Position numbers and translations under genes: made by a program. This document shows, one piece after another, positions 1 through 64,000 of a DNA stretch of 64,000 bases (the stretch's first letter is position 1; every line of letters starts with the position of its first letter). Source of the DNA: Clostridium sp. 12(A) (lineage in GTDB: Bacteria; Bacillota; Clostridia; Lachnospirales; Lachnospiraceae); assembly GCA_000526575.1 (NCBI GenBank), contig JAGI01000002.1, forward strand, positions 868,001 to 932,000, given 5' to 3'. The notes beneath the pieces are model-generated. The model saw only the letters and a list, made by a program, of their open reading frames with translations. It did no database searches and was not told the origin of the DNA.

Positions 1-1916
1 ATGAGCACTATAAGAGCTGTCTGCCTCATATAGGTAGACTTTCCTGCCATGTTTGGACCCGTTATAATAGAAAGACGGTTCTTACTATTATCTAAGTATG
101 TGTCATTGGAAACGAACAGATCATCCCTCATCATCTTTTCTACCACTGGATGACGTCCATTTTTAATGTCAATCAGACCTTTTTCATTGATGAAGGGCTT
201 CACGTAATTATTTCTGGTGGCAACAGAGGAAAGGGAGGTGATAACATCAATTCCAGCAACTGCCCGTGCTGTTTTCTGGATTCGGAGCACCTGGTCGGCA
301 ATGGAATCACGGACTTCCGTAAATAACTGATATTCCAGGGAATACAGCTTATCCTCTGCCCCAAGAATTACATCCTCAAGTTCCTTAAGCTCATCGGTGG
401 TATAACGCTCCGCATTGGCCAGGGTCTGTTTGCGGACAAAGTAATCCGGCACAAGATCTTTAAAGGAATTGGTAACTTCAAAGTAATAACCAAAGACCTT
501 ATTATACTTTACCTTCAGATTTTTAATTCCGGTCTTCTCTTTTTCCTTTGTTTCCAGTTCAGCCAGCCAGGTCTTTCCTTCGGTCTTCGCATGGCGATAC
601 TTATCGGTTTCCTCATGAAAACCCTCTTTAATAATTCCGCCCTCTCTTACGGTAATAGGCGGATCATCAATGATGGCCTTGTCAATGAGTTCCTTCACGT
701 CCTCTAAGGGATCAAGCTCCCCATGAAGCTCTGTTAACAATTCACTGTTAAACTCATCCAATATGTTTCTAATAAACGGCAGCATCTCCAAAGAATTTTT
801 AAAGGAAATCAAATCCCTGGGATTGGCTGTTTTATAGCTGATACGCCCGATCAGACGCTCCAGATCATAAATAGGATTCAGATACTCACAGATTTCTTCC
901 CTGGAAATATAATTCATATTCAATTCTTCAATGGCGTTCTGGCGTTTGATAATTTCTGATTTATGTATTAATGGCTGTTCTATGTATGTACGAAGCATCC
1001 TGGCACCCATAGCTGTCTTAGTCCGGTCCAGGACCCACAAAAGGCTGCCCCGTTTTTGCTTTTCGCGAAGGGTTTCAAGAAGCTCTAAGTTTCTTCTGGT
1101 AGAAGTATCTATGATCATAAACTGACCGGTGGAATAAGGCGTAATGGTAGTTATGTGTGATAAACTGTTTTTCTGAGTTTCATACATGTACTGCATCACT
1201 GCACCAGCAGCAATGACCCCGGTATCGTAATCTTCCAGTCCAAGTCCGGAGAGTGAGCCAACCTTATAATGCTCTTTTAGGATTTTCCGGCAGACTTCAT
1301 CCGAAAAGAAATGATTATCCAGAGATGAAACGACCGCATGATAACGGTTCTTGATTTCTTCAATATCCACTCCGGAGACATAAAACGCTTCGTTGCAGAT
1401 GATTTCAGACGGGTTGAATTTATTAATCTCATCGGTCAGTTCCCGTTCAGACTCCACCTCGGTAAGGAGAAATTCTCCAGTTGTGATATCGGCAACTGAG
1501 ATTCCAAAGGTTTCTCCCACATAAACAATTCCCATAAGATAATTGTTCTTAGTTTCATCAAGGGCCTGAGCGCTTGTAATGGTTCCGGGTGTTACCACAC
1601 GGATTACCTCTCTTTTTACTAACCCTTTTGTAAGCTTTGGATCCTCCATCTGTTCAGCAATAGCGACCTTAAAGCCTTTCTGAACCAGACGGTTTAAATA
1701 AGTCTCAACGGCATGATGAGGAACGCCGCACATAGGTGCCCGTTCCTCTAATCCGCATTCTTTTCCTGTTAACGTTATTTCCAACTCCCTGGAAACGGTA
1801 ACCGCATCCTCAAAGAACATTTCGTAAAAGTCTCCCAGTCTGTAAAACAGGAGGCAGTCCGGATATTCCTTTTTTGTTTCCAGGTAGTGGGTCATCATTG
1901 GTGATAATCCAGCCAT
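1..1916 (-). CDS. mutS: DNA mismatch repair protein MutS (N-terminal ~638 residues; cut by window edge)
   Basis: Mismatch-recognition ATPase that binds mispaired or looped DNA and recruits MutL. The reading frame is open from an ATG at 1914-1916 to the window edge. The mismatch-contacting Phe-X-Glu is present as F30-Y31-E32 (GDFYEMF), and the Walker A loop TGPNMAGKST lies at residues 619-628, so the recognition, connector, lever and clamp domains are all here. The rest of the ATPase domain and the dimerisation tail lie outside the window. An AGAGGA ribosome-binding site sits just upstream of the start. The gene follows miaB by 27 bases and is probably co-transcribed with it. The truncation is due only to the window boundary. 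Confidence 0.97.
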   Translation of the reverse strand, partial: MAGLSPMMTHYLETKKEYPDCLLFYRLGDFYEMFFEDAVTVSRELEITLTGKECGLEERAPMCGVPHHAVETYLNRLVQKGFKVAIAEQMEDPKLTKGLVKREVIRVVTPGTITSAQALDETKNNYLMGIVYVGETFGISVADITTGEFLLTEVESERELTDEINKFNPSEIICNEAFYVSGVDIEEIKNRYHAVVSSLDNHFFSDEVCRKILKEHYKVGSLSGLGLEDYDTGVIAAGAVMQYMYETQKNSLSHITTITPYSTGQFMIIDTSTRRNLELLETLREKQKRGSLLWVLDRTKTAMGARMLRTYIEQPLIHKSEIIKRQNAIEELNMNYISREEICEYLNPIYDLERLIGRISYKTANPRDLISFKNSLEMLPFIRNILDEFNSELLTELHGELDPLEDVKELIDKAIIDDPPITVREGGIIKEGFHEETDKYRHAKTEGKTWLAELETKEKEKTGIKNLKVKYNKVFGYYFEVTNSFKDLVPDYFVRKQTLANAERYTTDELKELEDVILGAEDKLYSLEYQLFTEVRDSIADQVLRIQKTARAVAGIDVITSLSSVATRNNYVKPFINEKGLIDIKNGRHPVVEKMMRDDLFVSNDTYLDNSKNRLSIITGPNMAGKSTYMRQTALIVL

Positions 1917-1943
1917 GCTGTTTTGTTTCCTCTTTTCTTATTA

Positions 1944-3392
1944 TTATGGTCTTAAAGTTCCCATGTAATAGAATCCTTTTGATTCGTCAAGATACACATT
2001 CACGATTTTTCCGATAAGAGAAGAATCCCCTTTAAAATGCACGGTAGTATTGTTGCCTAAGCGTCCGGTCAGAAGTCCTTCTGCGTGATCATTAATTTCT
2101 TCCACTAATACCTTTTGCACTGTATGCTCGTCCCTGCCGCACATCTCAGAAGATATTTTCTGTACTTCTGTCAATAAGCGGTCAAAACGGTTCTTAACAG
2201 CCTCATCTGAGATCTGGCATTCCATCTTTGCCGCCGGAGTTCCGGTACGTTTTGAATAAATAAAGGTAAATGCACTGTCAAAACGGACTTTTTTAACTAC
2301 TTCCAATGTCTCTAAAAAGTCTTCTTCTGTTTCTCCGGGGAAGCCAACAATTATATCGGTAGTCAGGGAAATATCCGGCATGGCTGCACGAATCTTGTCC
2401 ACCAGTTCCAAATACTGCTCTTTGGTATAGCTTCTGTTCATAGCCTTTAACACATTGCTGCTTCCTGACTGAAGTGGAAGATGAATATGACGGCAAACCT
2501 TACTGGAATGCTTCATAGCCTCAATCAGCTCATCGGATAAATCCTTTGGATGAGAGGTCATAAAACGAACTCTTTCCAAGCCCTCGATCTGATCCACCTG
2601 GGTAAGAAGCTGTGCAAATGACACTGGTTCTTCTAAGTTTTTACCATAGGAGTTTACGTTCTGGCCAAGGAGCATGATTTCTACCACTCCATCATCGGCA
2701 AGCTTTTTGATCTCAGCCACGATATCCTTAGGGCTTCTGCTTCTCTCTCTTCCTCTTACATAAGGAACGATACAATAGCTGCAGAAATTGTTGCAGCCAA
2801 ACATAATGTTAACGCCTGATTTAAATGGGTATTTACGGTCCGTCGGAAGATCCTCTACAATGGTATCGGTTCCTTCCCAGATATCCACTACCATCTTGTC
2901 CCGTTCCAGACGCTCTGCCATTAATTCTGCCAGCTTAAAGATGTTATGGGTACCAAAAATGATATCAACAAAACGATAGCTTTTTCTGATCTTGGCAACA
3001 ACCTCTTCCTCCTGCATCATACAACCGCAAAGAGAAATCATCATATGAGGGTTTTTCCGTTTTAAATTGTTTAACTGTCCCAGTCGACCATAAACTCTCT
3101 GGTTAGCGTTTTCTCTGACGGTACAGGTATTATAAAGAACAAAATCGGCTTCTTCCGAATCCGTTTCTACATAACCGATCGATTCCAGTATTCCCTGGAG
3201 TTTTTCTGAATCCCTGGAATTCATCTGACAACCAAATGTGGCAATGTGGAACGTAAGTGTGTCTTTCCCTACTGCCTTTTTTAATTTATCAAGCAGAGCC
3301 TTGCAGTATTCCATAAAAAAGTACTGTCTTGCAGGCTCTTCCATCGGTGCGTAATGACAGGCTTCATCATAAGTCATATTTGTATAATCCAT
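1944..3392 (-). CDS. miaB: tRNA-2-methylthio-N6-dimethylallyladenosine synthase MiaB
   Basis: Radical-SAM methylthiotransferase that converts i6A37 to ms2i6A37 in tRNAs reading UNN codons. The 482 residues show the three-part family layout. The N-terminal UPF0004 domain has cluster cysteines C55 (FGCQMN), C90 (YNTC) and C124 (CGCMM). The radical-SAM core has the CxxxCxxC motif at C200/C204/C207 (CNNFCSYC), and a TRAM RNA-binding domain fills roughly the last 65 residues. An N-terminal extension of about 45 residues precedes the first domain, which is usual for clostridial MiaB. The gene has its own promoter at 3426-3453 and leads into mutS, a common Firmicute pairing. Confidence 0.97.
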   Translation of the reverse strand: MDYTNMTYDEACHYAPMEEPARQYFFMEYCKALLDKLKKAVGKDTLTFHIATFGCQMNSRDSEKLQGILESIGYVETDSEEADFVLYNTCTVRENANQRVYGRLGQLNNLKRKNPHMMISLCGCMMQEEEVVAKIRKSYRFVDIIFGTHNIFKLAELMAERLERDKMVVDIWEGTDTIVEDLPTDRKYPFKSGVNIMFGCNNFCSYCIVPYVRGRERSRSPKDIVAEIKKLADDGVVEIMLLGQNVNSYGKNLEEPVSFAQLLTQVDQIEGLERVRFMTSHPKDLSDELIEAMKHSSKVCRHIHLPLQSGSSNVLKAMNRSYTKEQYLELVDKIRAAMPDISLTTDIIVGFPGETEEDFLETLEVVKKVRFDSAFTFIYSKRTGTPAAKMECQISDEAVKNRFDRLLTEVQKISSEMCGRDEHTVQKVLVEEINDHAEGLLTGRLGNNTTVHFKGDSSLIGKIVNVYLDESKGFYYMGTLRP

Positions 3393-3425
3393 CTACTTAA
3401 CCTCTTATTTTTATTCGATTTTCCC

Positions 3426-3453
3426 ATTATAGCATAAATACTATTGATTGCAA
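3426..3453 (-). promoter_or_regulatory. Sigma-A-type promoter for miaB-mutS
   Basis: On the minus strand, -35 TTGCAA (3448-3453), a 16-base spacer, and a perfect -10 TATAAT (3426-3431) preceded by TGC (extended -10). The -35 lies inside the last codons of the upstream ABC-F gene, so the promoter is packed into its 3' end. The first base of miaB is 34 bases downstream of the -10. Confidence 0.75.
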
Positions 3454-4970
3454 AGTCCAAAATCCACTTGCTCCACCTCTATCTGGCTGGTCGCAATGGC
3501 TTTAGAAAATGCCTCATCATGCTCTACAAAAATCATAGTGGGCTGAAATTCCTTAATCAATTCTTCAATCTGCATCCTGGAATAGATATCAATAAAATTC
3601 AGAGGCTCATCCCAAATATACAAATGCGCCTTCTCACATAGGCTTCTGGCAATCAGAACCTTTTTCTTTTGGCCTTCGCTGTATGCCTCCATATTTTTTT
3701 CAAACTGCTCTCTGGAGAAATCAAGTTTTCTTAAAACAGCTTTAAACAAAAAATCCTCGACTCCGCATGCTTTGGCATAATCAGATAAGCTTCCTTGTAA
3801 AAAGGAGGTATCCTGAGATACATAGGAGATAGTAAGGCCGCTGGCAGCTTCAATTGTTCCTGTATAAGACAATGTATCAGGTCTCGCTTCCCTTCCAAGG
3901 ATTAACTTTATCAGACTTGATTTCCCGCATCCGTTCTTCCCTTGAAGTGAAACCCGCTGCCCCTGTTCCAACACAAAACTGATTGGCTTGCATATTGGGC
4001 GGTCAAAGCTTGGTACCACTTCTTTTAAGGTGAGGATTCGATCCATATGATGTTTTGCAGGGTACAGCTTCAAACGCTCTGCTTCTTCTATATTTTTTAA
4101 TAAGCCTTTTTTCTCATCAATCGCACGATCCTGCCGCTGTTCCAGATTTTTTCTGCGCATCTGCATCCGTCTTGATTTTTCACCAATATAGGCTCTACTG
4201 TCAATGGATTTTTCGTGAGCCATGGACTTTTTACCTATTTTTGTTGATTCTACTGAATCCGCCCACTCCCTGGATTGCTTAGCCGACGCTTCCAGCCGCC
4301 GAATGCCCTTCTTTAATCTGTCATTTTCTGACAATTCATATTGATCCTGTTTTTGTTTATTTTCATACCAGGAGGTGAAATTACCCTTTTGCACCTCTAT
4401 ATTTGTTTTATTAATGGATAGAATATGGTCCACGGAAGCATCCAGAAAGTTTCTGTCATGGGAAACCAATATAAATCCTTTTTTCCCACTTAGATATCGA
4501 CTGACCAAAGCTCTTCCTTCCCGGTCCAGATGATTAGTCGGTTCGTCTATGAGCAGAAAATGATTTTCCTTTAAAAACAGTGCAGCCAATAGGACCTTTG
4601 TCCGTTCTCCATTGGATAATGTTGAAAACGGGCGGTAAAGAACATCTTCTGTTACCTGTAATTTGGTAAGCTCCCGTTTTATCTCCCAATATTCAAATTC
4701 CCCATGTAAGGATTCCAAAATGTCCATGGTACTTCTGTCCTGATCTTCAATAGGGAATGGAAAATAATCAAACTCTGCACCAGATACAATGCTCCCTGTA
4801 AATTCATAACGTTTCATCAAAAGGTTTAAAAAAGTGGTTTTCCCACGTCCATTTCTCCCAGTGAACCCAAGCTTCCAATCAGTGTCAATTTGAAAAGACA
4901 CATGTTCAAAAACAGGCTCGATTCCGCCTTCGTATGTGAACGATAAATCTGTAACTTGTATTAATGACAT
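3441..4970 (-). CDS. ABC-F ribosomal protection ATPase, Lsa/CplR-like
   Basis: Soluble twin-ATPase of the ABC-F family; antibiotic-resistance members displace pleuromutilins, lincosamides and streptogramin A from the ribosome. Two ABC cassettes are visible. The first has Walker A GRNGRGKTT, signature LSNGERTK and Walker B LLIDEPTNHLD. The second has GKNGCGKSS, signature YSEGQKKK and IWDEPLNFID. Between them is a charged, Lys/Arg/Glu-rich linker. There are no membrane segments. I prefer the ATG at 4970 (509 residues): the ATG at 4976 is only one base from the GGAGG at 4978-4982, while 4970 is seven bases away. The structured attenuator-like leader upstream supports a drug-inducible resistance role. 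A housekeeping ABC-F role is possible but less likely. Confidence 0.88.
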   Translation of the reverse strand: MSLIQVTDLSFTYEGGIEPVFEHVSFQIDTDWKLGFTGRNGRGKTTFLNLLMKRYEFTGSIVSGAEFDYFPFPIEDQDRSTMDILESLHGEFEYWEIKRELTKLQVTEDVLYRPFSTLSNGERTKVLLAALFLKENHFLLIDEPTNHLDREGRALVSRYLSGKKGFILVSHDRNFLDASVDHILSINKTNIEVQKGNFTSWYENKQKQDQYELSENDRLKKGIRRLEASAKQSREWADSVESTKIGKKSMAHEKSIDSRAYIGEKSRRMQMRRKNLEQRQDRAIDEKKGLLKNIEEAERLKLYPAKHHMDRILTLKEVVPSFDRPICKPISFVLEQGQRVSLQGKNGCGKSSLIKLILGREARPDTLSYTGTIEAASGLTISYVSQDTSFLQGSLSDYAKACGVEDFLFKAVLRKLDFSREQFEKNMEAYSEGQKKKVLIARSLCEKAHLYIWDEPLNFIDIYSRMQIEELIKEFQPTMIFVEHDEAFSKAIATSQIEVEQVDFGLCNQ

Positions 4971-4988
4971 ATACATACCTCCAAATCA

Positions 4989-5008
4989 GCAGAAAGTGAT
5001 TTTCTGCA
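4989..5008 (-). other. Hairpin between leader terminator and ABC-F ribosome-binding site
   Basis: A 7-base-pair inverted repeat, GCAGAAA with TTTCTGC and a short loop, lies between the leader terminator and the GGAGG of the ABC-F gene. It stops about seven bases short of the ribosome-binding site, so it does not obviously block it. It may only insulate the ribosome-binding site. Confidence 0.4.
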
Positions 5009-5010
5009 TT

Positions 5011-5045
5011 AAAAACGGCTGCAAGAAATCATATCTCGCAGCCGT
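5011..5045 (-). terminator. Rho-independent terminator inside the ABC-F leader (attenuator)
   Basis: On the minus strand, ACGGCTGC at the 5' arm pairs with GCAGCCGT, extended by a G-T wobble and AGA/TCT to about 12 pairs, and is followed by TTTTTA. It sits about 200 bases downstream of the promoter but before the ABC-F start, so it would stop transcription early by default. Its 3' arm holds TTCTTGCA (5020-5027), which is complementary to an upstream leader segment at 5143-5150. This offers a way to open it. Confidence 0.8.
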
Positions 5046-5049
5046 CAGC

Positions 5050-5072
5050 TACCTGCCTGAACCAGGCAGGTA
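5050..5072 (-). other. Leader hairpin with 10-base-pair perfect stem
   Basis: TACCTGCCTG pairs with CAGGCAGGTA around a three-base loop. It lies immediately 5' of the attenuator terminator. It has no T-run of its own, so it is a structural element of the leader and not a second terminator. Confidence 0.7.
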
Positions 5073-5092
5073 AATTGCAGGTATTTTAAATG

Positions 5093-5114
5093 TTGCAAAT
5101 AGAATCATTTGCAA
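5093..5114 (-). other. Leader hairpin with 8-base-pair perfect stem
   Basis: TTGCAAAT pairs perfectly with ATTTGCAA around a six-base loop. It is one of four consecutive dyads between the uORF and the terminator in the ABC-F leader and separates the candidate antiterminator segment from the terminator region. Confidence 0.65.
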
Positions 5115-5141
5115 ACAAAAAAGGCTGGAGAATGAAGTGAT

Positions 5142-5216
5142 ATTCTTGCATAACAGGCACAACAAAAAAGCATAGTAAAACTTATACTCATGTTGTACAG
5201 TAACTTCAGCAAGAAT
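5142..5216 (-). promoter_or_regulatory. Candidate switch hairpin following the leader uORF
   Basis: ATTCTTGC (5209-5216, starting at the last base of the uORF stop codon) is complementary over eight bases to GCAAGAAT (5142-5149). An inner stem, GTACAACA with TGTTGTGC (5157-5198), closes the loop. The 3' segment can instead pair as TGCAAGAA (5143-5150) with TTCTTGCA in the terminator 3' arm (5020-5027). A ribosome held on the uORF would cover the first segment and favour the second pairing. The complementarity is seen directly; the switching model is inference. Confidence 0.6.
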
Positions 5217-5227
5217 TATAACTTCAT
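5216..5227 (-). CDS. Three-codon upstream ORF (Met-Lys-Leu-stop) in the ABC-F leader
   Basis: ATG AAG TTA TAA, preceded by a near-ideal ribosome-binding site (GAGGTGAAAGG directly upstream). It starts about 25 bases after the predicted transcription start. The strength of the ribosome-binding site for such a tiny frame argues that ribosome loading here is functional. Short leader ORFs that sense ribosome-targeting drugs are known in front of several resistance genes, including ABC-F genes. A frame this short would respond to drugs that block the first peptide bonds, which fits the drug range of Lsa-type proteins. Expression is inferred. Confidence 0.65.
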   Translation of the reverse strand: MKL

Positions 5228-5259
5228 CCTTTCACCTCTTTCTCGTCAAATATAAATTC

Positions 5260-5288
5260 AAAATATCATAAAAGTTTCAAATTGTCAA
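5260..5288 (-). promoter_or_regulatory. Sigma-A promoter of the ABC-F leader transcript
   Basis: Minus-strand -35 TTGACA (5283-5288), exactly 17 bases, then -10 TATTTT (5260-5265). It lies just after the motB stop codon, so the ABC-F gene is transcribed independently of motAB. The predicted leader is about 280 bases, unusually long for this window. Confidence 0.8.
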
Positions 5289-5296
5289 CTAAAAAA

Positions 5297-5989
5297 CTAA
5301 TTTGCCCTACCTGTAATCGTAATCTCTACCCTACGGTTCTTTGCTCTGCCTTCTTCCGTATCATTGGTAGAGATGGGATTATAATGAGAATTACCTTCAA
5401 TCGACATCTTTTCTGCCTGTAAGCCCATAGAAGTCATGTAATTTAATACAGTAACCGCCCGGTTTACGGATAACTGCCAGGAATCCGCTTCGTTATAAGC
5501 ATCCCTGTTTCCTAAATCAGCCGTATTACCGGTAATGGTAATGTGATGGATGTCTCCGTATATTGATTCCAGACTTTTTGCAATCTCTTCAATGACCGGT
5601 TTGCTTTCTGCCTGCAATATAGCGGTATCCGGCTTGAAAAGCATGGCATCCCTCATACGGATGGTAATGGATGTACCTGTTGATGATAAGTCTATAGTTT
5701 GTTCCAAATTCCGCTCTTTTATGTAAGTTTGCAGACCTTTATATACGTTCTCTAAATTATCTTCCGGAAGAATGGTTCCTGACTGTTCCAGACCCTTGGA
5801 GCCGCCATGGTTTAATGCCTGTTCCAATCCCTGAGACATCTCCTTTACCTTTTGCGTATCAACAGAACTCATACCGTACATGATGATAAACAAAGCAAGG
5901 AGCAATGTAATCATATCGGAATATGTAAGAAGCCAACGCTCAGAATTATCTTTTTCACCATCATAGTCCATAATGCTTCTTCTGCTCAT
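5297..5989 (-). CDS. motB: Flagellar motor stator protein MotB
   Basis: Peptidoglycan-anchored half of the ion-driven flagellar stator. The 230 residues have a short cytoplasmic N-terminus, one transmembrane segment at about 21-44 containing the ion-carrying aspartate in TYSDMITLLLALF, a linker, and an OmpA-like peptidoglycan-binding domain at about 120-228 ending in the typical NRRVEI. It follows motA by 18 bases as an operon. No other flagellar or chemotaxis gene is in the window, so the stator pair stands apart from its machine. The promoter of the ABC-F gene starts right after its stop. Confidence 0.93.
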   Translation of the reverse strand: MSRRSIMDYDGEKDNSERWLLTYSDMITLLLALFIIMYGMSSVDTQKVKEMSQGLEQALNHGGSKGLEQSGTILPEDNLENVYKGLQTYIKERNLEQTIDLSSTGTSITIRMRDAMLFKPDTAILQAESKPVIEEIAKSLESIYGDIHHITITGNTADLGNRDAYNEADSWQLSVNRAVTVLNYMTSMGLQAEKMSIEGNSHYNPISTNDTEEGRAKNRRVEITITGRAN

Positions 5990-6007
5990 CTTATGCCCCT
6001 CCTGTGA

Positions 6008-6814
6008 TTAGTTGTCAATTCCCTGCTTATATCTCTTACCACCGTCTGAGAATGCCTGGAAGTAGAGAGCAAGTTCATTTTCAATATTTCGGGAGGTGCT
6101 TCCTCTGGCAATCATGCATACACCGTCTACAATCATCTCTTTTTGAATGTGTTTTCTCTTTAACTGAGTTTTTAACTTGGTAGCAATGGGCAAATAAACA
6201 ATGTTTGCTAAAAATACACCGTAAAGGGTGGCAATAAATGCGGTACCAATGGATCCAGCCAGTTTAGACGGATCATCAAATCCAGAAGCAAGTACCATGA
6301 TAAGTCCCATTACCGTACCAATAACTCCCATGGTAGGTGAAAATCCGGCTGCCGCATCAAATACGCTGGCCTCAATACTTCTTTGCTGTACATAAGCTCT
6401 GATATCAGATTCCAGTGTATACTGGATATCTTCCGGTGTTTTTAATTCCTGAATTAATACAAGACCTTCCTTTAAAAGAAGATATTCCTCCTCGTTAAGC
6501 TCAGGATCCCTGCTTATGTCATCCAGGCAGGTAACTCCTTCAGTTCTATAACGGGTAGCAATCATGGAGATTTTGGATATCATCCGCTCCATACTGGCTG
6601 AATGAGGATGCTTAAAGCTTTTGAACATCGCTCTCATAGCCATAGCGATGTCATTAAATGAAAAGGAGGCGATTACACAGCCCACAGTTCCTCCGCAGAC
6701 AATGATGAAGGGACTAATTAAAAACAAAGACGATATTACTCCGTGCTCCAGCGCATACCCCGTAAGTAACGCTGCCACACCAATAATGATACCAACAATC
6801 AGCGAAAAATCCAT
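6008..6814 (-). CDS. motA: Flagellar motor stator protein MotA
   Basis: Proton or sodium channel subunit that couples ion flow to torque on FliG. The 268 residues show four membrane segments in the usual 2+2 arrangement (about 3-22, 28-52, 157-178 and 186-213) around a large cytoplasmic loop. The conserved proline lies in SPTMGVIGTV at the third segment. The start ATG at 6814 has a GGAGA ribosome-binding site. The pair motA-motB is complete. The 160 bases upstream hold no promoter I can name with confidence and only a poor match to the motility sigma-D consensus. Confidence 0.94.
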   Translation of the reverse strand: MDFSLIVGIIIGVAALLTGYALEHGVISSLFLISPFIIVCGGTVGCVIASFSFNDIAMAMRAMFKSFKHPHSASMERMISKISMIATRYRTEGVTCLDDISRDPELNEEEYLLLKEGLVLIQELKTPEDIQYTLESDIRAYVQQRSIEASVFDAAAGFSPTMGVIGTVMGLIMVLASGFDDPSKLAGSIGTAFIATLYGVFLANIVYLPIATKLKTQLKRKHIQKEMIVDGVCMIARGSTSRNIENELALYFQAFSDGGKRYKQGIDN

Positions 6815-6974
6815 AATAATCTCCTTTGTAACTAGTATTATAATTTTATAGCTTCAATTTTATCACATTATGCCGAAATTTGACGCTAAAAAAATGCTAA
6901 ATTTAGTTTCAATATTTGATTAAGTGGTAAAATATCCTGATTTTCTGTAACAAAACATCTACATTATTTCTATT

Positions 6975-8219
6975 CTATGGACGAACCTGGCCATTTCCGT
7001 AGATGATATACTTCGTGGTCGTCAGCTCTTTTAAGCCCATAGGGCCTCTGGCATGAAGTTTCTGAGTACTGATACCGATCTCAGCTCCAAATCCAAACTC
7101 ATAGCCATCGGTAAAACGAGTGGATGCATTGACATATACAGCGGCTGCATCAATTTCATTTAAAAACCTTTGAGCGTTGGCGTAATCAGAAGTGATGATC
7201 GCCTCGGAATGACTGGTGCTGTAGCGGTTGATATGGCTGATGGCTTCGTCAATGGAACCAACAATTTTTAAAGATAGAATATAATCCAGATATTCTGTGC
7301 CCCAATCCTCTTCTGTTGCCGGAACAAAATCAGATACAATGGAGCAGGCCTCTTCATCTGCACGGATTTCCACAGATTTCAGAGAAAGCCTTTCTTTAAG
7401 GAGAGGAAGGAAATCAGGAGCAACCGCTCTGTGAATCACAAGGGATTCGCATGCGTTACATACCCCGATTCTCTGGGTCTTGGCATTAAAGATGATATCC
7501 AACGCCATATTAAAATCAGCCGTTTCATCCACGAAAACATGACAGTTGCCAGTTCCCGTCTCAATGACCGGAATCGTGCTGTTATCTACAACTGCCCGGA
7601 TTAATCCTGCGCCGCCTCTTGGAATCAAAACATCCACATATTCCCTGAGACGCATAAATTCTTTTGTGACCTCCCGGTCTGTATCTGTAATAAGCTGAAT
7701 GGAATCTTCCGGCAGTCCGGCTTCTGATAAGCCTTTTCTCAGCCATTTCACAATTGCTATATTGGATTCCAGAGCGTCACTTCCACCCTTTAAAATCACT
7801 GCATTCCCGGATTTAAAGCACAGGCCAAAAGCATCTGCAGTCACATTAGGTCTTGCTTCATATATGATACCAACCACTCCCATTGGAACGCGTTTCTGTC
7901 CGATGGTAAGTCCGTTGGGACGGTTTTTCATGGAGATGACCTCACCAATGGGATCATCAAGCGCAGCCACAGACAAAAGGCCGTCTGCCATGGCTCCTAT
8001 TCTTTGGGAAGTCAGTTCCAGACGGTCAATTAATCCAGCATTCATGCCTGATTTTTTCGCTTTATCCAAATCTTTCTCGTTGGCAGCAAGAATTTCCGCT
8101 TCACCTGAAAGAAGGAATTTTGCAGCGGATTTTAGGCCCTGGTTCTTTTTCTCAGAGCCCAGAATTCCTAAAATACCTGTAATTTCCTTTGCTTTCTTAC
8201 CAATTTCAATCACTGTCAT
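6975..8219 (-). CDS. proA: Gamma-glutamyl phosphate reductase ProA
   Basis: NADPH-dependent enzyme of proline synthesis that reduces gamma-glutamyl phosphate to glutamate-5-semialdehyde. The 414 residues match the family length. The catalytic cysteine region [14 protein letters not shown] is present, as are the cofactor-fold segment [22 protein letters not shown] and the C-terminal [14 protein letters not shown]. It overlaps the end of the upstream 5-formyltetrahydrofolate cyclo-ligase gene by 14 bases. Its partner proB is two genes upstream rather than adjacent. Confidence 0.97.
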
Positions 8220-8784
8220 AATTGAGTCCCCAATCCTTTCCTTTCGGTGTGATAATCCGGTCTACCCGCTTATCGTGAGGTTCTGCCGGAATGCGGTCAA
8301 GCAGCTGAAAATCATATGCAATGGCAAAGCGAAGATGGGAGGGCTCCCGTTCAAAGAAACGGTCATAGTAACCACCGCCGTACCCCAGTCGATTGCCTTC
8401 CCGGTCAAAAGCAATCCCAGGCACAATAACAGGTGCATCCGGGTCGCAGATCTTTAAACAGGTGGATTTAGGCTCCATGATTCCCATTACACCTTCTTCC
8501 AGATCCTTTTTGCCGCTTATGGCATAGAACTCAATCTGTTTTCCAGTAACTTTAGGAACTGCTATGTATTTTCCCTGGTTCAATAATGCCTCCATGAATT
8601 TCCATGTGCCGGCTTCCCCGTGAAACGAGGCATAGCAGTATACGCAAAAAGCCTGACGAATCTCAGAAAGATTTAAAAGCTTTTGGCAGATGACCTCGTT
8701 CCACACGTGTTCCGTGGCTGAATCCAGTGTTTTTCGCTGTTCTTTAATCCAGTTCCTTATTTCATTCTTTTCCGACTTTTCCAT
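8206..8784 (-). CDS. 5-formyltetrahydrofolate cyclo-ligase
   Basis: ATP-dependent enzyme that returns 5-formyl-THF to the folate pool as 5,10-methenyl-THF. The signature [14 protein letters not shown] near the C-terminus and an N-terminal Arg/Lys-rich helix are typical; the 192-residue length fits. I choose the ATG at 8784, which overlaps the preceding DUF896 gene by 23 bases and suggests translational coupling; a TTG at 8796 would add four residues. It sits inside a proline operon (proB, DUF896, this gene, proA) with no metabolic reason visible in the sequence. Confidence 0.92.
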
Positions 8785-8983
8785 ACTTTTTACCAAGATC
8801 GGTTACCGATCCGTCTTCTTCCTGAATAGAAATACTATTTAGGTTTCCTCTTAAGCTGGCACGTATGGATTCAATGTATTCCTTACGTAAAGCTGCCTGC
8901 TCTGCCTTTTCCTCTTCCGATAAGCCCGTTGATTTGGATTTGTGAAAAAGAGTGTTGATGCGGTCTATTTTTTCCTGATTCAT
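8762..8983 (-). CDS. DUF896 (YnzC-family) small protein
   Basis: Small helical protein of 73 residues starting MNQEKIDRINTLFHKSK, with the family hallmarks SEEEKAEQAALRKEYI and RGNLNSI. Family members are short cytoplasmic two-helix bundles of unknown function, some linked to the SOS regulon in Bacillus. It lies 10 bases downstream of proB and overlaps the following cyclo-ligase start. Role here unknown. Confidence 0.88.
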   Translation of the reverse strand: MNQEKIDRINTLFHKSKSTGLSEEEKAEQAALRKEYIESIRASLRGNLNSISIQEEDGSVTDLGKKYGKVGKE

Positions 8984-8993
8984 TCGTTTCTCC

Positions 8994-9857
8994 TTAATAC
9001 TCGTAATTAATATAGTCCATTAAATCAAAATCATCATTGGGGTGGGCAATGAAGAGGGTTCCCTTTTCTTCTCCCGCCATAATTTCCTGTATTACCTCAA
9101 CATGGTCGCCATTGGCAATTACCATATCCGACCCTCCGTCAGTAGCAATACGGGCGGCTGCCAGTTTGGCGGCCATGCCTCCGGTTCCCACATCACTTCC
9201 TGATGTGGATTTTCCCATCTCCATAAGTTCTGGAGTAATTCTCTCCACCAGATTAATGAATTTTGCTTCCGGATTCTGTCTTGGGTCATCAGAATACAGA
9301 CCGTCAATGTCAGAAAGCAGAATCAAAAGATCTGCTCCGATAAGGGCCGCAACAATGGCGGAAAGCCGGTCATTATCTCCAAAATTATCCACCAGAGGAA
9401 TCTCAGAAGTAGAAACGGTATCATTTTCATTGACGACTGGAATGGTACCCAGCTTAAGAAGCTCATCAAAGGTATTCTGGGCGTTATAACGATTGACATC
9501 ATGTGTCATTGTATTCTTGGTCAGCAGAACCTGTGCTGCAATCTGATTATATTCCGCAAAAAGCTTTTGATAAACCATCATCAGCCTTGCCTGACCAACA
9601 GCAGCAAACGCCTGTTTTTCAGCAATGGTACCCGGTCTGGAATGATGTCCCAAAGCCTGGCGGCCAGCGGCGATGGCTCCTGAGGAAACCAGTACGACTT
9701 CCTTACCTTCTCCTTTTAAGTCACTGATAACCCGAATCAGTTTCTCGATTTTCGTAAGATTTAAATCACCGGTACAGGCATGGGTTAAGGATGAAGATCC
9801 TATTTTAATGACAATTCTCTTCTTATCTTTTAACGTTTCTCTCTCCCTGATGCTCAT
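8994..9857 (-). CDS. proB: Glutamate 5-kinase ProB, short form without PUA domain
   Basis: First enzyme of proline synthesis; phosphorylates glutamate on its gamma carboxyl. The amino-acid-kinase fold is complete: VIKIGSSSLTH for ATP, VSSGAIAAGRQALG, the glutamate-binding VVNENDTVS, FGDNDRLSAIVA, and GTGGMAAKLAAA. The protein ends about 20 residues later (287 residues), so the C-terminal PUA domain of the Escherichia coli enzyme is absent. The start is uncertain: ATG 9857 gives MSIRERETLK, a GTG at 9869 is also possible, and the longer frame from TTG 9923 lacks a ribosome-binding site. Confidence 0.93.
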   Translation of the reverse strand: MSIRERETLKDKKRIVIKIGSSSLTHACTGDLNLTKIEKLIRVISDLKGEGKEVVLVSSGAIAAGRQALGHHSRPGTIAEKQAFAAVGQARLMMVYQKLFAEYNQIAAQVLLTKNTMTHDVNRYNAQNTFDELLKLGTIPVVNENDTVSTSEIPLVDNFGDNDRLSAIVAALIGADLLILLSDIDGLYSDDPRQNPEAKFINLVERITPELMEMGKSTSGSDVGTGGMAAKLAAARIATDGGSDMVIANGDHVEVIQEIMAGEEKGTLFIAHPNDDFDLMDYINYEY

Positions 9858-9926
9858 TGTATCATCCACTTTCTCCAGTTCTTTTGTTAAAAATATCTTA
9901 CAACATTTTGAAGGTTTCGTCAATTT

Positions 9927-11519
9927 CTATATAGGAAGCCTTTGAAATCTGGCGGCAATCGCCTCAGCGACCTTTAATCCATCCATTGCCGCAGAAGTGA
10001 TACCACCGGCATAACCAGCTCCTTCTCCACAGGGATAGATTCCTTTGATACTGCTTTCAAATTCTTCATTTCTTGGGATTCTCACCGGAGAGGAGGTTCT
10101 GCTCTCCACTCCTGCTAAAATCGCATCCGGTCTTTTAAAGCCCCTGATTTTGCGGTCAAAGGCTTCCACTCCGTCAATGAGTGATTCCGTTAAATAAGGA
10201 GGCAGGAAATCTCTGATGGATGTAAAATCATACTGTCCCTTAAATGCTGGTTCTACATCACCAAAACTCTTTGACAATTGTCCCTTTACAAAATCACCGT
10301 AAAGCTGGATGGGAATTTTACCGGCGCAGCTTAAATAAGCAGCTTTTTCCAGCTCTCTTTGATAGTGTACCCCGGAAAGAGGTCCTGTTGCTCCAAAATC
10401 TTCCGGCGTCACGGTAACGATTAATGCGCTGTTGGCATTTTCTCCGGCTCTGTCATGATAGCTCATCCCATTGACGGCTAACATCTTATCTTCCGAGGAA
10501 GCATTGACTACGTATCCTCCCGGACACATACAGAAGGTATAGACACCTCTGCCATTTTTACTTTTGTGTGTCAGCTTATAATCTGCAGCTCCAAGAACAG
10601 AATGATCTTCCACGCCATACTGACATTTGTTGATGCTCTTTTGAGGATGCTGGATTCTTAAGCCTACAGCAAATGCCTTGGCTTCCATAGGAACTCCTCT
10701 GCTTTCCAAAATCTCAAAGGTGTCTCTTGAACTGTGACCAATGGCCAATACAAGAATTTCAGAAGGAATTTCTTCGCCGCCTGCCACTACACCGGTAATT
10801 TTACCATCCTTAATCATAAAATCAGTGACACGGCTGTTAAAGCGTACCTCTCCGCCCAAACGGTTAATCTCTTCTCTCATCCTTTTAACAATGCCACTTA
10901 GAACATCAGTTCCAATATGAGGCTTATTAATATATAGTATGGAAGGATCAGCTCCAAATTCAACAAACAGCTCCAGAACCTTGCGGTTTCGCATCAGAGG
11001 GTCTTTTACCAGGGTATTCAGTTTTCCGTCAGAAAATGTTCCTGCTCCTCCTTCACCAAACTGTACATTACTATCTGGTTTTAAGAGACCGTTTTTCCAG
11101 AATTCATCAACAGCCTTTCTTCGCTCATCCACTGACTCTCCACGTTCCAGTAAGATAGGACGGTATCCATTTCTTGCAAGCATCACACCGCAGAATAGGC
11201 CGGCTGGACCTGCACCGATAATGACAGGGCGGCTGGACATCTTTTCTGTGCCCTTTGCAGGGAAATGATATTCTTTTTTCTCAGACAGTATGACATTGAC
11301 ATTGTTCACTTTATGTAATACCGTTTTCTCATTTGGTACTTTTACATCTACCGTATAGGTGAAATGAAGCTCTTCCTTCTTTCTTGCATCTACGGACTGC
11401 TTTATAATTTGTAAGGACTCTATCTCCTTTACTGGCAGTTTTAATGTTTTTGCTGCTTTTGACCATAATGCTTCTTCTGTATGATCCACTTTCAGCTTTA
11501 ATTGATTAATTCTTATCAT
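9927..11519 (-). CDS. FAD-dependent dehydrogenase, COG2509 family
   Basis: Predicted flavoprotein oxidoreductase of unknown substrate. After an N-terminal domain of about 90 residues, an FAD-binding Rossmann motif GAGPAGLFCGVMLA is followed by ERGESVDER, the family motif FGEGGAGTFSDGKL, and a C-terminal second FAD segment GEGAGYAGGITSAAMDG. The start ATG at 11519 overlaps the TGA of the upstream flavoprotein gene by four bases (ATGA), which argues against the longer frame to 11573. This is a widely conserved anaerobe protein often found with translation or cell-wall genes. Function is not established. Confidence 0.88.
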   Translation of the reverse strand: MIRINQLKLKVDHTEEALWSKAAKTLKLPVKEIESLQIIKQSVDARKKEELHFTYTVDVKVPNEKTVLHKVNNVNVILSEKKEYHFPAKGTEKMSSRPVIIGAGPAGLFCGVMLARNGYRPILLERGESVDERRKAVDEFWKNGLLKPDSNVQFGEGGAGTFSDGKLNTLVKDPLMRNRKVLELFVEFGADPSILYINKPHIGTDVLSGIVKRMREEINRLGGEVRFNSRVTDFMIKDGKITGVVAGGEEIPSEILVLAIGHSSRDTFEILESRGVPMEAKAFAVGLRIQHPQKSINKCQYGVEDHSVLGAADYKLTHKSKNGRGVYTFCMCPGGYVVNASSEDKMLAVNGMSYHDRAGENANSALIVTVTPEDFGATGPLSGVHYQRELEKAAYLSCAGKIPIQLYGDFVKGQLSKSFGDVEPAFKGQYDFTSIRDFLPPYLTESLIDGVEAFDRKIRGFKRPDAILAGVESRTSSPVRIPRNEEFESSIKGIYPCGEGAGYAGGITSAAMDGLKVAEAIAARFQRLPI

Positions 11520-12733
11520 CCATTCCCTCTTCCCGCATGTCTGCCAGCCAGTATTCCGCTGGTCCATGCCCATTGTAAGTTATAACCGCCGCAGATTCCA
11601 TCCACATCAACGATCTCTCCAGCTAGATAGAGACCCTTCACAAGCTTTGATTCCATGGTGTCCGGGTCCATTTCTCTGGTGTCAATTCCTCCGCTGCACA
11701 CCTGAGCCTGTTCATAGGAATTGGAGGCAGTAACGACTGTACTCAGTCCTTTCAGGGCACCGGTGAGCATCTTTATTTGAGCCTGGGTTATCTGGTTCGT
11801 GTTGCCTGTGTTAATTCCAGCCTCCTGCAGAAGAATGGGAATCAGCTTTTGGTTGATCACACCATTTAAGAACTCTTTTGCGGGCCGCTGTCCAAAGCGG
11901 CTTTTTCTTTCCATTAATAGATCTCTTGTTTCTTTATAATCCATAGCAGGAAATAAATCCAGATCTATAATCGTTTGTTTTCCTTCCTTTAGTCCCTTCA
12001 CTGCAAACCGGCTCACCTGGAAAACGGGAATGCCTGAGATGCCATAATCAGTAAATTGAAGTTCTCCCCGGTCGGAAGCAATGACTTTCCCGTCTAGCTT
12101 TAAGGTTATGGCAGCTTCGGTTCGTACACCTGCCGCCTGTTTATACCATTTTTCCCGGCACCGTAACTGTACCAGAGCAGGGAGCGGAGGAATAATCCTG
12201 TGTCCAAGTGCTTTTGCAAGGTCATAACCGCTGCCATCAGATCCAGTCTTTGGAGCTGCCATGGATCCGGCTGACAATATAACGGCATCCGCCTTTCTCT
12301 TGCCTATGGAAGTCATAACCGTAAGATCAGGCTTTATCCCTGTCACCTGACAATCGGTAATCAACTGGATTCCAAGATCGTCTAGTTCCGTAAGCAGAGC
12401 ATCAAGCACTGCAGAAGCTTGCCCGGCATAGGGATAAACATATCCGTTTCTATCCGTAAGTACAATTCCAAGATCCCGAAAGAACTGAAGTGTCTCATCC
12501 ACCGTCACGTTTTTCCTGGCTCTTTTTATAAATTCTGGATTGCTGCTGCGATAGGCACCATCAAACTGTTCCAGATTGGTTATGTTACATTTGCCATTTC
12601 CGGTAGACAGCAGCTTTTTCCCAGGCTTTGATGTATGTTCCATAATTGCAACAGAAGCGCCCGATCTGGCAGCCACAATTGCTGCTGTAAGACCGGAAGC
12701 GCCTCCGCCTACAACGATTACCTGTTGTTTCAT
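11516..12733 (-). CDS. NAD(P)/FAD-dependent flavoprotein, BaiN/HI0933 family
   Basis: Flavoprotein of 405 residues with the N-terminal dinucleotide motif VVGGGASGLTAAI, the family-specific KPGKKLLSTGNGKCNITN, and the C-terminal VDGICGGYNLQWAW. One relative (BaiN) has been linked to bile-acid dehydroxylation, but this fold is present in nearly all bacteria and no other bai genes are here, so that role should not be assumed. The gene overlaps the next flavoprotein gene by four bases and the two are surely co-translated. A GGAGG ribosome-binding site precedes the start. Confidence 0.9.
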   Translation of the reverse strand: MKQQVIVVGGGASGLTAAIVAARSGASVAIMEHTSKPGKKLLSTGNGKCNITNLEQFDGAYRSSNPEFIKRARKNVTVDETLQFFRDLGIVLTDRNGYVYPYAGQASAVLDALLTELDDLGIQLITDCQVTGIKPDLTVMTSIGKRKADAVILSAGSMAAPKTGSDGSGYDLAKALGHRIIPPLPALVQLRCREKWYKQAAGVRTEAAITLKLDGKVIASDRGELQFTDYGISGIPVFQVSRFAVKGLKEGKQTIIDLDLFPAMDYKETRDLLMERKSRFGQRPAKEFLNGVINQKLIPILLQEAGINTGNTNQITQAQIKMLTGALKGLSTVVTASNSYEQAQVCSGGIDTREMDPDTMESKLVKGLYLAGEIVDVDGICGGYNLQWAWTSGILAGRHAGRGNG

Positions 12734-12798
12734 ATCCTCCTCCTGTATCTTTAAACAAGCTGACTAAAACAGCCTGTCTTTTTATTTCTGGTAAAATC

Positions 12799-13185
12799 TT
12801 AGCTTGTATAGGACTCCAGATAATTAAACACCTCTATCATGGAAGAAAACCATATGCCCTCCATTAGTTTTCCCCGTTCTTCCTCTGGAAAATCAGTTAC
12901 AGGCATATGAGTATAAAGACAGATTGTGGTCTTATCCTGATAGAGGACGAGCAAATATCCGTCCTCTGATACAAGATAATATTTTTCCTTACCTTTTGCA
13001 TTGGCAGGCTGGACCTCTTCCTGATTTATGACTATCTGCGCTTCTGTTACGGTCTCGGTTTCAAGGGTCGCACCTGGTAAAGCCTTCTCCGGCCTTACGC
13101 TGTCTTTTGTTATGACAAAACCGACACCCAGGCAGATAGCAGATGCCGCAACGAACAAAAGAAAGCAGAACATATACTTCTTCAT
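12799..13185 (-). CDS. Small membrane-anchored protein with BofC-like C-terminal domain
   Basis: 128 residues: one N-terminal transmembrane segment (about 4-26), a variable linker, and a C-terminal domain with YYLVSEDGYLLVLYQD, TDFPEEERGKLMEGI and a final FNYLESYTS. This pattern resembles the C-terminal domain of BofC, which in Bacillus restrains the SpoIVB protease in the intermembrane space during sporulation. The match is by eye and the N-terminal BofC domain is missing, so the function is uncertain. It lies downstream of a MurJ/SpoVB-type flippase and a DUF3048 lipoprotein. A GGAGG ribosome-binding site is present. Confidence 0.75.
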   Translation of the reverse strand: MKKYMFCFLLFVAASAICLGVGFVITKDSVRPEKALPGATLETETVTEAQIVINQEEVQPANAKGKEKYYLVSEDGYLLVLYQDKTTICLYTHMPVTDFPEEERGKLMEGIWFSSMIEVFNYLESYTS

Positions 13186-13239
13186 GAGATGATACCTCCT
13201 TCAAGTAAGTATAGTATCTGCTTTCTTTTCAGTTTTTAA

Positions 13240-14916
13240 TCACAATAAATGGAATTTTCTTGCAATATTCACCATTTTACCCCCTCCTGGTAAGCCCAGC
13301 AGTTCTTTTTCATCGACACAACGTAGTTTCAGTAGAAGAACTCCATATACGACGCAAGCCACAGCTATGGCTGCCAGAACACCAAGAAGGTTGCTTTTTA
13401 ATACAAAATGAATCAAGGCATAAGTTCCGTAGGCTGCTCCACCCATCAGAGCTGAGGCCAGCGTAGGCAGAAGGAAGGTTTTTATTACTTCCTGCCTGTA
13501 ATTTAAAATTCTACCGATGGCAATCCCGTTAAATAAGCACATAGTTAATGCAAATAAAATGTTTGAGTACAGAACTGCATAAATACCCATCTTAAACACA
13601 AATAACATGACCCAAAGAATTCCAACGTGAAGGACTAATGAAATAATTGCATTTTTAAGAGGTGTACGCATGTGGTTGATTCCTTGCAGTACTGCGTTTG
13701 TTACCGTTGAAAGAGAGAAAAATACAACGGCGACAGATCCATATACCATCATGTTAATTAGAGCGGTATTATCACTTCTATGAAACATCAGATTACATAT
13801 GGGAGCAGCAAGCACCGTTAGTCCAACGGTAGCTGGTATGGATATAATCATGGAAAACCGGATTACCATGGATATTTTTCTAAGAATCTGGCTTTTATTC
13901 CGTTCTGCAACCGCCTGTGATAACGATGGTATGAGGGCGGAGGCAAGGGAATTGGCAATGGCTACTGGAATATTAAACAGCAATCGGTATTTCCCTGAGT
14001 AGACGCCCCAGTTAGATGCAATCTCAGAAGCGCCCATCCCAAGAACCGCCATTCCGTTTCCATAAATACTATTATCTACAACAATGCTGATATTGTATGC
14101 AACACTGCTTAGTACAATAGGAAAAACAGTCATTACAAGTAAACCTGACAGCTCCTGGTAAGTCTCCAGGCTTCTTGTCCGGTCACGTCTTGCCTGTTTT
14201 TTGACAACAGGCCTGTAACTAAACATGATAAATCCAAGAAATAATAGAGCCGCCAGGGCTCCGACTCCCGTACCAATGGTACCTCCTGCAGCACCAAAGG
14301 CATAGGAATATTCCGTGGAGCCGTACAGTGCATTTGATTTTAATCCCGCCTCAAACAGCTTTGCTGCAGCATAGATACTGATTACAGCATTAACAATCTG
14401 TTCGAATACCTGGGATATGGCTGTTGGCATCATCGTTCCCAGTCCCTGGAAATAACCTCTGAATACTCCAAGGTAAGCTATAATCCAGATGGTAGGAGCC
14501 AGTGTCTTTAACGCATAGCTGGTATACGGCATCTTTAAAAAATCATTTGCAAAAACATCTGCCCCAAACCAAAGAATTGCCGCACCAAGCCCTCCAACTA
14601 CTGTTCCATAGAACAGGGACACCTTTAGAACACGAACTGAGTTAATATATTCTTTTCGTGCCAGTCTGGTGGCCACCATCTTAGAAACTGCAGTCGGCAG
14701 GCTATAGGACGAAACAATTAAAAGGATAGAGTAAATTGAGAAAGCAGAACTGTAATATCCGTTTCCTTCATCTCCAAGAATACTGGCCAGAGGAATCCGG
14801 TAGAACATTCCGATAATACGCACGATAATACCCGCAACCGCAAGAATGGTTCCCTGAATCAGAAAATTTGAGGCTCCTCGTTTGGCTGGGGCTTTTTTAA
14901 TTCTATTGTTTTCCAT
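13240..14916 (-). CDS. MOP-superfamily lipid flippase, MurJ/SpoVB type
   Basis: Integral membrane protein of 558 residues with about 14 hydrophobic segments and the early motif GMFYRIPLASILGDEGNGYYSSAFSI typical of the SpoVB/YtgP branch, split here only for description. Members flip lipid-linked peptidoglycan precursors (MurJ activity) or act in spore cortex formation (SpoVB). The N-terminus is basic (KKAPAKRG). It overlaps the preceding lipoprotein gene by 14 bases. With a BofC-like gene downstream and sporulation genes upstream, a cell-wall or cortex role is likely, but vegetative and sporulation roles cannot be separated from sequence alone. Confidence 0.88.
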   Translation of the reverse strand: MENNRIKKAPAKRGASNFLIQGTILAVAGIIVRIIGMFYRIPLASILGDEGNGYYSSAFSIYSILLIVSSYSLPTAVSKMVATRLARKEYINSVRVLKVSLFYGTVVGGLGAAILWFGADVFANDFLKMPYTSYALKTLAPTIWIIAYLGVFRGYFQGLGTMMPTAISQVFEQIVNAVISIYAAAKLFEAGLKSNALYGSTEYSYAFGAAGGTIGTGVGALAALLFLGFIMFSYRPVVKKQARRDRTRSLETYQELSGLLVMTVFPIVLSSVAYNISIVVDNSIYGNGMAVLGMGASEIASNWGVYSGKYRLLFNIPVAIANSLASALIPSLSQAVAERNKSQILRKISMVIRFSMIISIPATVGLTVLAAPICNLMFHRSDNTALINMMVYGSVAVVFFSLSTVTNAVLQGINHMRTPLKNAIISLVLHVGILWVMLFVFKMGIYAVLYSNILFALTMCLFNGIAIGRILNYRQEVIKTFLLPTLASALMGGAAYGTYALIHFVLKSNLLGVLAAIAVACVVYGVLLLKLRCVDEKELLGLPGGGKMVNIARKFHLL

Positions 14917-16048
14917 ATAATTCTACATTGGGAGAATCCTGTGCAGGAATAATGCAAACCCAGGTCTTCCCCTGGTTCAGGATAATCTCATTATTCTCCA
15001 TGTCGTAATAATGTGTGGGTCCGAATTCATCATTCTTCGACCACTTAACGGGAATTGCACGTCCCTGAGTGATATACATTCCATAGGAATCGCTTCGCAC
15101 ATTGATATCCAGATAATCAGTCGTTGCATAATGTCCTGCAGGACAGTATTGAAGCAAAATATTTTTCACCTTAATCTGCCCTTCATCCCCTTTGTGGGGA
15201 CCTCCATACTGGAAGCGGTAATACAAACCATCCTCTTCATGATATTCGAACCATGGCTTATTGAGAGGATATCCCGGATAGACCTTATATGCATCCCTGA
15301 CCTGGGGCGCATGTTCCAGCGTGACTTCTTTGCCTGTTTTGGCAAAGCGGTAATGGCCTTCATACGCTTTATTGTATTCATGAGAATATCCAAGCTTTTT
15401 AATTGACTCATTCAGCCTGCTTCCACTTGTATACGCATTGTGAGGAGCCTTTTTATCTTTCGTACGGTAATATGCCACATTGCCAATGGCTTCCAATCCA
15501 TTGATATTATCAACATTGGCTAAGTAAGGTTTTGCAAAGGTACTCTGTCCGTAATGAGCATAGATTGCATCGAATTCCCGGGCAAAGTATGTATAGTAAG
15601 TACGGCAGCTTCTCACGGAGCCGATCCGCTCTAAATTGTCATAATCTTCAATAATCGCCATGTACCGGTTCATGCCGCCTTCCGCAGGCGCCTCATAAAC
15701 AACACTCGCCCGGTTGATGCCATACTGTGGCAAGGCAACCTTATCATTGCTCATCATCACCGCAACCGGTCTTCGGTTACCAATGTCTGTTTTAACCATT
15801 TCCCCGGTCAGATAACTGCGGATCATCCCGTCTTTTTCCTGGCGTTCTGAAAAGGTATAGTAATCGCCTGGGCCTTCCTCTGGTGTTTGTTCGGCTTCTG
15901 TACTGCTGTTTATCTTAATTTCAGTGGAAGAAGCTTCTTTCGTCGATGGCATTGTTACGGATACTTCCTCATAACGTCTTGTACAACCAAATAAAAAAGT
16001 GGTGGACACCACGGCACCAATAAGCCCAAACCATACCCTTTTCATCAT
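14903..16048 (-). CDS. DUF3048 (YerB-like) lipoprotein
   Basis: Secreted lipoprotein of unknown function. The signal peptide ends in lipobox LFGC with the lipidated cysteine at C22, followed by a Ser/Thr/Glu-rich linker. The DUF3048 core begins near RRPVAVMMSND and includes AEGGMNRYMAII and GSVRSCRTYYTYFA, and the C-terminal part carries a conserved YYDMENNEIILNQGKTWV. The ATG at 16048 overlaps the stop of ybeY by four bases, and the 3' end overlaps the flippase gene, so translation is coupled through all three. Family members are envelope proteins of Bacilli and Clostridia. Confidence 0.88.
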   Translation of the reverse strand: MMKRVWFGLIGAVVSTTFLFGCTRRYEEVSVTMPSTKEASSTEIKINSSTEAEQTPEEGPGDYYTFSERQEKDGMIRSYLTGEMVKTDIGNRRPVAVMMSNDKVALPQYGINRASVVYEAPAEGGMNRYMAIIEDYDNLERIGSVRSCRTYYTYFAREFDAIYAHYGQSTFAKPYLANVDNINGLEAIGNVAYYRTKDKKAPHNAYTSGSRLNESIKKLGYSHEYNKAYEGHYRFAKTGKEVTLEHAPQVRDAYKVYPGYPLNKPWFEYHEEDGLYYRFQYGGPHKGDEGQIKVKNILLQYCPAGHYATTDYLDINVRSDSYGMYITQGRAIPVKWSKNDEFGPTHYYDMENNEIILNQGKTWVCIIPAQDSPNVELYGKQ

Positions 16049-16542
16049 CTTACATATCCCCTCCGACTTAAGATTTCTTCCTGCTTCTGTTCCATGATCT
16101 GGCGTTCTTCCTCTTCCATATGATCATAGCCGAACAGATGCAGCATACTGTGAGCCACTAAAAATGCCATCTCCCTGGTCTCAGAATGGCCGTATTTTTC
16201 CGCCTGTTCGATTACCTTATCAATGGAAATCACAATATCTCCAAGAAGAAGCTCTCCTGTTTCAGGATTAAAATAGTCATTTGCCATATCCTCCAGGCGG
16301 TCAAAGTCGGAAGGAGATTCATAATCCACCATAGGAAAAGAAAGGACGTCCGTAGGGTTGTCTATATTACGGAACTCCTGATTGATCTGCCTGATATCCT
16401 CATTATCAGTAATCAGGACATTTACCTCTGCCTCATAAGGACATCCTTCATAATCCATGGATTCTTCAATCACGGCTGTAATTATATCTTCATAGGGAAT
16501 ATCGAGTTTTTTTTCAGACTCGTATTCAATGTTAATTGTCAT
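16045..16542 (-). CDS. ybeY: Endoribonuclease YbeY
   Basis: Zinc-dependent endoribonuclease in rRNA maturation and ribosome quality control. The metal-binding HSMLHLFGYDH (HxxxHxxxxxH) is intact near the C-terminus, and the middle holds NPTDVLSFPM-like sequence and GDIVIS. The start is ATG 16542 (MTINIEYESE), 165 residues, with AAAGG upstream; the longer frame to 16692 only runs into phoH coding sequence. It overlaps phoH by 11 bases, the standard phoH-ybeY pairing of Firmicutes. Confidence 0.95.
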   Translation of the reverse strand: MTINIEYESEKKLDIPYEDIITAVIEESMDYEGCPYEAEVNVLITDNEDIRQINQEFRNIDNPTDVLSFPMVDYESPSDFDRLEDMANDYFNPETGELLLGDIVISIDKVIEQAEKYGHSETREMAFLVAHSMLHLFGYDHMEEEERQIMEQKQEEILSRRGYVR

Positions 16543-17548
16543 AATGTGCCTTTCTGCCCCCAGGGGCCTTCGTCTTTCGTACTCCTGCCTTATTCTTAGA
16601 TTCAAAATCATCATAGGCTTGTACAATTTTTTGAACAAGAGGATGGCGGACCACATCGCTGCTTGTAAACTCGCAAAAACTGATATCATCAATTTTCTTT
16701 AAAATACGCATGGCCATATCAAGGCCGGATACAGCTCCTGTGGGAAGGTCTTTTTGCGTCTTGTCACCGGTTACAATGACTTTTGATCCGAAACCAATTC
16801 TTGTAAGGAACATCTTCATCTGGGCAGGAGTGGTATTCTGGGCTTCATCCAGAATGATATAGGCATTGTCTAAGGTACGACCTCTCATATAGGCAAGTGG
16901 AGCCACTTCAATTAACCCTTTTTCTGAATTGTGAAGAAAGCTTTCCGCTCCCATGATCTGATAAAGGGCATCATAAAGAGGCCTTAAATAAGGGTCAATC
17001 TTGCTTTGAAGATCGCCAGGAAGAAATCCAAGCTTCTCTCCTGCCTCTATGGCGGGCCTTGTAAGGATGATCCGGTTAACTTCCCCATTTTTAAATGCCT
17101 GTATGGCCATAGCCATGGCAAGATATGTTTTACCTGTACCGGCAGGTCCGATGCCAAATACAATCATCTTTTTCCGAATCTGATCCACATATTGCTTTTG
17201 ACCAAGGGTCTTTGGCTTTACTGGCTTGCCGTTTATGGTACGGCAGATAATATCTTTATCTATTTCAAGGATCTGACTGTCGTTTTCTGTAAATGATAGA
17301 GAGAGGGCATAGTCCACATTTTGCTCTGTAATGGCATTGCCCCTCTTGGACAGTTCGATTAAATTATTAAAAACGCTTCTTGCTTTTTGAACCATCTGGT
17401 CAGGTCCAATAATTTTAAGAGCACCATCTCTTGCTACCATGGTGACATGAAGAGTCCGTTCCATTTTCTTTAAGTAACTGTCAAACTGTCCGCATACATT
17501 TTTTTCGTGCTCTGCTGGAATATCTATGATTGTCTCAATTACGCTCAT
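16532..17548 (-). CDS. phoH: PhoH-family ATPase
   Basis: Cytoplasmic P-loop ATPase thought to act on RNA, frequently paired with ybeY. An N-terminal KH-like region is followed by Walker A FGIGPAGTGKTYLA, ILTRPAIEAGEKLGFLPGD, and Walker B AYIILDEAQNTTPAQMKMFLTR. I place the start at ATG 17548 (MSVIETIIDI, 338 residues), which overlaps the yqfD stop by 14 bases; the strong GGAGGAG lies somewhat far upstream (about 13 bases), so a nearer non-ATG start is not excluded. The gene is followed directly by ybeY. Confidence 0.93.
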   Translation of the reverse strand: MSVIETIIDIPAEHEKNVCGQFDSYLKKMERTLHVTMVARDGALKIIGPDQMVQKARSVFNNLIELSKRGNAITEQNVDYALSLSFTENDSQILEIDKDIICRTINGKPVKPKTLGQKQYVDQIRKKMIVFGIGPAGTGKTYLAMAMAIQAFKNGEVNRIILTRPAIEAGEKLGFLPGDLQSKIDPYLRPLYDALYQIMGAESFLHNSEKGLIEVAPLAYMRGRTLDNAYIILDEAQNTTPAQMKMFLTRIGFGSKVIVTGDKTQKDLPTGAVSGLDMAMRILKKIDDISFCEFTSSDVVRHPLVQKIVQAYDDFESKNKAGVRKTKAPGGRKAHYDN

Positions 17549-18779
17549 CTGAATGATTTGTCTCCTCCGGTTCTTCTGTTGTCTGCATCTTAATTCCTTC
17601 CTGCCTTCCAACTGGTTCATCGGTTATGAAATCCATGGCAATTTGGCATAAAGATTCATTATCTAGTATTTTAACATGATTTTCTAGAATTTGTACCCCT
17701 TTTTCCAATAATTTTTTTTCAAACTCTTGATTCATTTTATCGGCCAGCTCTTTTTTTTCTTCTTCCGTATAGGGTCGCTCATAGGAAATATATTCCTTTC
17801 CGGTTATCTTTCCTATATATATGGGCAGGTAAAAATTCTGGAATAAATGAAGCTGCTCTTCCTCCATGGTTCTTTTCCATGAGGTTCCCTCCGGGCGAGG
17901 ACGCATGAGCAGAAAAGAACTCTCAAAGGCTTTGACATACAATCCTCTCCGAACCTTTCCAGTTTCCACATCAATCTTACGATATAAGGGAATCCGTCTT
18001 GTCTCATGATACTCCGTCTTTGCACGAATATCTGCTTCCGAATGAACATAATGAGTATTTACAATCTCTTCGCTGTCTCCAATAATAGGAAGCGCACCAC
18101 TTACCAGTATCTGACCTTTGGTGACCGTATCGCCAACTGCAACCTTTGGAACTCCGCTTCGGACAATCATCGATGTAATTACCCCGTCCTTTTCCGCCAC
18201 GATATCGCATGGTGTTTCATCCTTTACCGGGATTTCTGAAAGCACTTCATTTTCCTTTATCTTAACCAAAAGCCTGGTTCCTGATACCCTCGCAGATACC
18301 CATGTTATTTCTGGAAATGCGGTACGGAGAGATTCCTCCAAAAGATCGCAGTCAATTTTCGACTTTATCATACCGTAATGAATCTGTTCTGATTCACAAT
18401 ATTTAAGAAGAGTGTCGTATGTATACATTCTGTTTCCGTCAAATTTAATATCCCAGATAAAAAGAGACAGTATATAAAGAATGAAGAAAAAGCCAAAAAG
18501 TCCAGCTGCATAAAATTTACGCTTCCGATTGCGGTATAAAAAAAAAGGAAGTCCAAACTTTTTTAAAATTCTAAGTCTGACCTTCGATTTGCGGACAAGA
18601 GGCTTGATCTTTCGAAACCCCGGTACGGTCATAAAAAATTGATAGGTTGGACCAGTATTAACAACTTGCCATAATTCTATCTCATGAACCGTGCACATAT
18701 TTAAAAACCGTTCCGGAGAAAAACCGGACATTTCTATAAAAAGATAACCGAAAAAGCGGCGACTCAGCCATTCAATCAC
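17535..18779 (-). CDS. yqfD: Sporulation protein YqfD
   Basis: Membrane protein of the yqfC-yqfD pair, expressed in the mother cell in Bacillus. The roughly 414 residues have a conserved cytoplasmic N-terminus (RFFGYLFIEMSGFSPERFLN), a single strong membrane span (GLFGFFFILYILSLFIW), and a long extracytoplasmic part with the family VSARVSGTRLLVKIKEN and VRSGVPKVAVGDTV. I choose a GTG start at 18779, nine bases after GGAGG. The ATG at 18836 lies inside yqfC and has no ribosome-binding site. Confidence 0.92.
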   Translation of the reverse strand: MIEWLSRRFFGYLFIEMSGFSPERFLNMCTVHEIELWQVVNTGPTYQFFMTVPGFRKIKPLVRKSKVRLRILKKFGLPFFLYRNRKRKFYAAGLFGFFFILYILSLFIWDIKFDGNRMYTYDTLLKYCESEQIHYGMIKSKIDCDLLEESLRTAFPEITWVSARVSGTRLLVKIKENEVLSEIPVKDETPCDIVAEKDGVITSMIVRSGVPKVAVGDTVTKGQILVSGALPIIGDSEEIVNTHYVHSEADIRAKTEYHETRRIPLYRKIDVETGKVRRGLYVKAFESSFLLMRPRPEGTSWKRTMEEEQLHLFQNFYLPIYIGKITGKEYISYERPYTEEEKKELADKMNQEFEKKLLEKGVQILENHVKILDNESLCQIAMDFITDEPVGRQEGIKMQTTEEPEETNHSDERN

Positions 18780-18804
18780 GTTCTTACACCTCCAACTCCC
18801 CTGC

Positions 18805-19071
18805 TTATTCAAATTCCAGGGATTTGATATATCCATTGATTTTCATCTCTTCATTGGTGTAATATTCGATGATAAGCCTGCTTCCGGAGATATTTACCCG
18901 GCAGTTTTTTGCCTGAAGCTTGATAAAGCTATCTGTGTACATGATGATGCTTCGGTAATTTTCAATCACAACACTGTGGCGTCCGAGAAAGGACACAAGC
19001 ACCTCTCCAAGCACGACATCCTTGGGGAGTTTTAAGGTGGAAGCTGCCTTTTCTATCGATTCCTCCAACAT
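18805..19071 (-). CDS. yqfC: Sporulation protein YqfC
   Basis: 88-residue YabP/YqfC-family protein, with the family core SIIMYTDSFIKLQAKNC and SRLIIEYYTNEEMKINGYI, similar to YabP, which is needed for spore coat/cortex steps. It ends 25 bases before the GTG of yqfD. A sigma-E-like promoter lies upstream at 19106-19134, in keeping with mother-cell expression of its Bacillus counterpart. Confidence 0.92.
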   Translation of the reverse strand: MLEESIEKAASTLKLPKDVVLGEVLVSFLGRHSVVIENYRSIIMYTDSFIKLQAKNCRVNISGSRLIIEYYTNEEMKINGYIKSLEFE

Positions 19072-19105
19072 ATTTTCTCTGCCTTCCTCACATTTATTCC
19101 TTTAT

Positions 19106-19134
19106 ACTATATGCAAAGAGGATATGGAAAATTC
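19106..19134 (-). promoter_or_regulatory. Sigma-E-like promoter for yqfC-yqfD
   Basis: Minus-strand -35 GAATTTT (19128-19134), a 14-base spacer, and -10 CATATAGT (19106-19113), resembling the mother-cell sigma-E -10 consensus (CATACAnT). The same eight -10 bases occur in front of spoIVA at 26945-26952. Assignment to sigma-E is inferred from the consensus and from the genes served. Confidence 0.5.
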
Positions 19135-19153
19135 TACGGCCCGCCAAAAGTAG

Positions 19154-19190
19154 AAAAAACCCCTGGTTACGCCTAGGCCAAACCAGAGGT
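19154..19190 (-). terminator. Rho-independent terminator of rpsU
   Basis: Minus-strand ACCTCTGGTT pairs with AACCAGGGGT (10 pairs, one wobble) and is followed by TTTTTT. It begins 15 bases after the rpsU stop codon and separates rpsU from the sporulation operon. Confidence 0.9.
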
Positions 19191-19204
19191 TTATCTTTTA
19201 ACTA

Positions 19205-19381
19205 TTAGTTATATTTACGTTTTCTTGCAGCTTCAGACTTTTTCTTACGTCTTACGCTTGGCTTTTCGTAATGCTCTCTCTTACGAATTTCCTGCTGGAT
19301 ACCTGCTTTAGCACAGTTTCTTTTGAATCTGCGTAAAGCGCTATCTAAGGTCTCGTTGTCTTTAACGATTACATTTGACAT
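19205..19381 (-). CDS. rpsU: 30S ribosomal protein S21
   Basis: 58-residue, strongly basic protein of the small subunit, starting [19 protein letters not shown] and ending [10 protein letters not shown], the standard S21 sequence layout. It is monocistronic, with a strong promoter at 19458-19485 and a terminator right after the stop. The ATG at 19381 has AGG-rich sequence upstream. A 7-base-pair hairpin sits just ahead of the ribosome-binding site (19403-19431). The neighbourhood rpsU-yqfC-yqfD-phoH-ybeY is an established Firmicute gene order. Confidence 0.97.
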
Positions 19382-19402
19382 AGCTCACACCTAACCTCCC
19401 TC

Positions 19403-19431
19403 CAGTTGTGTACTTGTGCATAATACAACTG
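19403..19431 (-). other. Hairpin in rpsU leader next to the ribosome-binding site
   Basis: CAGTTGT pairs with ACAACTG (7 pairs, 15-base loop) in the rpsU 5' untranslated region, ending immediately before GGAGGGAGG. Its place would allow control of ribosome access, but no known S21-binding structure is recognised. Confidence 0.45.
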
Positions 19432-19457
19432 TTTGGGTATTTTATAGCACTGATATG

Positions 19458-19485
19458 ATTATAGCATAATTTTGCCATACGTCAA
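19458..19485 (-). promoter_or_regulatory. Strong sigma-A promoter of rpsU
   Basis: Minus-strand -35 TTGACG (19480-19485), 16-base spacer, perfect -10 TATAAT (19458-19463). The predicted leader is about 70 bases. Confidence 0.85.
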
Positions 19486-19521
19486 GAAAAACTTTCATAT
19501 TTTTTCGTATTTCAACAGCAA

Positions 19522-22161
19522 TTATTTCAGCTGTTCCTCTACTACTTCCCTCGCTTTTGCAAGGCAATCTTCCACTCCGGCCGGGTTCTTTCCACCTGCC
19601 TGAGCCATGTTTGGACGACCTCCGCCGCCTCCTCCTACCAGTGCTGCAATCTCTTTCAACAGATTTCCAGCATGAGCACCTTTCTTCTGAGCTTCCTCTG
19701 TGGCAGAAGCCATAAGATTGACTTTATCCCCCTGGATTGAGGCAATCACAATGACACTTTCCCCTAATTTATCTTTTAACTGGTCTCCTAAATTACGGAG
19801 TCCGTTCATATCAACATCCATGACCTTGGTCGCCAGAACCTTGATGCCGTTTACTTCCTTAACCTGATCCATAACATCGCCAAGAGAATCCTTTGCCAGC
19901 TTACTCTTTAACTTTTCATTTTCAGAATGAAGTGCCTTGATTTCTTCTAACAATGATTCGATTTTTGAAGTCAGTGAAGAAGGCGTTGTTTTGGCAGCTT
20001 TTGCCGCTTCATGGAATTCACGCTCGGTTTCTTCGTAATAATTCATGAGACCATCACCAGTGAGGGCTTCAATTCTTCGAACACCAGCAGCAATTCCTGT
20101 TTCAGAAAGGATTTTAAAGGAACCGATTACACCGGTATTGGCAATATGGGTTCCACCGCAAAGCTCTGTAGAGAAATCTCCCATCTTTACTACGCGCACG
20201 GTATCACCGTATTTCTCACCAAATAATGCCATCGCACCTGATTTCTTTGCTTCTTCCAGTGACATGACTTCTGTATTGACAGGAAGTGCATTCTTAATTT
20301 GTTCATTCACAAGTGTTTCCACACCTTTGATTTCCTCTGGTGCCAAGGCTGAAAAATGGGTAAAGTCAAAACGTAGTCTGTCTCCATCAACCAAAGAACC
20401 AGCCTGCTCTACGTGACTTCCCAAAACGACTCTTAATGCTTTCTGTAGCAGATGAGTGGCACTGTGGTTTTTCCCTGTATTCTGACGATTCCTTTCGCAA
20501 ACCTTTAATGTAACCTCATCTCCGGTCTGGAACATTCCCTTTATCATTTTACCAACGTGGCCGATTTTTCCACCCTGTAAATGAATCGTATCTTCTACTT
20601 TAAACTCACCATTTTCACTTACAATAGTGCCAACATCACCCTGCTGTCCACCCATAGTGCCGTAAAATACAGTCTGACTGGTAACAATGGTACCAATATC
20701 ACCGTCTGTAAGGGCTTCCACAAGTTCTGTTTCAGTCGTTAGTGAAGTTATAGAAGAAGTACATGTTAATTTATCATAACCTACGAACTCTGTAGAAAGG
20801 GAAGGATCAATAGACTGGTAAACAGTAACATCAGCCCCCATATAGTTCGTTGTTTTTCTTGCATTTCTCGCTGTTTCACGCTGTTTTTGCATGGCAGCCT
20901 TAAAGCCGTCTTCATCCACGCTGAAGTTTTTCTCCTGCAGAATCTCAAGAGTCAGATCCAGTGGGAATCCGTAGGTATCATATAACTTAAATGCCTCGTC
21001 TCCGGAAAGAATCGTCTCATTCTTCTTGCGCATATCCTCTTCCAAATCATTTAAGATAGAAAGACCCTGGTCGATGGTCTTATTAAACTTATCTTCTTCC
21101 TGAGAAAGAACTTTTAAAATCATTGCTTTCTTTTCGTCAAGCTCTGGATAACCATCCTTAGAAAGTGAAATGACAGTCTGCGAAAGGTCTGCAAGGAATT
21201 TTCCTTCGATACCCAAAAGCCTTCCGTGACGAGCTGCTCTCCGGAGCAGACGGCGAAGCACATAGCCTCTTCCTTCATTAGAAGGCATAATGCCGTCAGA
21301 TATCATAAAGGTACAGGAACGAACATGGTCTGTAATCAAACGAAGAGATACATCCACATTGGAATCCTTCTTATATTCTGTATGTGCAAGCTCAGCCACA
21401 CGGTTTAAAAGGGCCTTAATGGTATCGATATCAAAGATAGAATCCACATCCTGTACTACAACAGCAAGACGCTCCAGCCCCATACCAGTATCAATGTTCT
21501 TCTGCTTTAATTCTTCGTAATTACCGTGTCCATCGTTCTCAAACTGGGTAAATACGTTATTCCATACTTCCATGTAGCGGTCGCAGTCACAGCCCACCGT
21601 ACATCCAGCTTCGCCGCAGCCATACTTCTCGCCGCGGTCGTAATAAATTTCAGAACATGGTCCGCAAGGTCCGGCACCATGCTCCCAGAAATTATCTTCT
21701 TTTCCCATACGGAAAATACGTTCCGGAGCTATTCCAATCTCTTTGTTCCAGATTTCAAAAGCCTCATCATCTTCAAGGTAGATAGAAGGGTAAAGCCTGT
21801 CTGCCTCAAGCCCGACTACTTCAGTTAAAAACTCCCATGACCACTGAATGGCTTCTTTCTTAAAATAATCACCAAAGGAGAAGTTACCCAGCATCTCGAA
21901 GAATGTGCCGTGACGTGCAGTCTTTCCAACGTTCTCAATATCACCGGTGCGGATGCACTTCTGGCAGGTGGTCACTCTCTTTCTCGGGGGAATCTCCTGA
22001 CCGGTAAAATATGGCTTTAAAGGAGCCATACCTGAATTAATCAATAACAAGCTGTTATCATTATGAGGAACAAGAGAAAAGCTTTTCATAGCCAAATGAT
22101 CCTTACTCTCAAAAAATTCAAGGAACATTCTCCTCAGTTCATTCACACCGTAGTTCTTCAC
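19522..22161 (-). CDS. alaS: Alanyl-tRNA synthetase
   Basis: Class II synthetase charging tRNA-Ala. The 879 residues match the full bacterial enzyme: N-terminal catalytic core (FFEMLGNFSFGDYFK, then GAGPCGPCSEIYYD), the tRNA-recognition region, the editing domain with zinc ligands HSATH and CGGTH, and a C-terminal DHHA1/C-Ala region with a glycine-rich GGGGGGRPNMAQAGG. The start codon is GTG at 22161, eight bases after GGAGG. It has its own promoter at 22255-22283. The leader is too short for a T-box riboswitch. Confidence 0.98.
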   Translation of the reverse strand: MKNYGVNELRRMFLEFFESKDHLAMKSFSLVPHNDNSLLLINSGMAPLKPYFTGQEIPPRKRVTTCQKCIRTGDIENVGKTARHGTFFEMLGNFSFGDYFKKEAIQWSWEFLTEVVGLEADRLYPSIYLEDDEAFEIWNKEIGIAPERIFRMGKEDNFWEHGAGPCGPCSEIYYDRGEKYGCGEAGCTVGCDCDRYMEVWNNVFTQFENDGHGNYEELKQKNIDTGMGLERLAVVVQDVDSIFDIDTIKALLNRVAELAHTEYKKDSNVDVSLRLITDHVRSCTFMISDGIMPSNEGRGYVLRRLLRRAARHGRLLGIEGKFLADLSQTVISLSKDGYPELDEKKAMILKVLSQEEDKFNKTIDQGLSILNDLEEDMRKKNETILSGDEAFKLYDTYGFPLDLTLEILQEKNFSVDEDGFKAAMQKQRETARNARKTTNYMGADVTVYQSIDPSLSTEFVGYDKLTCTSSITSLTTETELVEALTDGDIGTIVTSQTVFYGTMGGQQGDVGTIVSENGEFKVEDTIHLQGGKIGHVGKMIKGMFQTGDEVTLKVCERNRQNTGKNHSATHLLQKALRVVLGSHVEQAGSLVDGDRLRFDFTHFSALAPEEIKGVETLVNEQIKNALPVNTEVMSLEEAKKSGAMALFGEKYGDTVRVVKMGDFSTELCGGTHIANTGVIGSFKILSETGIAAGVRRIEALTGDGLMNYYEETEREFHEAAKAAKTTPSSLTSKIESLLEEIKALHSENEKLKSKLAKDSLGDVMDQVKEVNGIKVLATKVMDVDMNGLRNLGDQLKDKLGESVIVIASIQGDKVNLMASATEEAQKKGAHAGNLLKEIAALVGGGGGGRPNMAQAGGKNPAGVEDCLAKAREVVEEQLK

Positions 22162-22201
22162 GTTACTGTCCTCCGTTTGTTATATTGTCTCTTCTGACAA
22201 A

Positions 22202-22220
22202 ATGCCGTTACTGGCGGCAT
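22202..22220 (-). other. Small hairpin in alaS leader
   Basis: ATGCCG pairs with CGGCAT around a seven-base loop, about 40 bases before the alaS start, followed by TTTTG. Too weak to call a terminator with confidence; it lacks the stem I, specifier and antiterminator elements of a T-box. Confidence 0.4.
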
Positions 22221-22254
22221 CCCTGGTTTTTTATATCATTTCATTTATCTTACT

Positions 22255-22283
22255 ATCCTATCATAAGGGGTTTTATTTATCAA
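22255..22283 (-). promoter_or_regulatory. Sigma-A promoter of alaS
   Basis: Minus-strand -35 TTGATA (22278-22283), 17-base spacer, -10 TAGGAT (22255-22260). It follows the terminator of the upstream gene, so alaS is transcribed from here. Confidence 0.65.
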
Positions 22284-22314
22284 GATGTTCCAATGGAAAT
22301 TTTTTCATTCCAAC

Positions 22315-22342
22315 AAAAAAGTACGGCAAAAGCCGTACTTTA
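22315..22342 (-). terminator. Rho-independent terminator of the LprI-like gene
   Basis: Minus-strand AAGTACGGC and GCCGTACTT form a perfect stem around TTTT, followed by a T-run (22315-22320). The stem starts at the stop codon of the upstream gene itself. The symmetric flanks would also work on the other strand. Confidence 0.9.
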
Positions 22343-23179
22343 CTGATTATTTAATGTAGATAATACTTCGGAATACTCCTTTACCAGATCATAGGCCCTG
22401 GTCCTTGTAGAGTCTGCTAAAGAAGCGGTGTATTCAAGACCTTCCAGGCTGCCCCCGCTGAATTTTTTCGCGGCCTCTTCTGCTTTTGCATCTCTGGATT
22501 TCATCCAGGTCTGCTGAGATTGCTCCAGAGTTTTTCGCTCCTCTTCTGAAAGCGATTGGGCAATGGTATCATATATGGTGTTTTGCTCCGTATCCCAAAG
22601 CTTTAATTCCTTGTCAGCAAGAGCTTTCATGGAATAGGTATTGGAATTTCCTGATTCGTCCCGGATTTTTTTAATTTGTTCATCCAGACTCTTTAAATGT
22701 TTTTGATAAGCAACAGCCCCACCGTCTGTATTTGATTCAACCGACACTTTGGCTTTCACATCCGGGCTTATGGGAGACAAGACAGTTTCCTGCTCGGCTG
22801 CTTCTGCCACTTTTAAAGATGGGGCAGGAGCTGAATCGGCCTCAGAAGAGTCTTGTATCATCTCGGTCTTCTCTTCTGGCTCTGGCTCTGCTGCTGCCAT
22901 CATTCTTTGGGAAGCCTCTCCCTTTGCATCTGCTTTTGCCGATCGTTTTAAACTGGCTCCTTCCTCCGGATAGGAGGACTGTTCCTTTGGTTTTTCTTTG
23001 TTATAATATGCGCCATATTCCTGATTCGAAGTAAGTTCTGAACTGGAATAGTTCTGAACACCAACAGGACTTGGAGCAGTTTCCTTACTGTTAATGAAAC
23101 TGGTGGTGGCTAGCGTCATCAGCACACCGATCACCAGAATACTCCCTATGACAATCCAAATCCCTCTGCCTTTATTCAT
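22340..23179 (-). CDS. Secreted/anchored protein with LprI-like (DUF1311) domain
   Basis: 279 residues: an N-terminal membrane anchor (about 7-28, GIWIVIGSILVIGVLMTLATT), a long low-complexity middle rich in Glu, Pro, Ala and Ser, and a C-terminal helical domain. In the latter, LWDTEQNTIYDTIAQSLSEE and QTWMKSRDAKAEEAAKKF fit the pattern of the LprI-type domain (PF07007), and the Gln-X2-Trp-X3-Arg element is its usual mark. Some members bind lysozyme, but the role here is unknown. The gene is monocistronic with a terminator at its stop codon. The domain call is by eye. Confidence 0.7.
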   Translation of the reverse strand: MNKGRGIWIVIGSILVIGVLMTLATTSFINSKETAPSPVGVQNYSSSELTSNQEYGAYYNKEKPKEQSSYPEEGASLKRSAKADAKGEASQRMMAAAEPEPEEKTEMIQDSSEADSAPAPSLKVAEAAEQETVLSPISPDVKAKVSVESNTDGGAVAYQKHLKSLDEQIKKIRDESGNSNTYSMKALADKELKLWDTEQNTIYDTIAQSLSEEERKTLEQSQQTWMKSRDAKAEEAAKKFSGGSLEGLEYTASLADSTRTRAYDLVKEYSEVLSTLNNQ

Positions 23180-23302
23180 GAACGATCATCCTAACCTGAT
23201 TTGATGAAGCTACCATATCATAAATAAATTAGAAAAGAAATAGGAATTCGCATTTAGTAAGACATTGTAAGAGATATGTAAGTTTTTGGAATCTCCTACC
23301 AT

Positions 23303-23779
23303 TTACAGTCCCTCATCCACCAAAAGATTGTTTCCATCAGCAGCACTTGTAGCCAGCTGGTCACACCGTTCATTCTGCGGATGCCCAGCATGTCCTTTCA
23401 CCCAGTGAAAGGATACCTGGTGGGGTTCTTTTGCTTTTAAAAGTCTTTCCCATAAATCAATATTCTTTACAGGACCACTTTTCCCCCGCTTCCAGTTATT
23501 TCTCACCCAATTGTCAATCCATCGCTGGTTAAAGGCATCGGTAACGTACTTGGAGTCGGAATAAAGCTCCACCTGGCATGGCCTTGTGAGTGCCTCTAAA
23601 CCGGCAATCGCTGCCATTAGTTCCATACGGTTATTGGTGGTTTTTACATAACCTGCTGAAAGCGTCTTTTCATGGAGCTGCCCTTTGGAATCCGTAAATT
23701 GCAAAACTGCACCGTAACCGCCCGGTCCATCCGGGTTTCCTCTTGCAGCTCCGTCTGTATATAACATTACCTTATTCAC
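23303..23779 (-). CDS. rnhA: Ribonuclease HI
   Basis: Endonuclease removing RNA from RNA-DNA hybrids. The four catalytic acidic residues are all present in order: [30 protein letters not shown] and NERCDQLA. The conserved WVKGHAGH histidine loop is also there. The start is a GTG at 23779 (158 residues) after AAGGAG; the longer frame to 23863 lies in the upstream nuclease gene. RNase HII is also encoded, at 43.0 kb. It starts 16 bases after the beta-CASP gene ends. Confidence 0.95.
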
Positions 23780-23795
23780 GTTTTTGTATATCTCC

Positions 23796-25397
23796 TTATC
23801 TATCCCATTTATCACATAATGAATTAATCTGATCTGCAAACTTGGCAAGATCTTTATTGGCACCGCCTTCGTTATGACGGATCACCTGTAAAAGCCTTTC
23901 GCCGGCAGCAAAAAGTCTTCCATATACACCAGCCGGTTTTTTTAGAGGCTCCGGTGCTCTGACTACTTCAACACCTTCTGTATGATTCAGCCAAACGCCC
24001 TTAGACAGATCGTAGATCGAGCCTGAGTGAGGTGCCGTTGCCTGATACCCATATTCATTTTCAAGAAGCTGTTCAAAGGAATTGCAGACGAAATCGTCAC
24101 CGTGTACCAGAAATACTTGTTTAGGCTTATTCTCAAATGCGTTCAACCAGCCAATCAGTCCTTCCCGGTCTGCATGTGAACTCATCCCTTCCATTCGCTC
24201 AATATGAGCTTCGACCTGGATGGTTTCTCCAAACAGCCTGACCTCTCCTGCTCCATCTAACAGACTTCTTCCTAATGTCCCAACGGACTGATAGCCTGTA
24301 AAGACAATGGTACAGGCAGGTCTCCATAAATTATGTTTTAAATGATGCCGAATTCGTCCGGCATCGCACATTCCTGCTGCCGATATAATTACCTTCGGAT
24401 TAGGATTGAAATTAATGTTCCTGGATTCGTCACTGGTAACAGAAAGCTTTAACCCTGGAAATGAGATAGGGTTAATCCCATTTAATACCAGCTGCTTTGT
24501 TTCTTCATCATAGCAGTCAACCAGATTATCCTTAAACACCTGGGTTGCTTCCACTGCAAGAGGGCTGTCAACGTACACTTCAAATCTATCATGGCCTATG
24601 ATCCGCTTCTCGGCTTTTATACGTCGGAACATATAAAGGAGTTCCTGGGTCCTTCCAACCGCAAAGGCAGGAATTACGACATTGCCGCCTCTGTCTAAAG
24701 TCCGCTGAACGATGTCAGAAAGCACGGAAACATGATCTGGGATCGCTCCGTGAAGGCGGTCACCGTAAGTGCACTCCATAACCACATAATCCGCTTCCTT
24801 TATATACTGAGGATCGCGGATCAGAGGTTTGTTCTTGTTGCCGATATCACCGGAGAAGACAATTTTATTCGTAACGCCGTCTTCTGTTGCCCATACTTCG
24901 ATGGAAGCAGATCCCAGAAGATGGCCTACATCAGTAAAGCGGATGGTTAAGCCATCTTCAAGCTCTGCCTTTTCATCGTAGGCATAAGAAATGAACTGTT
25001 TTAAGACCCCAGCCACGTCATTAATCCCATATAGCGGCTCTTCTTCCGGCAGACCTGCCCGTCTGGCCTTGCGGTTCTTCCATTCTGTTTCTGATTCCTG
25101 AATATGTGCGCTGTCCTTGAGCATAATGCCGCAAAGATCAGCCGTTGCATAGGTAGAAACCACCCGTCCGCGGAAGCCTCTGGCATAGATAAAGGGGAGC
25201 ATCCCTGCATGATCGATATGTGCATGGGTCAATAGAACGTAATCAATTTCTGCGTAGCTCACAGGCAGTTCCACATTCTGGAATCTGTCAATCCCCTGCT
25301 CCATACCGCAGTCCACAAGGATTTTTAATCCGGCTGCCTCCAGATAATGACAACTGCCGGTAACCTCGTGGGCTGCGCCAATGAACATCAATTTCAT
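23796..25397 (-). CDS. Metallo-beta-lactamase/beta-CASP ribonuclease
   Basis: Predicted zinc RNA nuclease of the CPSF73/Ysh1-like group. The metal site THAHIDHAG (H58, H60, D62, H63) opens the 533-residue protein; [12 protein letters not shown] and [10 protein letters not shown] follow. A beta-CASP insert has [13 protein letters not shown] and [16 protein letters not shown], and the C-terminal RMMBL part has [13 protein letters not shown] and FLVHGD. This is not RNase J, which has a different layout. It sits between spoIVA and rnhA with its own promoter. RNA substrate unknown. Confidence 0.9.
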
Positions 25398-25428
25398 ATG
25401 AGCCCTCCTTTTGTATCTGTTTTTTCGT

Positions 25429-25458
25429 ATTATACCATTAATTTAGATAATAATGCAA
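25429..25458 (-). promoter_or_regulatory. Promoter of the beta-CASP nuclease gene
   Basis: Minus-strand -35 TTGCAT (25453-25458), 18-base spacer, perfect -10 TATAAT (25429-25434). The -35 overlaps the end of spoIVA. Confidence 0.65.
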
Positions 25459-26918
25459 ATCATACCGCCATTACTATCATTAATAATTTTTTGGAGGGTG
25501 TCTTGAAGCTTTAACTGACAATCTTCTGTCAATTGGGATACCTTAGCCTGGATGCCGTCTTCCACAATCTGCTCAATGGATTTTCCAAAGATATTGGTGT
25601 TCCAGATTCCTTCTTCCCCATCTCTGGCATTTTCCTTGATGTAGGCAATCAAATCCTCTGCCTGCTGCTCACTTCCCACGATCGGAGCAATTTCAGTCTG
25701 GATATGGGCTTTGATTAAATTAATGGAAGGTGCCTCTGCACGCATCTTAACTCCATATTTATTGCCATGCTTGATAACTTCTGGTTCGTCTAAAATAATT
25801 TCGGAGCGTTCCGGCGTTACAACGCCATAGCCTTTTAACCGGACCTGACTCATGGCCTGGTTGACCTTTTCGTATTCTGCCTTCATCTTCGCAAGCTCGC
25901 TTAAGGTCTGCATCAGCTGATACTCGCCTTCAATGGGCAGGCCTACATAATCGCTTAAAATCTGATAATAATAGCTGTCATCTACATCCATTCCAAGAGC
26001 TACGCTTCCATCTGCCATATCCATGTTCTGTACTTTTATTGCGCGGATGCTTTCAGCGGCGCCGTCATAAAGATCAGAAGCCACATCTTTCATGTGAGTT
26101 ACTTTCTTCACCATGTTCTTGGCTGCTTCAATGACCTGAGCCTTAAGCCAATGGGTAGCAGGAAGAATTTCCAGCCATTTGGGAATATAGAAATCCATTT
26201 CTGTTACAGGGAATTCCTTTAACACACGTTCCAGGATGTTATTTACATCCTCTTTCTTTAACTGTTCGCAGTTAACAGGCAGTACCGTTACTCCGTATTT
26301 CTGGCTCATTTCCTTGGAAAGTGCAGTCGTCTCATCAGAAAATGGCTTTGCAGAATTAAGGAGAATGATAAACGGTTTTCCAAGGACTTTTAATTCCTGT
26401 ACGGTGCGCTCCTCGGCTGCTATGTAGTTGGGACGTTTCAGTTCACCAATGGTACCGTCTGTAGAAATCACCACACCGATGGTGGAATGGTCATTGATGA
26501 CTTTTCTGGTGCCGATTTCAGCTGCTTTGGTAAATGGGATTTCATAATCGAACCAGGGTGTTTTTACAAGGCGCTCTTCGTCATTTTCTATGTGTCCAGC
26601 GGCTCCTTCTACCATAAAGCCTACACAGTCAATCAGGCGCACCTTTGTCTCGATTTCATCGCCCAGACGAATGGTTGCTGCTTCCTTGGGGATGAATTTC
26701 GGCTCCGTGGTCATAATAGTTTTTCCTGCAGCACTTTGGGGCAGTTCGTCCCTTGTCTGCGTTTTCTGATGTTCGTCTTCCATGCCCGGCAATACCATTA
26801 ATTCCATAAAACGCTTGATAAAAGTCGATTTTCCTGTTCTTACCGGTCCCACCACTCCAATGTAGATCTCTCCGTTGGTTCGGGCTTTGATATCATTGTA
26901 TACGTTATAATTGTCCAT
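25443..26918 (-). CDS. spoIVA: Stage IV sporulation protein A (coat morphogenetic ATPase)
   Basis: Self-assembling ATPase that forms the basement layer of the spore coat on the forespore surface. The 491 residues are the family length. The Walker A loop is GPVRTGKST at residues 24-32, and the TRAFAC-like N-terminal domain carries TIMTTEPKFIP and VRLIDCVGFMVEGA. The middle and C-terminal assembly domains end in GGMICIII, the hydrophobic tail seen in SpoIVA. It is monocistronic, with a sigma-E-like promoter at 26945-26972. This gene is a reliable marker of an endospore former. Confidence 0.97.
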   Translation of the reverse strand: MDNYNVYNDIKARTNGEIYIGVVGPVRTGKSTFIKRFMELMVLPGMEDEHQKTQTRDELPQSAAGKTIMTTEPKFIPKEAATIRLGDEIETKVRLIDCVGFMVEGAAGHIENDEERLVKTPWFDYEIPFTKAAEIGTRKVINDHSTIGVVISTDGTIGELKRPNYIAAEERTVQELKVLGKPFIILLNSAKPFSDETTALSKEMSQKYGVTVLPVNCEQLKKEDVNNILERVLKEFPVTEMDFYIPKWLEILPATHWLKAQVIEAAKNMVKKVTHMKDVASDLYDGAAESIRAIKVQNMDMADGSVALGMDVDDSYYYQILSDYVGLPIEGEYQLMQTLSELAKMKAEYEKVNQAMSQVRLKGYGVVTPERSEIILDEPEVIKHGNKYGVKMRAEAPSINLIKAHIQTEIAPIVGSEQQAEDLIAYIKENARDGEEGIWNTNIFGKSIEQIVEDGIQAKVSQLTEDCQLKLQDTLQKIINDSNGGMICIII

Positions 26919-26944
26919 AAAGATTCCCCCTTCTGTGCTGTTAC

Positions 26945-26972
26945 ACTATATGCGAGGGAGAAAAGATTATTC
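26945..26972 (-). promoter_or_regulatory. Sigma-E-like promoter for spoIVA
   Basis: Minus-strand -35 GAATAAT (26966-26972), 13-base spacer, -10 CATATAGT (26945-26952), followed 26 bases later by the ATG. The -10 is identical to that before yqfC. spoIVA is sigma-E-dependent in Bacillus, which supports the assignment; the sequence match itself is moderate. Confidence 0.55.
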
Positions 26973-27203
26973 CGTTTTCTTTTCAATCATGTTTCGTATG
27001 GATTCTCCTGTGGATTTTATGAAGTGGTAATCCTTTTTTGAGATGGAGCCATCATGAAGCGCCTCCTTTAATTCGCCTTCATTTAGAGTCAGAATCTTTC
27101 CTTCCAAGGTTTTTACTATTTCCAGAAAAAGAAGGGTAAAAGTAACCGTACTTCTATCACAACAGGTCAGGTCTCTGATGATATAATAATGCTCCCTTAC
27201 CAT
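26967..27203 (-). CDS. Small protein of unknown function (78 residues)
   Basis: I do not recognise this protein. It is soluble and mixed in charge. A short hydrophobic stretch (TFTLLFLEIVKTL) lies near residue 22, then LNEGELKEALHDGSISKKDYHFIKSTGESI, a two-helix-like C-terminal half, abridged here. Its ATG overlaps the stop of the AraC-type regulator by seven bases (ATGGTAA), so it is translationally coupled and is probably a genuine last gene of the exporter operon. Codon use looks like its neighbours. Confidence 0.6.
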   Translation of the reverse strand: MVREHYYIIRDLTCCDRSTVTFTLLFLEIVKTLEGKILTLNEGELKEALHDGSISKKDYHFIKSTGESIRNMIEKKTE

Positions 27204-28282
27204 ATTCCCAAGGCTGTCAAAGACTGTTTTTTATACCAGAACTCTCCTTGTGGAAAAAACAGTTCATATTCCTGACCAGATGTATTCCATCTGACGGGCG
27301 ATGTCTCATGATCAAGCCGGAATACACTTTGGGTCTCTTCTCCTGGCACATGAGAGATGAGGCCTGTACGGCCCATTCTGCTGCCTTTCCATGTATTTAA
27401 AGCAAATCCTTGATAAAGGCCAGAATTTTCCTCATAGACCATTTTAAAATAATCACAGCCATCCATTCCACGAAAGGTTCTTTCTAATCTTTTATGAGCG
27501 CTTTTTAGAATATCATCAAGAAAGGGAAATAAATTATCTTCTGTGATCTCTTTCGCAGAAACGTCCCCTATACCTGCAAACATGGGCAAGGGGATCGTAT
27601 TTTCTTTATATAGAAAGGGATTCGTATTGCAGCTTAAAACTTCGACAACTGCACAGCGAACCGTCTCATAATCAGAGGATTCAAAATTTACTACAAACTT
27701 ATCACCAGCCATACGGTATAAGTGCCCGCCCCTTTTTGTCAATGACTCGATTCGCTGGAGAGCTTTTAAAGCTGCGGCATCTCCGGCCTCTCTTCCAAAG
27801 CACGTTTTAATAAAACGGATGCCTATGATATCAAAGCAAGCTACTATGGAGGAATCTGTTTGCTTTAGCTCCCTAAAAAGAGGCCGAAGATCAAACCGCC
27901 TGCGAAATACCTTACAGGAATCATAGATAAACTCCTGCATTGGGAAAAATCTGTAGAACTGATGATTCTTACGGTAAGTCCCAGGAGTCTCATCCCATAC
28001 CTTATAAAATGCTCTGGTGAATACTTCCTGAGAGCTATATCCATAATGATAAGCAACGGAGCCTACCGTCTCTTCGGTTTGTATCAGTCTACCGGCGGCC
28101 TCCGTTATTTTTCTTTTGTTCACGTAATCCATCATTCCGTATTGAAATACTTTTTGGAACAAGTATTTAAGATTAGATACAGAATAATTACATGCACTGG
28201 CAATGTCCTCCGGCGTAATTGGTTCGTATATATGATCTTCCACGTAACGGATAGCATCATTTAATATGTAAAAGCTATTCAC
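27197..28282 (-). CDS. AraC-family regulator with degenerate GGDEF domain
   Basis: 361 residues. Residues about 8-108 form a double helix-turn-helix AraC DNA-binding domain (ITPEDIASACNYSVSNLKYLF, then SVAYHYGYSSQEVFTRAF) placed, unusually, at the N-terminus. Residues about 145-260 follow the diguanylate-cyclase pattern: FDIIGIRFIKTCFG, AGDAAALKAL, then MAGDKFVV (191-198) where GGDEF would be. With MAGDKF replacing GGDEF the domain should be catalytically dead and could be a ligand sensor. The start is GTG 28282, overlapping the ATPase gene by eight bases. It probably controls the co-transcribed exporter. The HTH is clear; the GGDEF relation is inference. Confidence 0.82.
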   Translation of the reverse strand: MNSFYILNDAIRYVEDHIYEPITPEDIASACNYSVSNLKYLFQKVFQYGMMDYVNKRKITEAAGRLIQTEETVGSVAYHYGYSSQEVFTRAFYKVWDETPGTYRKNHQFYRFFPMQEFIYDSCKVFRRRFDLRPLFRELKQTDSSIVACFDIIGIRFIKTCFGREAGDAAALKALQRIESLTKRGGHLYRMAGDKFVVNFESSDYETVRCAVVEVLSCNTNPFLYKENTIPLPMFAGIGDVSAKEITEDNLFPFLDDILKSAHKRLERTFRGMDGCDYFKMVYEENSGLYQGFALNTWKGSRMGRTGLISHVPGEETQSVFRLDHETSPVRWNTSGQEYELFFPQGEFWYKKQSLTALGIW

Positions 28283-29273
28283 TTTGCTCTCTTTCCCCTG
28301 TCCTTTTATAAAGTCTTCTTACAATTTCGTCTATCTCCGGCTTATTAATTGTGATATCGGTAACATCATAAGAATCTGATAATAAGCGCAACAGCAGATT
28401 AAACGAAACCATGCCAGAATCCACCTGATACGTATGACAGGCTGCTTCTTCCTTTACCATAAGGACGCCAGGTATGTTAAGAGGTTTATGATTGGAAGAA
28501 AAAGAGAGTTCCACGTAATAATGATCGGTTCCCTGAATCTTAAAATCATGTATCGTCTGGTCAAGCACCAGTTTTCCATGATCAATCATGATAATTCGAT
28601 TGCAGATTTCCTCGATATCATCCATATCATGTGTTGTAAGGATCACTGTCGTCTTTTTCTCCTGATTCAGGCTTCGGATGAATTTACGTATTTTATCTTT
28701 TACTACCACATCAAGACCAATGGTCGGTTCATCTAAATATAGTATGGAGGGGTCATGAAGAAGAGCAACTGCCAGCTCGGCCCTCATTTTTTGTCCAAGA
28801 CTTAATTGTCTTACGGGTTTTCTTAAAAATTGCTGCATTTCTAACAGCTCCACGAACATGTCTACATTTCTATGATAACTATTATTATGGATACGATACA
28901 TTCTGCGGTATAGTTCAAAGGTATCTTCCATCGGCAGGTCCCAGTTCAGCTGAGACCTTTGTCCAAAAACAACACCAATATGACTGGCGTTCTTTTTGCG
29001 CTGCTCCCACGGAACAATTCCTCCGGTAATAACAGTGCCGGAGGAAGGCACCAGAATACCCGACAGCATTTTTATGGTAGTGGACTTCCCTGCTCCGTTT
29101 GGGCCTATGTACCCCGCAAGCTCACCTTTTTCAATAGAGAAGGAAACATCATCTACTGCCATCTTATACTCATATTCCCGCTTAAATAAAGTATATAAAG
29201 CGTTTTTCAGTCCTTCCGGCCTTTGAAAGCTTTTAAATTCTCTTGATACATGACTAACTTCAATCAATGACAT
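28275..29273 (-). CDS. ABC-2 type exporter ATP-binding protein (COG4586 type)
   Basis: ATPase subunit of 332 residues. Walker A GPNGAGKSTTIKML, signature LSLGQKMRAELAVALL, Walker B ILYLDEPTIGLD and the switch histidine in TTHDMDD are all intact. The N-terminal segment SREFKSFQRPEGL and the C-terminal extension of about 90 residues are typical of the COG4586 branch, which works with two distinct six-span permeases. Those two permeases are the two genes upstream. The substrate is unknown; relatives are often loosely called daunorubicin or viologen exporters. Confidence 0.9.
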   Translation of the reverse strand: MSLIEVSHVSREFKSFQRPEGLKNALYTLFKREYEYKMAVDDVSFSIEKGELAGYIGPNGAGKSTTIKMLSGILVPSSGTVITGGIVPWEQRKKNASHIGVVFGQRSQLNWDLPMEDTFELYRRMYRIHNNSYHRNVDMFVELLEMQQFLRKPVRQLSLGQKMRAELAVALLHDPSILYLDEPTIGLDVVVKDKIRKFIRSLNQEKKTTVILTTHDMDDIEEICNRIIMIDHGKLVLDQTIHDFKIQGTDHYYVELSFSSNHKPLNIPGVLMVKEEAACHTYQVDSGMVSFNLLLRLLSDSYDVTDITINKPEIDEIVRRLYKRTGEREQSE

Positions 29274-29301
29274 TGTATAACTTCCTTTCCCTTTAAAATC
29301 A

Positions 29302-30096
29302 TCACGACCCGGTACTATGATAAGCTCTTAGTCCTCTCAGCAAAAAAAGGTATGCCCCCCAAAAAACCACAATTCCTACAATTGGTGTCAAGAACATAAA
29401 ACAGGAAGCAAATCTTCCTTCTTCCTTGTTTAAGAAATACTGCACTGGATAGTAATTGATAAATGCATATGGCAATATAAACGTCAAAAGGGTCTGAACT
29501 CCAACGTTATAGATAGAGATTGGATATTTTAAAAATTCTGTAAAATTCTTATAGAACAACTGATAAAGTCCATCACTCTTATAGAGCCAAAAAGCAGGAA
29601 CTGTAGTAATCATAAATCCAGCCATCTGTATCAGGGAAGCGCCTATGATATCCAAAACCAGCCAGACTGACCGGAAGCCGTCCAGGACTATTCCCAGCTT
29701 TCTTAAGCTAAAGATGATTATACCCAAAGCGATAATATAATTGCTGGTATATCCTGCGCTGATTTTAGTGGATACAAGATACACAAACGGATTAACAGGC
29801 TTTGTTAAGATACTGTCAAGTTCCCCCTGTCGAATCATGCCTGGCAGCTTACCGAAAGCTCCCATGCAAAAGGTGCCGGCTATGGAATAGGAAAGAACAT
29901 CAAACGCGTAAAGCAACAGGATTTCATAAATACTCCAGCCTCCAATGGTCTGAAATTTTTGAAGGAGGACCATAAGCATAATGAAACCAGTGGACCAGCC
30001 AAGTATTTTTGACACCATTCTCATAAAATACTGTCCCCGGTACTCCAGCTGTGTTAAAAATGAAATTCTGGCAAATGCAATATATAAGCCAATCAT
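29302..30096 (-). CDS. ABC-2 family permease (COG3694 type)
   Basis: Integral membrane protein of 264 residues with about six hydrophobic segments. Family traits are the N-terminal SFLTQLEYRGQYFMRM, ELDSILTKPVNPFVYLVS before the middle spans, and the near-C-terminal LTFILPYAFINYYPVQYFL. It is the second permease of a heteromeric exporter. It starts five bases after the preceding permease gene ends and lies 28 bases before the ATPase gene. Confidence 0.88.
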   Translation of the reverse strand: MIGLYIAFARISFLTQLEYRGQYFMRMVSKILGWSTGFIMLMVLLQKFQTIGGWSIYEILLLYAFDVLSYSIAGTFCMGAFGKLPGMIRQGELDSILTKPVNPFVYLVSTKISAGYTSNYIIALGIIIFSLRKLGIVLDGFRSVWLVLDIIGASLIQMAGFMITTVPAFWLYKSDGLYQLFYKNFTEFLKYPISIYNVGVQTLLTFILPYAFINYYPVQYFLNKEEGRFASCFMFLTPIVGIVVFWGAYLFLLRGLRAYHSTGS

Positions 30097-30101
30097 GATA
30101 T

Positions 30102-30884
30102 TTACCCTCCCTGAATTTCAAGTTTCTTTTTTATAAAACTCCACAGACATCGTTCTACCATATACAATACCAGGAGCCAGAACCCCTGCACGATAAGAGT
30201 CATTACTATTTCTCTTCCACTTTTCTGGCCTAACCATATGGTAATTGGTTCATGGACAATATAGCGAAACGGTAAAAACTCTCCTATGGTCCGAAGCCAG
30301 TCGGGATAAAACCACAACGGAATTTCTATTCCTGAAAATAACACGAATAGGGCGTAAGTAATCATATTGGTATATGTTCCATCTTTCATCCAGAACACCA
30401 GCAGACCAAACATATACTGTATGTAAAACATGATGACAATCCCACCCATCAGACATGGGATAAATGGCAGTATTACGCTGATACCAGGAAATGGAAGCTC
30501 CCAGATCACCCATGATAAGAAAGCAATTAATACTCCTTCAAAGAAAAAATCAAACAAGTTCCCACCCATCTGGCGAAAGAAAAAGTACCATTTCAGGGAG
30601 ATGGGGCGAATGAGGTCCACTGCGATCATTCCAGACCTGACACGATCTGCAAGGTCTCCTGCCACGCTGGATTTTGTCAAGAGAATAACCATAGTTGCCA
30701 AAACTGTATAAGCTGCCAGAGATTTAAAATCACTCTCAATGCCCTTTCCTGCCGTTAGAAGGGCTTTCCAAATACAAACCTTTATGTATATTCTTAAAAA
30801 ATCCCCTATGATGTGAAATAACAGATTCCATTTGTATTGTATCTGCTGTTTAAAGCTGCATTGAATCAGCGTCATATACATCAT
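30102..30884 (-). CDS. ABC-2 family permease (COG4587 type)
   Basis: About 260 residues with six predicted membrane spans; the motif RSGMIAVDLIRPISLKWYF matches the ELDxLLxRP-like loop of this permease branch. I place the start at ATG 30884, five bases after a GGGGGG ribosome-binding site; another ATG follows at once at 30881. The longer frame to 30917 has no ribosome-binding site. It is first in the exporter operon. Upstream is the livF terminator. Confidence 0.87.
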   Translation of the reverse strand: MMYMTLIQCSFKQQIQYKWNLLFHIIGDFLRIYIKVCIWKALLTAGKGIESDFKSLAAYTVLATMVILLTKSSVAGDLADRVRSGMIAVDLIRPISLKWYFFFRQMGGNLFDFFFEGVLIAFLSWVIWELPFPGISVILPFIPCLMGGIVIMFYIQYMFGLLVFWMKDGTYTNMITYALFVLFSGIEIPLWFYPDWLRTIGEFLPFRYIVHEPITIWLGQKSGREIVMTLIVQGFWLLVLYMVERCLWSFIKKKLEIQGG

Positions 30885-30965
30885 TTTATCCCCCCTGTAT
30901 GTAATAACAATTATCATATCATAAGTGATATAAAATTTCTTGATGATACGGACAAATTTTTATAC

Positions 30966-31019
30966 AAAAACACCCTGCATATCACTTCAGGCATGAGCCT
31001 GACCGCAATATACAGGGTG
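30966..31019 (-). terminator. Rho-independent terminator of the liv operon
   Basis: Minus-strand CACCCTGTATAT pairs with ATATGCAGGGTG (12 pairs, one wobble), with an inner stem TCAGGC/GCCTGA, and is followed by TTTTTG. It separates livF from the ABC-2 exporter operon. Confidence 0.92.
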
Positions 31020-31049
31020 AAATGTATCTACTCTAAAATTGAGTTCCTA

Positions 31050-31760
31050 TTATTCGCTTAGATAAGCCTTTTTCACAGAATCATTATTCATAAGCTCTTT
31101 TGCATCTCCGCTTAATACAATGTCTCCTGTTTCCAACACGTAAGCTCTGTTTGCAATGGACAATGCCTTTTTCGCATTTTGCTCTACCAGCAATACAGTG
31201 GTACCTGATTTATTGATCTCCTGAATGATATCAAAAATCTCACTTACATAGAGAGGAGAAAGTCCCATGGATGGCTCATCAAGAACGATGACCTTAGGAT
31301 GGCTCATGAGAGCACGTCCCATGGCTAACATCTGTTGTTCACCGCCGCTTAAGGTTCCAGCAGGCTGATTCTTTCTCTCTAAAAGCCTTGGAAAGCGCTT
31401 ATAGATCATCTGAAGGGTTTCTTCTATTTCGTTCTTATCCCGTCTGGTGTAAGCACCCAGCTTTAAGTTTTCATATACACTTAATGCTGCGAATACACGC
31501 CTTCCTTCCGGTACATGGGCCATACCCATTCCAACAATTTTATCTCCCCTGATACGGGTGATGTCATTGCCGTCAAATTGTATACTGCCGGAAGCTGACT
31601 TTAAAAGACCGGTTATGGTATGAAGAGTTGTGGTTTTTCCCGCACCATTGGCACCGATTAAGGCCACGATCTCTCCTTCGTTTACATCAAAGGAAATACC
31701 TTTCAGCGCTTTGATCACGCCATAGTATACTTCCAGATTTTTCACTTCAAGTATTGCCAT
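31050..31760 (-). CDS. livF: Branched-chain amino-acid ABC transporter ATPase LivF
   Basis: Second ATPase of the Leu/Ile/Val uptake system. The 236 residues have Walker A GANGAGKTTTLHTI, signature LSGGEQQMLAMGRAL, Walker B VIVLDEPSMGLSPL and MAHVPEGRRVFAALSV, which is the LivF-type segment. It ends in KKAYLSE. It follows livG by 13 bases and closes the operon. Confidence 0.95.
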   Translation of the reverse strand: MAILEVKNLEVYYGVIKALKGISFDVNEGEIVALIGANGAGKTTTLHTITGLLKSASGSIQFDGNDITRIRGDKIVGMGMAHVPEGRRVFAALSVYENLKLGAYTRRDKNEIEETLQMIYKRFPRLLERKNQPAGTLSGGEQQMLAMGRALMSHPKVIVLDEPSMGLSPLYVSEIFDIIQEINKSGTTVLLVEQNAKKALSIANRAYVLETGDIVLSGDAKELMNNDSVKKAYLSE

Positions 31761-31773
31761 GTCTTAAGCCTCC

Positions 31774-32532
31774 TTATTCGCCCAAATATGCCTTGATGAC
31801 TTCAGGGTCATTTAATACATCTGCAGTGCCGCCCTGGATAAGTACCTGACCGAAATTTAAAACAGTCAGCTTCTCGCAGATGCCGGAGACAAGCTTCATA
31901 TCGTGTTCAATCAGCAGAATCGTCATATCAAAATTGTCACGCACAAACCGGATGGTGTCCATAAGCTCTTTGGTCTCATTGGGATTCATACCTGCCGCAG
32001 GTTCGTCAAGGAGTAACAGCTTGGGGCCAGTGGCAAGAGCCCTTGCAATCTCCAGCTTTCTCTGTTTACCGTAAGGCAGATTAGAGGCAAGAATGTCTTT
32101 TTCCTGATCTAAGTCAAATACCTTTAAAAGCTCAATTGCCTTTTCATCCATTTCCTTTTCCACTTTGTAATACTTTGGCAGTCGAAGGATGCCGGTTAAT
32201 GTAGAATAAGAATGGCGGTTATGAAGTCCCGTCTTCACGTTATCAAGTACGGTCAATTCTTTAAACAAGCGGATATTCTGGAACGTTCTTGCGATTCCAG
32301 CATTATTGATCTCCATTGTTTTTTTGCCGGTAATGTTTTCCCCATCGAGAAGAATGGTACCTGCATTGGGTTTATATACACCTGTCAACAGATTGAATAT
32401 GGTGGTTTTACCCGCACCATTGGGGCCGATCAGACCATATAACTGTCCTTTTTCTATGGTAATACTAAAATTATCTACGGCACGCAAGCCACCGAAGGAG
32501 ATTCCAAGATTTTTGATTTCAAGCAAAGCCAT
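31774..32532 (-). CDS. livG: Branched-chain amino-acid ABC transporter ATPase LivG
   Basis: 252-residue ATPase with Walker A GPNGAGKTTIFNLL, ARTFQNIRLFKELTVLDNV characteristic of LivG, the degenerate signature LPYGKQRKLEIARAL, and Walker B LLLLDEPAAGMNPNE. It pairs with LivF on the cytoplasmic face of LivHM. It lies two bases after the livM stop. Confidence 0.95.
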   Translation of the reverse strand: MALLEIKNLGISFGGLRAVDNFSITIEKGQLYGLIGPNGAGKTTIFNLLTGVYKPNAGTILLDGENITGKKTMEINNAGIARTFQNIRLFKELTVLDNVKTGLHNRHSYSTLTGILRLPKYYKVEKEMDEKAIELLKVFDLDQEKDILASNLPYGKQRKLEIARALATGPKLLLLDEPAAGMNPNETKELMDTIRFVRDNFDMTILLIEHDMKLVSGICEKLTVLNFGQVLIQGGTADVLNDPEVIKAYLGE

Positions 32533-32534
32533 GG

Positions 32535-33611
32535 TTACACCCTCTCTCTTTCTGTCCTGCTCTTATGAAAAATACGTTTTCTTAAGTCAATAAGCTTAGG
32601 ACTCCAGTTGAAAATCATCATGAAAATCAGGATGATGGCGTAAATCAGCATACGATACGTATTTAAGCCTCTTAACAGTTCAGGGAGCAGAGTCAGTATC
32701 ACTGCCGCGATCATAGAACCTCGGATATTACCAATTCCACCAAGAACCACGAATACCAGAATCATAATGGACTGGTTGTAGCCAAAATTCTTCTGTGTAG
32801 CCGTAAGGGAGGATAAATTGTGAGAATAAAGCACTCCTGCCACACCTGCTAAGGAAGCAGAGATGGTAAATGCCATAAGCTTATACTTTGTTATATTAAT
32901 ACCAATGGATTCAGCCGCAATCCGGTTATCACGAACTGACATGATTGCACGTCCGGATCTGGAATGGATTAAGTTCAGTACGATAAAAAGAGTGACCAGA
33001 ATGAGGAGTACACCAATCAGGAACGTAGCGTTCTTTGGCGTTCCAGTGATTCCCTGGGCACCATTTAAAATCATCTTTCCATCCTTTTCCATATTAAGTG
33101 CCATCGCATTTTTCATGGAAAAATGTAAGCCATTGGAGTCCTTACCAATAAAGATAACGTTAACTACATTCTTGATAATCTCACCAAAAGCAAGAGTAAC
33201 GATAGCCAGGTAGTCGCCACGAAGTCTTAACACCGGGACTCCAACAATAATTCCAGCCACTGCAGCTGAGGCTGCACCAATCAGGATGGCCAGAAAAAAG
33301 CGAAAGCCGGCATTTGGGATGGTCTCTAACATGGAAATAGAGAAAATGGCACTGGAGAATGCACCAACGCACATAAAACCAGCATGTCCAAGACTCAGCT
33401 CTCCGAGAATACCAACAGTCAGATTCAGGGATATAGCCAGTATGGTATAAATACACAGAGGTACTAAAAGCCCCTTCATAAGACTGCTTACCTGCCCAGC
33501 GTTTACAAGCATCTGGACAATGATAAAGGCAACGATCACTAATCCATAGGTGATGATATTGCTTTTTAATGTTTTACTCAGACGAAAATTAGTTCTATTA
33601 CTTTTATCCAT
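32535..33611 (-). CDS. livM: Branched-chain amino-acid ABC transporter permease LivM
   Basis: Permease of 358 residues with about ten hydrophobic segments. The conserved LSLGHAGFMCVGAF and VPVLRLRGDYLAIVTLAFGEII mark the LivM family, and GIGNIRGSMIAAVIL is the ATPase-coupling loop. The final basic tail RKRIFHKSRTERERV is cytoplasmic. It starts nine bases after livH. Confidence 0.95.
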   Translation of the reverse strand: MDKSNRTNFRLSKTLKSNIITYGLVIVAFIIVQMLVNAGQVSSLMKGLLVPLCIYTILAISLNLTVGILGELSLGHAGFMCVGAFSSAIFSISMLETIPNAGFRFFLAILIGAASAAVAGIIVGVPVLRLRGDYLAIVTLAFGEIIKNVVNVIFIGKDSNGLHFSMKNAMALNMEKDGKMILNGAQGITGTPKNATFLIGVLLILVTLFIVLNLIHSRSGRAIMSVRDNRIAAESIGINITKYKLMAFTISASLAGVAGVLYSHNLSSLTATQKNFGYNQSIMILVFVVLGGIGNIRGSMIAAVILTLLPELLRGLNTYRMLIYAIILIFMMIFNWSPKLIDLRKRIFHKSRTERERV

Positions 33612-33620
33612 TTATCCCAC

Positions 33621-34505
33621 CTATACTTTCTCGCTTATCTTCTTGCCTAAGATACCGGTTGGTTTCACAAGAAGAACAACAATTAAAACTCCAAATACGA
33701 TGGCATCAGACAACTGGGATGAAATATAAGCCTTGCTTAAATTCTCAATGATACCCAGCAAAAGTCCGCCGATAAGTGCCCCCGGGATAGAACCGATTCC
33801 TCCAAATACCGCAGCTACGAATGCCTTAATTCCAGGCATGGAACCGGTATATGGAGTAAGGGTTGGGTATGCAGAACATAACAGTGCTCCTGCAATCGCT
33901 GCCAAAGCAGAACCAATGGCAAAGGTAAGAGCAACGGTACCATCTACGTTAATACCCATTAACTGGGCAGCTCCCTTATCTTCTGACACTGCCAACATCG
34001 CCTGTCCTGCTTTTGTCTTTTTAATAAAAGTAGTCAGGCAGATCATTATAATGACACAGCTGATAATGGTAACTATGGTTTCGCCGGAAATCGTTAATTT
34101 TCCGCCTGCTAATTTAAGCGCAGGAATTGTTACTACGGAAGTAAAAGACTTGGGATTGGATCCGAAAACAAGCAGTGCGATGTTTTGAAGCAGGTAGCTC
34201 ACACCGATTGCTGTAATCAGAACTGCAAGAGGACTTGCCATACGCAAAGGGCGGTAAGCGACGCCCTCAATGACCACGCCTAAAACAGTACATAAGATAA
34301 CCGCAAGGAGTACGCCTGCAACAGGACCTAAGCCCATTGTGCTGACGACTGTGAACACCACGTATCCTCCAATCATAATTACATCGCCATGAGCAAAGTT
34401 AAGCATCTTGGCAATGCCATATACCATGGTATATCCTAAAGCAATAATCGCATAGACACTGCCCAGGCTTAAACCATTAATAAAATAGGATATGAAACTC
34501 ATCAT
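33621..34505 (-). CDS. livH: Branched-chain amino-acid ABC transporter permease LivH
   Basis: 294-residue permease starting MMSFISYFINGLSLGSVYAI, with the LivH hallmarks ALGYTMVYGIAKMLNFAHGD and AAVFGGIGSIPGALIGGLLLG. The start is ATG 34505, preceded by GAGGTG; the in-frame ATG at 34520 overlaps that ribosome-binding site and is rejected. A perfect 11-base-pair hairpin lies between this gene and livJ and probably lowers permease expression relative to the binding protein. Confidence 0.95.
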   Translation of the reverse strand: MMSFISYFINGLSLGSVYAIIALGYTMVYGIAKMLNFAHGDVIMIGGYVVFTVVSTMGLGPVAGVLLAVILCTVLGVVIEGVAYRPLRMASPLAVLITAIGVSYLLQNIALLVFGSNPKSFTSVVTIPALKLAGGKLTISGETIVTIISCVIIMICLTTFIKKTKAGQAMLAVSEDKGAAQLMGINVDGTVALTFAIGSALAAIAGALLCSAYPTLTPYTGSMPGIKAFVAAVFGGIGSIPGALIGGLLLGIIENLSKAYISSQLSDAIVFGVLIVVLLVKPTGILGKKISEKV

Positions 34506-34541
34506 ACCAACGCACCTCATTCGTTGTTTATTTTAAAATAA

Positions 34542-34566
34542 GAGGGTCGTCCCTTGGACGACCCTC
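34542..34566 (-). terminator. Intercistronic hairpin between livJ and livH
   Basis: GAGGGTCGTCC pairs perfectly with GGACGACCCTC around a three-base loop. On the minus strand it is followed by TTATTTTAAAAT, a weak T-rich tail. It probably acts as a partial terminator or 3' stabiliser, giving more binding protein than permease, a common arrangement in binding-protein operons. Confidence 0.75.
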
Positions 34567-34602
34567 CATTGGGTCATTTACCAAATGATATTTGTTTCCA
34601 AA

Positions 34603-35826
34603 TTACATTGCGTTATAAACACCATTTACAATCTTAACAGCCTTAGGAGCTTTATCAGGCTCACCGTCAGCAGTCCATTTCATGTTCTCTCCGGTTAAAC
34701 CGTTGATTGTGATTTCAGTCATGGCTTTCTTTAATCCATCACAGATGGCAGAAGCGTCCATATCAGCTGTCACGCCTGCTTTTTCAGAAGCAGCCTTGAT
34801 TGCATAAATTGCATCATAGGCATCGGCAGCAAACTGGTTTGGTGTTTCTTTGTATTTCTCCTTGTAGGAAGCTACAAACTTCTGAGTTAACTCATCCTTA
34901 GCGTCAGCTGCGAATGGTGTCAGAAGCATTACATTCTCTGCAAGAGTTTTGTCGAAATTCTCTACAGTTAAAAGACCGTCAAGACCGTCACATCCAAAGA
35001 ATGATGTTTCAAAGCCCATCTGCTTTGCCTGTGCAAGGATCAAAGCTGCCTGAGAATAGTAAATTGGAAGGAATACCAGCTCAGCACCGGAATCCTGTGC
35101 CTTCTGAAGCTGTACGGAGAAGTTAGTGTTGTTATCAGCAGTAAAAGCTTCATCTGCTACGATCTCAAGTCCCTGGTTTCCTGCTTCGGAAATGAACTTA
35201 TCATGAATACCAGTGGAATAAACATCAGAGCTGTCATAGATAACTGCTACTTTGGTTGCCAGCTTGTTTTCACCGATGTACTGCGCTGAAGCGGAACCTT
35301 GGTTTGGGTCTGAGAAGCATACACGGAACTGATTCTCGAACTTTGTACAATCCACAGCAGATCCGGATGGAGTTAACTGGAACATATTGTCATTGCTTGA
35401 CTCTGCGCCTACAGCGATACAAGGAGCAGATGTAACAGTTCCCATTAATACCTGCATTCCCCAGTCTTTTAAGGTATTGTAAGCATTTACAGCTTTCTCT
35501 GTATCTCCCTCATCATCCTGGAAATTATACTCGATCTGAGCGCCGCCGATACCACCGTTTGCATTAATCTCGTTAATTGCAAGTTCAGCACCGTTCATAA
35601 CAGCCTGTCCATAAATTGCAGTGCTCCCTGTAATCGGTCCGATGCCACCAATCTTAATGGTGCCTTCGCCAGATGCTTTTGGTGCTTCTGTCTTTGCGCC
35701 ATCTGATGTTTTAGTATCTGCACCAGTAGTACCTGAACCAGAAGATTGTCCACCACAAGCAGTCAATGAGGCGGCCATGGCAACAGCCATAGTAACGCTC
35801 AATAACTTCTTCATAGATTTTTTCAT
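34603..35826 (-). CDS. livJ: Branched-chain amino-acid ABC transporter substrate-binding lipoprotein
   Basis: Periplasmic-type binding protein anchored as a lipoprotein. The signal peptide ends in lipobox LTAC with C24, followed by a Gly/Ser/Thr linker to about residue 55. The mature domain has the Peripla_BP_6 features GTIKIGGIGPITGSTAIYGQ and ELAINEINANGGIGG. The 407-residue length is typical. The ATG at 35826 follows GGAGG by eight bases. First gene of the liv operon, with a consensus promoter at 35893-35921. Confidence 0.94.
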   Translation of the reverse strand: MKKSMKKLLSVTMAVAMAASLTACGGQSSGSGTTGADTKTSDGAKTEAPKASGEGTIKIGGIGPITGSTAIYGQAVMNGAELAINEINANGGIGGAQIEYNFQDDEGDTEKAVNAYNTLKDWGMQVLMGTVTSAPCIAVGAESSNDNMFQLTPSGSAVDCTKFENQFRVCFSDPNQGSASAQYIGENKLATKVAVIYDSSDVYSTGIHDKFISEAGNQGLEIVADEAFTADNNTNFSVQLQKAQDSGAELVFLPIYYSQAALILAQAKQMGFETSFFGCDGLDGLLTVENFDKTLAENVMLLTPFAADAKDELTQKFVASYKEKYKETPNQFAADAYDAIYAIKAASEKAGVTADMDASAICDGLKKAMTEITINGLTGENMKWTADGEPDKAPKAVKIVNGVYNAM

Positions 35827-35871
35827 AATCCATTCCTCCTCATGAAATGATTTGATATATACAGTTCCTCT

Positions 35872-35889
35872 GACTATATATACATAGTC
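35872..35889 (-). promoter_or_regulatory. Operator-like dyad at the liv transcription start
   Basis: An 18-base near-perfect inverted repeat, GACTAT-N6-ATAGTC (16 of 18 positions symmetric), begins three bases downstream of the liv -10 and so spans the expected transcription start. That is a typical repressor position. The binding protein is unknown. It might alternatively be a small 5'-end hairpin of the transcript. Confidence 0.5.
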
Positions 35890-35892
35890 TTT

Positions 35893-35921
35893 ATAATAAA
35901 ATGGCTTTAAAAAAATGTCAA
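35893..35921 (-). promoter_or_regulatory. Sigma-A promoter of the liv operon
   Basis: Minus-strand -35 TTGACA (35916-35921), exactly 17 bases, -10 TATTAT (35893-35898). One of the strongest promoters in the window; the flanks are A/T-rich, including an UP-like stretch upstream. Confidence 0.85.
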
Positions 35922-35958
35922 CTGCTTTTATTTTAAATATAAAAAAAATCAGTATCCA

Positions 35959-36969
35959 TTAATCTTCCCACGGGAGGTCGGAACTTTCGATTGTCTTATC
36001 ACGAAGCATAAGATCTTTCACCGCATCAGAAGCAGATTTATTGTTAAATAAAACTTCATTTACCTGTTCCACAATAGGCATGGAAACTTCGTATTTTTCA
36101 GAGAGAGCAAGCGCAGCTTTGGCAGAGTAAATACCTTCTACCACCATCTTGACTTCCTTTGTTGCCTCTTCCATGGTTTTTCCCTGACCGATTAAAATAC
36201 CGGCTCTTCTGTTTCTGCTGTGCATGCTGGCACAGGTAACAATCAGGTCACCGATGCCGGAAAGTCCGCAGAAGGTCTGGAACTTACCGCCCATGGAAGT
36301 GCCAAGTCTGGAGATCTCAGTAATGCCTCTTGTAATGAGAGCTGCTTTCGTATTATCTCCATAGCCAAGTCCGTCAGCAATTCCGGCTGCAAGTGCAATG
36401 ACATTTTTTAAAGAACCGCCTATTTCTATTCCATGGATATCCGGGCTTGTATAGACCCGGAACACTTCATGCATAAAAATTCCCTGAATGTATTCTGCTG
36501 TCTTTCTGGTACGGGCACCTGCCACACAAGTGGTTGGTAATCCTCTGCTCACCTCTTCGGCATGGCTTGGGCCAGATAAGACTGCTACATCTGCCATGGG
36601 AAGCTCTTCTTCCAATATTTCTGAAAGGGTCATAAGCGTGGATTCTTCAATGCCTTTTGCAACATTGACAACTACCTGGCCATACCGACAGTACGGATTC
36701 ATCTTTTTTGCTGTGGAACGGACATAAATAGAAGGAACCGCAGTAACCAGAATGTCCCGTCCAGTCATGGCTTCTTCAAGGTCTTCTGTAAAGGCCATAT
36801 CCTCTGGAAGTACCAGCTCTGGAAGAGTATGATGTCTCCTCGTCGTTTTCATCTCAACAATCTCTTCTGGAAGTGCCGACCAAACCGTCACCTCATGCTT
36901 ATTATTATATAGAAGAGATGCCAAAGCAATACCCCAGCTTCCCGATCCGATTATTCCAATTTTTGCCAT
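35959..36969 (-). CDS. gpsA: NAD(P)H-dependent glycerol-3-phosphate dehydrogenase
   Basis: Makes sn-glycerol-3-phosphate from dihydroxyacetone phosphate for phospholipid synthesis. The 336 residues carry the N-terminal Rossmann motif GSGSWGIALASLL, GPSHAEEVSRGLPT, and the catalytic GGSLKNVIALAAGIADGLGYGDN segment, split across domains, then GDLIVTCASMHSRNR. It follows plsY by 15 bases, so the enzyme that makes G3P and the first acyltransferase that uses it are co-expressed. Confidence 0.97.
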   Translation of the reverse strand: MAKIGIIGSGSWGIALASLLYNNKHEVTVWSALPEEIVEMKTTRRHHTLPELVLPEDMAFTEDLEEAMTGRDILVTAVPSIYVRSTAKKMNPYCRYGQVVVNVAKGIEESTLMTLSEILEEELPMADVAVLSGPSHAEEVSRGLPTTCVAGARTRKTAEYIQGIFMHEVFRVYTSPDIHGIEIGGSLKNVIALAAGIADGLGYGDNTKAALITRGITEISRLGTSMGGKFQTFCGLSGIGDLIVTCASMHSRNRRAGILIGQGKTMEEATKEVKMVVEGIYSAKAALALSEKYEVSMPIVEQVNEVLFNNKSASDAVKDLMLRDKTIESSDLPWED

Positions 36970-36984
36970 TTCCTACACCTCATT

Positions 36985-37626
36985 TTATTTTTTTCCAAAG
37001 TTTAGGGAGATTTTATTCTCTGTACCACGGACAAGACGTCCAATATTTGCCCGATGACGCCAAAACGCCAATCCGCTGATCAAAGCTGTTATTATGTAGA
37101 ACTCGAAAAGCAGCCCCTGATCAATTCCATAAGCACCTAATGTGGCAAAAGCAGCCAGCCAGGTAAACAGTATGACCGCCACTACCAGTGAGCCTAAGGA
37201 AACGTATCTGGTAATGATTACGATAGACAAAAAGGCTACGAAGCATAAAAGCGTCATACGTAAATCGGTAGCTACAATTAAGCCAGCGGTAGCCGCAATG
37301 CCCTTTCCCCCTTTAAATTTCAAATAAAAGGGATAGTTATGGCCCAAAATAACTCCTAATCCTGTATACATCATCAGTAAATACACCATCTCTGGTTTGT
37401 CTTTAAAGATCACCCGGACCAGGAGGCAGGGGAGCAGGGATTTTAAGAAATCTCCAAAAAACACCACTGCTCCTGCCTTTGCCCCCATGACCCGTAAGGC
37501 ATTGGTAGTACCGGAGTTTCCACTTCCATGGTTACGGATATCAATCTTATGTGCTTTACCGTAAAGATAACCGGTCTGTATTAAACCAAATAAATAACCA
37601 GCCAAAAGACAGATAATTCTTTCCAT
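36985..37626 (-). CDS. plsY: Acyl-phosphate:glycerol-3-phosphate acyltransferase PlsY
   Basis: Membrane enzyme transferring an acyl group from acyl-phosphate to G3P. From ATG 37626 the 213 residues show about five spans and the three conserved loops: NHGSGNSGTTNALRVMG, GHNYPFYLKFKGGKGIA, and the C-terminal RHRANIGRLVRGTENKI. The ATG lies one base past the der stop codon, eight bases after AAGGA; the frame extending to 37713 is der sequence. It forms a lipid pair with gpsA. Confidence 0.96.
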   Translation of the reverse strand: MERIICLLAGYLFGLIQTGYLYGKAHKIDIRNHGSGNSGTTNALRVMGAKAGAVVFFGDFLKSLLPCLLVRVIFKDKPEMVYLLMMYTGLGVILGHNYPFYLKFKGGKGIAATAGLIVATDLRMTLLCFVAFLSIVIITRYVSLGSLVVAVILFTWLAAFATLGAYGIDQGLLFEFYIITALISGLAFWRHRANIGRLVRGTENKISLNFGKK

Positions 37627-37627
37627 A

Positions 37628-38956
37628 CTATTGATCCTTTCCGCTTCTTTCTCTATAAATAATTTTAAGGGATGTTCCTTTAAAACCAAAGGATTCCCGA
37701 ATCCTATTTTCAATATATCTTGTATAAGAGAAATGGGTCAGTTCCTTGTCATTGACAAAGATTACAAAGGTCGGCGGCTTAACAGCAACCTGGGTGATAT
37801 AATATAGTCTAAGTCTCTTTCCTTTGTCAGACGGCGGCTGCTGAAGAGCTACTGCCTCAGTCATAATTTCATTTAACACGCCTGTAGCGACCCTGAGAGT
37901 CTGGTTCTCACGAACCATATCAATCAGTTCAAAAAGTTTATTCATTCTCTGCCCTGTCTTTGCAGAGATAAAAGCGAATTCTGCATAAGGCATAAAGGAA
38001 AGGGTGTTTTTAATATTGTTGGTATATTCGTAAATGGTCTTGTCATGTTTTTCAATGGCATCCCATTTATTCACAGCCACAATAATACCTTTTCCCCGGT
38101 CATGGGCAATGCCTGCAATCTTGGCATCCTGCTCGGTAACGCCTTCCTCCGCATCAATTACCACGACCACCACGTCAGCACGCTCTACGGCCGTTACGGT
38201 ACGGATAATGCTATAACGTTCCAGTTCCTCTTTAATCTTGCTCTTACGTCTTAGGCCGGCTGTATCAATAAACACATATTCTGTTCCATTGTGAACGATT
38301 TCCGTATCCACAGCATCTCTGGTGGTACCGGCAATATTGGAAACAATAACACGGTTTTCTCCCAGAAGCTGATTTATAATAGAAGATTTACCTACGTTAG
38401 GTTTCCCAACGATAGCAATTCTTGGACGGTCATCCTCATCCTCGCCCTCTTCTGCCTCACCAAAATGCTTGATGATTTCATCTAAAAGCTCACCCAGACC
38501 AAGTCTTGAGGCTGCGGATACTGGAACCGGATCACCCATTCCCAGATTGTAGAATTCATAGACATCATTGCCGAACTTCTGGAAGCTGTCTACCTTATTA
38601 ACTGCAAGAATCACTGGTTTTTTTGATTTTCTAAGCATGTCTGCAACCTTTGAGTCGGAATCCACAAGACCCTGGCGTACATCCACAATAAATACAATTA
38701 CATCAGCAGTGGCAATGGCAATCTCCGCCTGTTCCCGCATCTGGGACAGAATGATATCCTTGCTGTCCGGCTCAATACCGCCGGTATCGATCAGGGTGAA
38801 ATTTCGGTCCAGCCAGCTACAGTCCGCATAGATTCTGTCTCTGGTGACCCCTGGCGTATCTTTTACAATAGAAATGGTATCGCCAGCTAAAACATTAAAC
38901 AGCGTAGACTTCCCTACATTCGGTCGGCCTACGATGGCAACGATTGGTTTACTCAT
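37628..38956 (-). CDS. der: Ribosome biogenesis GTPase Der
   Basis: Double-GTPase needed for 50S maturation. The 442 residues show two G domains, with P-loops GRPNVGKST (residue ~8) and GKPNVGKSS (~182), G3 DTGGI and DTAGL, and G4 NKVD and NKWD. A C-terminal KH-like domain ends in GFKGTSLKIIYRER. An acidic linker (EAEEGEDEDD) joins the G domains. It overlaps the DUF512 gene by eight bases, a frequent pairing in Clostridia. Confidence 0.97.
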   Translation of the reverse strand: MSKPIVAIVGRPNVGKSTLFNVLAGDTISIVKDTPGVTRDRIYADCSWLDRNFTLIDTGGIEPDSKDIILSQMREQAEIAIATADVIVFIVDVRQGLVDSDSKVADMLRKSKKPVILAVNKVDSFQKFGNDVYEFYNLGMGDPVPVSAASRLGLGELLDEIIKHFGEAEEGEDEDDRPRIAIVGKPNVGKSSIINQLLGENRVIVSNIAGTTRDAVDTEIVHNGTEYVFIDTAGLRRKSKIKEELERYSIIRTVTAVERADVVVVVIDAEEGVTEQDAKIAGIAHDRGKGIIVAVNKWDAIEKHDKTIYEYTNNIKNTLSFMPYAEFAFISAKTGQRMNKLFELIDMVRENQTLRVATGVLNEIMTEAVALQQPPSDKGKRLRLYYITQVAVKPPTFVIFVNDKELTHFSYTRYIENRIRESFGFKGTSLKIIYRERSGKDQ

Positions 38957-40316
38957 ATAATATCTCCTTTAATTCGTATCCGTCATAAGAAGCTTCGTTC
39001 TCTTTTACCGGCCCCAAAACAGCCTGTACTAAATCCTGACCGCTTGATTTTACAATATCTACCTGTACTTGTAAAGCTTTTTGTACATCGGTCCGTGTCA
39101 GGTCATCGAGAAATACTTCTTCTCCGCTGCGGAACATACATTCCGGAAGCAGAAGTCTGCTTCCAAGGTTTTTATCCTTTAATTGACTGATTAAGTCCTG
39201 GCCGGTAATCAGACCTGCCACTGTAATCTGCTCTCCGAAAAAAACATTGGTAATGGTGTATACATGAACCTTTCTTCCTGGAAATTTCTCCATGATTTTT
39301 TTTGCATGATCTTCTATATACGGGGCAGCCAGTTTTCCTGTGGCAATAGCAACCTCTTCTTCCATATTATCCTGTTCCAGCTTATTTAAGGCTTCTGTGA
39401 CCTCTTCCTCCAAAAGTCTGGTCATTCCCACACCATTTTCCAGCTGAACGTAACCGTCGTATCGTTCTTCTTCCGGCATGGAACGTCCCGCCAAAATATA
39501 AAACTCATCACTGACATGGATAAAGTGGCTGCCGTGAGCTTTAAAAAGCTTCTTTTGCCACTTCTCTACGGTATCGATTACCTTACTTGCATCATCGCTG
39601 TTTAATGGTTCCAAGGGATATAAGCCGTCACGGAATTTGGATACACCAACAGGGACGATGGATACGCTCTTCATATGGGGAAGGTACTCTGATAAGTCCT
39701 TAATCGTCCTCTCAAGCTCTTCTCCGTCATTGACTCCTTTACATAGAACAATCTGCCCATTCATTGGAATCTCGGCATCGTAAAGCTGCTTGATTTTTGA
39801 AAGAGCTTCTCCTGCAAAACGGTTGTGAAGCATCTTGCAGCGTAAAACAGGATTGGTGGTATGAACCGATATATTAATAGGAGCCAGTTTAAACTCAATA
39901 ATTCTGTTGATATCCTTCTCGCTCATATTGGTAAGGGTCACATAATTTCCCTGAAGAAATGACAGTCTGGAATCGTCATCCTTAAAGTATAGTGTTTCTC
40001 TCATACCAGGAGGCATTTGATCAATAAAACAGAAAATACAGTTATTTCGGCAAGTTCGATATTCACTCATCAAGCCATTTTCAAATGTGATTCCAAGATC
40101 CTCATATTGATTTTCTATTTCAAGTTCCCATTCTTCCCCGTTTTCTTTTCTGACAACCATAAGAATGGATTCATTATTTATATAATATTCATAATCAAAA
40201 ATGTCTTCCAGCTCCTTGCCGTCTATTGAAATCACGGCATCTCCAGGAACTAATTCCAGCTGATCTGCGATGGAATCCGGATCGACTTTTTTAATAATAT
40301 GTCCTCTTTTGCTCAT
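38949..40316 (-). CDS. DUF512 radical-SAM-like protein with N-terminal PDZ domain
   Basis: Uncharacterised 455-residue protein. Residues 1-50 resemble a PDZ fold (VDPDSIADQLELVPGDAVI). The middle carries CRNNCIFCFIDQMP, a CxxxCxxC cysteine set like that of radical-SAM enzymes, then a TIM-barrel-like stretch with NISVHTTNPVLRC. The C-terminal DUF512 domain holds VGVSKFRDGLYPLEP and a QITVAGLITGQDL element. No substrate is known. It is translationally coupled to der, which hints at a translation-related role; that is inference. It has its own promoter at 40349-40377. Confidence 0.9.
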   Translation of the reverse strand: MSKRGHIIKKVDPDSIADQLELVPGDAVISIDGKELEDIFDYEYYINNESILMVVRKENGEEWELEIENQYEDLGITFENGLMSEYRTCRNNCIFCFIDQMPPGMRETLYFKDDDSRLSFLQGNYVTLTNMSEKDINRIIEFKLAPINISVHTTNPVLRCKMLHNRFAGEALSKIKQLYDAEIPMNGQIVLCKGVNDGEELERTIKDLSEYLPHMKSVSIVPVGVSKFRDGLYPLEPLNSDDASKVIDTVEKWQKKLFKAHGSHFIHVSDEFYILAGRSMPEEERYDGYVQLENGVGMTRLLEEEVTEALNKLEQDNMEEEVAIATGKLAAPYIEDHAKKIMEKFPGRKVHVYTITNVFFGEQITVAGLITGQDLISQLKDKNLGSRLLLPECMFRSGEEVFLDDLTRTDVQKALQVQVDIVKSSGQDLVQAVLGPVKENEASYDGYELKEILYE

Positions 40317-40348
40317 ATTTGTTTCCCTTTCTAGTGCTATACTAATAT

Positions 40349-40377
40349 ATCATAACAAGATTGTCTCTCTTTGTAAA
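40349..40377 (-). promoter_or_regulatory. Promoter of the DUF512-der-plsY-gpsA operon
   Basis: Minus-strand -35 TTTACA (40372-40377), 17-base spacer, -10 TATGAT (40349-40354). It lies back-to-back with the prs promoter on the other strand, in a 200-base divergent intergenic region. Confidence 0.7.
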
Positions 40378-40420
40378 GGAAGCGTTTTTTGTTTTTTTCA
40401 CTAAAATACAACAATTCCTA

Positions 40421-40450
40421 TTGACGCATTCTGTCTATCAATGGTATAAA
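40421..40450 (+). promoter_or_regulatory. Promoter of prs
   Basis: Plus-strand -35 TTGACG (40421-40426), 18-base spacer, -10 TATAAA (40445-40450). The predicted leader to the ATG at 40518 is about 60 bases. Confidence 0.7.
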
Positions 40451-40517
40451 AGGGGTAAGATAAGAAACAGGCAGATAAAAAGCTGGCTGTTCATTCATTA
40501 TGGAGGAATTCTTTATC

Positions 40518-41696
40518 ATGGCAAATGATTATGTATTTAAAGACCAACTGCCTGTTGCGCCCTTAAAACTTGCGGCACTGGAAAGCTGCCGGGAACTGGC
40601 TGAAAAAGTAAACGACCACATTGTAGGTTTCCGCAGAAACGACATCGAAGAATTAAAGCGTCGTGAGGCTGATCTTCACTACCGCGGATACGATGTAAAT
40701 TCCTATCTTCTTGACTGCGAATGTCCACGCTTTGGAAGCGGAGAAGCAAAAGGAATTATCAAAGAATCTGTTCGTGGAACGGATGTTTTTGCTATGGTAG
40801 ATGTAACAAATTATAGTATACCCTATACAGTCAATGGTTATATCAACCACATGTCACCAGATGATCATTTTCAGGATTTAAAGCGAATTCTGGGAGCATC
40901 CTGCGCAACAGCACACAGAGTCAGCGTAATCATGCCCTTCCTTTATGAGAGCCGCCAGCACAAAAGAACCAAAAGAGAATCTTTAGACTGTGCCATGGCT
41001 TTGGAAGAACTTGTACACATGGGAGTCAGCAATATTATCACCTTTGATGCTCATGATCCAAGAGTTCAAAACGCGATTCCATTAAGCGGATTTGACAATT
41101 TCATGCCTACGTATCAGTTTATCAAGGCAGTATTAAAGCAGTATCCGGATCTTAAGATTGACAAAGAGAACATGATGGTTATAAGCCCTGATGAAGGTGC
41201 TATGGATCGTGCCGTTTATCTTGCCAACAACTTAAGTGTAGATATGGGTATGTTCTATAAGAGAAGAGATTACTCTAAAGTAGTAGGCGGACGTAACCCG
41301 ATTGTTGCTCATGAATTCTTAGGTGCTTCCGTAGAAGGAAAAACCGTGCTGATCGTTGATGATATGATTTCATCCGGTGAAAGTATGCTGGATACAGCAA
41401 AAGAGTTAAAAGAGCGTAAAGCAGATAAAGTCATCGTTTGCTGTACCTTTGGACTCTTTACCAATGGCCTGGAAAAGTTTGATGATTACTACAGCAAGGG
41501 CTATATCGACCGGGTTGTGACCACCAACTTAAACTATCGTCCGGCTGAGCTGTTAGACCGTGAATGGTATGTGGAAGCTGATATCAGTAAGTATATGGCT
41601 GCGATTGTCAACTCCTTAAATCACGATGTTCCAATCAGCACAGCTTTAAGCTCCACTGAAAAAATTCAGAATCTGTTGAAAAAATATAAAGCATAG
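40518..41696 (+). CDS. prs: Ribose-phosphate pyrophosphokinase, long divergent form
   Basis: Makes PRPP from ribose-5-phosphate and ATP. The 392 residues are about 75 longer than the common enzyme. The PRPP-binding loop VLIVDDMISSGESM, the pyrophosphate loop VISPDEGAMDRAVYLA and FDAHDPRVQNAIPLSGFDN are recognisable but depart from the canonical DLH and DDMIDTAGT wording. I start at ATG 40518 (MANDYVF); the ATG at 40500 overlaps the GGAGG. It is the only plus-strand gene here, monocistronic between its own promoter and terminator. This form is typical of Lachnospiraceae. Confidence 0.9.
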   Translation: MANDYVFKDQLPVAPLKLAALESCRELAEKVNDHIVGFRRNDIEELKRREADLHYRGYDVNSYLLDCECPRFGSGEAKGIIKESVRGTDVFAMVDVTNYSIPYTVNGYINHMSPDDHFQDLKRILGASCATAHRVSVIMPFLYESRQHKRTKRESLDCAMALEELVHMGVSNIITFDAHDPRVQNAIPLSGFDNFMPTYQFIKAVLKQYPDLKIDKENMMVISPDEGAMDRAVYLANNLSVDMGMFYKRRDYSKVVGGRNPIVAHEFLGASVEGKTVLIVDDMISSGESMLDTAKELKERKADKVIVCCTFGLFTNGLEKFDDYYSKGYIDRVVTTNLNYRPAELLDREWYVEADISKYMAAIVNSLNHDVPISTALSSTEKIQNLLKKYKA

Positions 41697-41704
41697 CTTA
41701 ATTT

Positions 41705-41760
41705 AAAACCGGCTGCAACACTGGACGAGGATATCCTGCCAGCGCTGCAGCCAGTTTTTT
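41705..41760. terminator. Bidirectional terminator between prs and pgeF
   Basis: Long imperfect stem in which AACCGGCTGCA pairs with TGCAGCCAGTT and CTGG with CCAG, and the loop holds a GGATATCC dyad. A T-run follows on the plus strand (41755-41760) and an AAAA block precedes, so it can stop both convergent transcripts. Confidence 0.85.
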
Positions 41761-41785
41761 ATCTTGTTGGCCTTTATATACTTAT

Positions 41786-42640
41786 TCACTCTGACAGAGA
41801 AAGGAATGCAGCCAAATTGCCCCTTTCGTTGCCTGTAGTCCGGTGAGAAAACAAATAATCTGAGTTACAATGAGTGCAGATGTCTGTAACTCCCAAATGT
41901 TCTCTCCTGATTCCAGCTTCCAAAAGTATAATTTCGTTGGCTTTCCACAGATCCAGCCAGTATTTGCCGTTATCTTTCGGGGTGTATAGATCTTCCCAGT
42001 ATTTCTGGTCAAATCCCTTTTGAAACTCAAGGATCACTTCTTCTCCCACTTCGTAGCAGTCTTTACAAATACTGGGACCGATGCATGCGATGACCTCCTC
42101 TGGTCTGGTGCCAAAGGCTTCCCCCATCCTTTTTACCGTCACTTCCCCCATTCTTTTTACGGTCCCTCTCCAGCCCGAGTGGCTTAAACCGATTGCCTTG
42201 TGAACCGGGTCTAAGAAGTATAAGGGTACACAGTCCGCATAAAAGGTAACAAGGGTAATTCCTTTAACATTGGTGATTAACCCGTCCACATCCGTGTATT
42301 CTCTTTCTTTGAAAATGCCTTTCCCAGCGTCAGCTTCCGTTACAAGCCTTACATTGGTGGTATGGGTCTGATAGGATAACACCATCTTTTCCACATCAAC
42401 GGAAAGAGCCTTAGCCATCCGTCTGTAGTTTTCAGTCACATGCTCTGGATTATCACCTCTGGTATAGGTGAAATTCATGGTCGCGTACTTGCCTTCACTG
42501 ACCCCTCCCATTTTCGTGGAAAATCCCTGTTTTACAAGACCTGTGTCTTCCAGTATGGGGAATGAAAAGTAAGGAACCCCTTCTGAGACCTTATAACTTA
42601 AATAGCTTCCTTCTCCTGCACGTTTCCACATAGCTTTCAT
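41786..42640 (-). CDS. pgeF: Peptidoglycan editing factor PgeF (YfiH family)
   Basis: YfiH/PgeF-family protein, formerly called multicopper polyphenol oxidase; family members act on purine nucleosides or correct L-Ser misincorporated into peptidoglycan. The 284 residues have the metal-site motifs LSYQTHTTNV, FYADCVPLYFLDP, GLSHSGWRGTVKRMGE and the CIGPSICKDCYEVGEEV segment. The C-terminal ICTHCNSDYLFSHR is typical. The start at 42640 follows GGAGG by seven bases. Last gene of the rplS-lepB run. Confidence 0.93.
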   Translation of the reverse strand: MKAMWKRAGEGSYLSYKVSEGVPYFSFPILEDTGLVKQGFSTKMGGVSEGKYATMNFTYTRGDNPEHVTENYRRMAKALSVDVEKMVLSYQTHTTNVRLVTEADAGKGIFKEREYTDVDGLITNVKGITLVTFYADCVPLYFLDPVHKAIGLSHSGWRGTVKRMGEVTVKRMGEAFGTRPEEVIACIGPSICKDCYEVGEEVILEFQKGFDQKYWEDLYTPKDNGKYWLDLWKANEIILLEAGIRREHLGVTDICTHCNSDYLFSHRTTGNERGNLAAFLSLSE

Positions 42641-42653
42641 CTATTTTCCTCCA

Positions 42654-42998
42654 TTAAAATGCATCTTTAATGAGACGGATCTCCTCGCCTAATATGGTTA
42701 CCACATCAAATCTGCAGGATGTGTCCTCTCCGTAGCGGTTAAAATACAAGTAGCCTCTGGCAGCGTTTCTGATTCGCAGCTGCTTTCTTCCATCAACCGC
42801 TTCCGCCGGATCACCCTTTGAAAGATTCTTCCGGTATTTCACTTCAATGAATACCAGCTGGCTCCCTTCCTTTGCTATGAGATCAATTTCTCCCATTTTA
42901 TTTTTATAATTATGTATTAGTATATCATAGCCGGCTTTTTGAAGATAGGCGGCTGCGACTGCTTCATATTCAGTTCCGATTTCTCTGTTACTTTTCAA
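42654..42998 (-). CDS. yraN: UPF0102 (YraN) nuclease-like protein
   Basis: 114 residues with a restriction-endonuclease-like core: GEIDLIAKEGSQLVFIEVKYR holds the D-(E/Q)XK-type residues, after GTEYEAVAAAYLQKAGYDIL. Members are predicted Holliday-junction or DNA nucleases; function not proven. It lies between rnhB and pgeF, the usual place for yraN in Firmicutes. Confidence 0.93.
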   Translation of the reverse strand: MKSNREIGTEYEAVAAAYLQKAGYDILIHNYKNKMGEIDLIAKEGSQLVFIEVKYRKNLSKGDPAEAVDGRKQLRIRNAARGYLYFNRYGEDTSCRFDVVTILGEEIRLIKDAF

Positions 42999-43015
42999 TG
43001 GACTATGGCCTCTCC

Positions 43016-43657
43016 CTAATCTGTAAAATTTTTAATGAAGCTGCGGCGGTGAATGGGGCAGGGACCATATTCTTTCAGTGCACTGATATGAGCCGCAGTG
43101 CCATACCCTTTGTGCTTTGCAAAGCCATATTGAGGGAATAAGGTATCATACTCTTCCATCATATGATCTCTTGTCACCTTTGCTAAGACACTGGCGGCTG
43201 CTATGGATACGCTCTTTGCATCTCCTTTTATAATGGGAACCTGTTCCATGGTTAGGCCCGGAATGGTAACAGCATCATTTAGAAGCACCTGAGGCTGAGT
43301 TCCAAGCTTACTGACTGCCAGCCTCATAGCTTCATAGGTCGCCTGTAAAATATTGATTTCATCAACCTTTTCTGCACCAATGACTCCAACGGCGTAAGCC
43401 ACGGCCTTTTCTTTGATTTCCAAAAACAGAGCTTCTCTCTTCTTTTCTGAGAGCTTTTTGGAATCGTTTAAGTATAGGATCTGACAATCTCTTGGAAGTA
43501 TTACAGCTCCTGCCACAACAGGACCTGCGAGAGGGCCTCTGCCTACTTCATCAATGCCACAAACCAGCACATGGTCTTCGTATGCATATTCATACTCTTT
43601 CATCTTCTCTAAGCGTTCCTGTTCCGCTAAGAGTTTTTCTTCTGTTAATTTTCTCAT
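43016..43657 (-). CDS. rnhB: Ribonuclease HII
   Basis: Removes ribonucleotides from DNA. The acidic active site is visible: GIDEVGRGPLAGPVVAGAVIL near residue 35 (D and E), LLNDAVTIPG, and KGDAKSVSIAAASVLAKVTRD (abridged), with GYGTAAHISAL at the end. The 213 residues include a short N-terminal coiled stretch. RNase HI is encoded separately at 23.3 kb, so the genome has both types. Confidence 0.96.
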   Translation of the reverse strand: MRKLTEEKLLAEQERLEKMKEYEYAYEDHVLVCGIDEVGRGPLAGPVVAGAVILPRDCQILYLNDSKKLSEKKREALFLEIKEKAVAYAVGVIGAEKVDEINILQATYEAMRLAVSKLGTQPQVLLNDAVTIPGLTMEQVPIIKGDAKSVSIAAASVLAKVTRDHMMEEYDTLFPQYGFAKHKGYGTAAHISALKEYGPCPIHRRSFIKNFTD

Positions 43658-43717
43658 TCTCTTTGCTCCGCCTTTTTAATGGAAAAACAGGGCCGCCCAA
43701 AAAGAGCCGCCCGCATT

Positions 43718-44569
43718 TTACTCTGCTGTTTTTATAGGAAATTCCAAGGTCATGCGTCCAAGCTTTCCGTTTCTATAATCGTCAATCAATATATTGGAGG
43801 CTTTGATCAAGTCGTATTCCCCACCCTTTTGAAGGCAGGCTCTGGCTTTCGCCACCTCTTTCAGTATCTGATACTCATCTTCTGTTTCTATTCCAAACCG
43901 TTCCTTAAGAACATTGGGATAATCCCGTTTTAAGAAACGGATCAGTTCTATGGCAAGTTCGTCTTTATTTAAGATCTGGTCATTAATTGATCCAATAAGG
44001 GCAAGACGGATTCCCACCTGCTGATCCTCAAACCTTGGCCATAAGATTCCAGGAGTATCAAGAAGCTCCAGACTCTTATTCAAACGGATCCACTGGTTGC
44101 CTTTGGTGACTCCCGGTTTATTCCCTGTTTTTGCACAAGCTTTTCCTGCAAAGGAATTGATAAAGGTAGATTTACCTACGTTGGGAATTCCTACAACCAT
44201 GGCACGTACCGGCCGGTTTAAAATTCCCCTTCTTCGGTCTCTTTCTATCTTTTCCTTACAAGCTTCCTGAACCACACCATTAATCTGCTTAAGACCTGAG
44301 CCGCTCTTTGAGTTGACCTTAACCACATGAAAACCCTGAGCCTCAAAATATTCTGTCCATGCATTGTTATAGCGCTCATCTGCAAGATCTGACTTATTAA
44401 GCAGAACCATACGTGCCTTTCCAGCTCCCAAATCATCGATATCCGGATTTCTGCTGCTTAGGGGCACCCTCGCGTCCACAAGCTCAATAATCAGATCGAT
44501 TAATTTGATGTCTTCTTTCATAGCCCTTTTGGCTTTGGTCATATGACCTGGATACCATTGTATATTCAT
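43718..44569 (-). CDS. rbgA: Ribosome biogenesis GTPase RbgA (YlqF)
   Basis: Circularly permuted GTPase for late 50S assembly. In the 283 residues the G4 motif NKSDLAD comes before G1 GIPNVGKST, G2 and G3 DTPGILWPR, proving the permuted order. The N-terminal WYPGHMTKAKR is the family signature. The C-terminal ANTAR-like helical domain ends in the basic tail. It lies nine bases after lepB. Confidence 0.97.
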   Translation of the reverse strand: MNIQWYPGHMTKAKRAMKEDIKLIDLIIELVDARVPLSSRNPDIDDLGAGKARMVLLNKSDLADERYNNAWTEYFEAQGFHVVKVNSKSGSGLKQINGVVQEACKEKIERDRRRGILNRPVRAMVVGIPNVGKSTFINSFAGKACAKTGNKPGVTKGNQWIRLNKSLELLDTPGILWPRFEDQQVGIRLALIGSINDQILNKDELAIELIRFLKRDYPNVLKERFGIETEDEYQILKEVAKARACLQKGGEYDLIKASNILIDDYRNGKLGRMTLEFPIKTAE

Positions 44570-44578
44570 AACATTCCT

Positions 44579-45130
44579 CTATTTCGAACGAATTAATTCC
44601 ATCTTTACCAACGGCAGCATACGAAACCAGACCTTACCCTGAATCTGACTGCTGCTTACATTACCGATATTAGCAAATCGGCTGTCCTCACTGCTGTCTC
44701 TGTTATCTCCCAGCAGAAAGTATTCTTCTTCTCCCAGCTTTACTGGTTTTTCCGCCAGTCCAGCTAAAGATACCCGGCCAAGACCTGCCGGTTGTTTTAA
44801 TTTCTCACCATCAATGTAGATCTCTTCATTTTTAATCTGCACGGTTTCACCCGGCAATCCTATGACTCGTTTTACATTCATCTTGCGGTCTTCTCTTTGA
44901 AACACCACCACATCAAATCTGCCGGGATGTCCAAAATCATAAGCAAGACGGTCCATCAACACCACATCATCTGAAGAAAGAAGGGGATACATGGAATGCC
45001 CTGCAATTACAATCTGTGTTCCCAAAGAATAAACCAGAAACCATGCAAACGCGATTACTACAACAATATCAACAATCCAGTTGATTACATGACGGAGCTT
45101 ATTATTGTCATCACTGTGATAAAATTCCAT
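44579..45130 (-). CDS. lepB: Signal peptidase I
   Basis: Membrane-bound serine protease that removes signal peptides. From ATG 45130 the 183 residues have one N-terminal span (WIVDIVVVIAFAWFLVYSLG), the catalytic serine in GHSMYPLL, the lysine in KMNVKRVIGLPGE, and the box E motif GDNRDSSEDSR. The frame extending to 45163 uses a TTG and is less likely than the ATG after GGGGTG. It lies between rplS and rbgA as in many Clostridia. Confidence 0.95.
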   Translation of the reverse strand: MEFYHSDDNNKLRHVINWIVDIVVVIAFAWFLVYSLGTQIVIAGHSMYPLLSSDDVVLMDRLAYDFGHPGRFDVVVFQREDRKMNVKRVIGLPGETVQIKNEEIYIDGEKLKQPAGLGRVSLAGLAEKPVKLGEEEYFLLGDNRDSSEDSRFANIGNVSSSQIQGKVWFRMLPLVKMELIRSK

Positions 45131-45193
45131 ACCAAACACCCCATCTACTAAAGAAAGGGACAATTTGCATTGTCCCCCTCGCCTGTTCCGGAA

Positions 45194-45541
45194 TTATTTA
45201 ACTAATTCTTTAACCTTAGCAGCTTTACCGATTCTGTCTCTTAAGTAGTTCAGTTTAGCTCTTCTTACTTTACCCTTTCTTACAACTTCAATGTTGTCTA
45301 CAGAAGGGGAATGTAATGGCCAGGTCTTCTCAACGCCGATACCGTTAGAATTCTTTCTTACGGTAAATGTTTCTCTGGCGCCGCCGTTCTGTCTCTTAAT
45401 AACGGTTCCTTCGAAAATCTGGATTCTTTCACGGCTTCCCTCTTTGATCTTGTTAAATACTTTAACAGTATCTCCAACGTGGAAAACCGGTACGGTCTGC
45501 TTTAACTGTGCTGCTTCGATATTCTTAATAATTTCGTTCAT
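45194..45541 (-). CDS. rplS: 50S ribosomal protein L19
   Basis: 115-residue L19 located at the subunit interface. It shows the standard [48 protein letters not shown] and a C-terminal [23 protein letters not shown] lies seven bases before the ATG. It has its own promoter about 95 bases upstream, in addition to read-through from trmD. Confidence 0.98.
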
Positions 45542-45636
45542 TGTGTGAACCTCCTTGATTTTTATTTGATGTTCTTAATACTTCATACGAAAAATCCGTA
45601 ACAGAGGAACATCTCCTTTTCATCACAACATTTTGT

Positions 45637-45665
45637 ATTTTATCATAAAGGACTAGGGATTGCAA
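45637..45665 (-). promoter_or_regulatory. Promoter and leader of rplS
   Basis: Minus-strand -35 TTGCAA (45660-45665), 17-base spacer, -10 TAAAAT (45637-45642). An inverted repeat AAAGGAC/GTCCTTT overlaps the promoter and may be the trmD-side terminator or an operator. The roughly 90-base leader contains small stems (AGGA/TCCT, ACGG/CGT). L19 leaders are a known Firmicute autoregulatory class, but I cannot confirm a match. Confidence 0.6.
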
Positions 45666-45682
45666 GTCCTTTCTTTCTTAAA

Positions 45683-46429
45683 TTATACCCGGTTTTCCCG
45701 CTCATTTTCAAGGTTTTTCAAATATTCTGCTTCTTTTTTTGAGAGGACTGCCCCCTCCAAAAGATCAGGTCTGCGCTCTAAGGTCCGCTTGATGGATTGT
45801 TCTCTTCTCCAGGCATCAATATTCTTATGGTGACCGGACAAAAGAACCTCTGGAACCTTTAAGCCCTTATACTCTTCCGGGCGGGTATACTGGGGATACT
45901 CTAACAGGTTATCGTGAAAGGATTCAAATTCTGCTGAGGTATCGTTATTTAATACTCCAGGAATCAGGCGGGAGATACAATCAATCATAACCATGGCAGG
46001 CAGCTCCCCACCAGTGAGCACGTAGTCTCCAATGGACAAATAATCCGTAGCAATCAGTTCCAGAGCTCTTTCATCGATGCCTTCATAATGGCCGCATAGA
46101 AAAACAAGATCCTCTTCCTTCGCCAGCTCTTGTGCAATCTTCTGGTTAAAAACTTTCCCCTGGGGAGTCATATAGATGACACGGGGTTTTTTACCGATTT
46201 TTTCGCACAGATCTTCATAAGCGTCACAGATGGGCATGGGCTGCATGACCATTCCTGCTCCGCCGCCGTAAGGGTAATCATCCACATGGCGATGCTTGTC
46301 CGTAGAATATTCCCGGATATCAATGGCCTCTATGGAAAGCAGCCCTTTTTCAGCTGCTCTGCCGATGATGCTGGTATGAAGTCCATTTAAGACCATTTCC
46401 GGAAACAGGGTCAATATATGATAATTCAT
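45683..46429 (-). CDS. trmD: tRNA (guanine-N1-)-methyltransferase TrmD
   Basis: Forms m1G37 in tRNAs to prevent frameshifting. The 248 residues carry the SPOUT trefoil-knot segments VIYMTPQGKVFNQ, FLCGHYEGIDER and SIGDYVLTGGELPAMVMID, with the N-terminal YHILTLFPEMV. Follows rimM by 18 bases in the conserved rpsP-rimM-trmD-rplS order. Confidence 0.98.
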   Translation of the reverse strand: MNYHILTLFPEMVLNGLHTSIIGRAAEKGLLSIEAIDIREYSTDKHRHVDDYPYGGGAGMVMQPMPICDAYEDLCEKIGKKPRVIYMTPQGKVFNQKIAQELAKEEDLVFLCGHYEGIDERALELIATDYLSIGDYVLTGGELPAMVMIDCISRLIPGVLNNDTSAEFESFHDNLLEYPQYTRPEEYKGLKVPEVLLSGHHKNIDAWRREQSIKRTLERRPDLLEGAVLSKKEAEYLKNLENERENRV

Positions 46430-46447
46430 TTGCTTTACTCCTCTGCT

Positions 46448-46957
46448 TTAATCCAGAAGGCCGTCCATGATGTGGACCGTAATAATTCCTTCTTCTAAAT
46501 CCACCCCAAGAACACATTCCTTGATTGCAGGAAGCAGGACGTCTTTCCCTTCCCCGGTTCTTACTTCATAGACATCATTGGCTCCTGTTTTTATCACATC
46601 AGTCAAAGTACCAAATTCTGCTCCATCCTCAGTAACCACGCGCAGTCCAATGAGATCAATGATAAAATTCTCATCCGGACCAAGTTTTACCGCCTGGTCT
46701 CTGGATATCAGCAGATCTTTGCCCTTATATTTTTCGATTTCATCAATGGAATCAAATCCTTTAAATTTAAGGATGACCATATTCTTAAAAAACTTAACAC
46801 CCTGTATTTCCAGATCCATGTGTTCCCGTCCTGCATCTAACATTACCTTTTTTAAGGATTTAAAACGGGCGGGGTCATCTGTGGTTGGAAAAACCTTTAC
46901 TTCTCCCTTTACTCCGTGGGTAGAAGAAATTACACCGACTCTCAACAAATTTTCCAT
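46448..46957 (-). CDS. rimM: Ribosome maturation factor RimM
   Basis: 30S assembly factor that binds S19. From ATG 46957, 169 residues: N-terminal beta-barrel with [21 protein letters not shown] and C-terminal PRC-barrel with [13 protein letters not shown] and [21 protein letters not shown] sits six bases before the ATG; the TTG at 46978 is not needed. Confidence 0.96.
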
Positions 46958-47037
46958 CTGTCTCTCCAAATCATACAAAAGAAACCGGATATAGCTACCC
47001 GGCTCATTTCAAGAAATTAAAATGCTTCTTTAAAAGA

Positions 47038-47075
47038 ACAAAAGAAGACCGTCTTCCCGACAGGTCGGCGGTCTT
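47038..47075 (-). terminator. Intercistronic hairpin between khpA and rimM
   Basis: AAGACCG pairs with CGGTCTT, with an inner CCGA/TCGG stem and a short bulge, followed by CTTTTG on the minus strand. It lies just after the khpA stop. Since rimM-trmD have no other obvious promoter, it is probably a partial terminator giving less rimM/trmD than rpsP. Confidence 0.65.
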
Positions 47076-47081
47076 TTATGA

Positions 47082-47318
47082 TTACTGTATTTCTACAGTA
47101 ACCTTTTTGTCTTCTTTGGAAGCTGCTGCTTTTATGACAGAACGAATCGCTTTTGCAATTCTACCCTGTTTGCCAATAACCTTACCCATATCGGAAGGTG
47201 CAACCGTAAGCTCAAGGACAATTTCATCATCCTTTACAGTCTCAGTAACAGCAACCTGATCAGGATTATCAACCAGTGCTCTTGCAATTACTTCTACTAA
47301 TTCTTTCATATGCTTCAC
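47082..47318 (-). CDS. khpA: KH-domain RNA-binding protein KhpA (YlqC)
   Basis: 78-residue single KH domain; GKVIGKQGRIAKAIRSVI contains the GxxG loop (GKQG). KhpA partners with KhpB as a global RNA binder affecting cell-wall growth in related Firmicutes. The gene is in its standard place between rpsP and rimM, six bases after rpsP. Confidence 0.94.
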   Translation of the reverse strand: MKHMKELVEVIARALVDNPDQVAVTETVKDDEIVLELTVAPSDMGKVIGKQGRIAKAIRSVIKAAASKEDKKVTVEIQ

Positions 47319-47324
47319 CTCTCA

Positions 47325-47567
47325 CTACTGGATACCGGCGATCTTTAAAAGCTTGCTTACAACTTCTGTTGGCTGAGCACCTGTTGCCAACCACTTTTTA
47401 GCGTTCTCTTCGTCAAACTTGATTACGCTTGGTTCTGTGGTAGGATCATAGTAACCAATTTCTTCGATAAATCTACCATCTCTGGGAGATCTGGAATCTG
47501 CAACTACAATTCTATAAAAAGGAGCCTTTTTCTGACCCATTCTTTTTAATCTCATCTTTACTGCCAT
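47325..47567 (-). CDS. rpsP: 30S ribosomal protein S16
   Basis: 80-residue S16 with [36 protein letters not shown] and [12 protein letters not shown]. The start is ATG 47567, nine bases after GGAGGTG; the alternative GTG at 47579 is part of that ribosome-binding site. Confidence 0.98.
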
Positions 47568-47650
47568 TTTGAAATTCACCTCCTTAAATCTATATTTTAA
47601 AGCTATATATAGCGAACGCAGGAATCTGCCTTGCTAACTTCTAAGTAATA

Positions 47651-49003
47651 TTAAAACGGTAATTTCAGTTTACCAAGTAATCCGCCTCCATGACGCTTGC
47701 CGCCGCCCATCATTCCCGGAAGCTGCTTCATCATCTTCTTCATCTGGTCAAACTGTTTGACGATTCGGTTTACCTCACTGATATCCACTCCGGCACCCTT
47801 TGCCACTCGCTGCTTTCTGGAAGCATTCTTCATGAGTTCAGGGGTGGTCCGTTCCTTGGTCGTCATGGAAAGAATAATCGCTTCTACGCGGTCCATGGCT
47901 TTTTCGTCAAAATCAACGTCTTTTAATTGTCCCATACCAGGCATCATGCTCATAATACTGGCCATGCCGCCCATATTCTTGATCTGGCTCATCTGATCTA
48001 AAAAGTCGTTGTAATCAAACTCTGCTTTCCGGATCTTCTGGGACAACTCTTTTGCCTTTTCTTCATCCACCTGGCTTTCTGCCTTTTCAATGAGAGAAAG
48101 AATATCTCCCATACCAAGGATTCTTGACGCCATACGGTCGGGGTAAAACTGTTCCAAATCCGAAAGCTTCTCTCCCATACCTACATAAAGCACCGGCTTA
48201 CCGGTTACGGCACGGATGGAAAGGGCTGCTCCGCCTCTGGTATCACCATCAAGCTTAGTGACAATAACACCGTCAATCCCAATCTTATCATTGAACATTC
48301 CAGCAACATTCACTGCGTCCTGTCCCGTCATGGCATCGACCACAAGAATCGTCTGATCTACCTCGATGGCCTCTTTGATTTCAATCAGCTCATTCATCAT
48401 GTCTTCATCAATATGAAGACGTCCAGCCGTATCAAGAATTACTACATTCTGGTCATTCTTGGCTGCTGATGCAATGGCTGCTTTAGCGATATCAACAGGC
48501 TTATGGTTTTCACCCATGGAGAATACCGGTACACCCTGCTTTTCTCCGTTGATCTGCAGCTGCTTAATCGCAGCCGGACGATATACGTCACAAGCAACAA
48601 GAACAGGTTTTCTGCCTTTTGCCTTTAGCTTACCGGCAATTTTAGCAGTTGTCGTGGTTTTACCGGCACCCTGAAGACCAGCCATTAAAATTACGGTCAT
48701 ATCACTGGCCGGCTTTAACTGGATCTCCGTGGTTTCAGAACCCATTAAGTTGATCAATTCTTCGTTTACAATCTTTATTACCATCTGTCCCGGAGTCAGA
48801 CTGTTCTGGACATCTTGTCCAATGGCCCGCTCCTGCACAGCGCTGATAAACTGTTTTACAACCTTAAAGCTTACGTCGGCTTCGAGTAAAGCCATCTTAA
48901 CTTCTTTAAGGGCTGTTTTTACGTCGGCTTCAGACAAACGTCCTTTGCCTCTTAAATTTTTAAATACATTTTGTAATTTATCGGATAAGCTCTCAAAAGC
49001 CAT
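47651..49003 (-). CDS. ffh: Signal recognition particle protein Ffh
   Basis: SRP54-type GTPase that targets nascent membrane proteins. The 450 residues are in the order N domain (1-~85), G domain with AGLQGAGKTTT, DVYRPAAIKQL, DTAGRLHID and TKLDGDTRGGAAL, and methionine-rich M domain from ~300 with MMPGMGQL and FDQMKKMMKQLPGMMGGG. It starts 11 bases after ylxM. The partner FtsY and the SRP RNA are not in the window. Confidence 0.98.
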   Translation of the reverse strand: MAFESLSDKLQNVFKNLRGKGRLSEADVKTALKEVKMALLEADVSFKVVKQFISAVQERAIGQDVQNSLTPGQMVIKIVNEELINLMGSETTEIQLKPASDMTVILMAGLQGAGKTTTTAKIAGKLKAKGRKPVLVACDVYRPAAIKQLQINGEKQGVPVFSMGENHKPVDIAKAAIASAAKNDQNVVILDTAGRLHIDEDMMNELIEIKEAIEVDQTILVVDAMTGQDAVNVAGMFNDKIGIDGVIVTKLDGDTRGGAALSIRAVTGKPVLYVGMGEKLSDLEQFYPDRMASRILGMGDILSLIEKAESQVDEEKAKELSQKIRKAEFDYNDFLDQMSQIKNMGGMASIMSMMPGMGQLKDVDFDEKAMDRVEAIILSMTTKERTTPELMKNASRKQRVAKGAGVDISEVNRIVKQFDQMKKMMKQLPGMMGGGKRHGGGLLGKLKLPF

Positions 49004-49014
49004 CTAACGCCCTC

Positions 49015-49365
49015 CTAATGAGCTTCCAGCTCAATGATTTCGCCCGATATCTCTTTGATGCGATGGATCAGTTCCATGTCTCTTTTCTCAGAGAATTCTT
49101 TGGTCAGGCTCTGGATTTCTCTTGCCAGTTTTTTTGTGCGTTCAAACTTATCTACCAGATGAAGCTTTTCTTCGTAACCTTCCAGAATCTTATTGCACCG
49201 CTTAATGAGGTCATGTACCCCCTGGCGGCTGATTCCCTGTTCTTCTGCAATCTCACTTAAAGACAGATCATAAAATACCACATCTTCATAGATATGTCTT
49301 TGATGCTCCGTCAAAAGCGCTCCATAGAAATCGTACAGAAGTCCCTGTCTTGCAATCTTTTCCAT
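49015..49365 (-). CDS. ylxM: YlxM/p13-like DNA-binding protein
   Basis: 116-residue helix-turn-helix protein (YDLSLSEIAEEQGISRQGVHDLI) that precedes ffh in most Firmicutes and is thought to influence SRP genes. The start is ATG 49365 (MEKIARQGLLYDFYG). A consensus promoter ends just 15 bases upstream, so the mRNA leader would be only about 8-9 bases, and the frame extending to 49443 would run through that promoter. Confidence 0.92.
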   Translation of the reverse strand: MEKIARQGLLYDFYGALLTEHQRHIYEDVVFYDLSLSEIAEEQGISRQGVHDLIKRCNKILEGYEEKLHLVDKFERTKKLAREIQSLTKEFSEKRDMELIHRIKEISGEIIELEAH

Positions 49366-49380
49366 ATCATCACCTGTGAT

Positions 49381-49409
49381 ATCATACAATAATTTTCGGC
49401 AGGTGTCAA
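49381..49409 (-). promoter_or_regulatory. Consensus promoter of the ylxM-ffh-rpsP operon
   Basis: Minus-strand -35 TTGACA (49404-49409), 17-base spacer, -10 TATGAT (49381-49386). It drives the ribosome/SRP operon. An AGGTG ribosome-binding site lies at the expected very 5' end of the transcript. Confidence 0.85.
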
Positions 49410-49450
49410 GTGTTTTTTCTTTACACCCTGTTATCAGGCACAACGATACT

Positions 49451-50128
49451 TTACTGCCGAAGAGGAGATGCCAAAAATTTCTTTATAATATAGTAAAGCT
49501 TCTCACTGTGGACGATATAGCTTCCATGGCCTTCCCTGGGAAGTATCCTCAAAAAACTGTGACGAATCTTTTTCGCAAGATACCGGGTATGAGATTCTTT
49601 TATCATATCCCATTGCCCGGCAAGAATCATAGTTGGTACGGAAATTTTCCCAAGCTCTTTTGCTGTGATCCGGGGCTCTGTCTGAATCATGCGCCTCCTG
49701 TGATCAAAGGTCAGCTTTTCTGTCAATGCAAACAGCTTAAGCCACAAGCGTTTCATTCCCCGGGGATCTGAATTGGCTCCGCATAGGATCAGCTTTTTAA
49801 AAAGGCCGGGATACCGGATTCCAAGTAAAAGCCCCACAATTCCTCCGTCACTGTAGCCGCAAAAATATGGATTTTTAAGATTCAGCTTCCTGGCAAACTC
49901 CGCCACATCCGCTGCCATCTCCTCATAACCAAGTGTTTCCACCCGGCTGCTTTTTCCATGGCACCTTGAATCTAAAAGATAGACGGTATAATCCTGACTT
50001 AGCTTATTGGCTGTTTCCCGAAAGATACGATGATCCTGAGCATTGCCATGAACCAGTACAATGGCTGGCCCCCTTCCCGAAACCTCATAATACAGTGTGA
50101 CTCCGTTTACATCAATATACACAGACAA
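49451..50128 (-). CDS. Alpha/beta-hydrolase
   Basis: 225-residue alpha/beta-fold hydrolase. An oxyanion-hole motif LVHGNAQDHRIF precedes the nucleophile elbow GYSDGGIVG (Ser), and the catalytic His is in REGHGSYIVHSEK; an Asp lies in LAGQWDMIKES. No signal peptide. Substrate unknown. It follows the VOC gene by five bases and is probably co-transcribed. Confidence 0.85.
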   Translation of the reverse strand: MSVYIDVNGVTLYYEVSGRGPAIVLVHGNAQDHRIFRETANKLSQDYTVYLLDSRCHGKSSRVETLGYEEMAADVAEFARKLNLKNPYFCGYSDGGIVGLLLGIRYPGLFKKLILCGANSDPRGMKRLWLKLFALTEKLTFDHRRRMIQTEPRITAKELGKISVPTMILAGQWDMIKESHTRYLAKKIRHSFLRILPREGHGSYIVHSEKLYYIIKKFLASPLRQ

Positions 50129-50133
50129 TCTCC

Positions 50134-50499
50134 TTATCTGGCAGGAACGATCTCAATCCAGTAACCATCAGGATCACTGATAAAATAGATTCCCATGCCG
50201 GGATTTTCAAAGCAAATGATTCCCATTTCCTTATGCTTTTTATAGAGCTCCTCGTATTCATCCACATGAAAGGCAAGATGGAATTCACATTCTCCTAAAT
50301 TGTAAGGTTCCTTCCGTTCTGTCAGATAAGTAAGCTCCAGGGTGAAATCACTTTTACCATCTCCCAGAAATACAAGCTTAAAGGAACCATCTCCTGCGGT
50401 CTTTTCCCTCACCGGGGTAAGATCCAGTGCCTCTTTGTAAAATTTTAAGCTTTTTTCCAAATCTAATACATTGAAGTTAAAATGGTTGAATTTAATCAT
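50134..50499 (-). CDS. VOC-family (glyoxalase/bleomycin-resistance fold) protein
   Basis: 121 residues with two beta-alpha-beta-beta-beta modules: FNHFNFNVLDLEKSLKFYKEAL at the start and ISDPDGYWIEIVPAR at the end. Candidate metal ligands are His4 or His6, Glu in LELTY, His in FHLAFHV and Glu in WIEIV, similar to lactoylglutathione lyase; enzyme activity is not certain. A large hairpin lies between serS and this gene. Confidence 0.85.
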   Translation of the reverse strand: MIKFNHFNFNVLDLEKSLKFYKEALDLTPVREKTAGDGSFKLVFLGDGKSDFTLELTYLTERKEPYNLGECEFHLAFHVDEYEELYKKHKEMGIICFENPGMGIYFISDPDGYWIEIVPAR

Positions 50500-50523
50500 A
50501 TGATTGATCCTCCTTTTTTAATA

Positions 50524-50579
50524 AGGGCTGCTGCAAAATGAAGCTCTGATTTTTCTCATCAGCATTCTGCAACAGCCCT
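50524..50579 (-). terminator. Large hairpin between serS and the VOC gene
   Basis: AGGGCTGTTGCAGAATG pairs with CATTTTGCAGCAGCCCT (about 17 pairs, two wobbles), with an inner TGAT/ATCA stem. The tail is TTATTAAAAAA, so the T-run is poor. It may be a terminator of limited efficiency or an RNA-stability element. Confidence 0.65.
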
Positions 50580-50591
50580 GTAACTTGGCTA

Positions 50592-51878
50592 TTATTTTGG
50601 CATAATCACTTTGTTACCGCCCATATATGGCTGTAACGCTTCCGGAATTCTTACACTTCCATCAGCCTGTAAATTGTTCTCTAAAAATGCAATCAGCATT
50701 CTTGGAGGAGCTGCAACTGTATTGTTTAATGTATGAGCAAAATACTTGTTTCCATCTTCAGCAGAGACTCTGATTTTCAGTCTTCTTGCCTGAGCATCTC
50801 CTAAGTTAGAGCAGCTTCCTACCTCAAAGTATTTCTTCTGTCTTGGGGACCAGGCTTCCACATCCACAGATTTTACCTTTAAATCGGCAAGATCGCCAGA
50901 GCAGCACTCTAAGGTTCTTACTGGAATATCAAGGGTACGGAATAAGTCAACGGTATTCTGCCACAATTTCTCATACCAATCCATGCTTTCTTCCGGCTTG
51001 CAGACTACGATCATCTCCTGCTTTTCGAACTGGTGGATTCGGTATACGCCTCTTTCTTCCAGACCGTGAGCTCCTTTTTCTTTACGGAAGCAGGGAGAAT
51101 AGCTGGTAAGTGTCTGAGGAAGCTTTGCCTCCGGGAGAATGGTATCAATAAATTTACCAATCATAGAATGCTCGCTGGTACCAATGAGATATAAGTCTTC
51201 GCCTTCAATCTTGTACATCATGGCATCCATCTCAGCAAAGCTCATAACACCAGTTACTACCTCACTGCGGATCATGAAAGGAGGAACACAGTAGGTAAAT
51301 CCACGGTTAATCATAAAGTCTCTTGCATAAGAAATAACAGAGGAATGAAGTCTTGCAATGTCACCCATTAAATAATAAAAACCGTTTCCTGCTACTTTTC
51401 TTGCACTGTCAAGGTCAATGCCGTCAAAGCGTTCCATAATGTCTGTATGGTAAGGAATTTCAAATTCAGGAACGACTGGCTCGCCGTAACGCTGAACTTC
51501 TACGTTCTCACTGTCATCCTTTCCAATTGGTACACTTGGATCGATGATGTTCGGAATGGTCATCATGATTTTTTTGATTTTTTCCTCTAAATCACGTTCC
51601 TTTTCTTCCAGAGATGCCAGATGCTCCGAAGCATCCGTTACTTTTTTCTTAAGCTCTTCTGCTTCCTCTTTCTTGCCCTGTCCCATTAAGGCACCAATCT
51701 GTTTGGAAAGTTTGTTTCGTTCTGCTCTTAAAGCATCCCCTTCCTGCTTCGCTGACCGGTTTTGCTCATCCAGTTCGATGACCTCATCCACTAATGGCAG
51801 CTTGCTGTCCTGAAACTTCTTTTTCATATTTTCCTTTACAATTTCAGGATTTTCTCTTACAAACTTTAAATCTAACAT
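50592..51878 (-). CDS. serS: Seryl-tRNA synthetase
   Basis: Class II synthetase for tRNA-Ser. The 428 residues have the N-terminal antiparallel coiled coil (about 30-105, Lys/Glu-rich) that contacts the tRNA long arm, motif 2 FRKEKGAHGLEERGVYRIHQF (abridged), and motif 3 with NNTVAAPPRMLIAFLEN. GGAGG lies seven bases upstream of the ATG. The 130-base upstream region is too small and lacks the elements for a T-box. Confidence 0.98.
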   Translation of the reverse strand: MLDLKFVRENPEIVKENMKKKFQDSKLPLVDEVIELDEQNRSAKQEGDALRAERNKLSKQIGALMGQGKKEEAEELKKKVTDASEHLASLEEKERDLEEKIKKIMMTIPNIIDPSVPIGKDDSENVEVQRYGEPVVPEFEIPYHTDIMERFDGIDLDSARKVAGNGFYYLMGDIARLHSSVISYARDFMINRGFTYCVPPFMIRSEVVTGVMSFAEMDAMMYKIEGEDLYLIGTSEHSMIGKFIDTILPEAKLPQTLTSYSPCFRKEKGAHGLEERGVYRIHQFEKQEMIVVCKPEESMDWYEKLWQNTVDLFRTLDIPVRTLECCSGDLADLKVKSVDVEAWSPRQKKYFEVGSCSNLGDAQARRLKIRVSAEDGNKYFAHTLNNTVAAPPRMLIAFLENNLQADGSVRIPEALQPYMGGNKVIMPK

Positions 51879-51944
51879 GGTATTCCTCCTGGTTTCTTTT
51901 CAATATTCTTTGCGGAAACAGATCCACATAATAATCTGCCGTTG

Positions 51945-51950
51945 ATTATA
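51945..51950 (-). promoter_or_regulatory. Probable -10 of the serS promoter
   Basis: Perfect minus-strand TATAAT. The corresponding -35 position reads TTTTCT, a weak match lying inside the pdxK terminator hairpin, so promoter and terminator overlap. Confidence 0.5.
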
Positions 51951-51954
51951 CTAC

Positions 51955-51982
51955 AAAAAAAGGGCAAAGAAAAGCCCCTTTT
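51955..51982 (-). terminator. Rho-independent terminator of pdxK
   Basis: AAAAGGGGC pairs with GCCCTTTTT (nine pairs, one wobble), with a T-run reaching 51955. It follows the pdxK stop by about 25 bases. Confidence 0.85.
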
Positions 51983-52008
51983 CCTAAAATTCCCCTTATT
52001 TCATCTCA

Positions 52009-52851
52009 TTATCTGTGTCGAATGAGCAAAGAAAGGAGTTCTTCGAAACAAACTCCGTTTTCAACCGGAACATTTAATTCGTCTGACTTCAAAATACATT
52101 CTTTCACAAAATCTGCCGCTTTTCTGACGCCATCTCTTAATGAGGCTCCCTGAACAGCATAGGCGGCTATAATACTGGAGAATACATCTCCGGTTCCAGG
52201 CCTTTCATTTCCCACATGCCGGGTTCTTATAAAATGGTGGGTTCCATCCGCCTCCAGAACCACATTCGTCACGAAGCTGCCTTCCTTTACACCCGTAATC
52301 ACAACGGCATCCGGTCCTAATTCTCTGATTTCTTCAGCCATCTGAATCAGCTCGTTTCGGCGAAAGCCTTCTTTTTGATATTCTCTTCCAGTGAGGATAC
52401 ATGCCTCTGTCAGATTGGGAGTAACGATATTGCCGTATCCCACAAGCTCTTTCATACGGCTGCACATCTGGGGGGTATAGGTCTGGTACGCTTTTCCGTG
52501 ATCCCCCATAATAGGGTCAATAATTACTTTGCCTTCCTTTGTTCCAAATTCCTTTATCATATCAATGACGATCTGAATCTGGGCTTCTGAGCCAAGAAAT
52601 CCGCTGTATATTCCGTCAAAGGTCAAGTGAAGTTTCTTCCATTCCTCGATGTACATGGGCATCTTTTCTGTATAGTCATCAAAAAAATAAGTCGGAAACC
52701 CGGTGTGATTTGATAAAATGGAGGTTGGTACCGGACAGCACTGTATCTTTAAAGCGGAAAGTATGGGAATGACCACCGTCAGAGAACAGCGGCCGTATCC
52801 GGATAAATCGTTTATCACAGCAATCTTTTTCTGATGTTTTTCTGGTGTCAT
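52009..52851 (-). CDS. pdxK: Pyridoxamine/pyridoxal kinase
   Basis: Ribokinase-fold kinase phosphorylating vitamin B6 vitamers. The 280 residues include NDLSGYGRCSLTVVIPILSAL at the N-terminus (abridged family motif), IDPIMGDHGKAY, VTPNLTEACILTG, and the catalytic GTGDVFSSIIAAYAV with the conserved Asp. It lies nine bases after an ECF S-component gene, which supports vitamin B6 salvage. Confidence 0.92.
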   Translation of the reverse strand: MTPEKHQKKIAVINDLSGYGRCSLTVVIPILSALKIQCCPVPTSILSNHTGFPTYFFDDYTEKMPMYIEEWKKLHLTFDGIYSGFLGSEAQIQIVIDMIKEFGTKEGKVIIDPIMGDHGKAYQTYTPQMCSRMKELVGYGNIVTPNLTEACILTGREYQKEGFRRNELIQMAEEIRELGPDAVVITGVKEGSFVTNVVLEADGTHHFIRTRHVGNERPGTGDVFSSIIAAYAVQGASLRDGVRKAADFVKECILKSDELNVPVENGVCFEELLSLLIRHR

Positions 52852-52860
52852 AAATAGCTC

Positions 52861-53448
52861 CTATTTGAGTTTTGATAATAACCCTGATTTTGCCAGGGCA
52901 GTGCGAAGCGGCATATAAACTGCTACGGATACAATGGTCGAAGTCACTGCGTTAATGGAGGTTGCGGCTATATTATAGACCAGAGACACCTCTGCGGCAG
53001 GCTTTCCAAGAATGAGGAGTTTATAGTAATAACCAACCAAAGGGTCAAAAATAACATTAAATAACAGACCTCCCACGGCCGCGATGACAGTCCAAATAAA
53101 GATATGTTTTCTATCAGAAGTCTCACCAATCTTACCAACTTTATGTGCCAGAAAGCCGGTAATGAGTCCGATGCATAATTTTAATATAAATGTTTTTGGT
53201 GCGTAGATAACGTAGACAGGATCAAAAAGATCTCCTATGGTCATTCCAATAGCCCCGCCAAGGCCTCCGTAAAGACCGCCAAGGATAAGAGCACCTAATA
53301 CACATACTGCATTTCCAAGATGAATAGACGTGGCATCCCCTCCCGGAAGCGTGATTTTAAATTGCAGAAATGTAAATACAACGTAAGACATGGCTGCAAA
53401 CAGACCGGTAAGCGCTACCTTATGTATTCTGGTATTGGCTCTGTTCAT
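52861..53448 (-). CDS. ECF transporter S component, probably for a vitamin B6 vitamer
   Basis: 195-residue membrane protein with five to six spans and the S-component start HKVALTGLFAAMSYVVFTFL; GDATSIHLGNAVCVLGALILGG and IGMTIGDLFDPVYVIYAPKTF are typical of the substrate-binding side. The start is ATG 53448 after GGGAGG. Shared EcfA/T energising genes are not in the window. The substrate is inferred from the next gene, pdxK; it could carry another vitamin. Confidence 0.82.
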   Translation of the reverse strand: MNRANTRIHKVALTGLFAAMSYVVFTFLQFKITLPGGDATSIHLGNAVCVLGALILGGLYGGLGGAIGMTIGDLFDPVYVIYAPKTFILKLCIGLITGFLAHKVGKIGETSDRKHIFIWTVIAAVGGLLFNVIFDPLVGYYYKLLILGKPAAEVSLVYNIAATSINAVTSTIVSVAVYMPLRTALAKSGLLSKLK

Positions 53449-53639
53449 TTCAATTCCTCCCTTGCTGCTTCTGTTGCTCCCTATCTTAGCATGCAAGTGG
53501 AGTGATATAAATATCCAGTTTTGATATTTTAAACCATACCACTCATGTTCTTTTTCTGTAATTTTTACGATTTATCGTACTAGACAGACTGCAACGTTTT
53601 ATGATTGCAATTTAAGTGTAAGTAAGTTTTACAGAATAC
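53449..53639. other. Intergenic region upstream of the ECF S component with two dyads
   Basis: Together with the thiN terminator and its spacer, this forms a gene-free stretch of 309 bases. It holds a 14-base perfect palindrome TACGATTTATCGTA (53566-53579) and a 21-base dyad AAATATC-N7-GATATTT (53509-53529). A -10-like TGCTAAGAT lies at about 53486-53494 (minus strand), with no clear -35. No TPP or other riboswitch consensus is recognised. Confidence 0.45.
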
Positions 53640-53694
53640 AAAAAACGCCTTGAACCAGAATCTAAGAGTGTAATGAGACTGGTCAAGACGCGTT
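53640..53694 (-). terminator. Terminator of the priA-to-thiN operon
   Basis: Minus-strand AACGC-CTTGA-CCAG pairs with CTGG-TCAAG-GCGTT around a 20-base loop, with short bulges, followed by TTTTTTG (53640-53645). It closes the long run that begins upstream of priA. Confidence 0.85.
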
Positions 53695-53757
53695 TATAAA
53701 GTCTGTATGTCAGACAGGCCATGGAATATAAGCCCCATGTATACCATAATAGATTCC

Positions 53758-54420
53758 TTAGTCATGAGATTCCACACACACCAGTATCCCGGAATCAAAT
53801 TCCATCCTTCCAACGGGTCCCGTCAGTTCGTTGCTGATACAGAGGCTGGTTCCGATGGTAATGTCTTTTTTGTAAAGGGGATACTTAAAACCGGTCAGGG
53901 TAATGCCTGTGACCTTTTCACTCAAGGGCAGAAAAGAAATATATTTTCCATAAATCTTATCCCCTTCAAACGTGCGGCCATGCTCCGTGACAGTGATCCA
54001 GTTCTTTTCGTCTACGATAGCTGCATCTATCCCTTTTTCTAAAGCGAAATAAAGCAAATGAAGGTTCCCCAGGAAGTGATCTAAGCGGCCGCCAGTTGCC
54101 CCAAGGAGAATAAGCCTGGTACAGCCAAGGCGGAGTGCTGTATGGATTGCCAGCTCTGTATCCGTCTCATCTTTTTCCGGCTTGTGAATCTCCCAGTCAG
54201 CAGGAAGGGACCTGCTTTTAAATTCATTTAAGACCTGTTCATCTGCGGAATCAAAATCTCCTACAATGGCATCTGGTATCAGCTCCAGATGTAAAACAGC
54301 ATTTAAGCCCCTGTCTACAGCAATGATTTTATCAAAGGTTCTGCCCTTAATAAATTCCCGGGCAAAGCCATGGTCAATCGGGCCTCCAGTAACGATCAAT
54401 CCTGTAATTTCTTCTTTCAC
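53758..54420 (-). CDS. thiN: Thiamine pyrophosphokinase
   Basis: Transfers pyrophosphate from ATP to thiamine. The 220 residues show GGPIDHGFAREFI, AVDRGLNAVLHLELIPDAIVGDFDS (abridged), KDETDTELAIHTAL and LGATGGRLDHFLGNL, all family motifs. It overlaps rpe by four bases. This rsgA-rpe-thiN order is standard in Firmicutes. Confidence 0.95.
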   Translation of the reverse strand: MKEEITGLIVTGGPIDHGFAREFIKGRTFDKIIAVDRGLNAVLHLELIPDAIVGDFDSADEQVLNEFKSRSLPADWEIHKPEKDETDTELAIHTALRLGCTRLILLGATGGRLDHFLGNLHLLYFALEKGIDAAIVDEKNWITVTEHGRTFEGDKIYGKYISFLPLSEKVTGITLTGFKYPLYKKDITIGTSLCISNELTGPVGRMEFDSGILVCVESHD

Positions 54421-55079
54421 CCTTCATATTCCTCGAATATTTTCAAAAAGTCTCTGGTGTTTGCTGCGGCATCTCCCTTAAAAACGGCTGAGCCTGCAAC
54501 AAAAACATTAGCACCAGCATCTATCAGTTCCCTCACATTATCACAGGTAACGCCACCGTCCACCTGTATATCTGTATCAAGTCCCCGTTCCTTACAGAGG
54601 TTTCTTAAATTCCGGATCTTAGTAAGAGTATAAGGAATGAATTTTTGTCCCCCAAAGCCTGGATTAACTGACATGATGAGAACCATATCGAGCTCAGGAA
54701 GGATACAGTCAAGTACGGATAACGGAGTAGCCGGATTAAGGGCAACTCCCACCTTTAGGCCAGCCTCCTTAATCTGATTGACCGTACGGTCCAGATGTGT
54801 ACAAGCTTCCGCGTGGACACAGATTAAATCTGCACCCGCAGCCCTTATATCGCTGATATAGCGTCCTGGATCCTCTACCATCATATGAACATCAAAAACC
54901 CGGTCTGTACAGCTTCTTAAACTGCTTATTACTGGCATTCCAAATGATATACTGGGTACAAATGCCCCATCCATTACATCCAGATGAATATACTGTGCTC
55001 CTGCCAAAGACACATCAATTACCTGCTGTCCAAGATTTTTGAAATCCGCAGCTAATATAGAGGGGGCAAGTTTTAACAT
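54417..55079 (-). CDS. rpe: Ribulose-phosphate 3-epimerase
   Basis: TIM-barrel metal-dependent epimerase of the pentose phosphate pathway. The 220 residues have LAPSILAADF, HLDVMDGAFVPSISFG (metal-binding His and Asp), DVHMMVEDP, NPGFGGQKFI and the catalytic Asp in DIQVDGGV. It lies two bases after rsgA. Confidence 0.97.
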   Translation of the reverse strand: MLKLAPSILAADFKNLGQQVIDVSLAGAQYIHLDVMDGAFVPSISFGMPVISSLRSCTDRVFDVHMMVEDPGRYISDIRAAGADLICVHAEACTHLDRTVNQIKEAGLKVGVALNPATPLSVLDCILPELDMVLIMSVNPGFGGQKFIPYTLTKIRNLRNLCKERGLDTDIQVDGGVTCDNVRELIDAGANVFVAGSAVFKGDAAANTRDFLKIFEEYEG

Positions 55080-55081
55080 CG

Positions 55082-55960
55082 TTAGTATCTCCTTTTCTCT
55101 TTCAGTTCCTGATATAACAGCCTGTAATTATCATAGCGATTCTGGCTGATTTTTCCTTCTGATACGGCATCTTTTACGCCGCAGACCTTTTCTCCGATGT
55201 GGACACAGCCAAGAAACTTACAATTCTCTTCATAAGCCTCAAACTCCGGAAAATAATCTTTCAGGCAGCCGCACTCCATATCTTCGATGTACATGGAACT
55301 AAAGCCAGGGGTGTCCATCATATAGGTATCCCGGCCAATTCCAAATAATTCCGAATGTCTGGTGGTATGCTTTCCTCTTTGTATCTTTTCGCTGATGGTA
55401 CCTGTCTCCATCTCTGCCTTAGGATATAACAGATTGGTCAGCGTGGATTTTCCCACGCCAGAAGGACCTGCTAACACTGTGGTCTTCCCCTGAACCAGAT
55501 CTTTAATCTCCCTGATACCCTGTTTCTCACAGGTGCTGGTAAAATACACCGGATAGCCTGCTTTCTCATAAATAGCGGCCAGCTCCATTTGCCTTTCATC
55601 GCCTGTAAGATCAATTTTATTAAAGCAGATATTGACAGGAACCTCCTGAACCTCCATCATAACCAGAAAGCGGTCCAGAAGATTTAAATTCGGCTCAGGC
55701 TGGGTAACGGAAAACAGCACCAGCGCCTGATCCACATTGGCAACAGAGGGACGAATGAGGGCATTTTTCCTAGGGAGAATCTTATCGATATTTCCTTTCA
55801 GCTCTGTTTCATCCAGAACAGAAATATCAACATCATCTCCAACCAGAGGTTTTACGTTCTTATTTCGGAAAATTCCTTTCGCCCTGCATTCATAAAGCTT
55901 TCCATCCGCTGCTTGTACGTAGTAAAATCCTGCGATTCCTTTCAATATTTTTCCTGTCAT
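55082..55960 (-). CDS. rsgA: Ribosome small-subunit GTPase RsgA
   Basis: Circularly permuted GTPase in late 30S assembly. From ATG 55960, 292 residues: an OB fold (1-70), a permuted G domain with G4 NKIDL before G1 GPSGVGKST and G3 DTPGF, and a C-terminal zinc knuckle with ECGCLKD, ENCKFLGCVH and KVC. AAGGA is seven bases before the ATG; the TTG at 55966 is rejected. Confidence 0.96.
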   Translation of the reverse strand: MTGKILKGIAGFYYVQAADGKLYECRAKGIFRNKNVKPLVGDDVDISVLDETELKGNIDKILPRKNALIRPSVANVDQALVLFSVTQPEPNLNLLDRFLVMMEVQEVPVNICFNKIDLTGDERQMELAAIYEKAGYPVYFTSTCEKQGIREIKDLVQGKTTVLAGPSGVGKSTLTNLLYPKAEMETGTISEKIQRGKHTTRHSELFGIGRDTYMMDTPGFSSMYIEDMECGCLKDYFPEFEAYEENCKFLGCVHIGEKVCGVKDAVSEGKISQNRYDNYRLLYQELKEKRRY

Positions 55961-55970
55961 ATACAATTCC

Positions 55971-58130
55971 TTACGATTGGGGAACCGGAACGAATGTGAT
56001 GGAATAGGAATTGATTACCTCTCCAGTTTCCACATTCACAATTTCTACCGTTCCGCTTGTCACACCATAAGCTCCTTCTAAATTTTTAAATGAAACCGGA
56101 AGCATCTGGTCTCCTGTTAAGGTGACTGGTGCCATAAGATCCCGAACCTCATCTCTTCCATTAACATTCTGTCTCAGCTGAATCTTTAAAGTCAGCTGAG
56201 TACTTCCTGAACCCGGTCCGATAATATTTTGGAGAGAATAGGATTTGTCAATGGAAGCAAGATATTTGTATTTTGCCTGTTGTGCCGTTCCACTGCTTAT
56301 TACAAGGTTAACCGCTGAGCCTGACTCTACCTGACTGCCAGCCGCTGCTGACTGGCTGATTACCATACCCTTAGGGACTGTCTCTGAGACCGCCTCTGAC
56401 ACCGATCCCTCTGTCAGTCCTACATCAGCCAAAAGCTCTGCCGCCAGCTCCTTTGATTGCCCGGCAAGGTTTGGTACCGTTACCGGATTTGTAAGAGCAG
56501 GTCCGCTGCTTGCAGTGATGGTTACGGTATCGCCTTCCTTGGCCTCCGTTGGGCTATAGCTTATGACATAGCCATTCTGGATGCTTTCACTGTTTTTTTG
56601 CTCAATCTTAACCACCAGCTTCTTCTCTTCTAACAGAGTCTTTGCTGATGCAGCCTCCATTTTTTCAAGTCCTAAGTTGGTCAAATCTATCTTTACATGT
56701 TCCGGGCCTTTACTCACGACCACATAAACCGCTGAATATTTGTCAACCACAGTGCCGGAAGACGGATCCTGGGAAACAATATCTCCTTCTGCAACAGTAT
56801 CAGAGTATACGTAATCGCTGGTCTTCATGTAGAGACCGCCGTTTTCTTTTAACTTTTGCTCTGCAAGTTCCGTTGTCAGTCCCAGTACACTTGGCATCTT
56901 AACACTCTTCTCGCTTAAGGTCTCTTCTGTTGATTCCGTTGCCGTTGATTCCTGTGATTTAGAGGAACCGGAACGGAAAAGACCGCCTACCTTTGCAAAT
57001 ACAACCACCAATACAATTACTATAATAACTGCAACCAAAATACCTGCCGCAGTAAGAAGTTTTTCAATCTTAGGATTTATATCCTCGCCGGAATCCTCTT
57101 TTTTGGTTCTTGCTGCTGTCTGTTTGGGATTCTCTCCTCTTTCGGGGCGGCGTTCCCTTCTCTGATCCTTATCCTGCATTCCATGTGGGGCAGAGGGGGC
57201 GTCCTGAGAAACCTTTCTGCCGGAACGAATCTGCTCCAGCTCCGGTTTTCCTATGATCACGGTCTGGGAATCATCAATCTGGGGATTTTGCTGAACAAAA
57301 TCTCCATTGGGATCCACCAGAGCATGGCGTAGATCAGCCACTACCTCCTGCATGCTTCCATAACGGTATTCCGGCTTTTTCTCTGTACATTTGAGAATGA
57401 TATTTTCAAGTCCTACCGGGATGTCTTCGTTATAATAGCTTGGAGGTGTAATTGGGGTCTCTAAATGAGCCAGGGCTACGGTAACCGTATTCTCTCCCTG
57501 GAATGGTACCCGTCCAGCCACCATCTCATACATGGTAATACCCAGTGAATATACATCGCTTCTGGCATCACTGTATCCGCCTCTGGCCTGCTCTGGGGAT
57601 ATGTAATGAACCGATCCTACTGCAGTCGCGCTGAGGGTCTGAGATGAGGCTGCCCTGGCAATGCCAAAATCCGCAACCTTTACCTTGCCATCTCTGGCTA
57701 TAATGATATTCTGAGGCTTGATATCTCTATGAATGATGCCTTGTTCGTGAGCCGCTGCTATGCCCTGAGCAACCTGTACGGCAACACCAATGGCTTCTTT
57801 TACATCAAGACAGCCTTTTTTTGATATATAATTTTTTAACGTGATTCCTTCGATCAGTTCCATCACAATATAATGGAGATTGTCCTCATCGACGACATCA
57901 TATATATTCACAATGTTGGGATGAGAAAGGCGGGCTGCCGCCTGTGCTTCCATCTTGAATTTACTGACAAAGCTACCGTCTGAACTGAATTCTTCTTTTA
58001 ATATTTTTATGGCAACAAGGCGGTTTAATTTATGGCACAGGGCCTTATACACATATGACATACCGCCGGAACCGATTTGTTCCAGTATCTCGTATCTGTC
58101 CTGTAAAAATGTGCCAGGTCTTAGAATCAT
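55971..58130 (-). CDS. prkC: PASTA-domain Ser/Thr protein kinase (PrkC/Stk1)
   Basis: Membrane kinase sensing muropeptides or lipid II. The 719 residues: kinase domain 12-275 with Lys42, HRDIKPQN (134-141) and DFG (154-156); a charged juxtamembrane segment; one span near 350-378; then three extracellular PASTA repeats (about 405-475, 476-545 and 546-615, each with a conserved PNL/PSVLG-like start and a final VSxG). A C-terminal domain of about 85 residues follows. Its ATG overlaps the stop of the phosphatase gene by four bases. Confidence 0.96.
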   Translation of the reverse strand: MILRPGTFLQDRYEILEQIGSGGMSYVYKALCHKLNRLVAIKILKEEFSSDGSFVSKFKMEAQAAARLSHPNIVNIYDVVDEDNLHYIVMELIEGITLKNYISKKGCLDVKEAIGVAVQVAQGIAAAHEQGIIHRDIKPQNIIIARDGKVKVADFGIARAASSQTLSATAVGSVHYISPEQARGGYSDARSDVYSLGITMYEMVAGRVPFQGENTVTVALAHLETPITPPSYYNEDIPVGLENIILKCTEKKPEYRYGSMQEVVADLRHALVDPNGDFVQQNPQIDDSQTVIIGKPELEQIRSGRKVSQDAPSAPHGMQDKDQRRERRPERGENPKQTAARTKKEDSGEDINPKIEKLLTAAGILVAVIIVIVLVVVFAKVGGLFRSGSSKSQESTATESTEETLSEKSVKMPSVLGLTTELAEQKLKENGGLYMKTSDYVYSDTVAEGDIVSQDPSSGTVVDKYSAVYVVVSKGPEHVKIDLTNLGLEKMEAASAKTLLEEKKLVVKIEQKNSESIQNGYVISYSPTEAKEGDTVTITASSGPALTNPVTVPNLAGQSKELAAELLADVGLTEGSVSEAVSETVPKGMVISQSAAAGSQVESGSAVNLVISSGTAQQAKYKYLASIDKSYSLQNIIGPGSGSTQLTLKIQLRQNVNGRDEVRDLMAPVTLTGDQMLPVSFKNLEGAYGVTSGTVEIVNVETGEVINSYSITFVPVPQS

Positions 58131-58870
58131 AAGCTTTCCTCCCTGCCAATTTCCGGATTTATGAGAACGACTGCAATATTGTCCTTTCCTCCGTTATCAT
58201 TGGCGACTGTTATCAATTTCTCTGCCTTCTCCCCCAGTTCCAGCTCTGAACAGATAATTTCTTCCATCTCAGCGTCCTCAAGCATATTGCTGAGTCCGTC
58301 AGAACACATAAGTACATAATCTCCCGGCTCAAGGCTGACCTCAAAAAAATCGATCTCAAGCTTTTCTTCCGTACCAACCGCTCTCGTTATAATGTTCTTT
58401 TTTTCACGGTAATCCCTGCTTCCCCGTTCCATCTGTCCCAGGGAAACAAGCTCTTCTACGTAGGAGTGGTCTTTTGTAATCTGCTTTAACTGATTCCGGA
58501 TCAGATAAAGCCTGCTGTCCCCTACATTTGCCACATACATGGAGGAATCTTCAATCACAGCAGCTACCAGTGTTGTGCCCATGCCGTTTAATTCCGCTTT
58601 GTCTCTCGACTCCTGGTAGAGCATCTGATTGACTTTTTCGATTCCCTCTCGCAGAAGGGGTATAATTTCAGAGTCTTCGGCCTGTTTTATATGCTCCACC
58701 AGATGTTCTGATATATATCTGGACGCATAATCCCCAGCCTTATGACCGCCCATGCCGTCTGCAACCAGAAAAAGGTTGGGCAGATTGCCCACAGATTCGG
58801 CTGAAGCAAAGACATAATCCTGATTGGCATTTCGAACTCTTCCAATATCGGTCATAGCGCAAGCCTTCAT
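58127..58870 (-). CDS. stp: PP2C-family protein phosphatase Stp1/PrpC
   Basis: Metal-dependent Ser/Thr phosphatase that opposes the PASTA kinase. The 247 residues keep the metal-binding acids: VADGMGGHKAGDYAS, YVANVGDSRLYLI, LMCSDGLSNML and GGKDNIAVVLI. Co-encoded with the kinase through a four-base overlap. It follows rlmN by 21 bases. Confidence 0.96.
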   Translation of the reverse strand: MKACAMTDIGRVRNANQDYVFASAESVGNLPNLFLVADGMGGHKAGDYASRYISEHLVEHIKQAEDSEIIPLLREGIEKVNQMLYQESRDKAELNGMGTTLVAAVIEDSSMYVANVGDSRLYLIRNQLKQITKDHSYVEELVSLGQMERGSRDYREKKNIITRAVGTEEKLEIDFFEVSLEPGDYVLMCSDGLSNMLEDAEMEEIICSELELGEKAEKLITVANDNGGKDNIAVVLINPEIGREESL

Positions 58871-58891
58871 CGCTTCGTTCTCCCTTCCGCA

Positions 58892-59929
58892 TTATTCCTT
58901 ACTGATAAAACTCTTTCTAAGCTGTCCACAGGCACCGTTGATATCCCGTCCCATTTCTCTTCTTATAGTAACATTAATTCCGTTTTTTTCAAGATAATTT
59001 TTAAAATCCAGTATGGCCTTCCGGTCTGATTGCACGTAATCCCGTTCTTTTATGGGGTTGACTGGAATCAGGTTTACGTGGCCATTGATTCCTTTTAAAA
59101 GATCAGCAAGTGCCTTCGCTTCTTTTAGATTATCATTCACGCCGCTTACCAGACTGTATTCAAAGGTAAGCCTTCTTCCTGTCTTTTCAAAGTACTCCTG
59201 GCACGCAGGCAATACTTCTGAAAGAGAATATCGTTTTGCTATTGGCATCAGCGTTTTTCTCACTTCATCATTGGGTGCATGAAGGGAAAGGGCAAGTGTG
59301 ATCTGAAGGTCCTCATCCGCCAGCTTTTTGATTCCGGGAACGATGCCACACGTTGATACTGTAATGTTTCGCTGACTGATGTTAAGACCGTTCTCATCCG
59401 TGAGAAGGCGGATAAAGTCAATGAGATTGTCATAATTATCCATAGGCTCGCCAGACCCCATGACAACTACATTAGAAACTCTCTCTCCTGTCAGCTTTTG
59501 AATCCGGTAGATCTGATCCAGCATTTCTGAGGCGGTTAAATTTCGTTCCAGTCCGTCAAGGGTGGACGCACAAAAACGGCAGCCCATGCGGCAGCCCACC
59601 TGAGAAGAAATGCAGACAGAATTTCCATGATTGTATTTCATCAGAACGCTTTCAATGATGTTTCCATCGGAAAGGCTGAATAAGTATTTTCTTGTTCCGT
59701 CTATTTGTGAAATTTTTTCATCTACGACCACAAGGGATGTAAATGCTGCTGACTGCAGCAATTTTTCTTTCAGAGATTTGGGAAGGTTGGTCATTTCATC
59801 GTAATCAGAAGCCAGCTTTTTATGCATCCATTCATATAACTGCTTTGCCCGAAATGGTTTTTCTCCTAATGATGCCACAAATGAAGTGAGCTTCTCCAAA
59901 TCCATAGATTTTATATCTGTTTTTTCCAT
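58892..59929 (-). CDS. rlmN: 23S rRNA/tRNA (adenine-C2)-methyltransferase RlmN
   Basis: Radical-SAM methyltransferase for A2503 of 23S rRNA and A37 of some tRNAs. In 345 residues the cluster motif is CRMGCRFC (CxxxCxxC), and the C-terminal methyl-carrying cysteine is in DINGACGQLR. The N-terminal HhH-like domain is present. Cfr-type resistance enzymes share this fold, but the length and context (rsmB-rlmN-stp) mark housekeeping RlmN. Confidence 0.96.
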   Translation of the reverse strand: MEKTDIKSMDLEKLTSFVASLGEKPFRAKQLYEWMHKKLASDYDEMTNLPKSLKEKLLQSAAFTSLVVVDEKISQIDGTRKYLFSLSDGNIIESVLMKYNHGNSVCISSQVGCRMGCRFCASTLDGLERNLTASEMLDQIYRIQKLTGERVSNVVVMGSGEPMDNYDNLIDFIRLLTDENGLNISQRNITVSTCGIVPGIKKLADEDLQITLALSLHAPNDEVRKTLMPIAKRYSLSEVLPACQEYFEKTGRRLTFEYSLVSGVNDNLKEAKALADLLKGINGHVNLIPVNPIKERDYVQSDRKAILDFKNYLEKNGINVTIRREMGRDINGACGQLRKSFISKE

Positions 59930-59934
59930 TCTTT

Positions 59935-61263
59935 TTACCTTTTTACAAATGCCGAAAGGAAAAATCCGTCACAAGGATGGATTCCCGGCAATAACTGTAT
60001 ATATCCTCGCTTTAAGGTCTCAGAAGAAATCCCGTCTCCAAGTTTCCCGGTAAGATCCAAAGGATCAAATGGGAACTCCTTTAAGAACCAGAGGGCATTT
60101 TCTTCATTCTCCTGTTTATTAACGGTACATGTACTGAAAACCAGCTTCCCACCTGGCTTTACATAGGACTGGACAACGGAGAGAATCTCTCTTTGGAGAG
60201 AAGCCAGCTCTTTTAGGTCCTCTGGCTTTAACCGGTATTTGATATCCGGTTTTCTACCGATGATTCCAAGTCCGGAACAAGGCAGGTCTGCAATCACAAT
60301 ATCTGCCTTCTCTATGGATTCCTGATCCAGAATTAATGCATCCTGAACCTTAGTGCGTATGTTTTTAAATCCGCATCTGTCGATGTTCTGCTGTATTAAG
60401 TCCACTTTATAAGCAGTTAAGTCACGGACTTCAACCAGTCCAGTTCCATTTAGCTTATCTGCGATATGAATGCTTTTGCCACCCGGGGCTCCGCAAACAT
60501 CGATGACATAATCATCCTTCTTAGGATCCGCTGCTTGCCCTACAAAAACGGAGCTTAAATCCTGTACCTGAATCCATCCCTTTTTAAACGCCTCCAGGCT
60601 GTCTAAATAATCGTATTTCTCCAGATAAAGAACTGCATCAGAAAGTCCGGATTCTGCTACGATTACCTCCTGTTTCTGTAAGCTTTTTAGTATCTCTTCT
60701 CTGGCAGCATTGGCATAATTGCAACGAACCGTGGTCTTTTTGTTCTTTAAAAACGATTCCATCATTGCAACTGCAGTTTCCCTTCCGTATTCCTTCTCCC
60801 ACATGGATACGATCCACTCAGGCATGGAATAACGTACGGAAGCATTGGGCCAGGAAAGGGTTTCCTTGTTTCTTGAAATATTGCGGAGAACTCCGTTTAC
60901 AAAGCCTTTTAAGCCGGTAAACTTTCTTTTTACAGAAAGCTTAACGGCTTCGTTGCAAACAGCGGAATCCGGTACCCGGTCCATGTATAAAAGCTGATAG
61001 ACCGACATCCTCAATATGGTACGGATGACAGGTTTCATCTTTTTTATCTTTGTACTGGAAAAAGAGTCTATGACATAATCAATCTGGAGCAGATATTCCA
61101 AGGTTCCTTCTACTAACCTTGAAATAAAGGCCCGCTCCGATTTGTCCAGATATTGATATTTATTTAATGCCTGACGCAGAATGATATGGCTGTATCCTGA
61201 TTTTTCCAGTATCTCCATGAGGATATCAAGGGCAATCTCCCTGCTGTCTGTTTCTTTAGTCAT
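59935..61263 (-). CDS. rsmB: 16S rRNA (cytosine-C5)-methyltransferase RsmB
   Basis: Methylates C967 of 16S rRNA. From ATG 61263, 442 residues: an N-terminal NusB-like domain (to ~140, with RAFISRLVEGTLEYLLQID) and a C-terminal SAM domain with DVCGAPGGKSIHIAD, ADLPCSGLG (first catalytic Cys) and STCTVNKQENE (second Cys). It overlaps the metallopeptidase stop by eight bases. Confidence 0.95.
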   Translation of the reverse strand: MTKETDSREIALDILMEILEKSGYSHIILRQALNKYQYLDKSERAFISRLVEGTLEYLLQIDYVIDSFSSTKIKKMKPVIRTILRMSVYQLLYMDRVPDSAVCNEAVKLSVKRKFTGLKGFVNGVLRNISRNKETLSWPNASVRYSMPEWIVSMWEKEYGRETAVAMMESFLKNKKTTVRCNYANAAREEILKSLQKQEVIVAESGLSDAVLYLEKYDYLDSLEAFKKGWIQVQDLSSVFVGQAADPKKDDYVIDVCGAPGGKSIHIADKLNGTGLVEVRDLTAYKVDLIQQNIDRCGFKNIRTKVQDALILDQESIEKADIVIADLPCSGLGIIGRKPDIKYRLKPEDLKELASLQREILSVVQSYVKPGGKLVFSTCTVNKQENEENALWFLKEFPFDPLDLTGKLGDGISSETLKRGYIQLLPGIHPCDGFFLSAFVKR

Positions 61264-61972
61264 CCTGCCTTCTTCCTCCAAATAAAAATACAAGTCTTGC
61301 AAGCTGCAGCACAGTTGCAGCAAGAGCAGCTACATAGGTGAGTGCCGCCGCTCCCAGAACTTTTCTGGTATTTCCAAGTTCTTCACTTCCCAAAATGCCT
61401 ACTTCACCAAGAAGGTGAATGGCTCTGCTTGAAGCATTAAATTCCACTGGTAGTGTGACCAGCTGGAAAAGGACTGCTACAGAAAAAAGAATCAATCCTA
61501 TGTTAACTAACGGGGAACCCACGCCCCCGATGAAAAAGCCTAAAAGTATAATCGGGAAAGCCGCCTGAGAGCCGATATTGGCTACCGGAACAATGGCCCC
61601 ACGAAGCTTCAAGGGAACATATCCTGTGTTGTCCTGCATGGCATGACCGCACTCGTGGGCAGCAACACCGATGGCAGCAACTGACGTGGAATCATAGACG
61701 GAATCAGATAGATTCACGGTCTTTGATCTTGGATCGTAATGATCCGTCAGCTGACCGCTTACAGGGCGTACCTGGACATCGTAAATTCCCTGAGAATTTA
61801 AAAGCCTCTTGGCAGCTTCTGCACCAGTCATCCCTGACATGCTTCTAACTTTTGAATATTTATTGTAGGTGCTGTTTACTCTGGCTGAAGCAACCAGGGA
61901 TAATAAAGCGCCAATGATTACAAATATCAAGGTGGGATCATAATAATATCCCATCATTCCTCCGTAAAACAT
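61256..61972 (-). CDS. Zinc metallopeptidase, YugP family
   Basis: Membrane metalloprotease of about 238 residues. An N-terminal span (PTLIFVIIGALLSLVA) precedes the zinc motif VAAHECGHAMQ (HExxH), with two further spans (PIILLGFFIGG, GLILFSVAVLFQLV) and a C-terminal hydrophobic helix. I choose ATG 61972, nine bases after AAAGGAG; TTG at 61978 is the alternative. The context fmt-yugP-rsmB is conserved in Clostridia. Confidence 0.9.
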   Translation of the reverse strand: MFYGGMMGYYYDPTLIFVIIGALLSLVASARVNSTYNKYSKVRSMSGMTGAEAAKRLLNSQGIYDVQVRPVSGQLTDHYDPRSKTVNLSDSVYDSTSVAAIGVAAHECGHAMQDNTGYVPLKLRGAIVPVANIGSQAAFPIILLGFFIGGVGSPLVNIGLILFSVAVLFQLVTLPVEFNASSRAIHLLGEVGILGSEELGNTRKVLGAAALTYVAALAATVLQLARLVFLFGGRRQDD

Positions 61973-61974
61973 AA

Positions 61975-62913
61975 TCAAACACTCCTTTCAAAAACAGTGC
62001 CTTCCGCAATCTGATATCCCCGCAGAAATGCGCCGATATCCATACGCTTTTTTCCCTGCATCTGAAGCTCTTTGATGGATAAGCCGCCTTTTCCCGTCTT
62101 TACAACGAGACAATCCTTGCCGGTTTCCACCACCTGACCGCAGGTTCCTTCGTACTCTTTGTCCACAACTTCAGCATCCCAGATTTTTATTGTTTTTCCA
62201 TTCCAGACTGTATAGGCGCTGGGCCATGGATTCAGTCCCCGGATGAGCCGTTCTATGCTGACAGCCTCCATGGACCAGTCAATATCACCCATGGACTTTT
62301 TTATCATGCCGACATAGTTGGAGTTTGAATCGTCCTGAGGGGTTCTGACTGCGGTTTGATCTTCCAGTTTTTTTAATGTTTTTAAAATGAGGGCAGCTCC
62401 AACCTGGCTCAGCTTATCGTGGAGACTTCCACCAGTTTCTTTTGACTCTAAGGAAACCGCCTCCTGATCCAGCATATCTCCCGTATCAATCCCCTCTGCC
62501 ATAAGCATAGTGGTGATTCCACTTTCCTTTTCTCCATGAATGACTGCATACTGTATGGGTGCTGCTCCCCTGTATTTCGGAAGAAGGGAAGCATGGATAC
62601 AAATACAGCCGTATTTCGGAATATCCAGAATGCTTTTTGGAAGAATCTGGCCAAATGCTGCAACAACCATGGTATCTGGGGCTAAATCAGCCAGGACCTT
62701 AACAAATTCAGGATCTCTGGCCTTAACAGGCTGGTAAACAGGAATTCCGTATTCCAAAGCCTGTTCTTTTACTGGCGGCATCTGTATTTCTTTTCCTCTG
62801 CCTTTTGATTTATCCGGCTGGGTCACCACCCCAACCACATCATGTCCAGCCTCTACCAGTGCCTTTAGAGCAGGCACGGAAAATTCAGGCGTTCCCATAA
62901 AAACAATACGCAT
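61975..62913 (-). CDS. fmt: Methionyl-tRNA formyltransferase
   Basis: Formylates initiator Met-tRNA. The 312 residues begin MRIVFMGTPEFSVPALKAL. The formyl-THF/catalytic core is HASLLPKYRGAAPIQYAV with the conserved Asn/His/Asp region (IDTGDML), and a C-terminal OB-like tRNA-binding domain ends the protein. It follows def by two bases, the classic def-fmt pair. Confidence 0.97.
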   Translation of the reverse strand: MRIVFMGTPEFSVPALKALVEAGHDVVGVVTQPDKSKGRGKEIQMPPVKEQALEYGIPVYQPVKARDPEFVKVLADLAPDTMVVAAFGQILPKSILDIPKYGCICIHASLLPKYRGAAPIQYAVIHGEKESGITTMLMAEGIDTGDMLDQEAVSLESKETGGSLHDKLSQVGAALILKTLKKLEDQTAVRTPQDDSNSNYVGMIKKSMGDIDWSMEAVSIERLIRGLNPWPSAYTVWNGKTIKIWDAEVVDKEYEGTCGQVVETGKDCLVVKTGKGGLSIKELQMQGKKRMDIGAFLRGYQIAEGTVFERSV

Positions 62914-62915
62914 AT

Positions 62916-63422
62916 TTACTCCTCTTCCTCCATATCCATGATTTCCATGTCTTCCGGAAGATCTGTAACATCCTCTAACTCACCTTCCACCTTATCCACG
63001 TAAAGATCTCCATTTAAGTGGTCGCATTCATGGCAGATGGCACGGGCTAAAAGCTCCTCGCCTTCCAGTTCAAACTGTTTCATCTCAATATCATAGGCTC
63101 TTACTTTTACATGGTTTGGTCTTGTTACGGTACCGGACTTTCCAGGAACGCTAAGGCAGCCTTCCGGTCCTGTCTGGCTTCCGTCGGTTTCTATAATCTC
63201 CGGATTGATGAGCACGTACTGATTGCCGTCATCTACGTCAATTACAACGATCTGCTTTAAAACACCAACCTGGGGAGCAGCAAGGCCTACGCCATTGGCT
63301 TCATACATTGTTTCAAACATATCTTCTACCAGTTCTATGATTCGCGGTGTAATTTCCTTCACCGGCTTACAGTGTTTTCTTAAAATTTCATCTCCAATGG
63401 TTCTAATCTTTCTAATCGCCAT
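62916..63422 (-). CDS. def: Peptide deformylase
   Basis: Removes N-formyl groups from new proteins. The 168 residues contain all three motifs: GVGLAAPQVG, EGCLSVPG (metal Cys) and CHECDHLNG (HExxH). The acidic C-terminal tail (EDMEIMDMEEEE) is longer than in many homologues. It lies 18 bases after priA. Confidence 0.97.
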   Translation of the reverse strand: MAIRKIRTIGDEILRKHCKPVKEITPRIIELVEDMFETMYEANGVGLAAPQVGVLKQIVVIDVDDGNQYVLINPEIIETDGSQTGPEGCLSVPGKSGTVTRPNHVKVRAYDIEMKQFELEGEELLARAICHECDHLNGDLYVDKVEGELEDVTDLPEDMEIMDMEEEE

Positions 63423-63440
63423 CTTCTCTTATCCTCTCAT

Positions 63441-64000
63441 TTATGAAAAATCATATTGTATCAGGACCAGGTCAAACAGATCCGGTCGGTTTTCAGAAAA
63501 ACCGTCAATCTGATCTCTGATTTTTATTAGTATATCATAGTTTACGTGTTTCAAGTATAAAATTTTTCTATAAATATCATTAATTTTGTATACAGAAGCC
63601 TCTGAAGGGCCAATTGTCTGTACCATTTCCTTCTCTGCCAAAGGGGTAACATAAGCTGCCACCGCCTCTGAAGCTGATATCAGAGCCTCCTCATTTTTGG
63701 AAGAAAACTGAATGGTCAAAAGAACATTTGCAGGAGGATATTTCATCATACGGCGAAATACCATTTCCTGTTCATAGAAGGCCGGATAATCCTGGCTGGC
63801 AGCCGTTGTAATGGCATAGTGCTCGGGACTGTAGGTCTGGATTACCACATCTCCAGGCTTCTCATCTCTGCCAGCTCTTCCGGCCGCCTGGGTCAAGAGC
63901 TGAAAGGTACGTTCTGCGCCTCGGTAGTCTGGGGTATACAAGGATAGATCAGCAGCCAGAACTCCTACCAGCGTTACGTTTGGAAAATCATGCCCCTTTA
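63441..64000 (-). CDS. priA: Primosomal replication helicase PriA (C-terminal part; cut by window edge)
   Basis: Restart helicase. The frame is open to the window edge, giving about 186 C-terminal residues. The helicase motifs V-VI are visible: KGHDFPNVTLVGVLAAD, then RGAERTFQLLTQAAGRAGR, followed by FRRMMKYPP and the C-terminal domain. The apparent start inside (a TTG at 63941) is not a true start. The zinc-binding cysteines and Walker motifs lie outside the window. Confidence 0.95.
   Translation of the reverse strand, partial: KGHDFPNVTLVGVLAADLSLYTPDYRGAERTFQLLTQAAGRAGRDEKPGDVVIQTYSPEHYAITTAASQDYPAFYEQEMVFRRMMKYPPANVLLTIQFSSKNEEALISASEAVAAYVTPLAEKEMVQTIGPSEASVYKINDIYRKILYLKHVNYDILIKIRDQIDGFSENRPDLFDLVLIQYDFS

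Follow-up and report, generated by a model that had tools for sequence, protein, structure and literature searches.

How might a chromosomal drug-protection gene of the ABC-F type be kept silent until it is needed, and what does the RNA in front of it respond to? We addressed this question in a stretch of 64,000 nucleotides from Clostridium sp. 12(A) (here denoted the window), where an ABC-F gene is preceded by a long structured leader. The leader and its candidate switch lie on the minus strand at 5288-4970, and the coordinates of all parts below refer to that strand. Upstream of the leader is a motAB-like gene pair (ORFs 6814-5297, identity read from the ORFs). The ABC-F gene most likely starts at ATG 4970 (MSLIQ...), with GGAGG 7 nt upstream, and was given this start in place of position 4976 of the mechanical ORF list. 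The best NCBIfam match of the protein is NF000167 (Lsa) at 695.6 bits, which is below the model cut-off of 750; it passes the general ribosomal-protection ABC-F model NF000355 with 458.1 bits against a cut-off of 380. The closest solved structure is Lsa(A) (PDB 7nhk, 403.5 bits), and weaker matches were 6ha8 (151 bits; listed as ExpZ, which we take to be VmlR) and Lmo0919 (7nhn, 123 bits). Because of this probable family membership (Lsa), the drugs expected at the locus are lincosamides, pleuromutilins and streptogramin A. Among named relatives, [Clostridium] aerotolerans carries the same gene at 96% identity and Lacrimispora algidixylanolytica at 87%, so that the window very probably comes from a Lacrimispora. 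Downstream of the ABC-F gene, on the same strand, an ORF at 3392-1944 resembles miaB, encoding a tRNA methylthiotransferase (identity read from the ORF).

The leader and the gene comprise the following parts, with the evidence for each in brackets:

5260..5288 (-): putative sigma-70-like promoter, TTGACA 5288-5283, 17-nt spacer, TATTTT 5265-5260, TG before the -10 element (consensus scan)
5232..5238 (-): Shine-Dalgarno sequence (SD) of the upstream ORF (uORF), GAGGTGA (sequence; conserved in alignment A1)
5216..5227 (-): uORF ATG AAG TTA TAA, predicted peptide MKL (sequence; short uORF at the same place in 23/23 genus loci)
5117..5242 (-): SL1, anti-antiterminator hairpin enclosing the uORF and its SD (folding, covariation, model R1)
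5209..5216 (-): segment 1, ATTCTTGC, partner of segment 2 in the OFF state (exact complement, permutations)
5157..5199 (-): SL1 apical hairpin, with a T-run on its 3' side that fits the TTNTTT pause motif, close upstream of segment 2 (folding, motif count)
5142..5150 (-): segment 2, TGCAAGAAT, common to the 1:2 and 2:4 pairings (exact complements, permutations)
5123..5131 (-): segment 2', TCTCCAGCC, the SL1 base and predicted ON-state partner of the terminator 5' arm 5043-5034 (nascent-RNA folding, covariation)
5093..5115 (-): intervening hairpin (folding)
5051..5071 (-): intervening hairpin, placed like SL-2 of vmlR (folding)
5011..5044 (-): intrinsic terminator, 5' arm 5044-5034, 3' arm 5027-5016, U5 (folding, covariation; not flagged by consensus scan)
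4989..5007 (-): hairpin just 5' of the ABC-F ribosome-binding site (sequence)
4978..4982 (-): GGAGG of the ABC-F gene (sequence)
3441..4970 (-): Lsa-type ABC-F gene, 509 aa from ATG 4970 (profile search, structure-sequence match)

Most of these parts had been proposed in an initial annotation made from the letters alone. Its uORF with a strong ribosome-binding site is the MKL frame behind GAGGTGA, and its four dyads correspond to the SL1 apical hairpin (5199-5157), the hairpins at 5115-5093 and 5071-5051 and the terminator (5044-5016); a fifth lies at 5007-4989. Its consensus promoter exists as a site with 10/12 consensus matches, which is not significant alone because shuffled regions yield 1.7 such sites against the 1 found here; the positions of promoter and transcription start are given as putative. 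Both of its exact 8-bp complementarities were recovered: 5216-5209 (ATTCTTGC) with 5149-5142 (GCAAGAAT), and 5150-5143 (TGCAAGAA) with 5027-5020 (TTCTTGCA) in the terminator 3' arm. When the leader was shuffled 5000 times with dinucleotides preserved, a triple of this kind, defined as exact 8-mer complements upstream and downstream having a common middle segment, arose in 3 shuffles. The folding energy of the leader (5245-5010) is -93.6 kcal/mol, at z = -9.6 against shuffles. A terminator consensus scan of the leader region returned 0 sites and missed the terminator at 5044-5011, whose U-run is only 5 long here and longer in many orthologues. An Rfam search of the window gave 0 matches over the gathering threshold; at E up to 5, the region 4950-5320 gave 3 unrelated matches far under threshold (two microRNA models and RsaOG). 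Rfam contains a model for rli53, which was not among the matches of the window's leader.

The initial annotation held that a ribosome stalled at the uORF would hide segment 1 and free segment 2 to open the terminator. Blocking 5209-5230 in the fold did open 1:2, as proposed; the terminator probability was still 1.00 and 2:4 was about 0, indicating that 2:4 alone is too weak in the finished leader. The same was seen in equilibrium folds of the finished leader with the uORF masked in other ways, with the terminator at 1.00 and 2:4 at no more than 0.003 in every mask (both lengths containing the 3' arm), which rules out the equilibrium-only version of the model. Since even a masked leader prefers the terminator once it is completely transcribed, the switch must be kinetic.

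We folded the nascent RNA at successive positions of RNA polymerase, representing a ribosome stalled at the AUG by a mask over 5242-5212. Under this mask the SL1 base (5131-5123) takes the 5' arm of the terminator (5043-5034) as its partner, over ~9 bp, once that arm emerges. With the polymerase at 5020, antiterminator pairs in the window's leader rose from 0 unmasked to 8.88 between segment 2' and the 5' arm (2':3) plus 7.41 between segment 2 and the 3' arm (2:4) when masked, and no terminator formed in the masked RNA. At 5016, with the last bases of the 3' arm out, equilibrium favours the terminator again under the mask. The unmasked RNA kept 1:2 at 0.94 and made the terminator. Computed as a two-strand duplex, the nested antiterminator has -26.0 kcal/mol. 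In this folding model it is the earlier 2':3 pairing that makes the route work during transcription. Computation and covariation together place the uORF inside an anti-antiterminator hairpin; by computation the terminator and antiterminator exclude each other, the finished RNA preferring the terminator in every mask.

We searched 25 genomes of the genus for the gene; 23 of them matched at an E-value of 1e-90 or lower, and one locus was taken from each (L001 and L009-L030, of which L029 and L030 are partial matches); 80 named loci were also fetched. All 23 genus loci carry a short uORF with its SD, 212-265 nt upstream of the assigned gene start, the peptides being MKL, MK, MN, MI, MKK and MEL, with MR in some more distant relatives. 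Orthologous leaders devoid of the uORF or the paired segments, which the initial annotation had named as speaking against its reading, are therefore not the pattern of this genus. SL1 and the antiterminator are common to three leader classes. Class A uORFs have 2-3 codons and stop ahead of segment 1; those of class B have five to seven codons and run through segment 1 (TCTTGC) in frame, which is why most of them end in S-C or S-C-K/R; in class C the AUG is followed at once by a stop. Five Lacrimispora-genus genomes hold a second Lsa-type gene (L031-L035), 57-58% identical to that of the window, with the leader uORF MINFSC of class B type.

The nascent-RNA computation was extended to 58 leaders (30 class A, 12 class B, 16 class C), chosen by eye for a recognisable uORF and distinctness from 109 Lsa-type loci (L001, L009-L116, species repeats included), the remaining loci being dropped. 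Stalling gave an antiterminator of at least 8 bp in 57 of them, compared with 2 among the free leaders and none under a 31-nt control mask placed elsewhere; because the leaders were hand-picked, neither 57/58 nor the presence of a uORF in every class A leader is an unbiased rate. The exceptions were L110, with no antiterminator when stalled, and L066 and L084, where it was present even when free. A terminator of at least 5 bp formed in 56/58 free leaders, all except L027 and L046. L027 (genome G012) is also the sole genus orthologue whose ABC-F match has an in-frame stop, and its terminator U-run is lost, which suggests joint decay of gene and leader. An 'SD loading window', in which the uORF SD would lie open before segment 2 is made, was dropped: the class A SD is no more than half open (median unpaired 0.50 before segment 2 and 0.21 once SL1 is complete) and barely changes in class B (0.26 to 0.24) and class C (0.34 to 0.24).

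Alignment A1 joins the 30 class A leaders, of which 22 belong to the genus and a further 8 were picked by hand. The alignment retained the 1:2 and 2:4 pairings with covariation, as the initial annotation's reading called for. Standard pairs fill 89.3% of the SL1 and terminator cells, against 47-54% when the partner is slid, and both-side changes occur at 24 pairs, compared with 14.8 in shuffles. Cells of the 2:4 helix are paired in 99.2% of cases, and this helix shows 2 both-side changes against 0.6 shuffled (reached in 8/500). Further pair types were no higher than in shuffles, the observed number being reached in 301/500 for 2:4 and in 332/500 for the whole antiterminator, although the remaining measures did exceed shuffles. 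For 2':3, pairing fills 87.5% of cells in one part and 83.7% in the other, and columns 131 and 239 pair in only 16/28 rows.

Segments were also swapped between leaders; segments 1, 2 and 4 were placed by consensus patterns, with segment 4 of L018, L024 and L030 set by hand where the pattern had taken a later hairpin. Across the 58 leaders (32 distinct triplets) 0/2000 permutations reached the 1:2 or the 2:4 pairing of a leader's own segments, and in class A alone (16 distinct triplets) 1/2000 did so, with the limit that the covariation of 1:2 and 2:4 is not fully independent, since segments 1 and 4 are nearly identical in sequence. Joint changes accompany this: segment 2 GCAGGAA occurs with TTCCTG in segments 1 and 4 (L045, L048), GCAGAAA with TTTCTG (L049), and GCGGGAA with TTTCCCGC in segment 4 (L062). 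Duplexes of the SL1 3' arm with the terminator averaged -22.1 kcal/mol for own against -17.0 kcal/mol for swapped partners (56 distinct, 0/2000 permutations), and class A and class B each gave 0/2000 separately. Own duplexes of class C were not better than swapped ones (131/2000; 4/16 beat the swapped mean), because their segments hardly vary. The TTNTTT motif lies 4-22 nt upstream of segment 2 in 49/58 leaders against 10.0 expected from shuffles, an enrichment in which base pairing of the apical hairpin may have a part. The motif's distance from segment 2 depends on the class, being mostly 14-15 nt in class A leaders, 12 nt in class B and 4-10 nt in class C, and we consider the T-rich stretch a putative pause site.

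When run on the genome of the window, a covariance model of SL1 built from 27 class A leaders (R1) hit this site alone, on either strand owing to the palindromic form of the hairpin. In 299 genomes of the family, the window's included, 22 matched at E up to 0.001, leaving 21 others, and 21/21 of the hits in other genomes precede an ORF matching the window's ABC-F protein at 48-66% identity (BLASTP); in L122 this match is split across two ORFs. The 16 distinct leaders included 14 with a recognisable terminator arm, for which switching was computed; 13 switch and L127 fails. The series 21 hits, 16 distinct, 14 computed and 13 switching, together with the uORF in 23/23 genus loci, gives the unselected figures for the element. 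No matching terminator 3' arm was found in L120 and L125, which were excluded from the switching computation. By eye, their SL1 has a different segment pair, and CTCTTTTTTT or CTCCTTTTTT at the SL1 base could pair with an SD; these two leaders are perhaps a translational version.

The second model (R2), built from class B and class C leaders, was applied to 398 genomes of the phylum and, with E limited to 1e-4, matched 16 others. Fourteen of these matches precede a gene 50-60% identical to that of the window, and in the remaining 2 (L154, L156) the leader stands before the apparent truncated start of such a gene. In the family of genome G344, R2 matched 104/197 genomes; this family is presumably Paenibacillaceae, because several of its leaders start with sequence identical to that of named Paenibacillus, Cohnella and Fontibacillus loci. 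Among 29 newly fetched loci from these 104 genomes, 27 have ABC-F-matching sequence downstream, frame-shifted in L182. As for the other two, L172 ends at the contig end and L173 carries a reverse-transcriptase-like ORF after the leader U-run, which probably belongs to a group II intron. The leaders of L154, L156, L182 and L173 seem to have outlived their gene. R1 and R2 together miss 17/80 named loci at E up to 0.05 (hand count), and many of the 63 matched had served to build the models. The work provides a searchable RNA model for the Lsa-type leader.

The G344 family is rich in the shortest uORFs. In a sample of 30 of its readable leaders, which is not fully independent because at least four repeat leaders of the named set, we found AUG-stop in 25 (TAA 14, TAG 7, TGA 4) and, by eye, GUG-stop in 2 (L155, L191) and a longer AUG frame in 3 (L171, L173, L195). 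Translation of class C frames is presumptive, because GGAG sits 12 nt from the AUG and wobble pairing with the SL1 3' arm could alone keep TRR after ATG. The bare AUG-stop uORFs of the relatives suggest that the sensor may be the initiating ribosome and not a peptide. On balance we lean slightly towards regarding the leaders as one old element of Lsa-type ABC-F genes, spread over several Firmicutes families and without an Rfam match, in which the peptide would be irrelevant (from seven codons, M-x-x-F-S-C-R, via MKL and MK to AUG-stop) and a ribosome that has initiated and cannot make its first peptide bond would be sensed. If this is true, AUG-stop is the smallest possible ribosome sensor, so far known from plants. 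A literature search for AUG-stop sensors in bacteria found, in the sections of the articles available, the plant case as the only stalling precedent (PMC5972666); the AUGA overlaps described in E. coli are a different phenomenon (PMC9841429). With uORF lengths of 1 to 7 codons and one conserved switch, the question of peptide versus start codon is directly testable.

Taken as a whole, the data make it very probable that a ribosome-mediated transcription attenuator controls the Lsa-type ABC-F gene. In the absence of drug, the uORF would be translated and the ribosome would leave fast, allowing SL1 to close and tie up its 3' arm; the terminator would then form and transcription would end near 5011. 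A drug blocking the first peptide bond or early elongation would hold the ribosome on the uORF start, covering the SL1 5' arm. The freed 3' arm would capture the emerging terminator 5' arm (2':3) and then zip with the 3' arm (2:4), and RNA polymerase would read through this antiterminator into the ABC-F gene.

Control could instead be chiefly translational, the stalled ribosome freeing the ABC-F SD and leaving termination aside, and several observations lean that way: the hairpin at 5007-4989 stands just ahead of the ABC-F ribosome-binding site, ATACCT at 5084-5079 can pair with AGGTAT at 4981-4976 in that site (folds of L001 and L010), L120 and L125 have SL1 and no matching terminator 3' arm, and cplR is reported to be regulated at both levels (PMC10201436). 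The GGAGG, however, lies outside the 5007-4989 stem, and the terminator is complementary to SL1 in most leaders examined. In the folds examined by eye the ATACCT pairing was limited to the leaders of the window and of its nearest named relative, and for this reason we dropped it as the main level of control; translational attenuation as the chief mechanism is improbable.

It is more improbable still that a signal other than the ribosome is sensed (a small ligand, a protein, temperature or amino-acid supply) and that the short ORF plays no part. In favour of such a reading are the high stability of the structure and the status of uORF translation as a prediction, but the start codon and SD are kept in 23/23 genus loci while codons 2-4 vary (MKL, MK, MN, MI, MKK, MEL), the AUG-stop leaders of relatives could report only the charging of initiator tRNA, and the controlled gene is of the ribosome-protection type. 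Least credible of all is a plain intrinsic terminator beside a palindrome, with constitutive partial read-through and with shared segments that merely reflect common hairpin vocabulary. The near-identity of segments 1 and 4, which makes the 1:2 and 2:4 covariation partly dependent, fits this explanation; the scarcity of the shared-segment triple in shuffles, the joint change of three segments in L045, L048, L049 and L062 and the position of the hairpin-model hits before Lsa-type genes speak against it. The observation is real, mechanistically coherent and well supported, and to a specialist mostly expected. The attenuator probably accounts for the silence, until need arises, of a chromosomal drug-protection gene that is widespread among Firmicutes of gut and soil.

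By analogy, the window's leader belongs to the vmlR/cplR-type ribosome-mediated attenuators of ARE-ABCF genes, and we place it with vmlR because every testable feature was found. The initial annotation did not recognise the architecture; it is that of vmlR, with a tripeptide uORF inside an anti-antiterminator hairpin, a pause hairpin and a terminator (PMC9226507). In B. subtilis vmlR the tripeptide is MIN, located in the anti-antiterminator SL-1, initiation at the uORF is reported as needed for lincomycin induction, and the toeprint is reported to lie about 16 nt 3' of the A in the uORF start codon (PMC9226507). The two leaders also share a further hairpin, a hairpin near the ribosome-binding site of the gene, an antiterminator after stalling (computed here), the TTNTTT motif, named for vmlR as a NusG pause motif, and an ARE-ABCF gene under control (PMC9226507). 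Likened by the description of parts, they differ in the gene (VmlR-type there, Lsa-type here) and in the uORF SD, which is described as single-stranded before SL-1 in vmlR (PMC9226507) and lies inside the SL1 base here. Pairing of that base with the terminator 5' arm as well sets the window's leader apart from vmlR as described.

C. difficile cplR likewise has a tripeptide uORF (MRI) sequestered in a 5' hairpin, a terminator and, when stalled, an antiterminator, and retapamulin and lincomycin raise its mRNA level (PMC10201436). Its terminator stem holds the SD of the gene (PMC10201436), whereas the terminator U-run here ends 28 nt before the GGAGG. Computed uORFs listed for this group of genes are MK[L/Q] for VmlR2 and MAGN for LsaA (uORF4u, PMC10201436). 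Enterococcus faecalis lsa(A), compared by description, thus shares the protein family (Lsa) and has another uORF peptide, and the portions of the same article available describe no RNA switch for it (PMC10201436). A search by title on Lacrimispora or Lsa leaders returned no paper on this leader, and in the accessible text of the literature examined the computed LsaA uORF was the only Lsa leader (PMC10201436). Listeria lmo0919, with rli53, shares lincomycin-relieved premature termination upstream of an ARE-ABCF gene (PMC11550727), and its protein is distant from that of the window (123 bits, versus 403.5 for Lsa(A)). For Streptomyces ARE5 leaders, toeprints are reported to show stalling at the uORF start codon with the same drug group. 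The plant NIP5;1 uORF is a start codon followed directly by a stop at which regulatory stalling takes place, the behaviour we propose for class C, but it is eukaryotic, senses boron and acts on translation and mRNA decay (PMC5972666). Four findings go beyond the known examples: how far the element extends among Lsa-type genes, the missing Rfam match, the dual role of the SL1 base and the occurrence of AUG-stop leaders.
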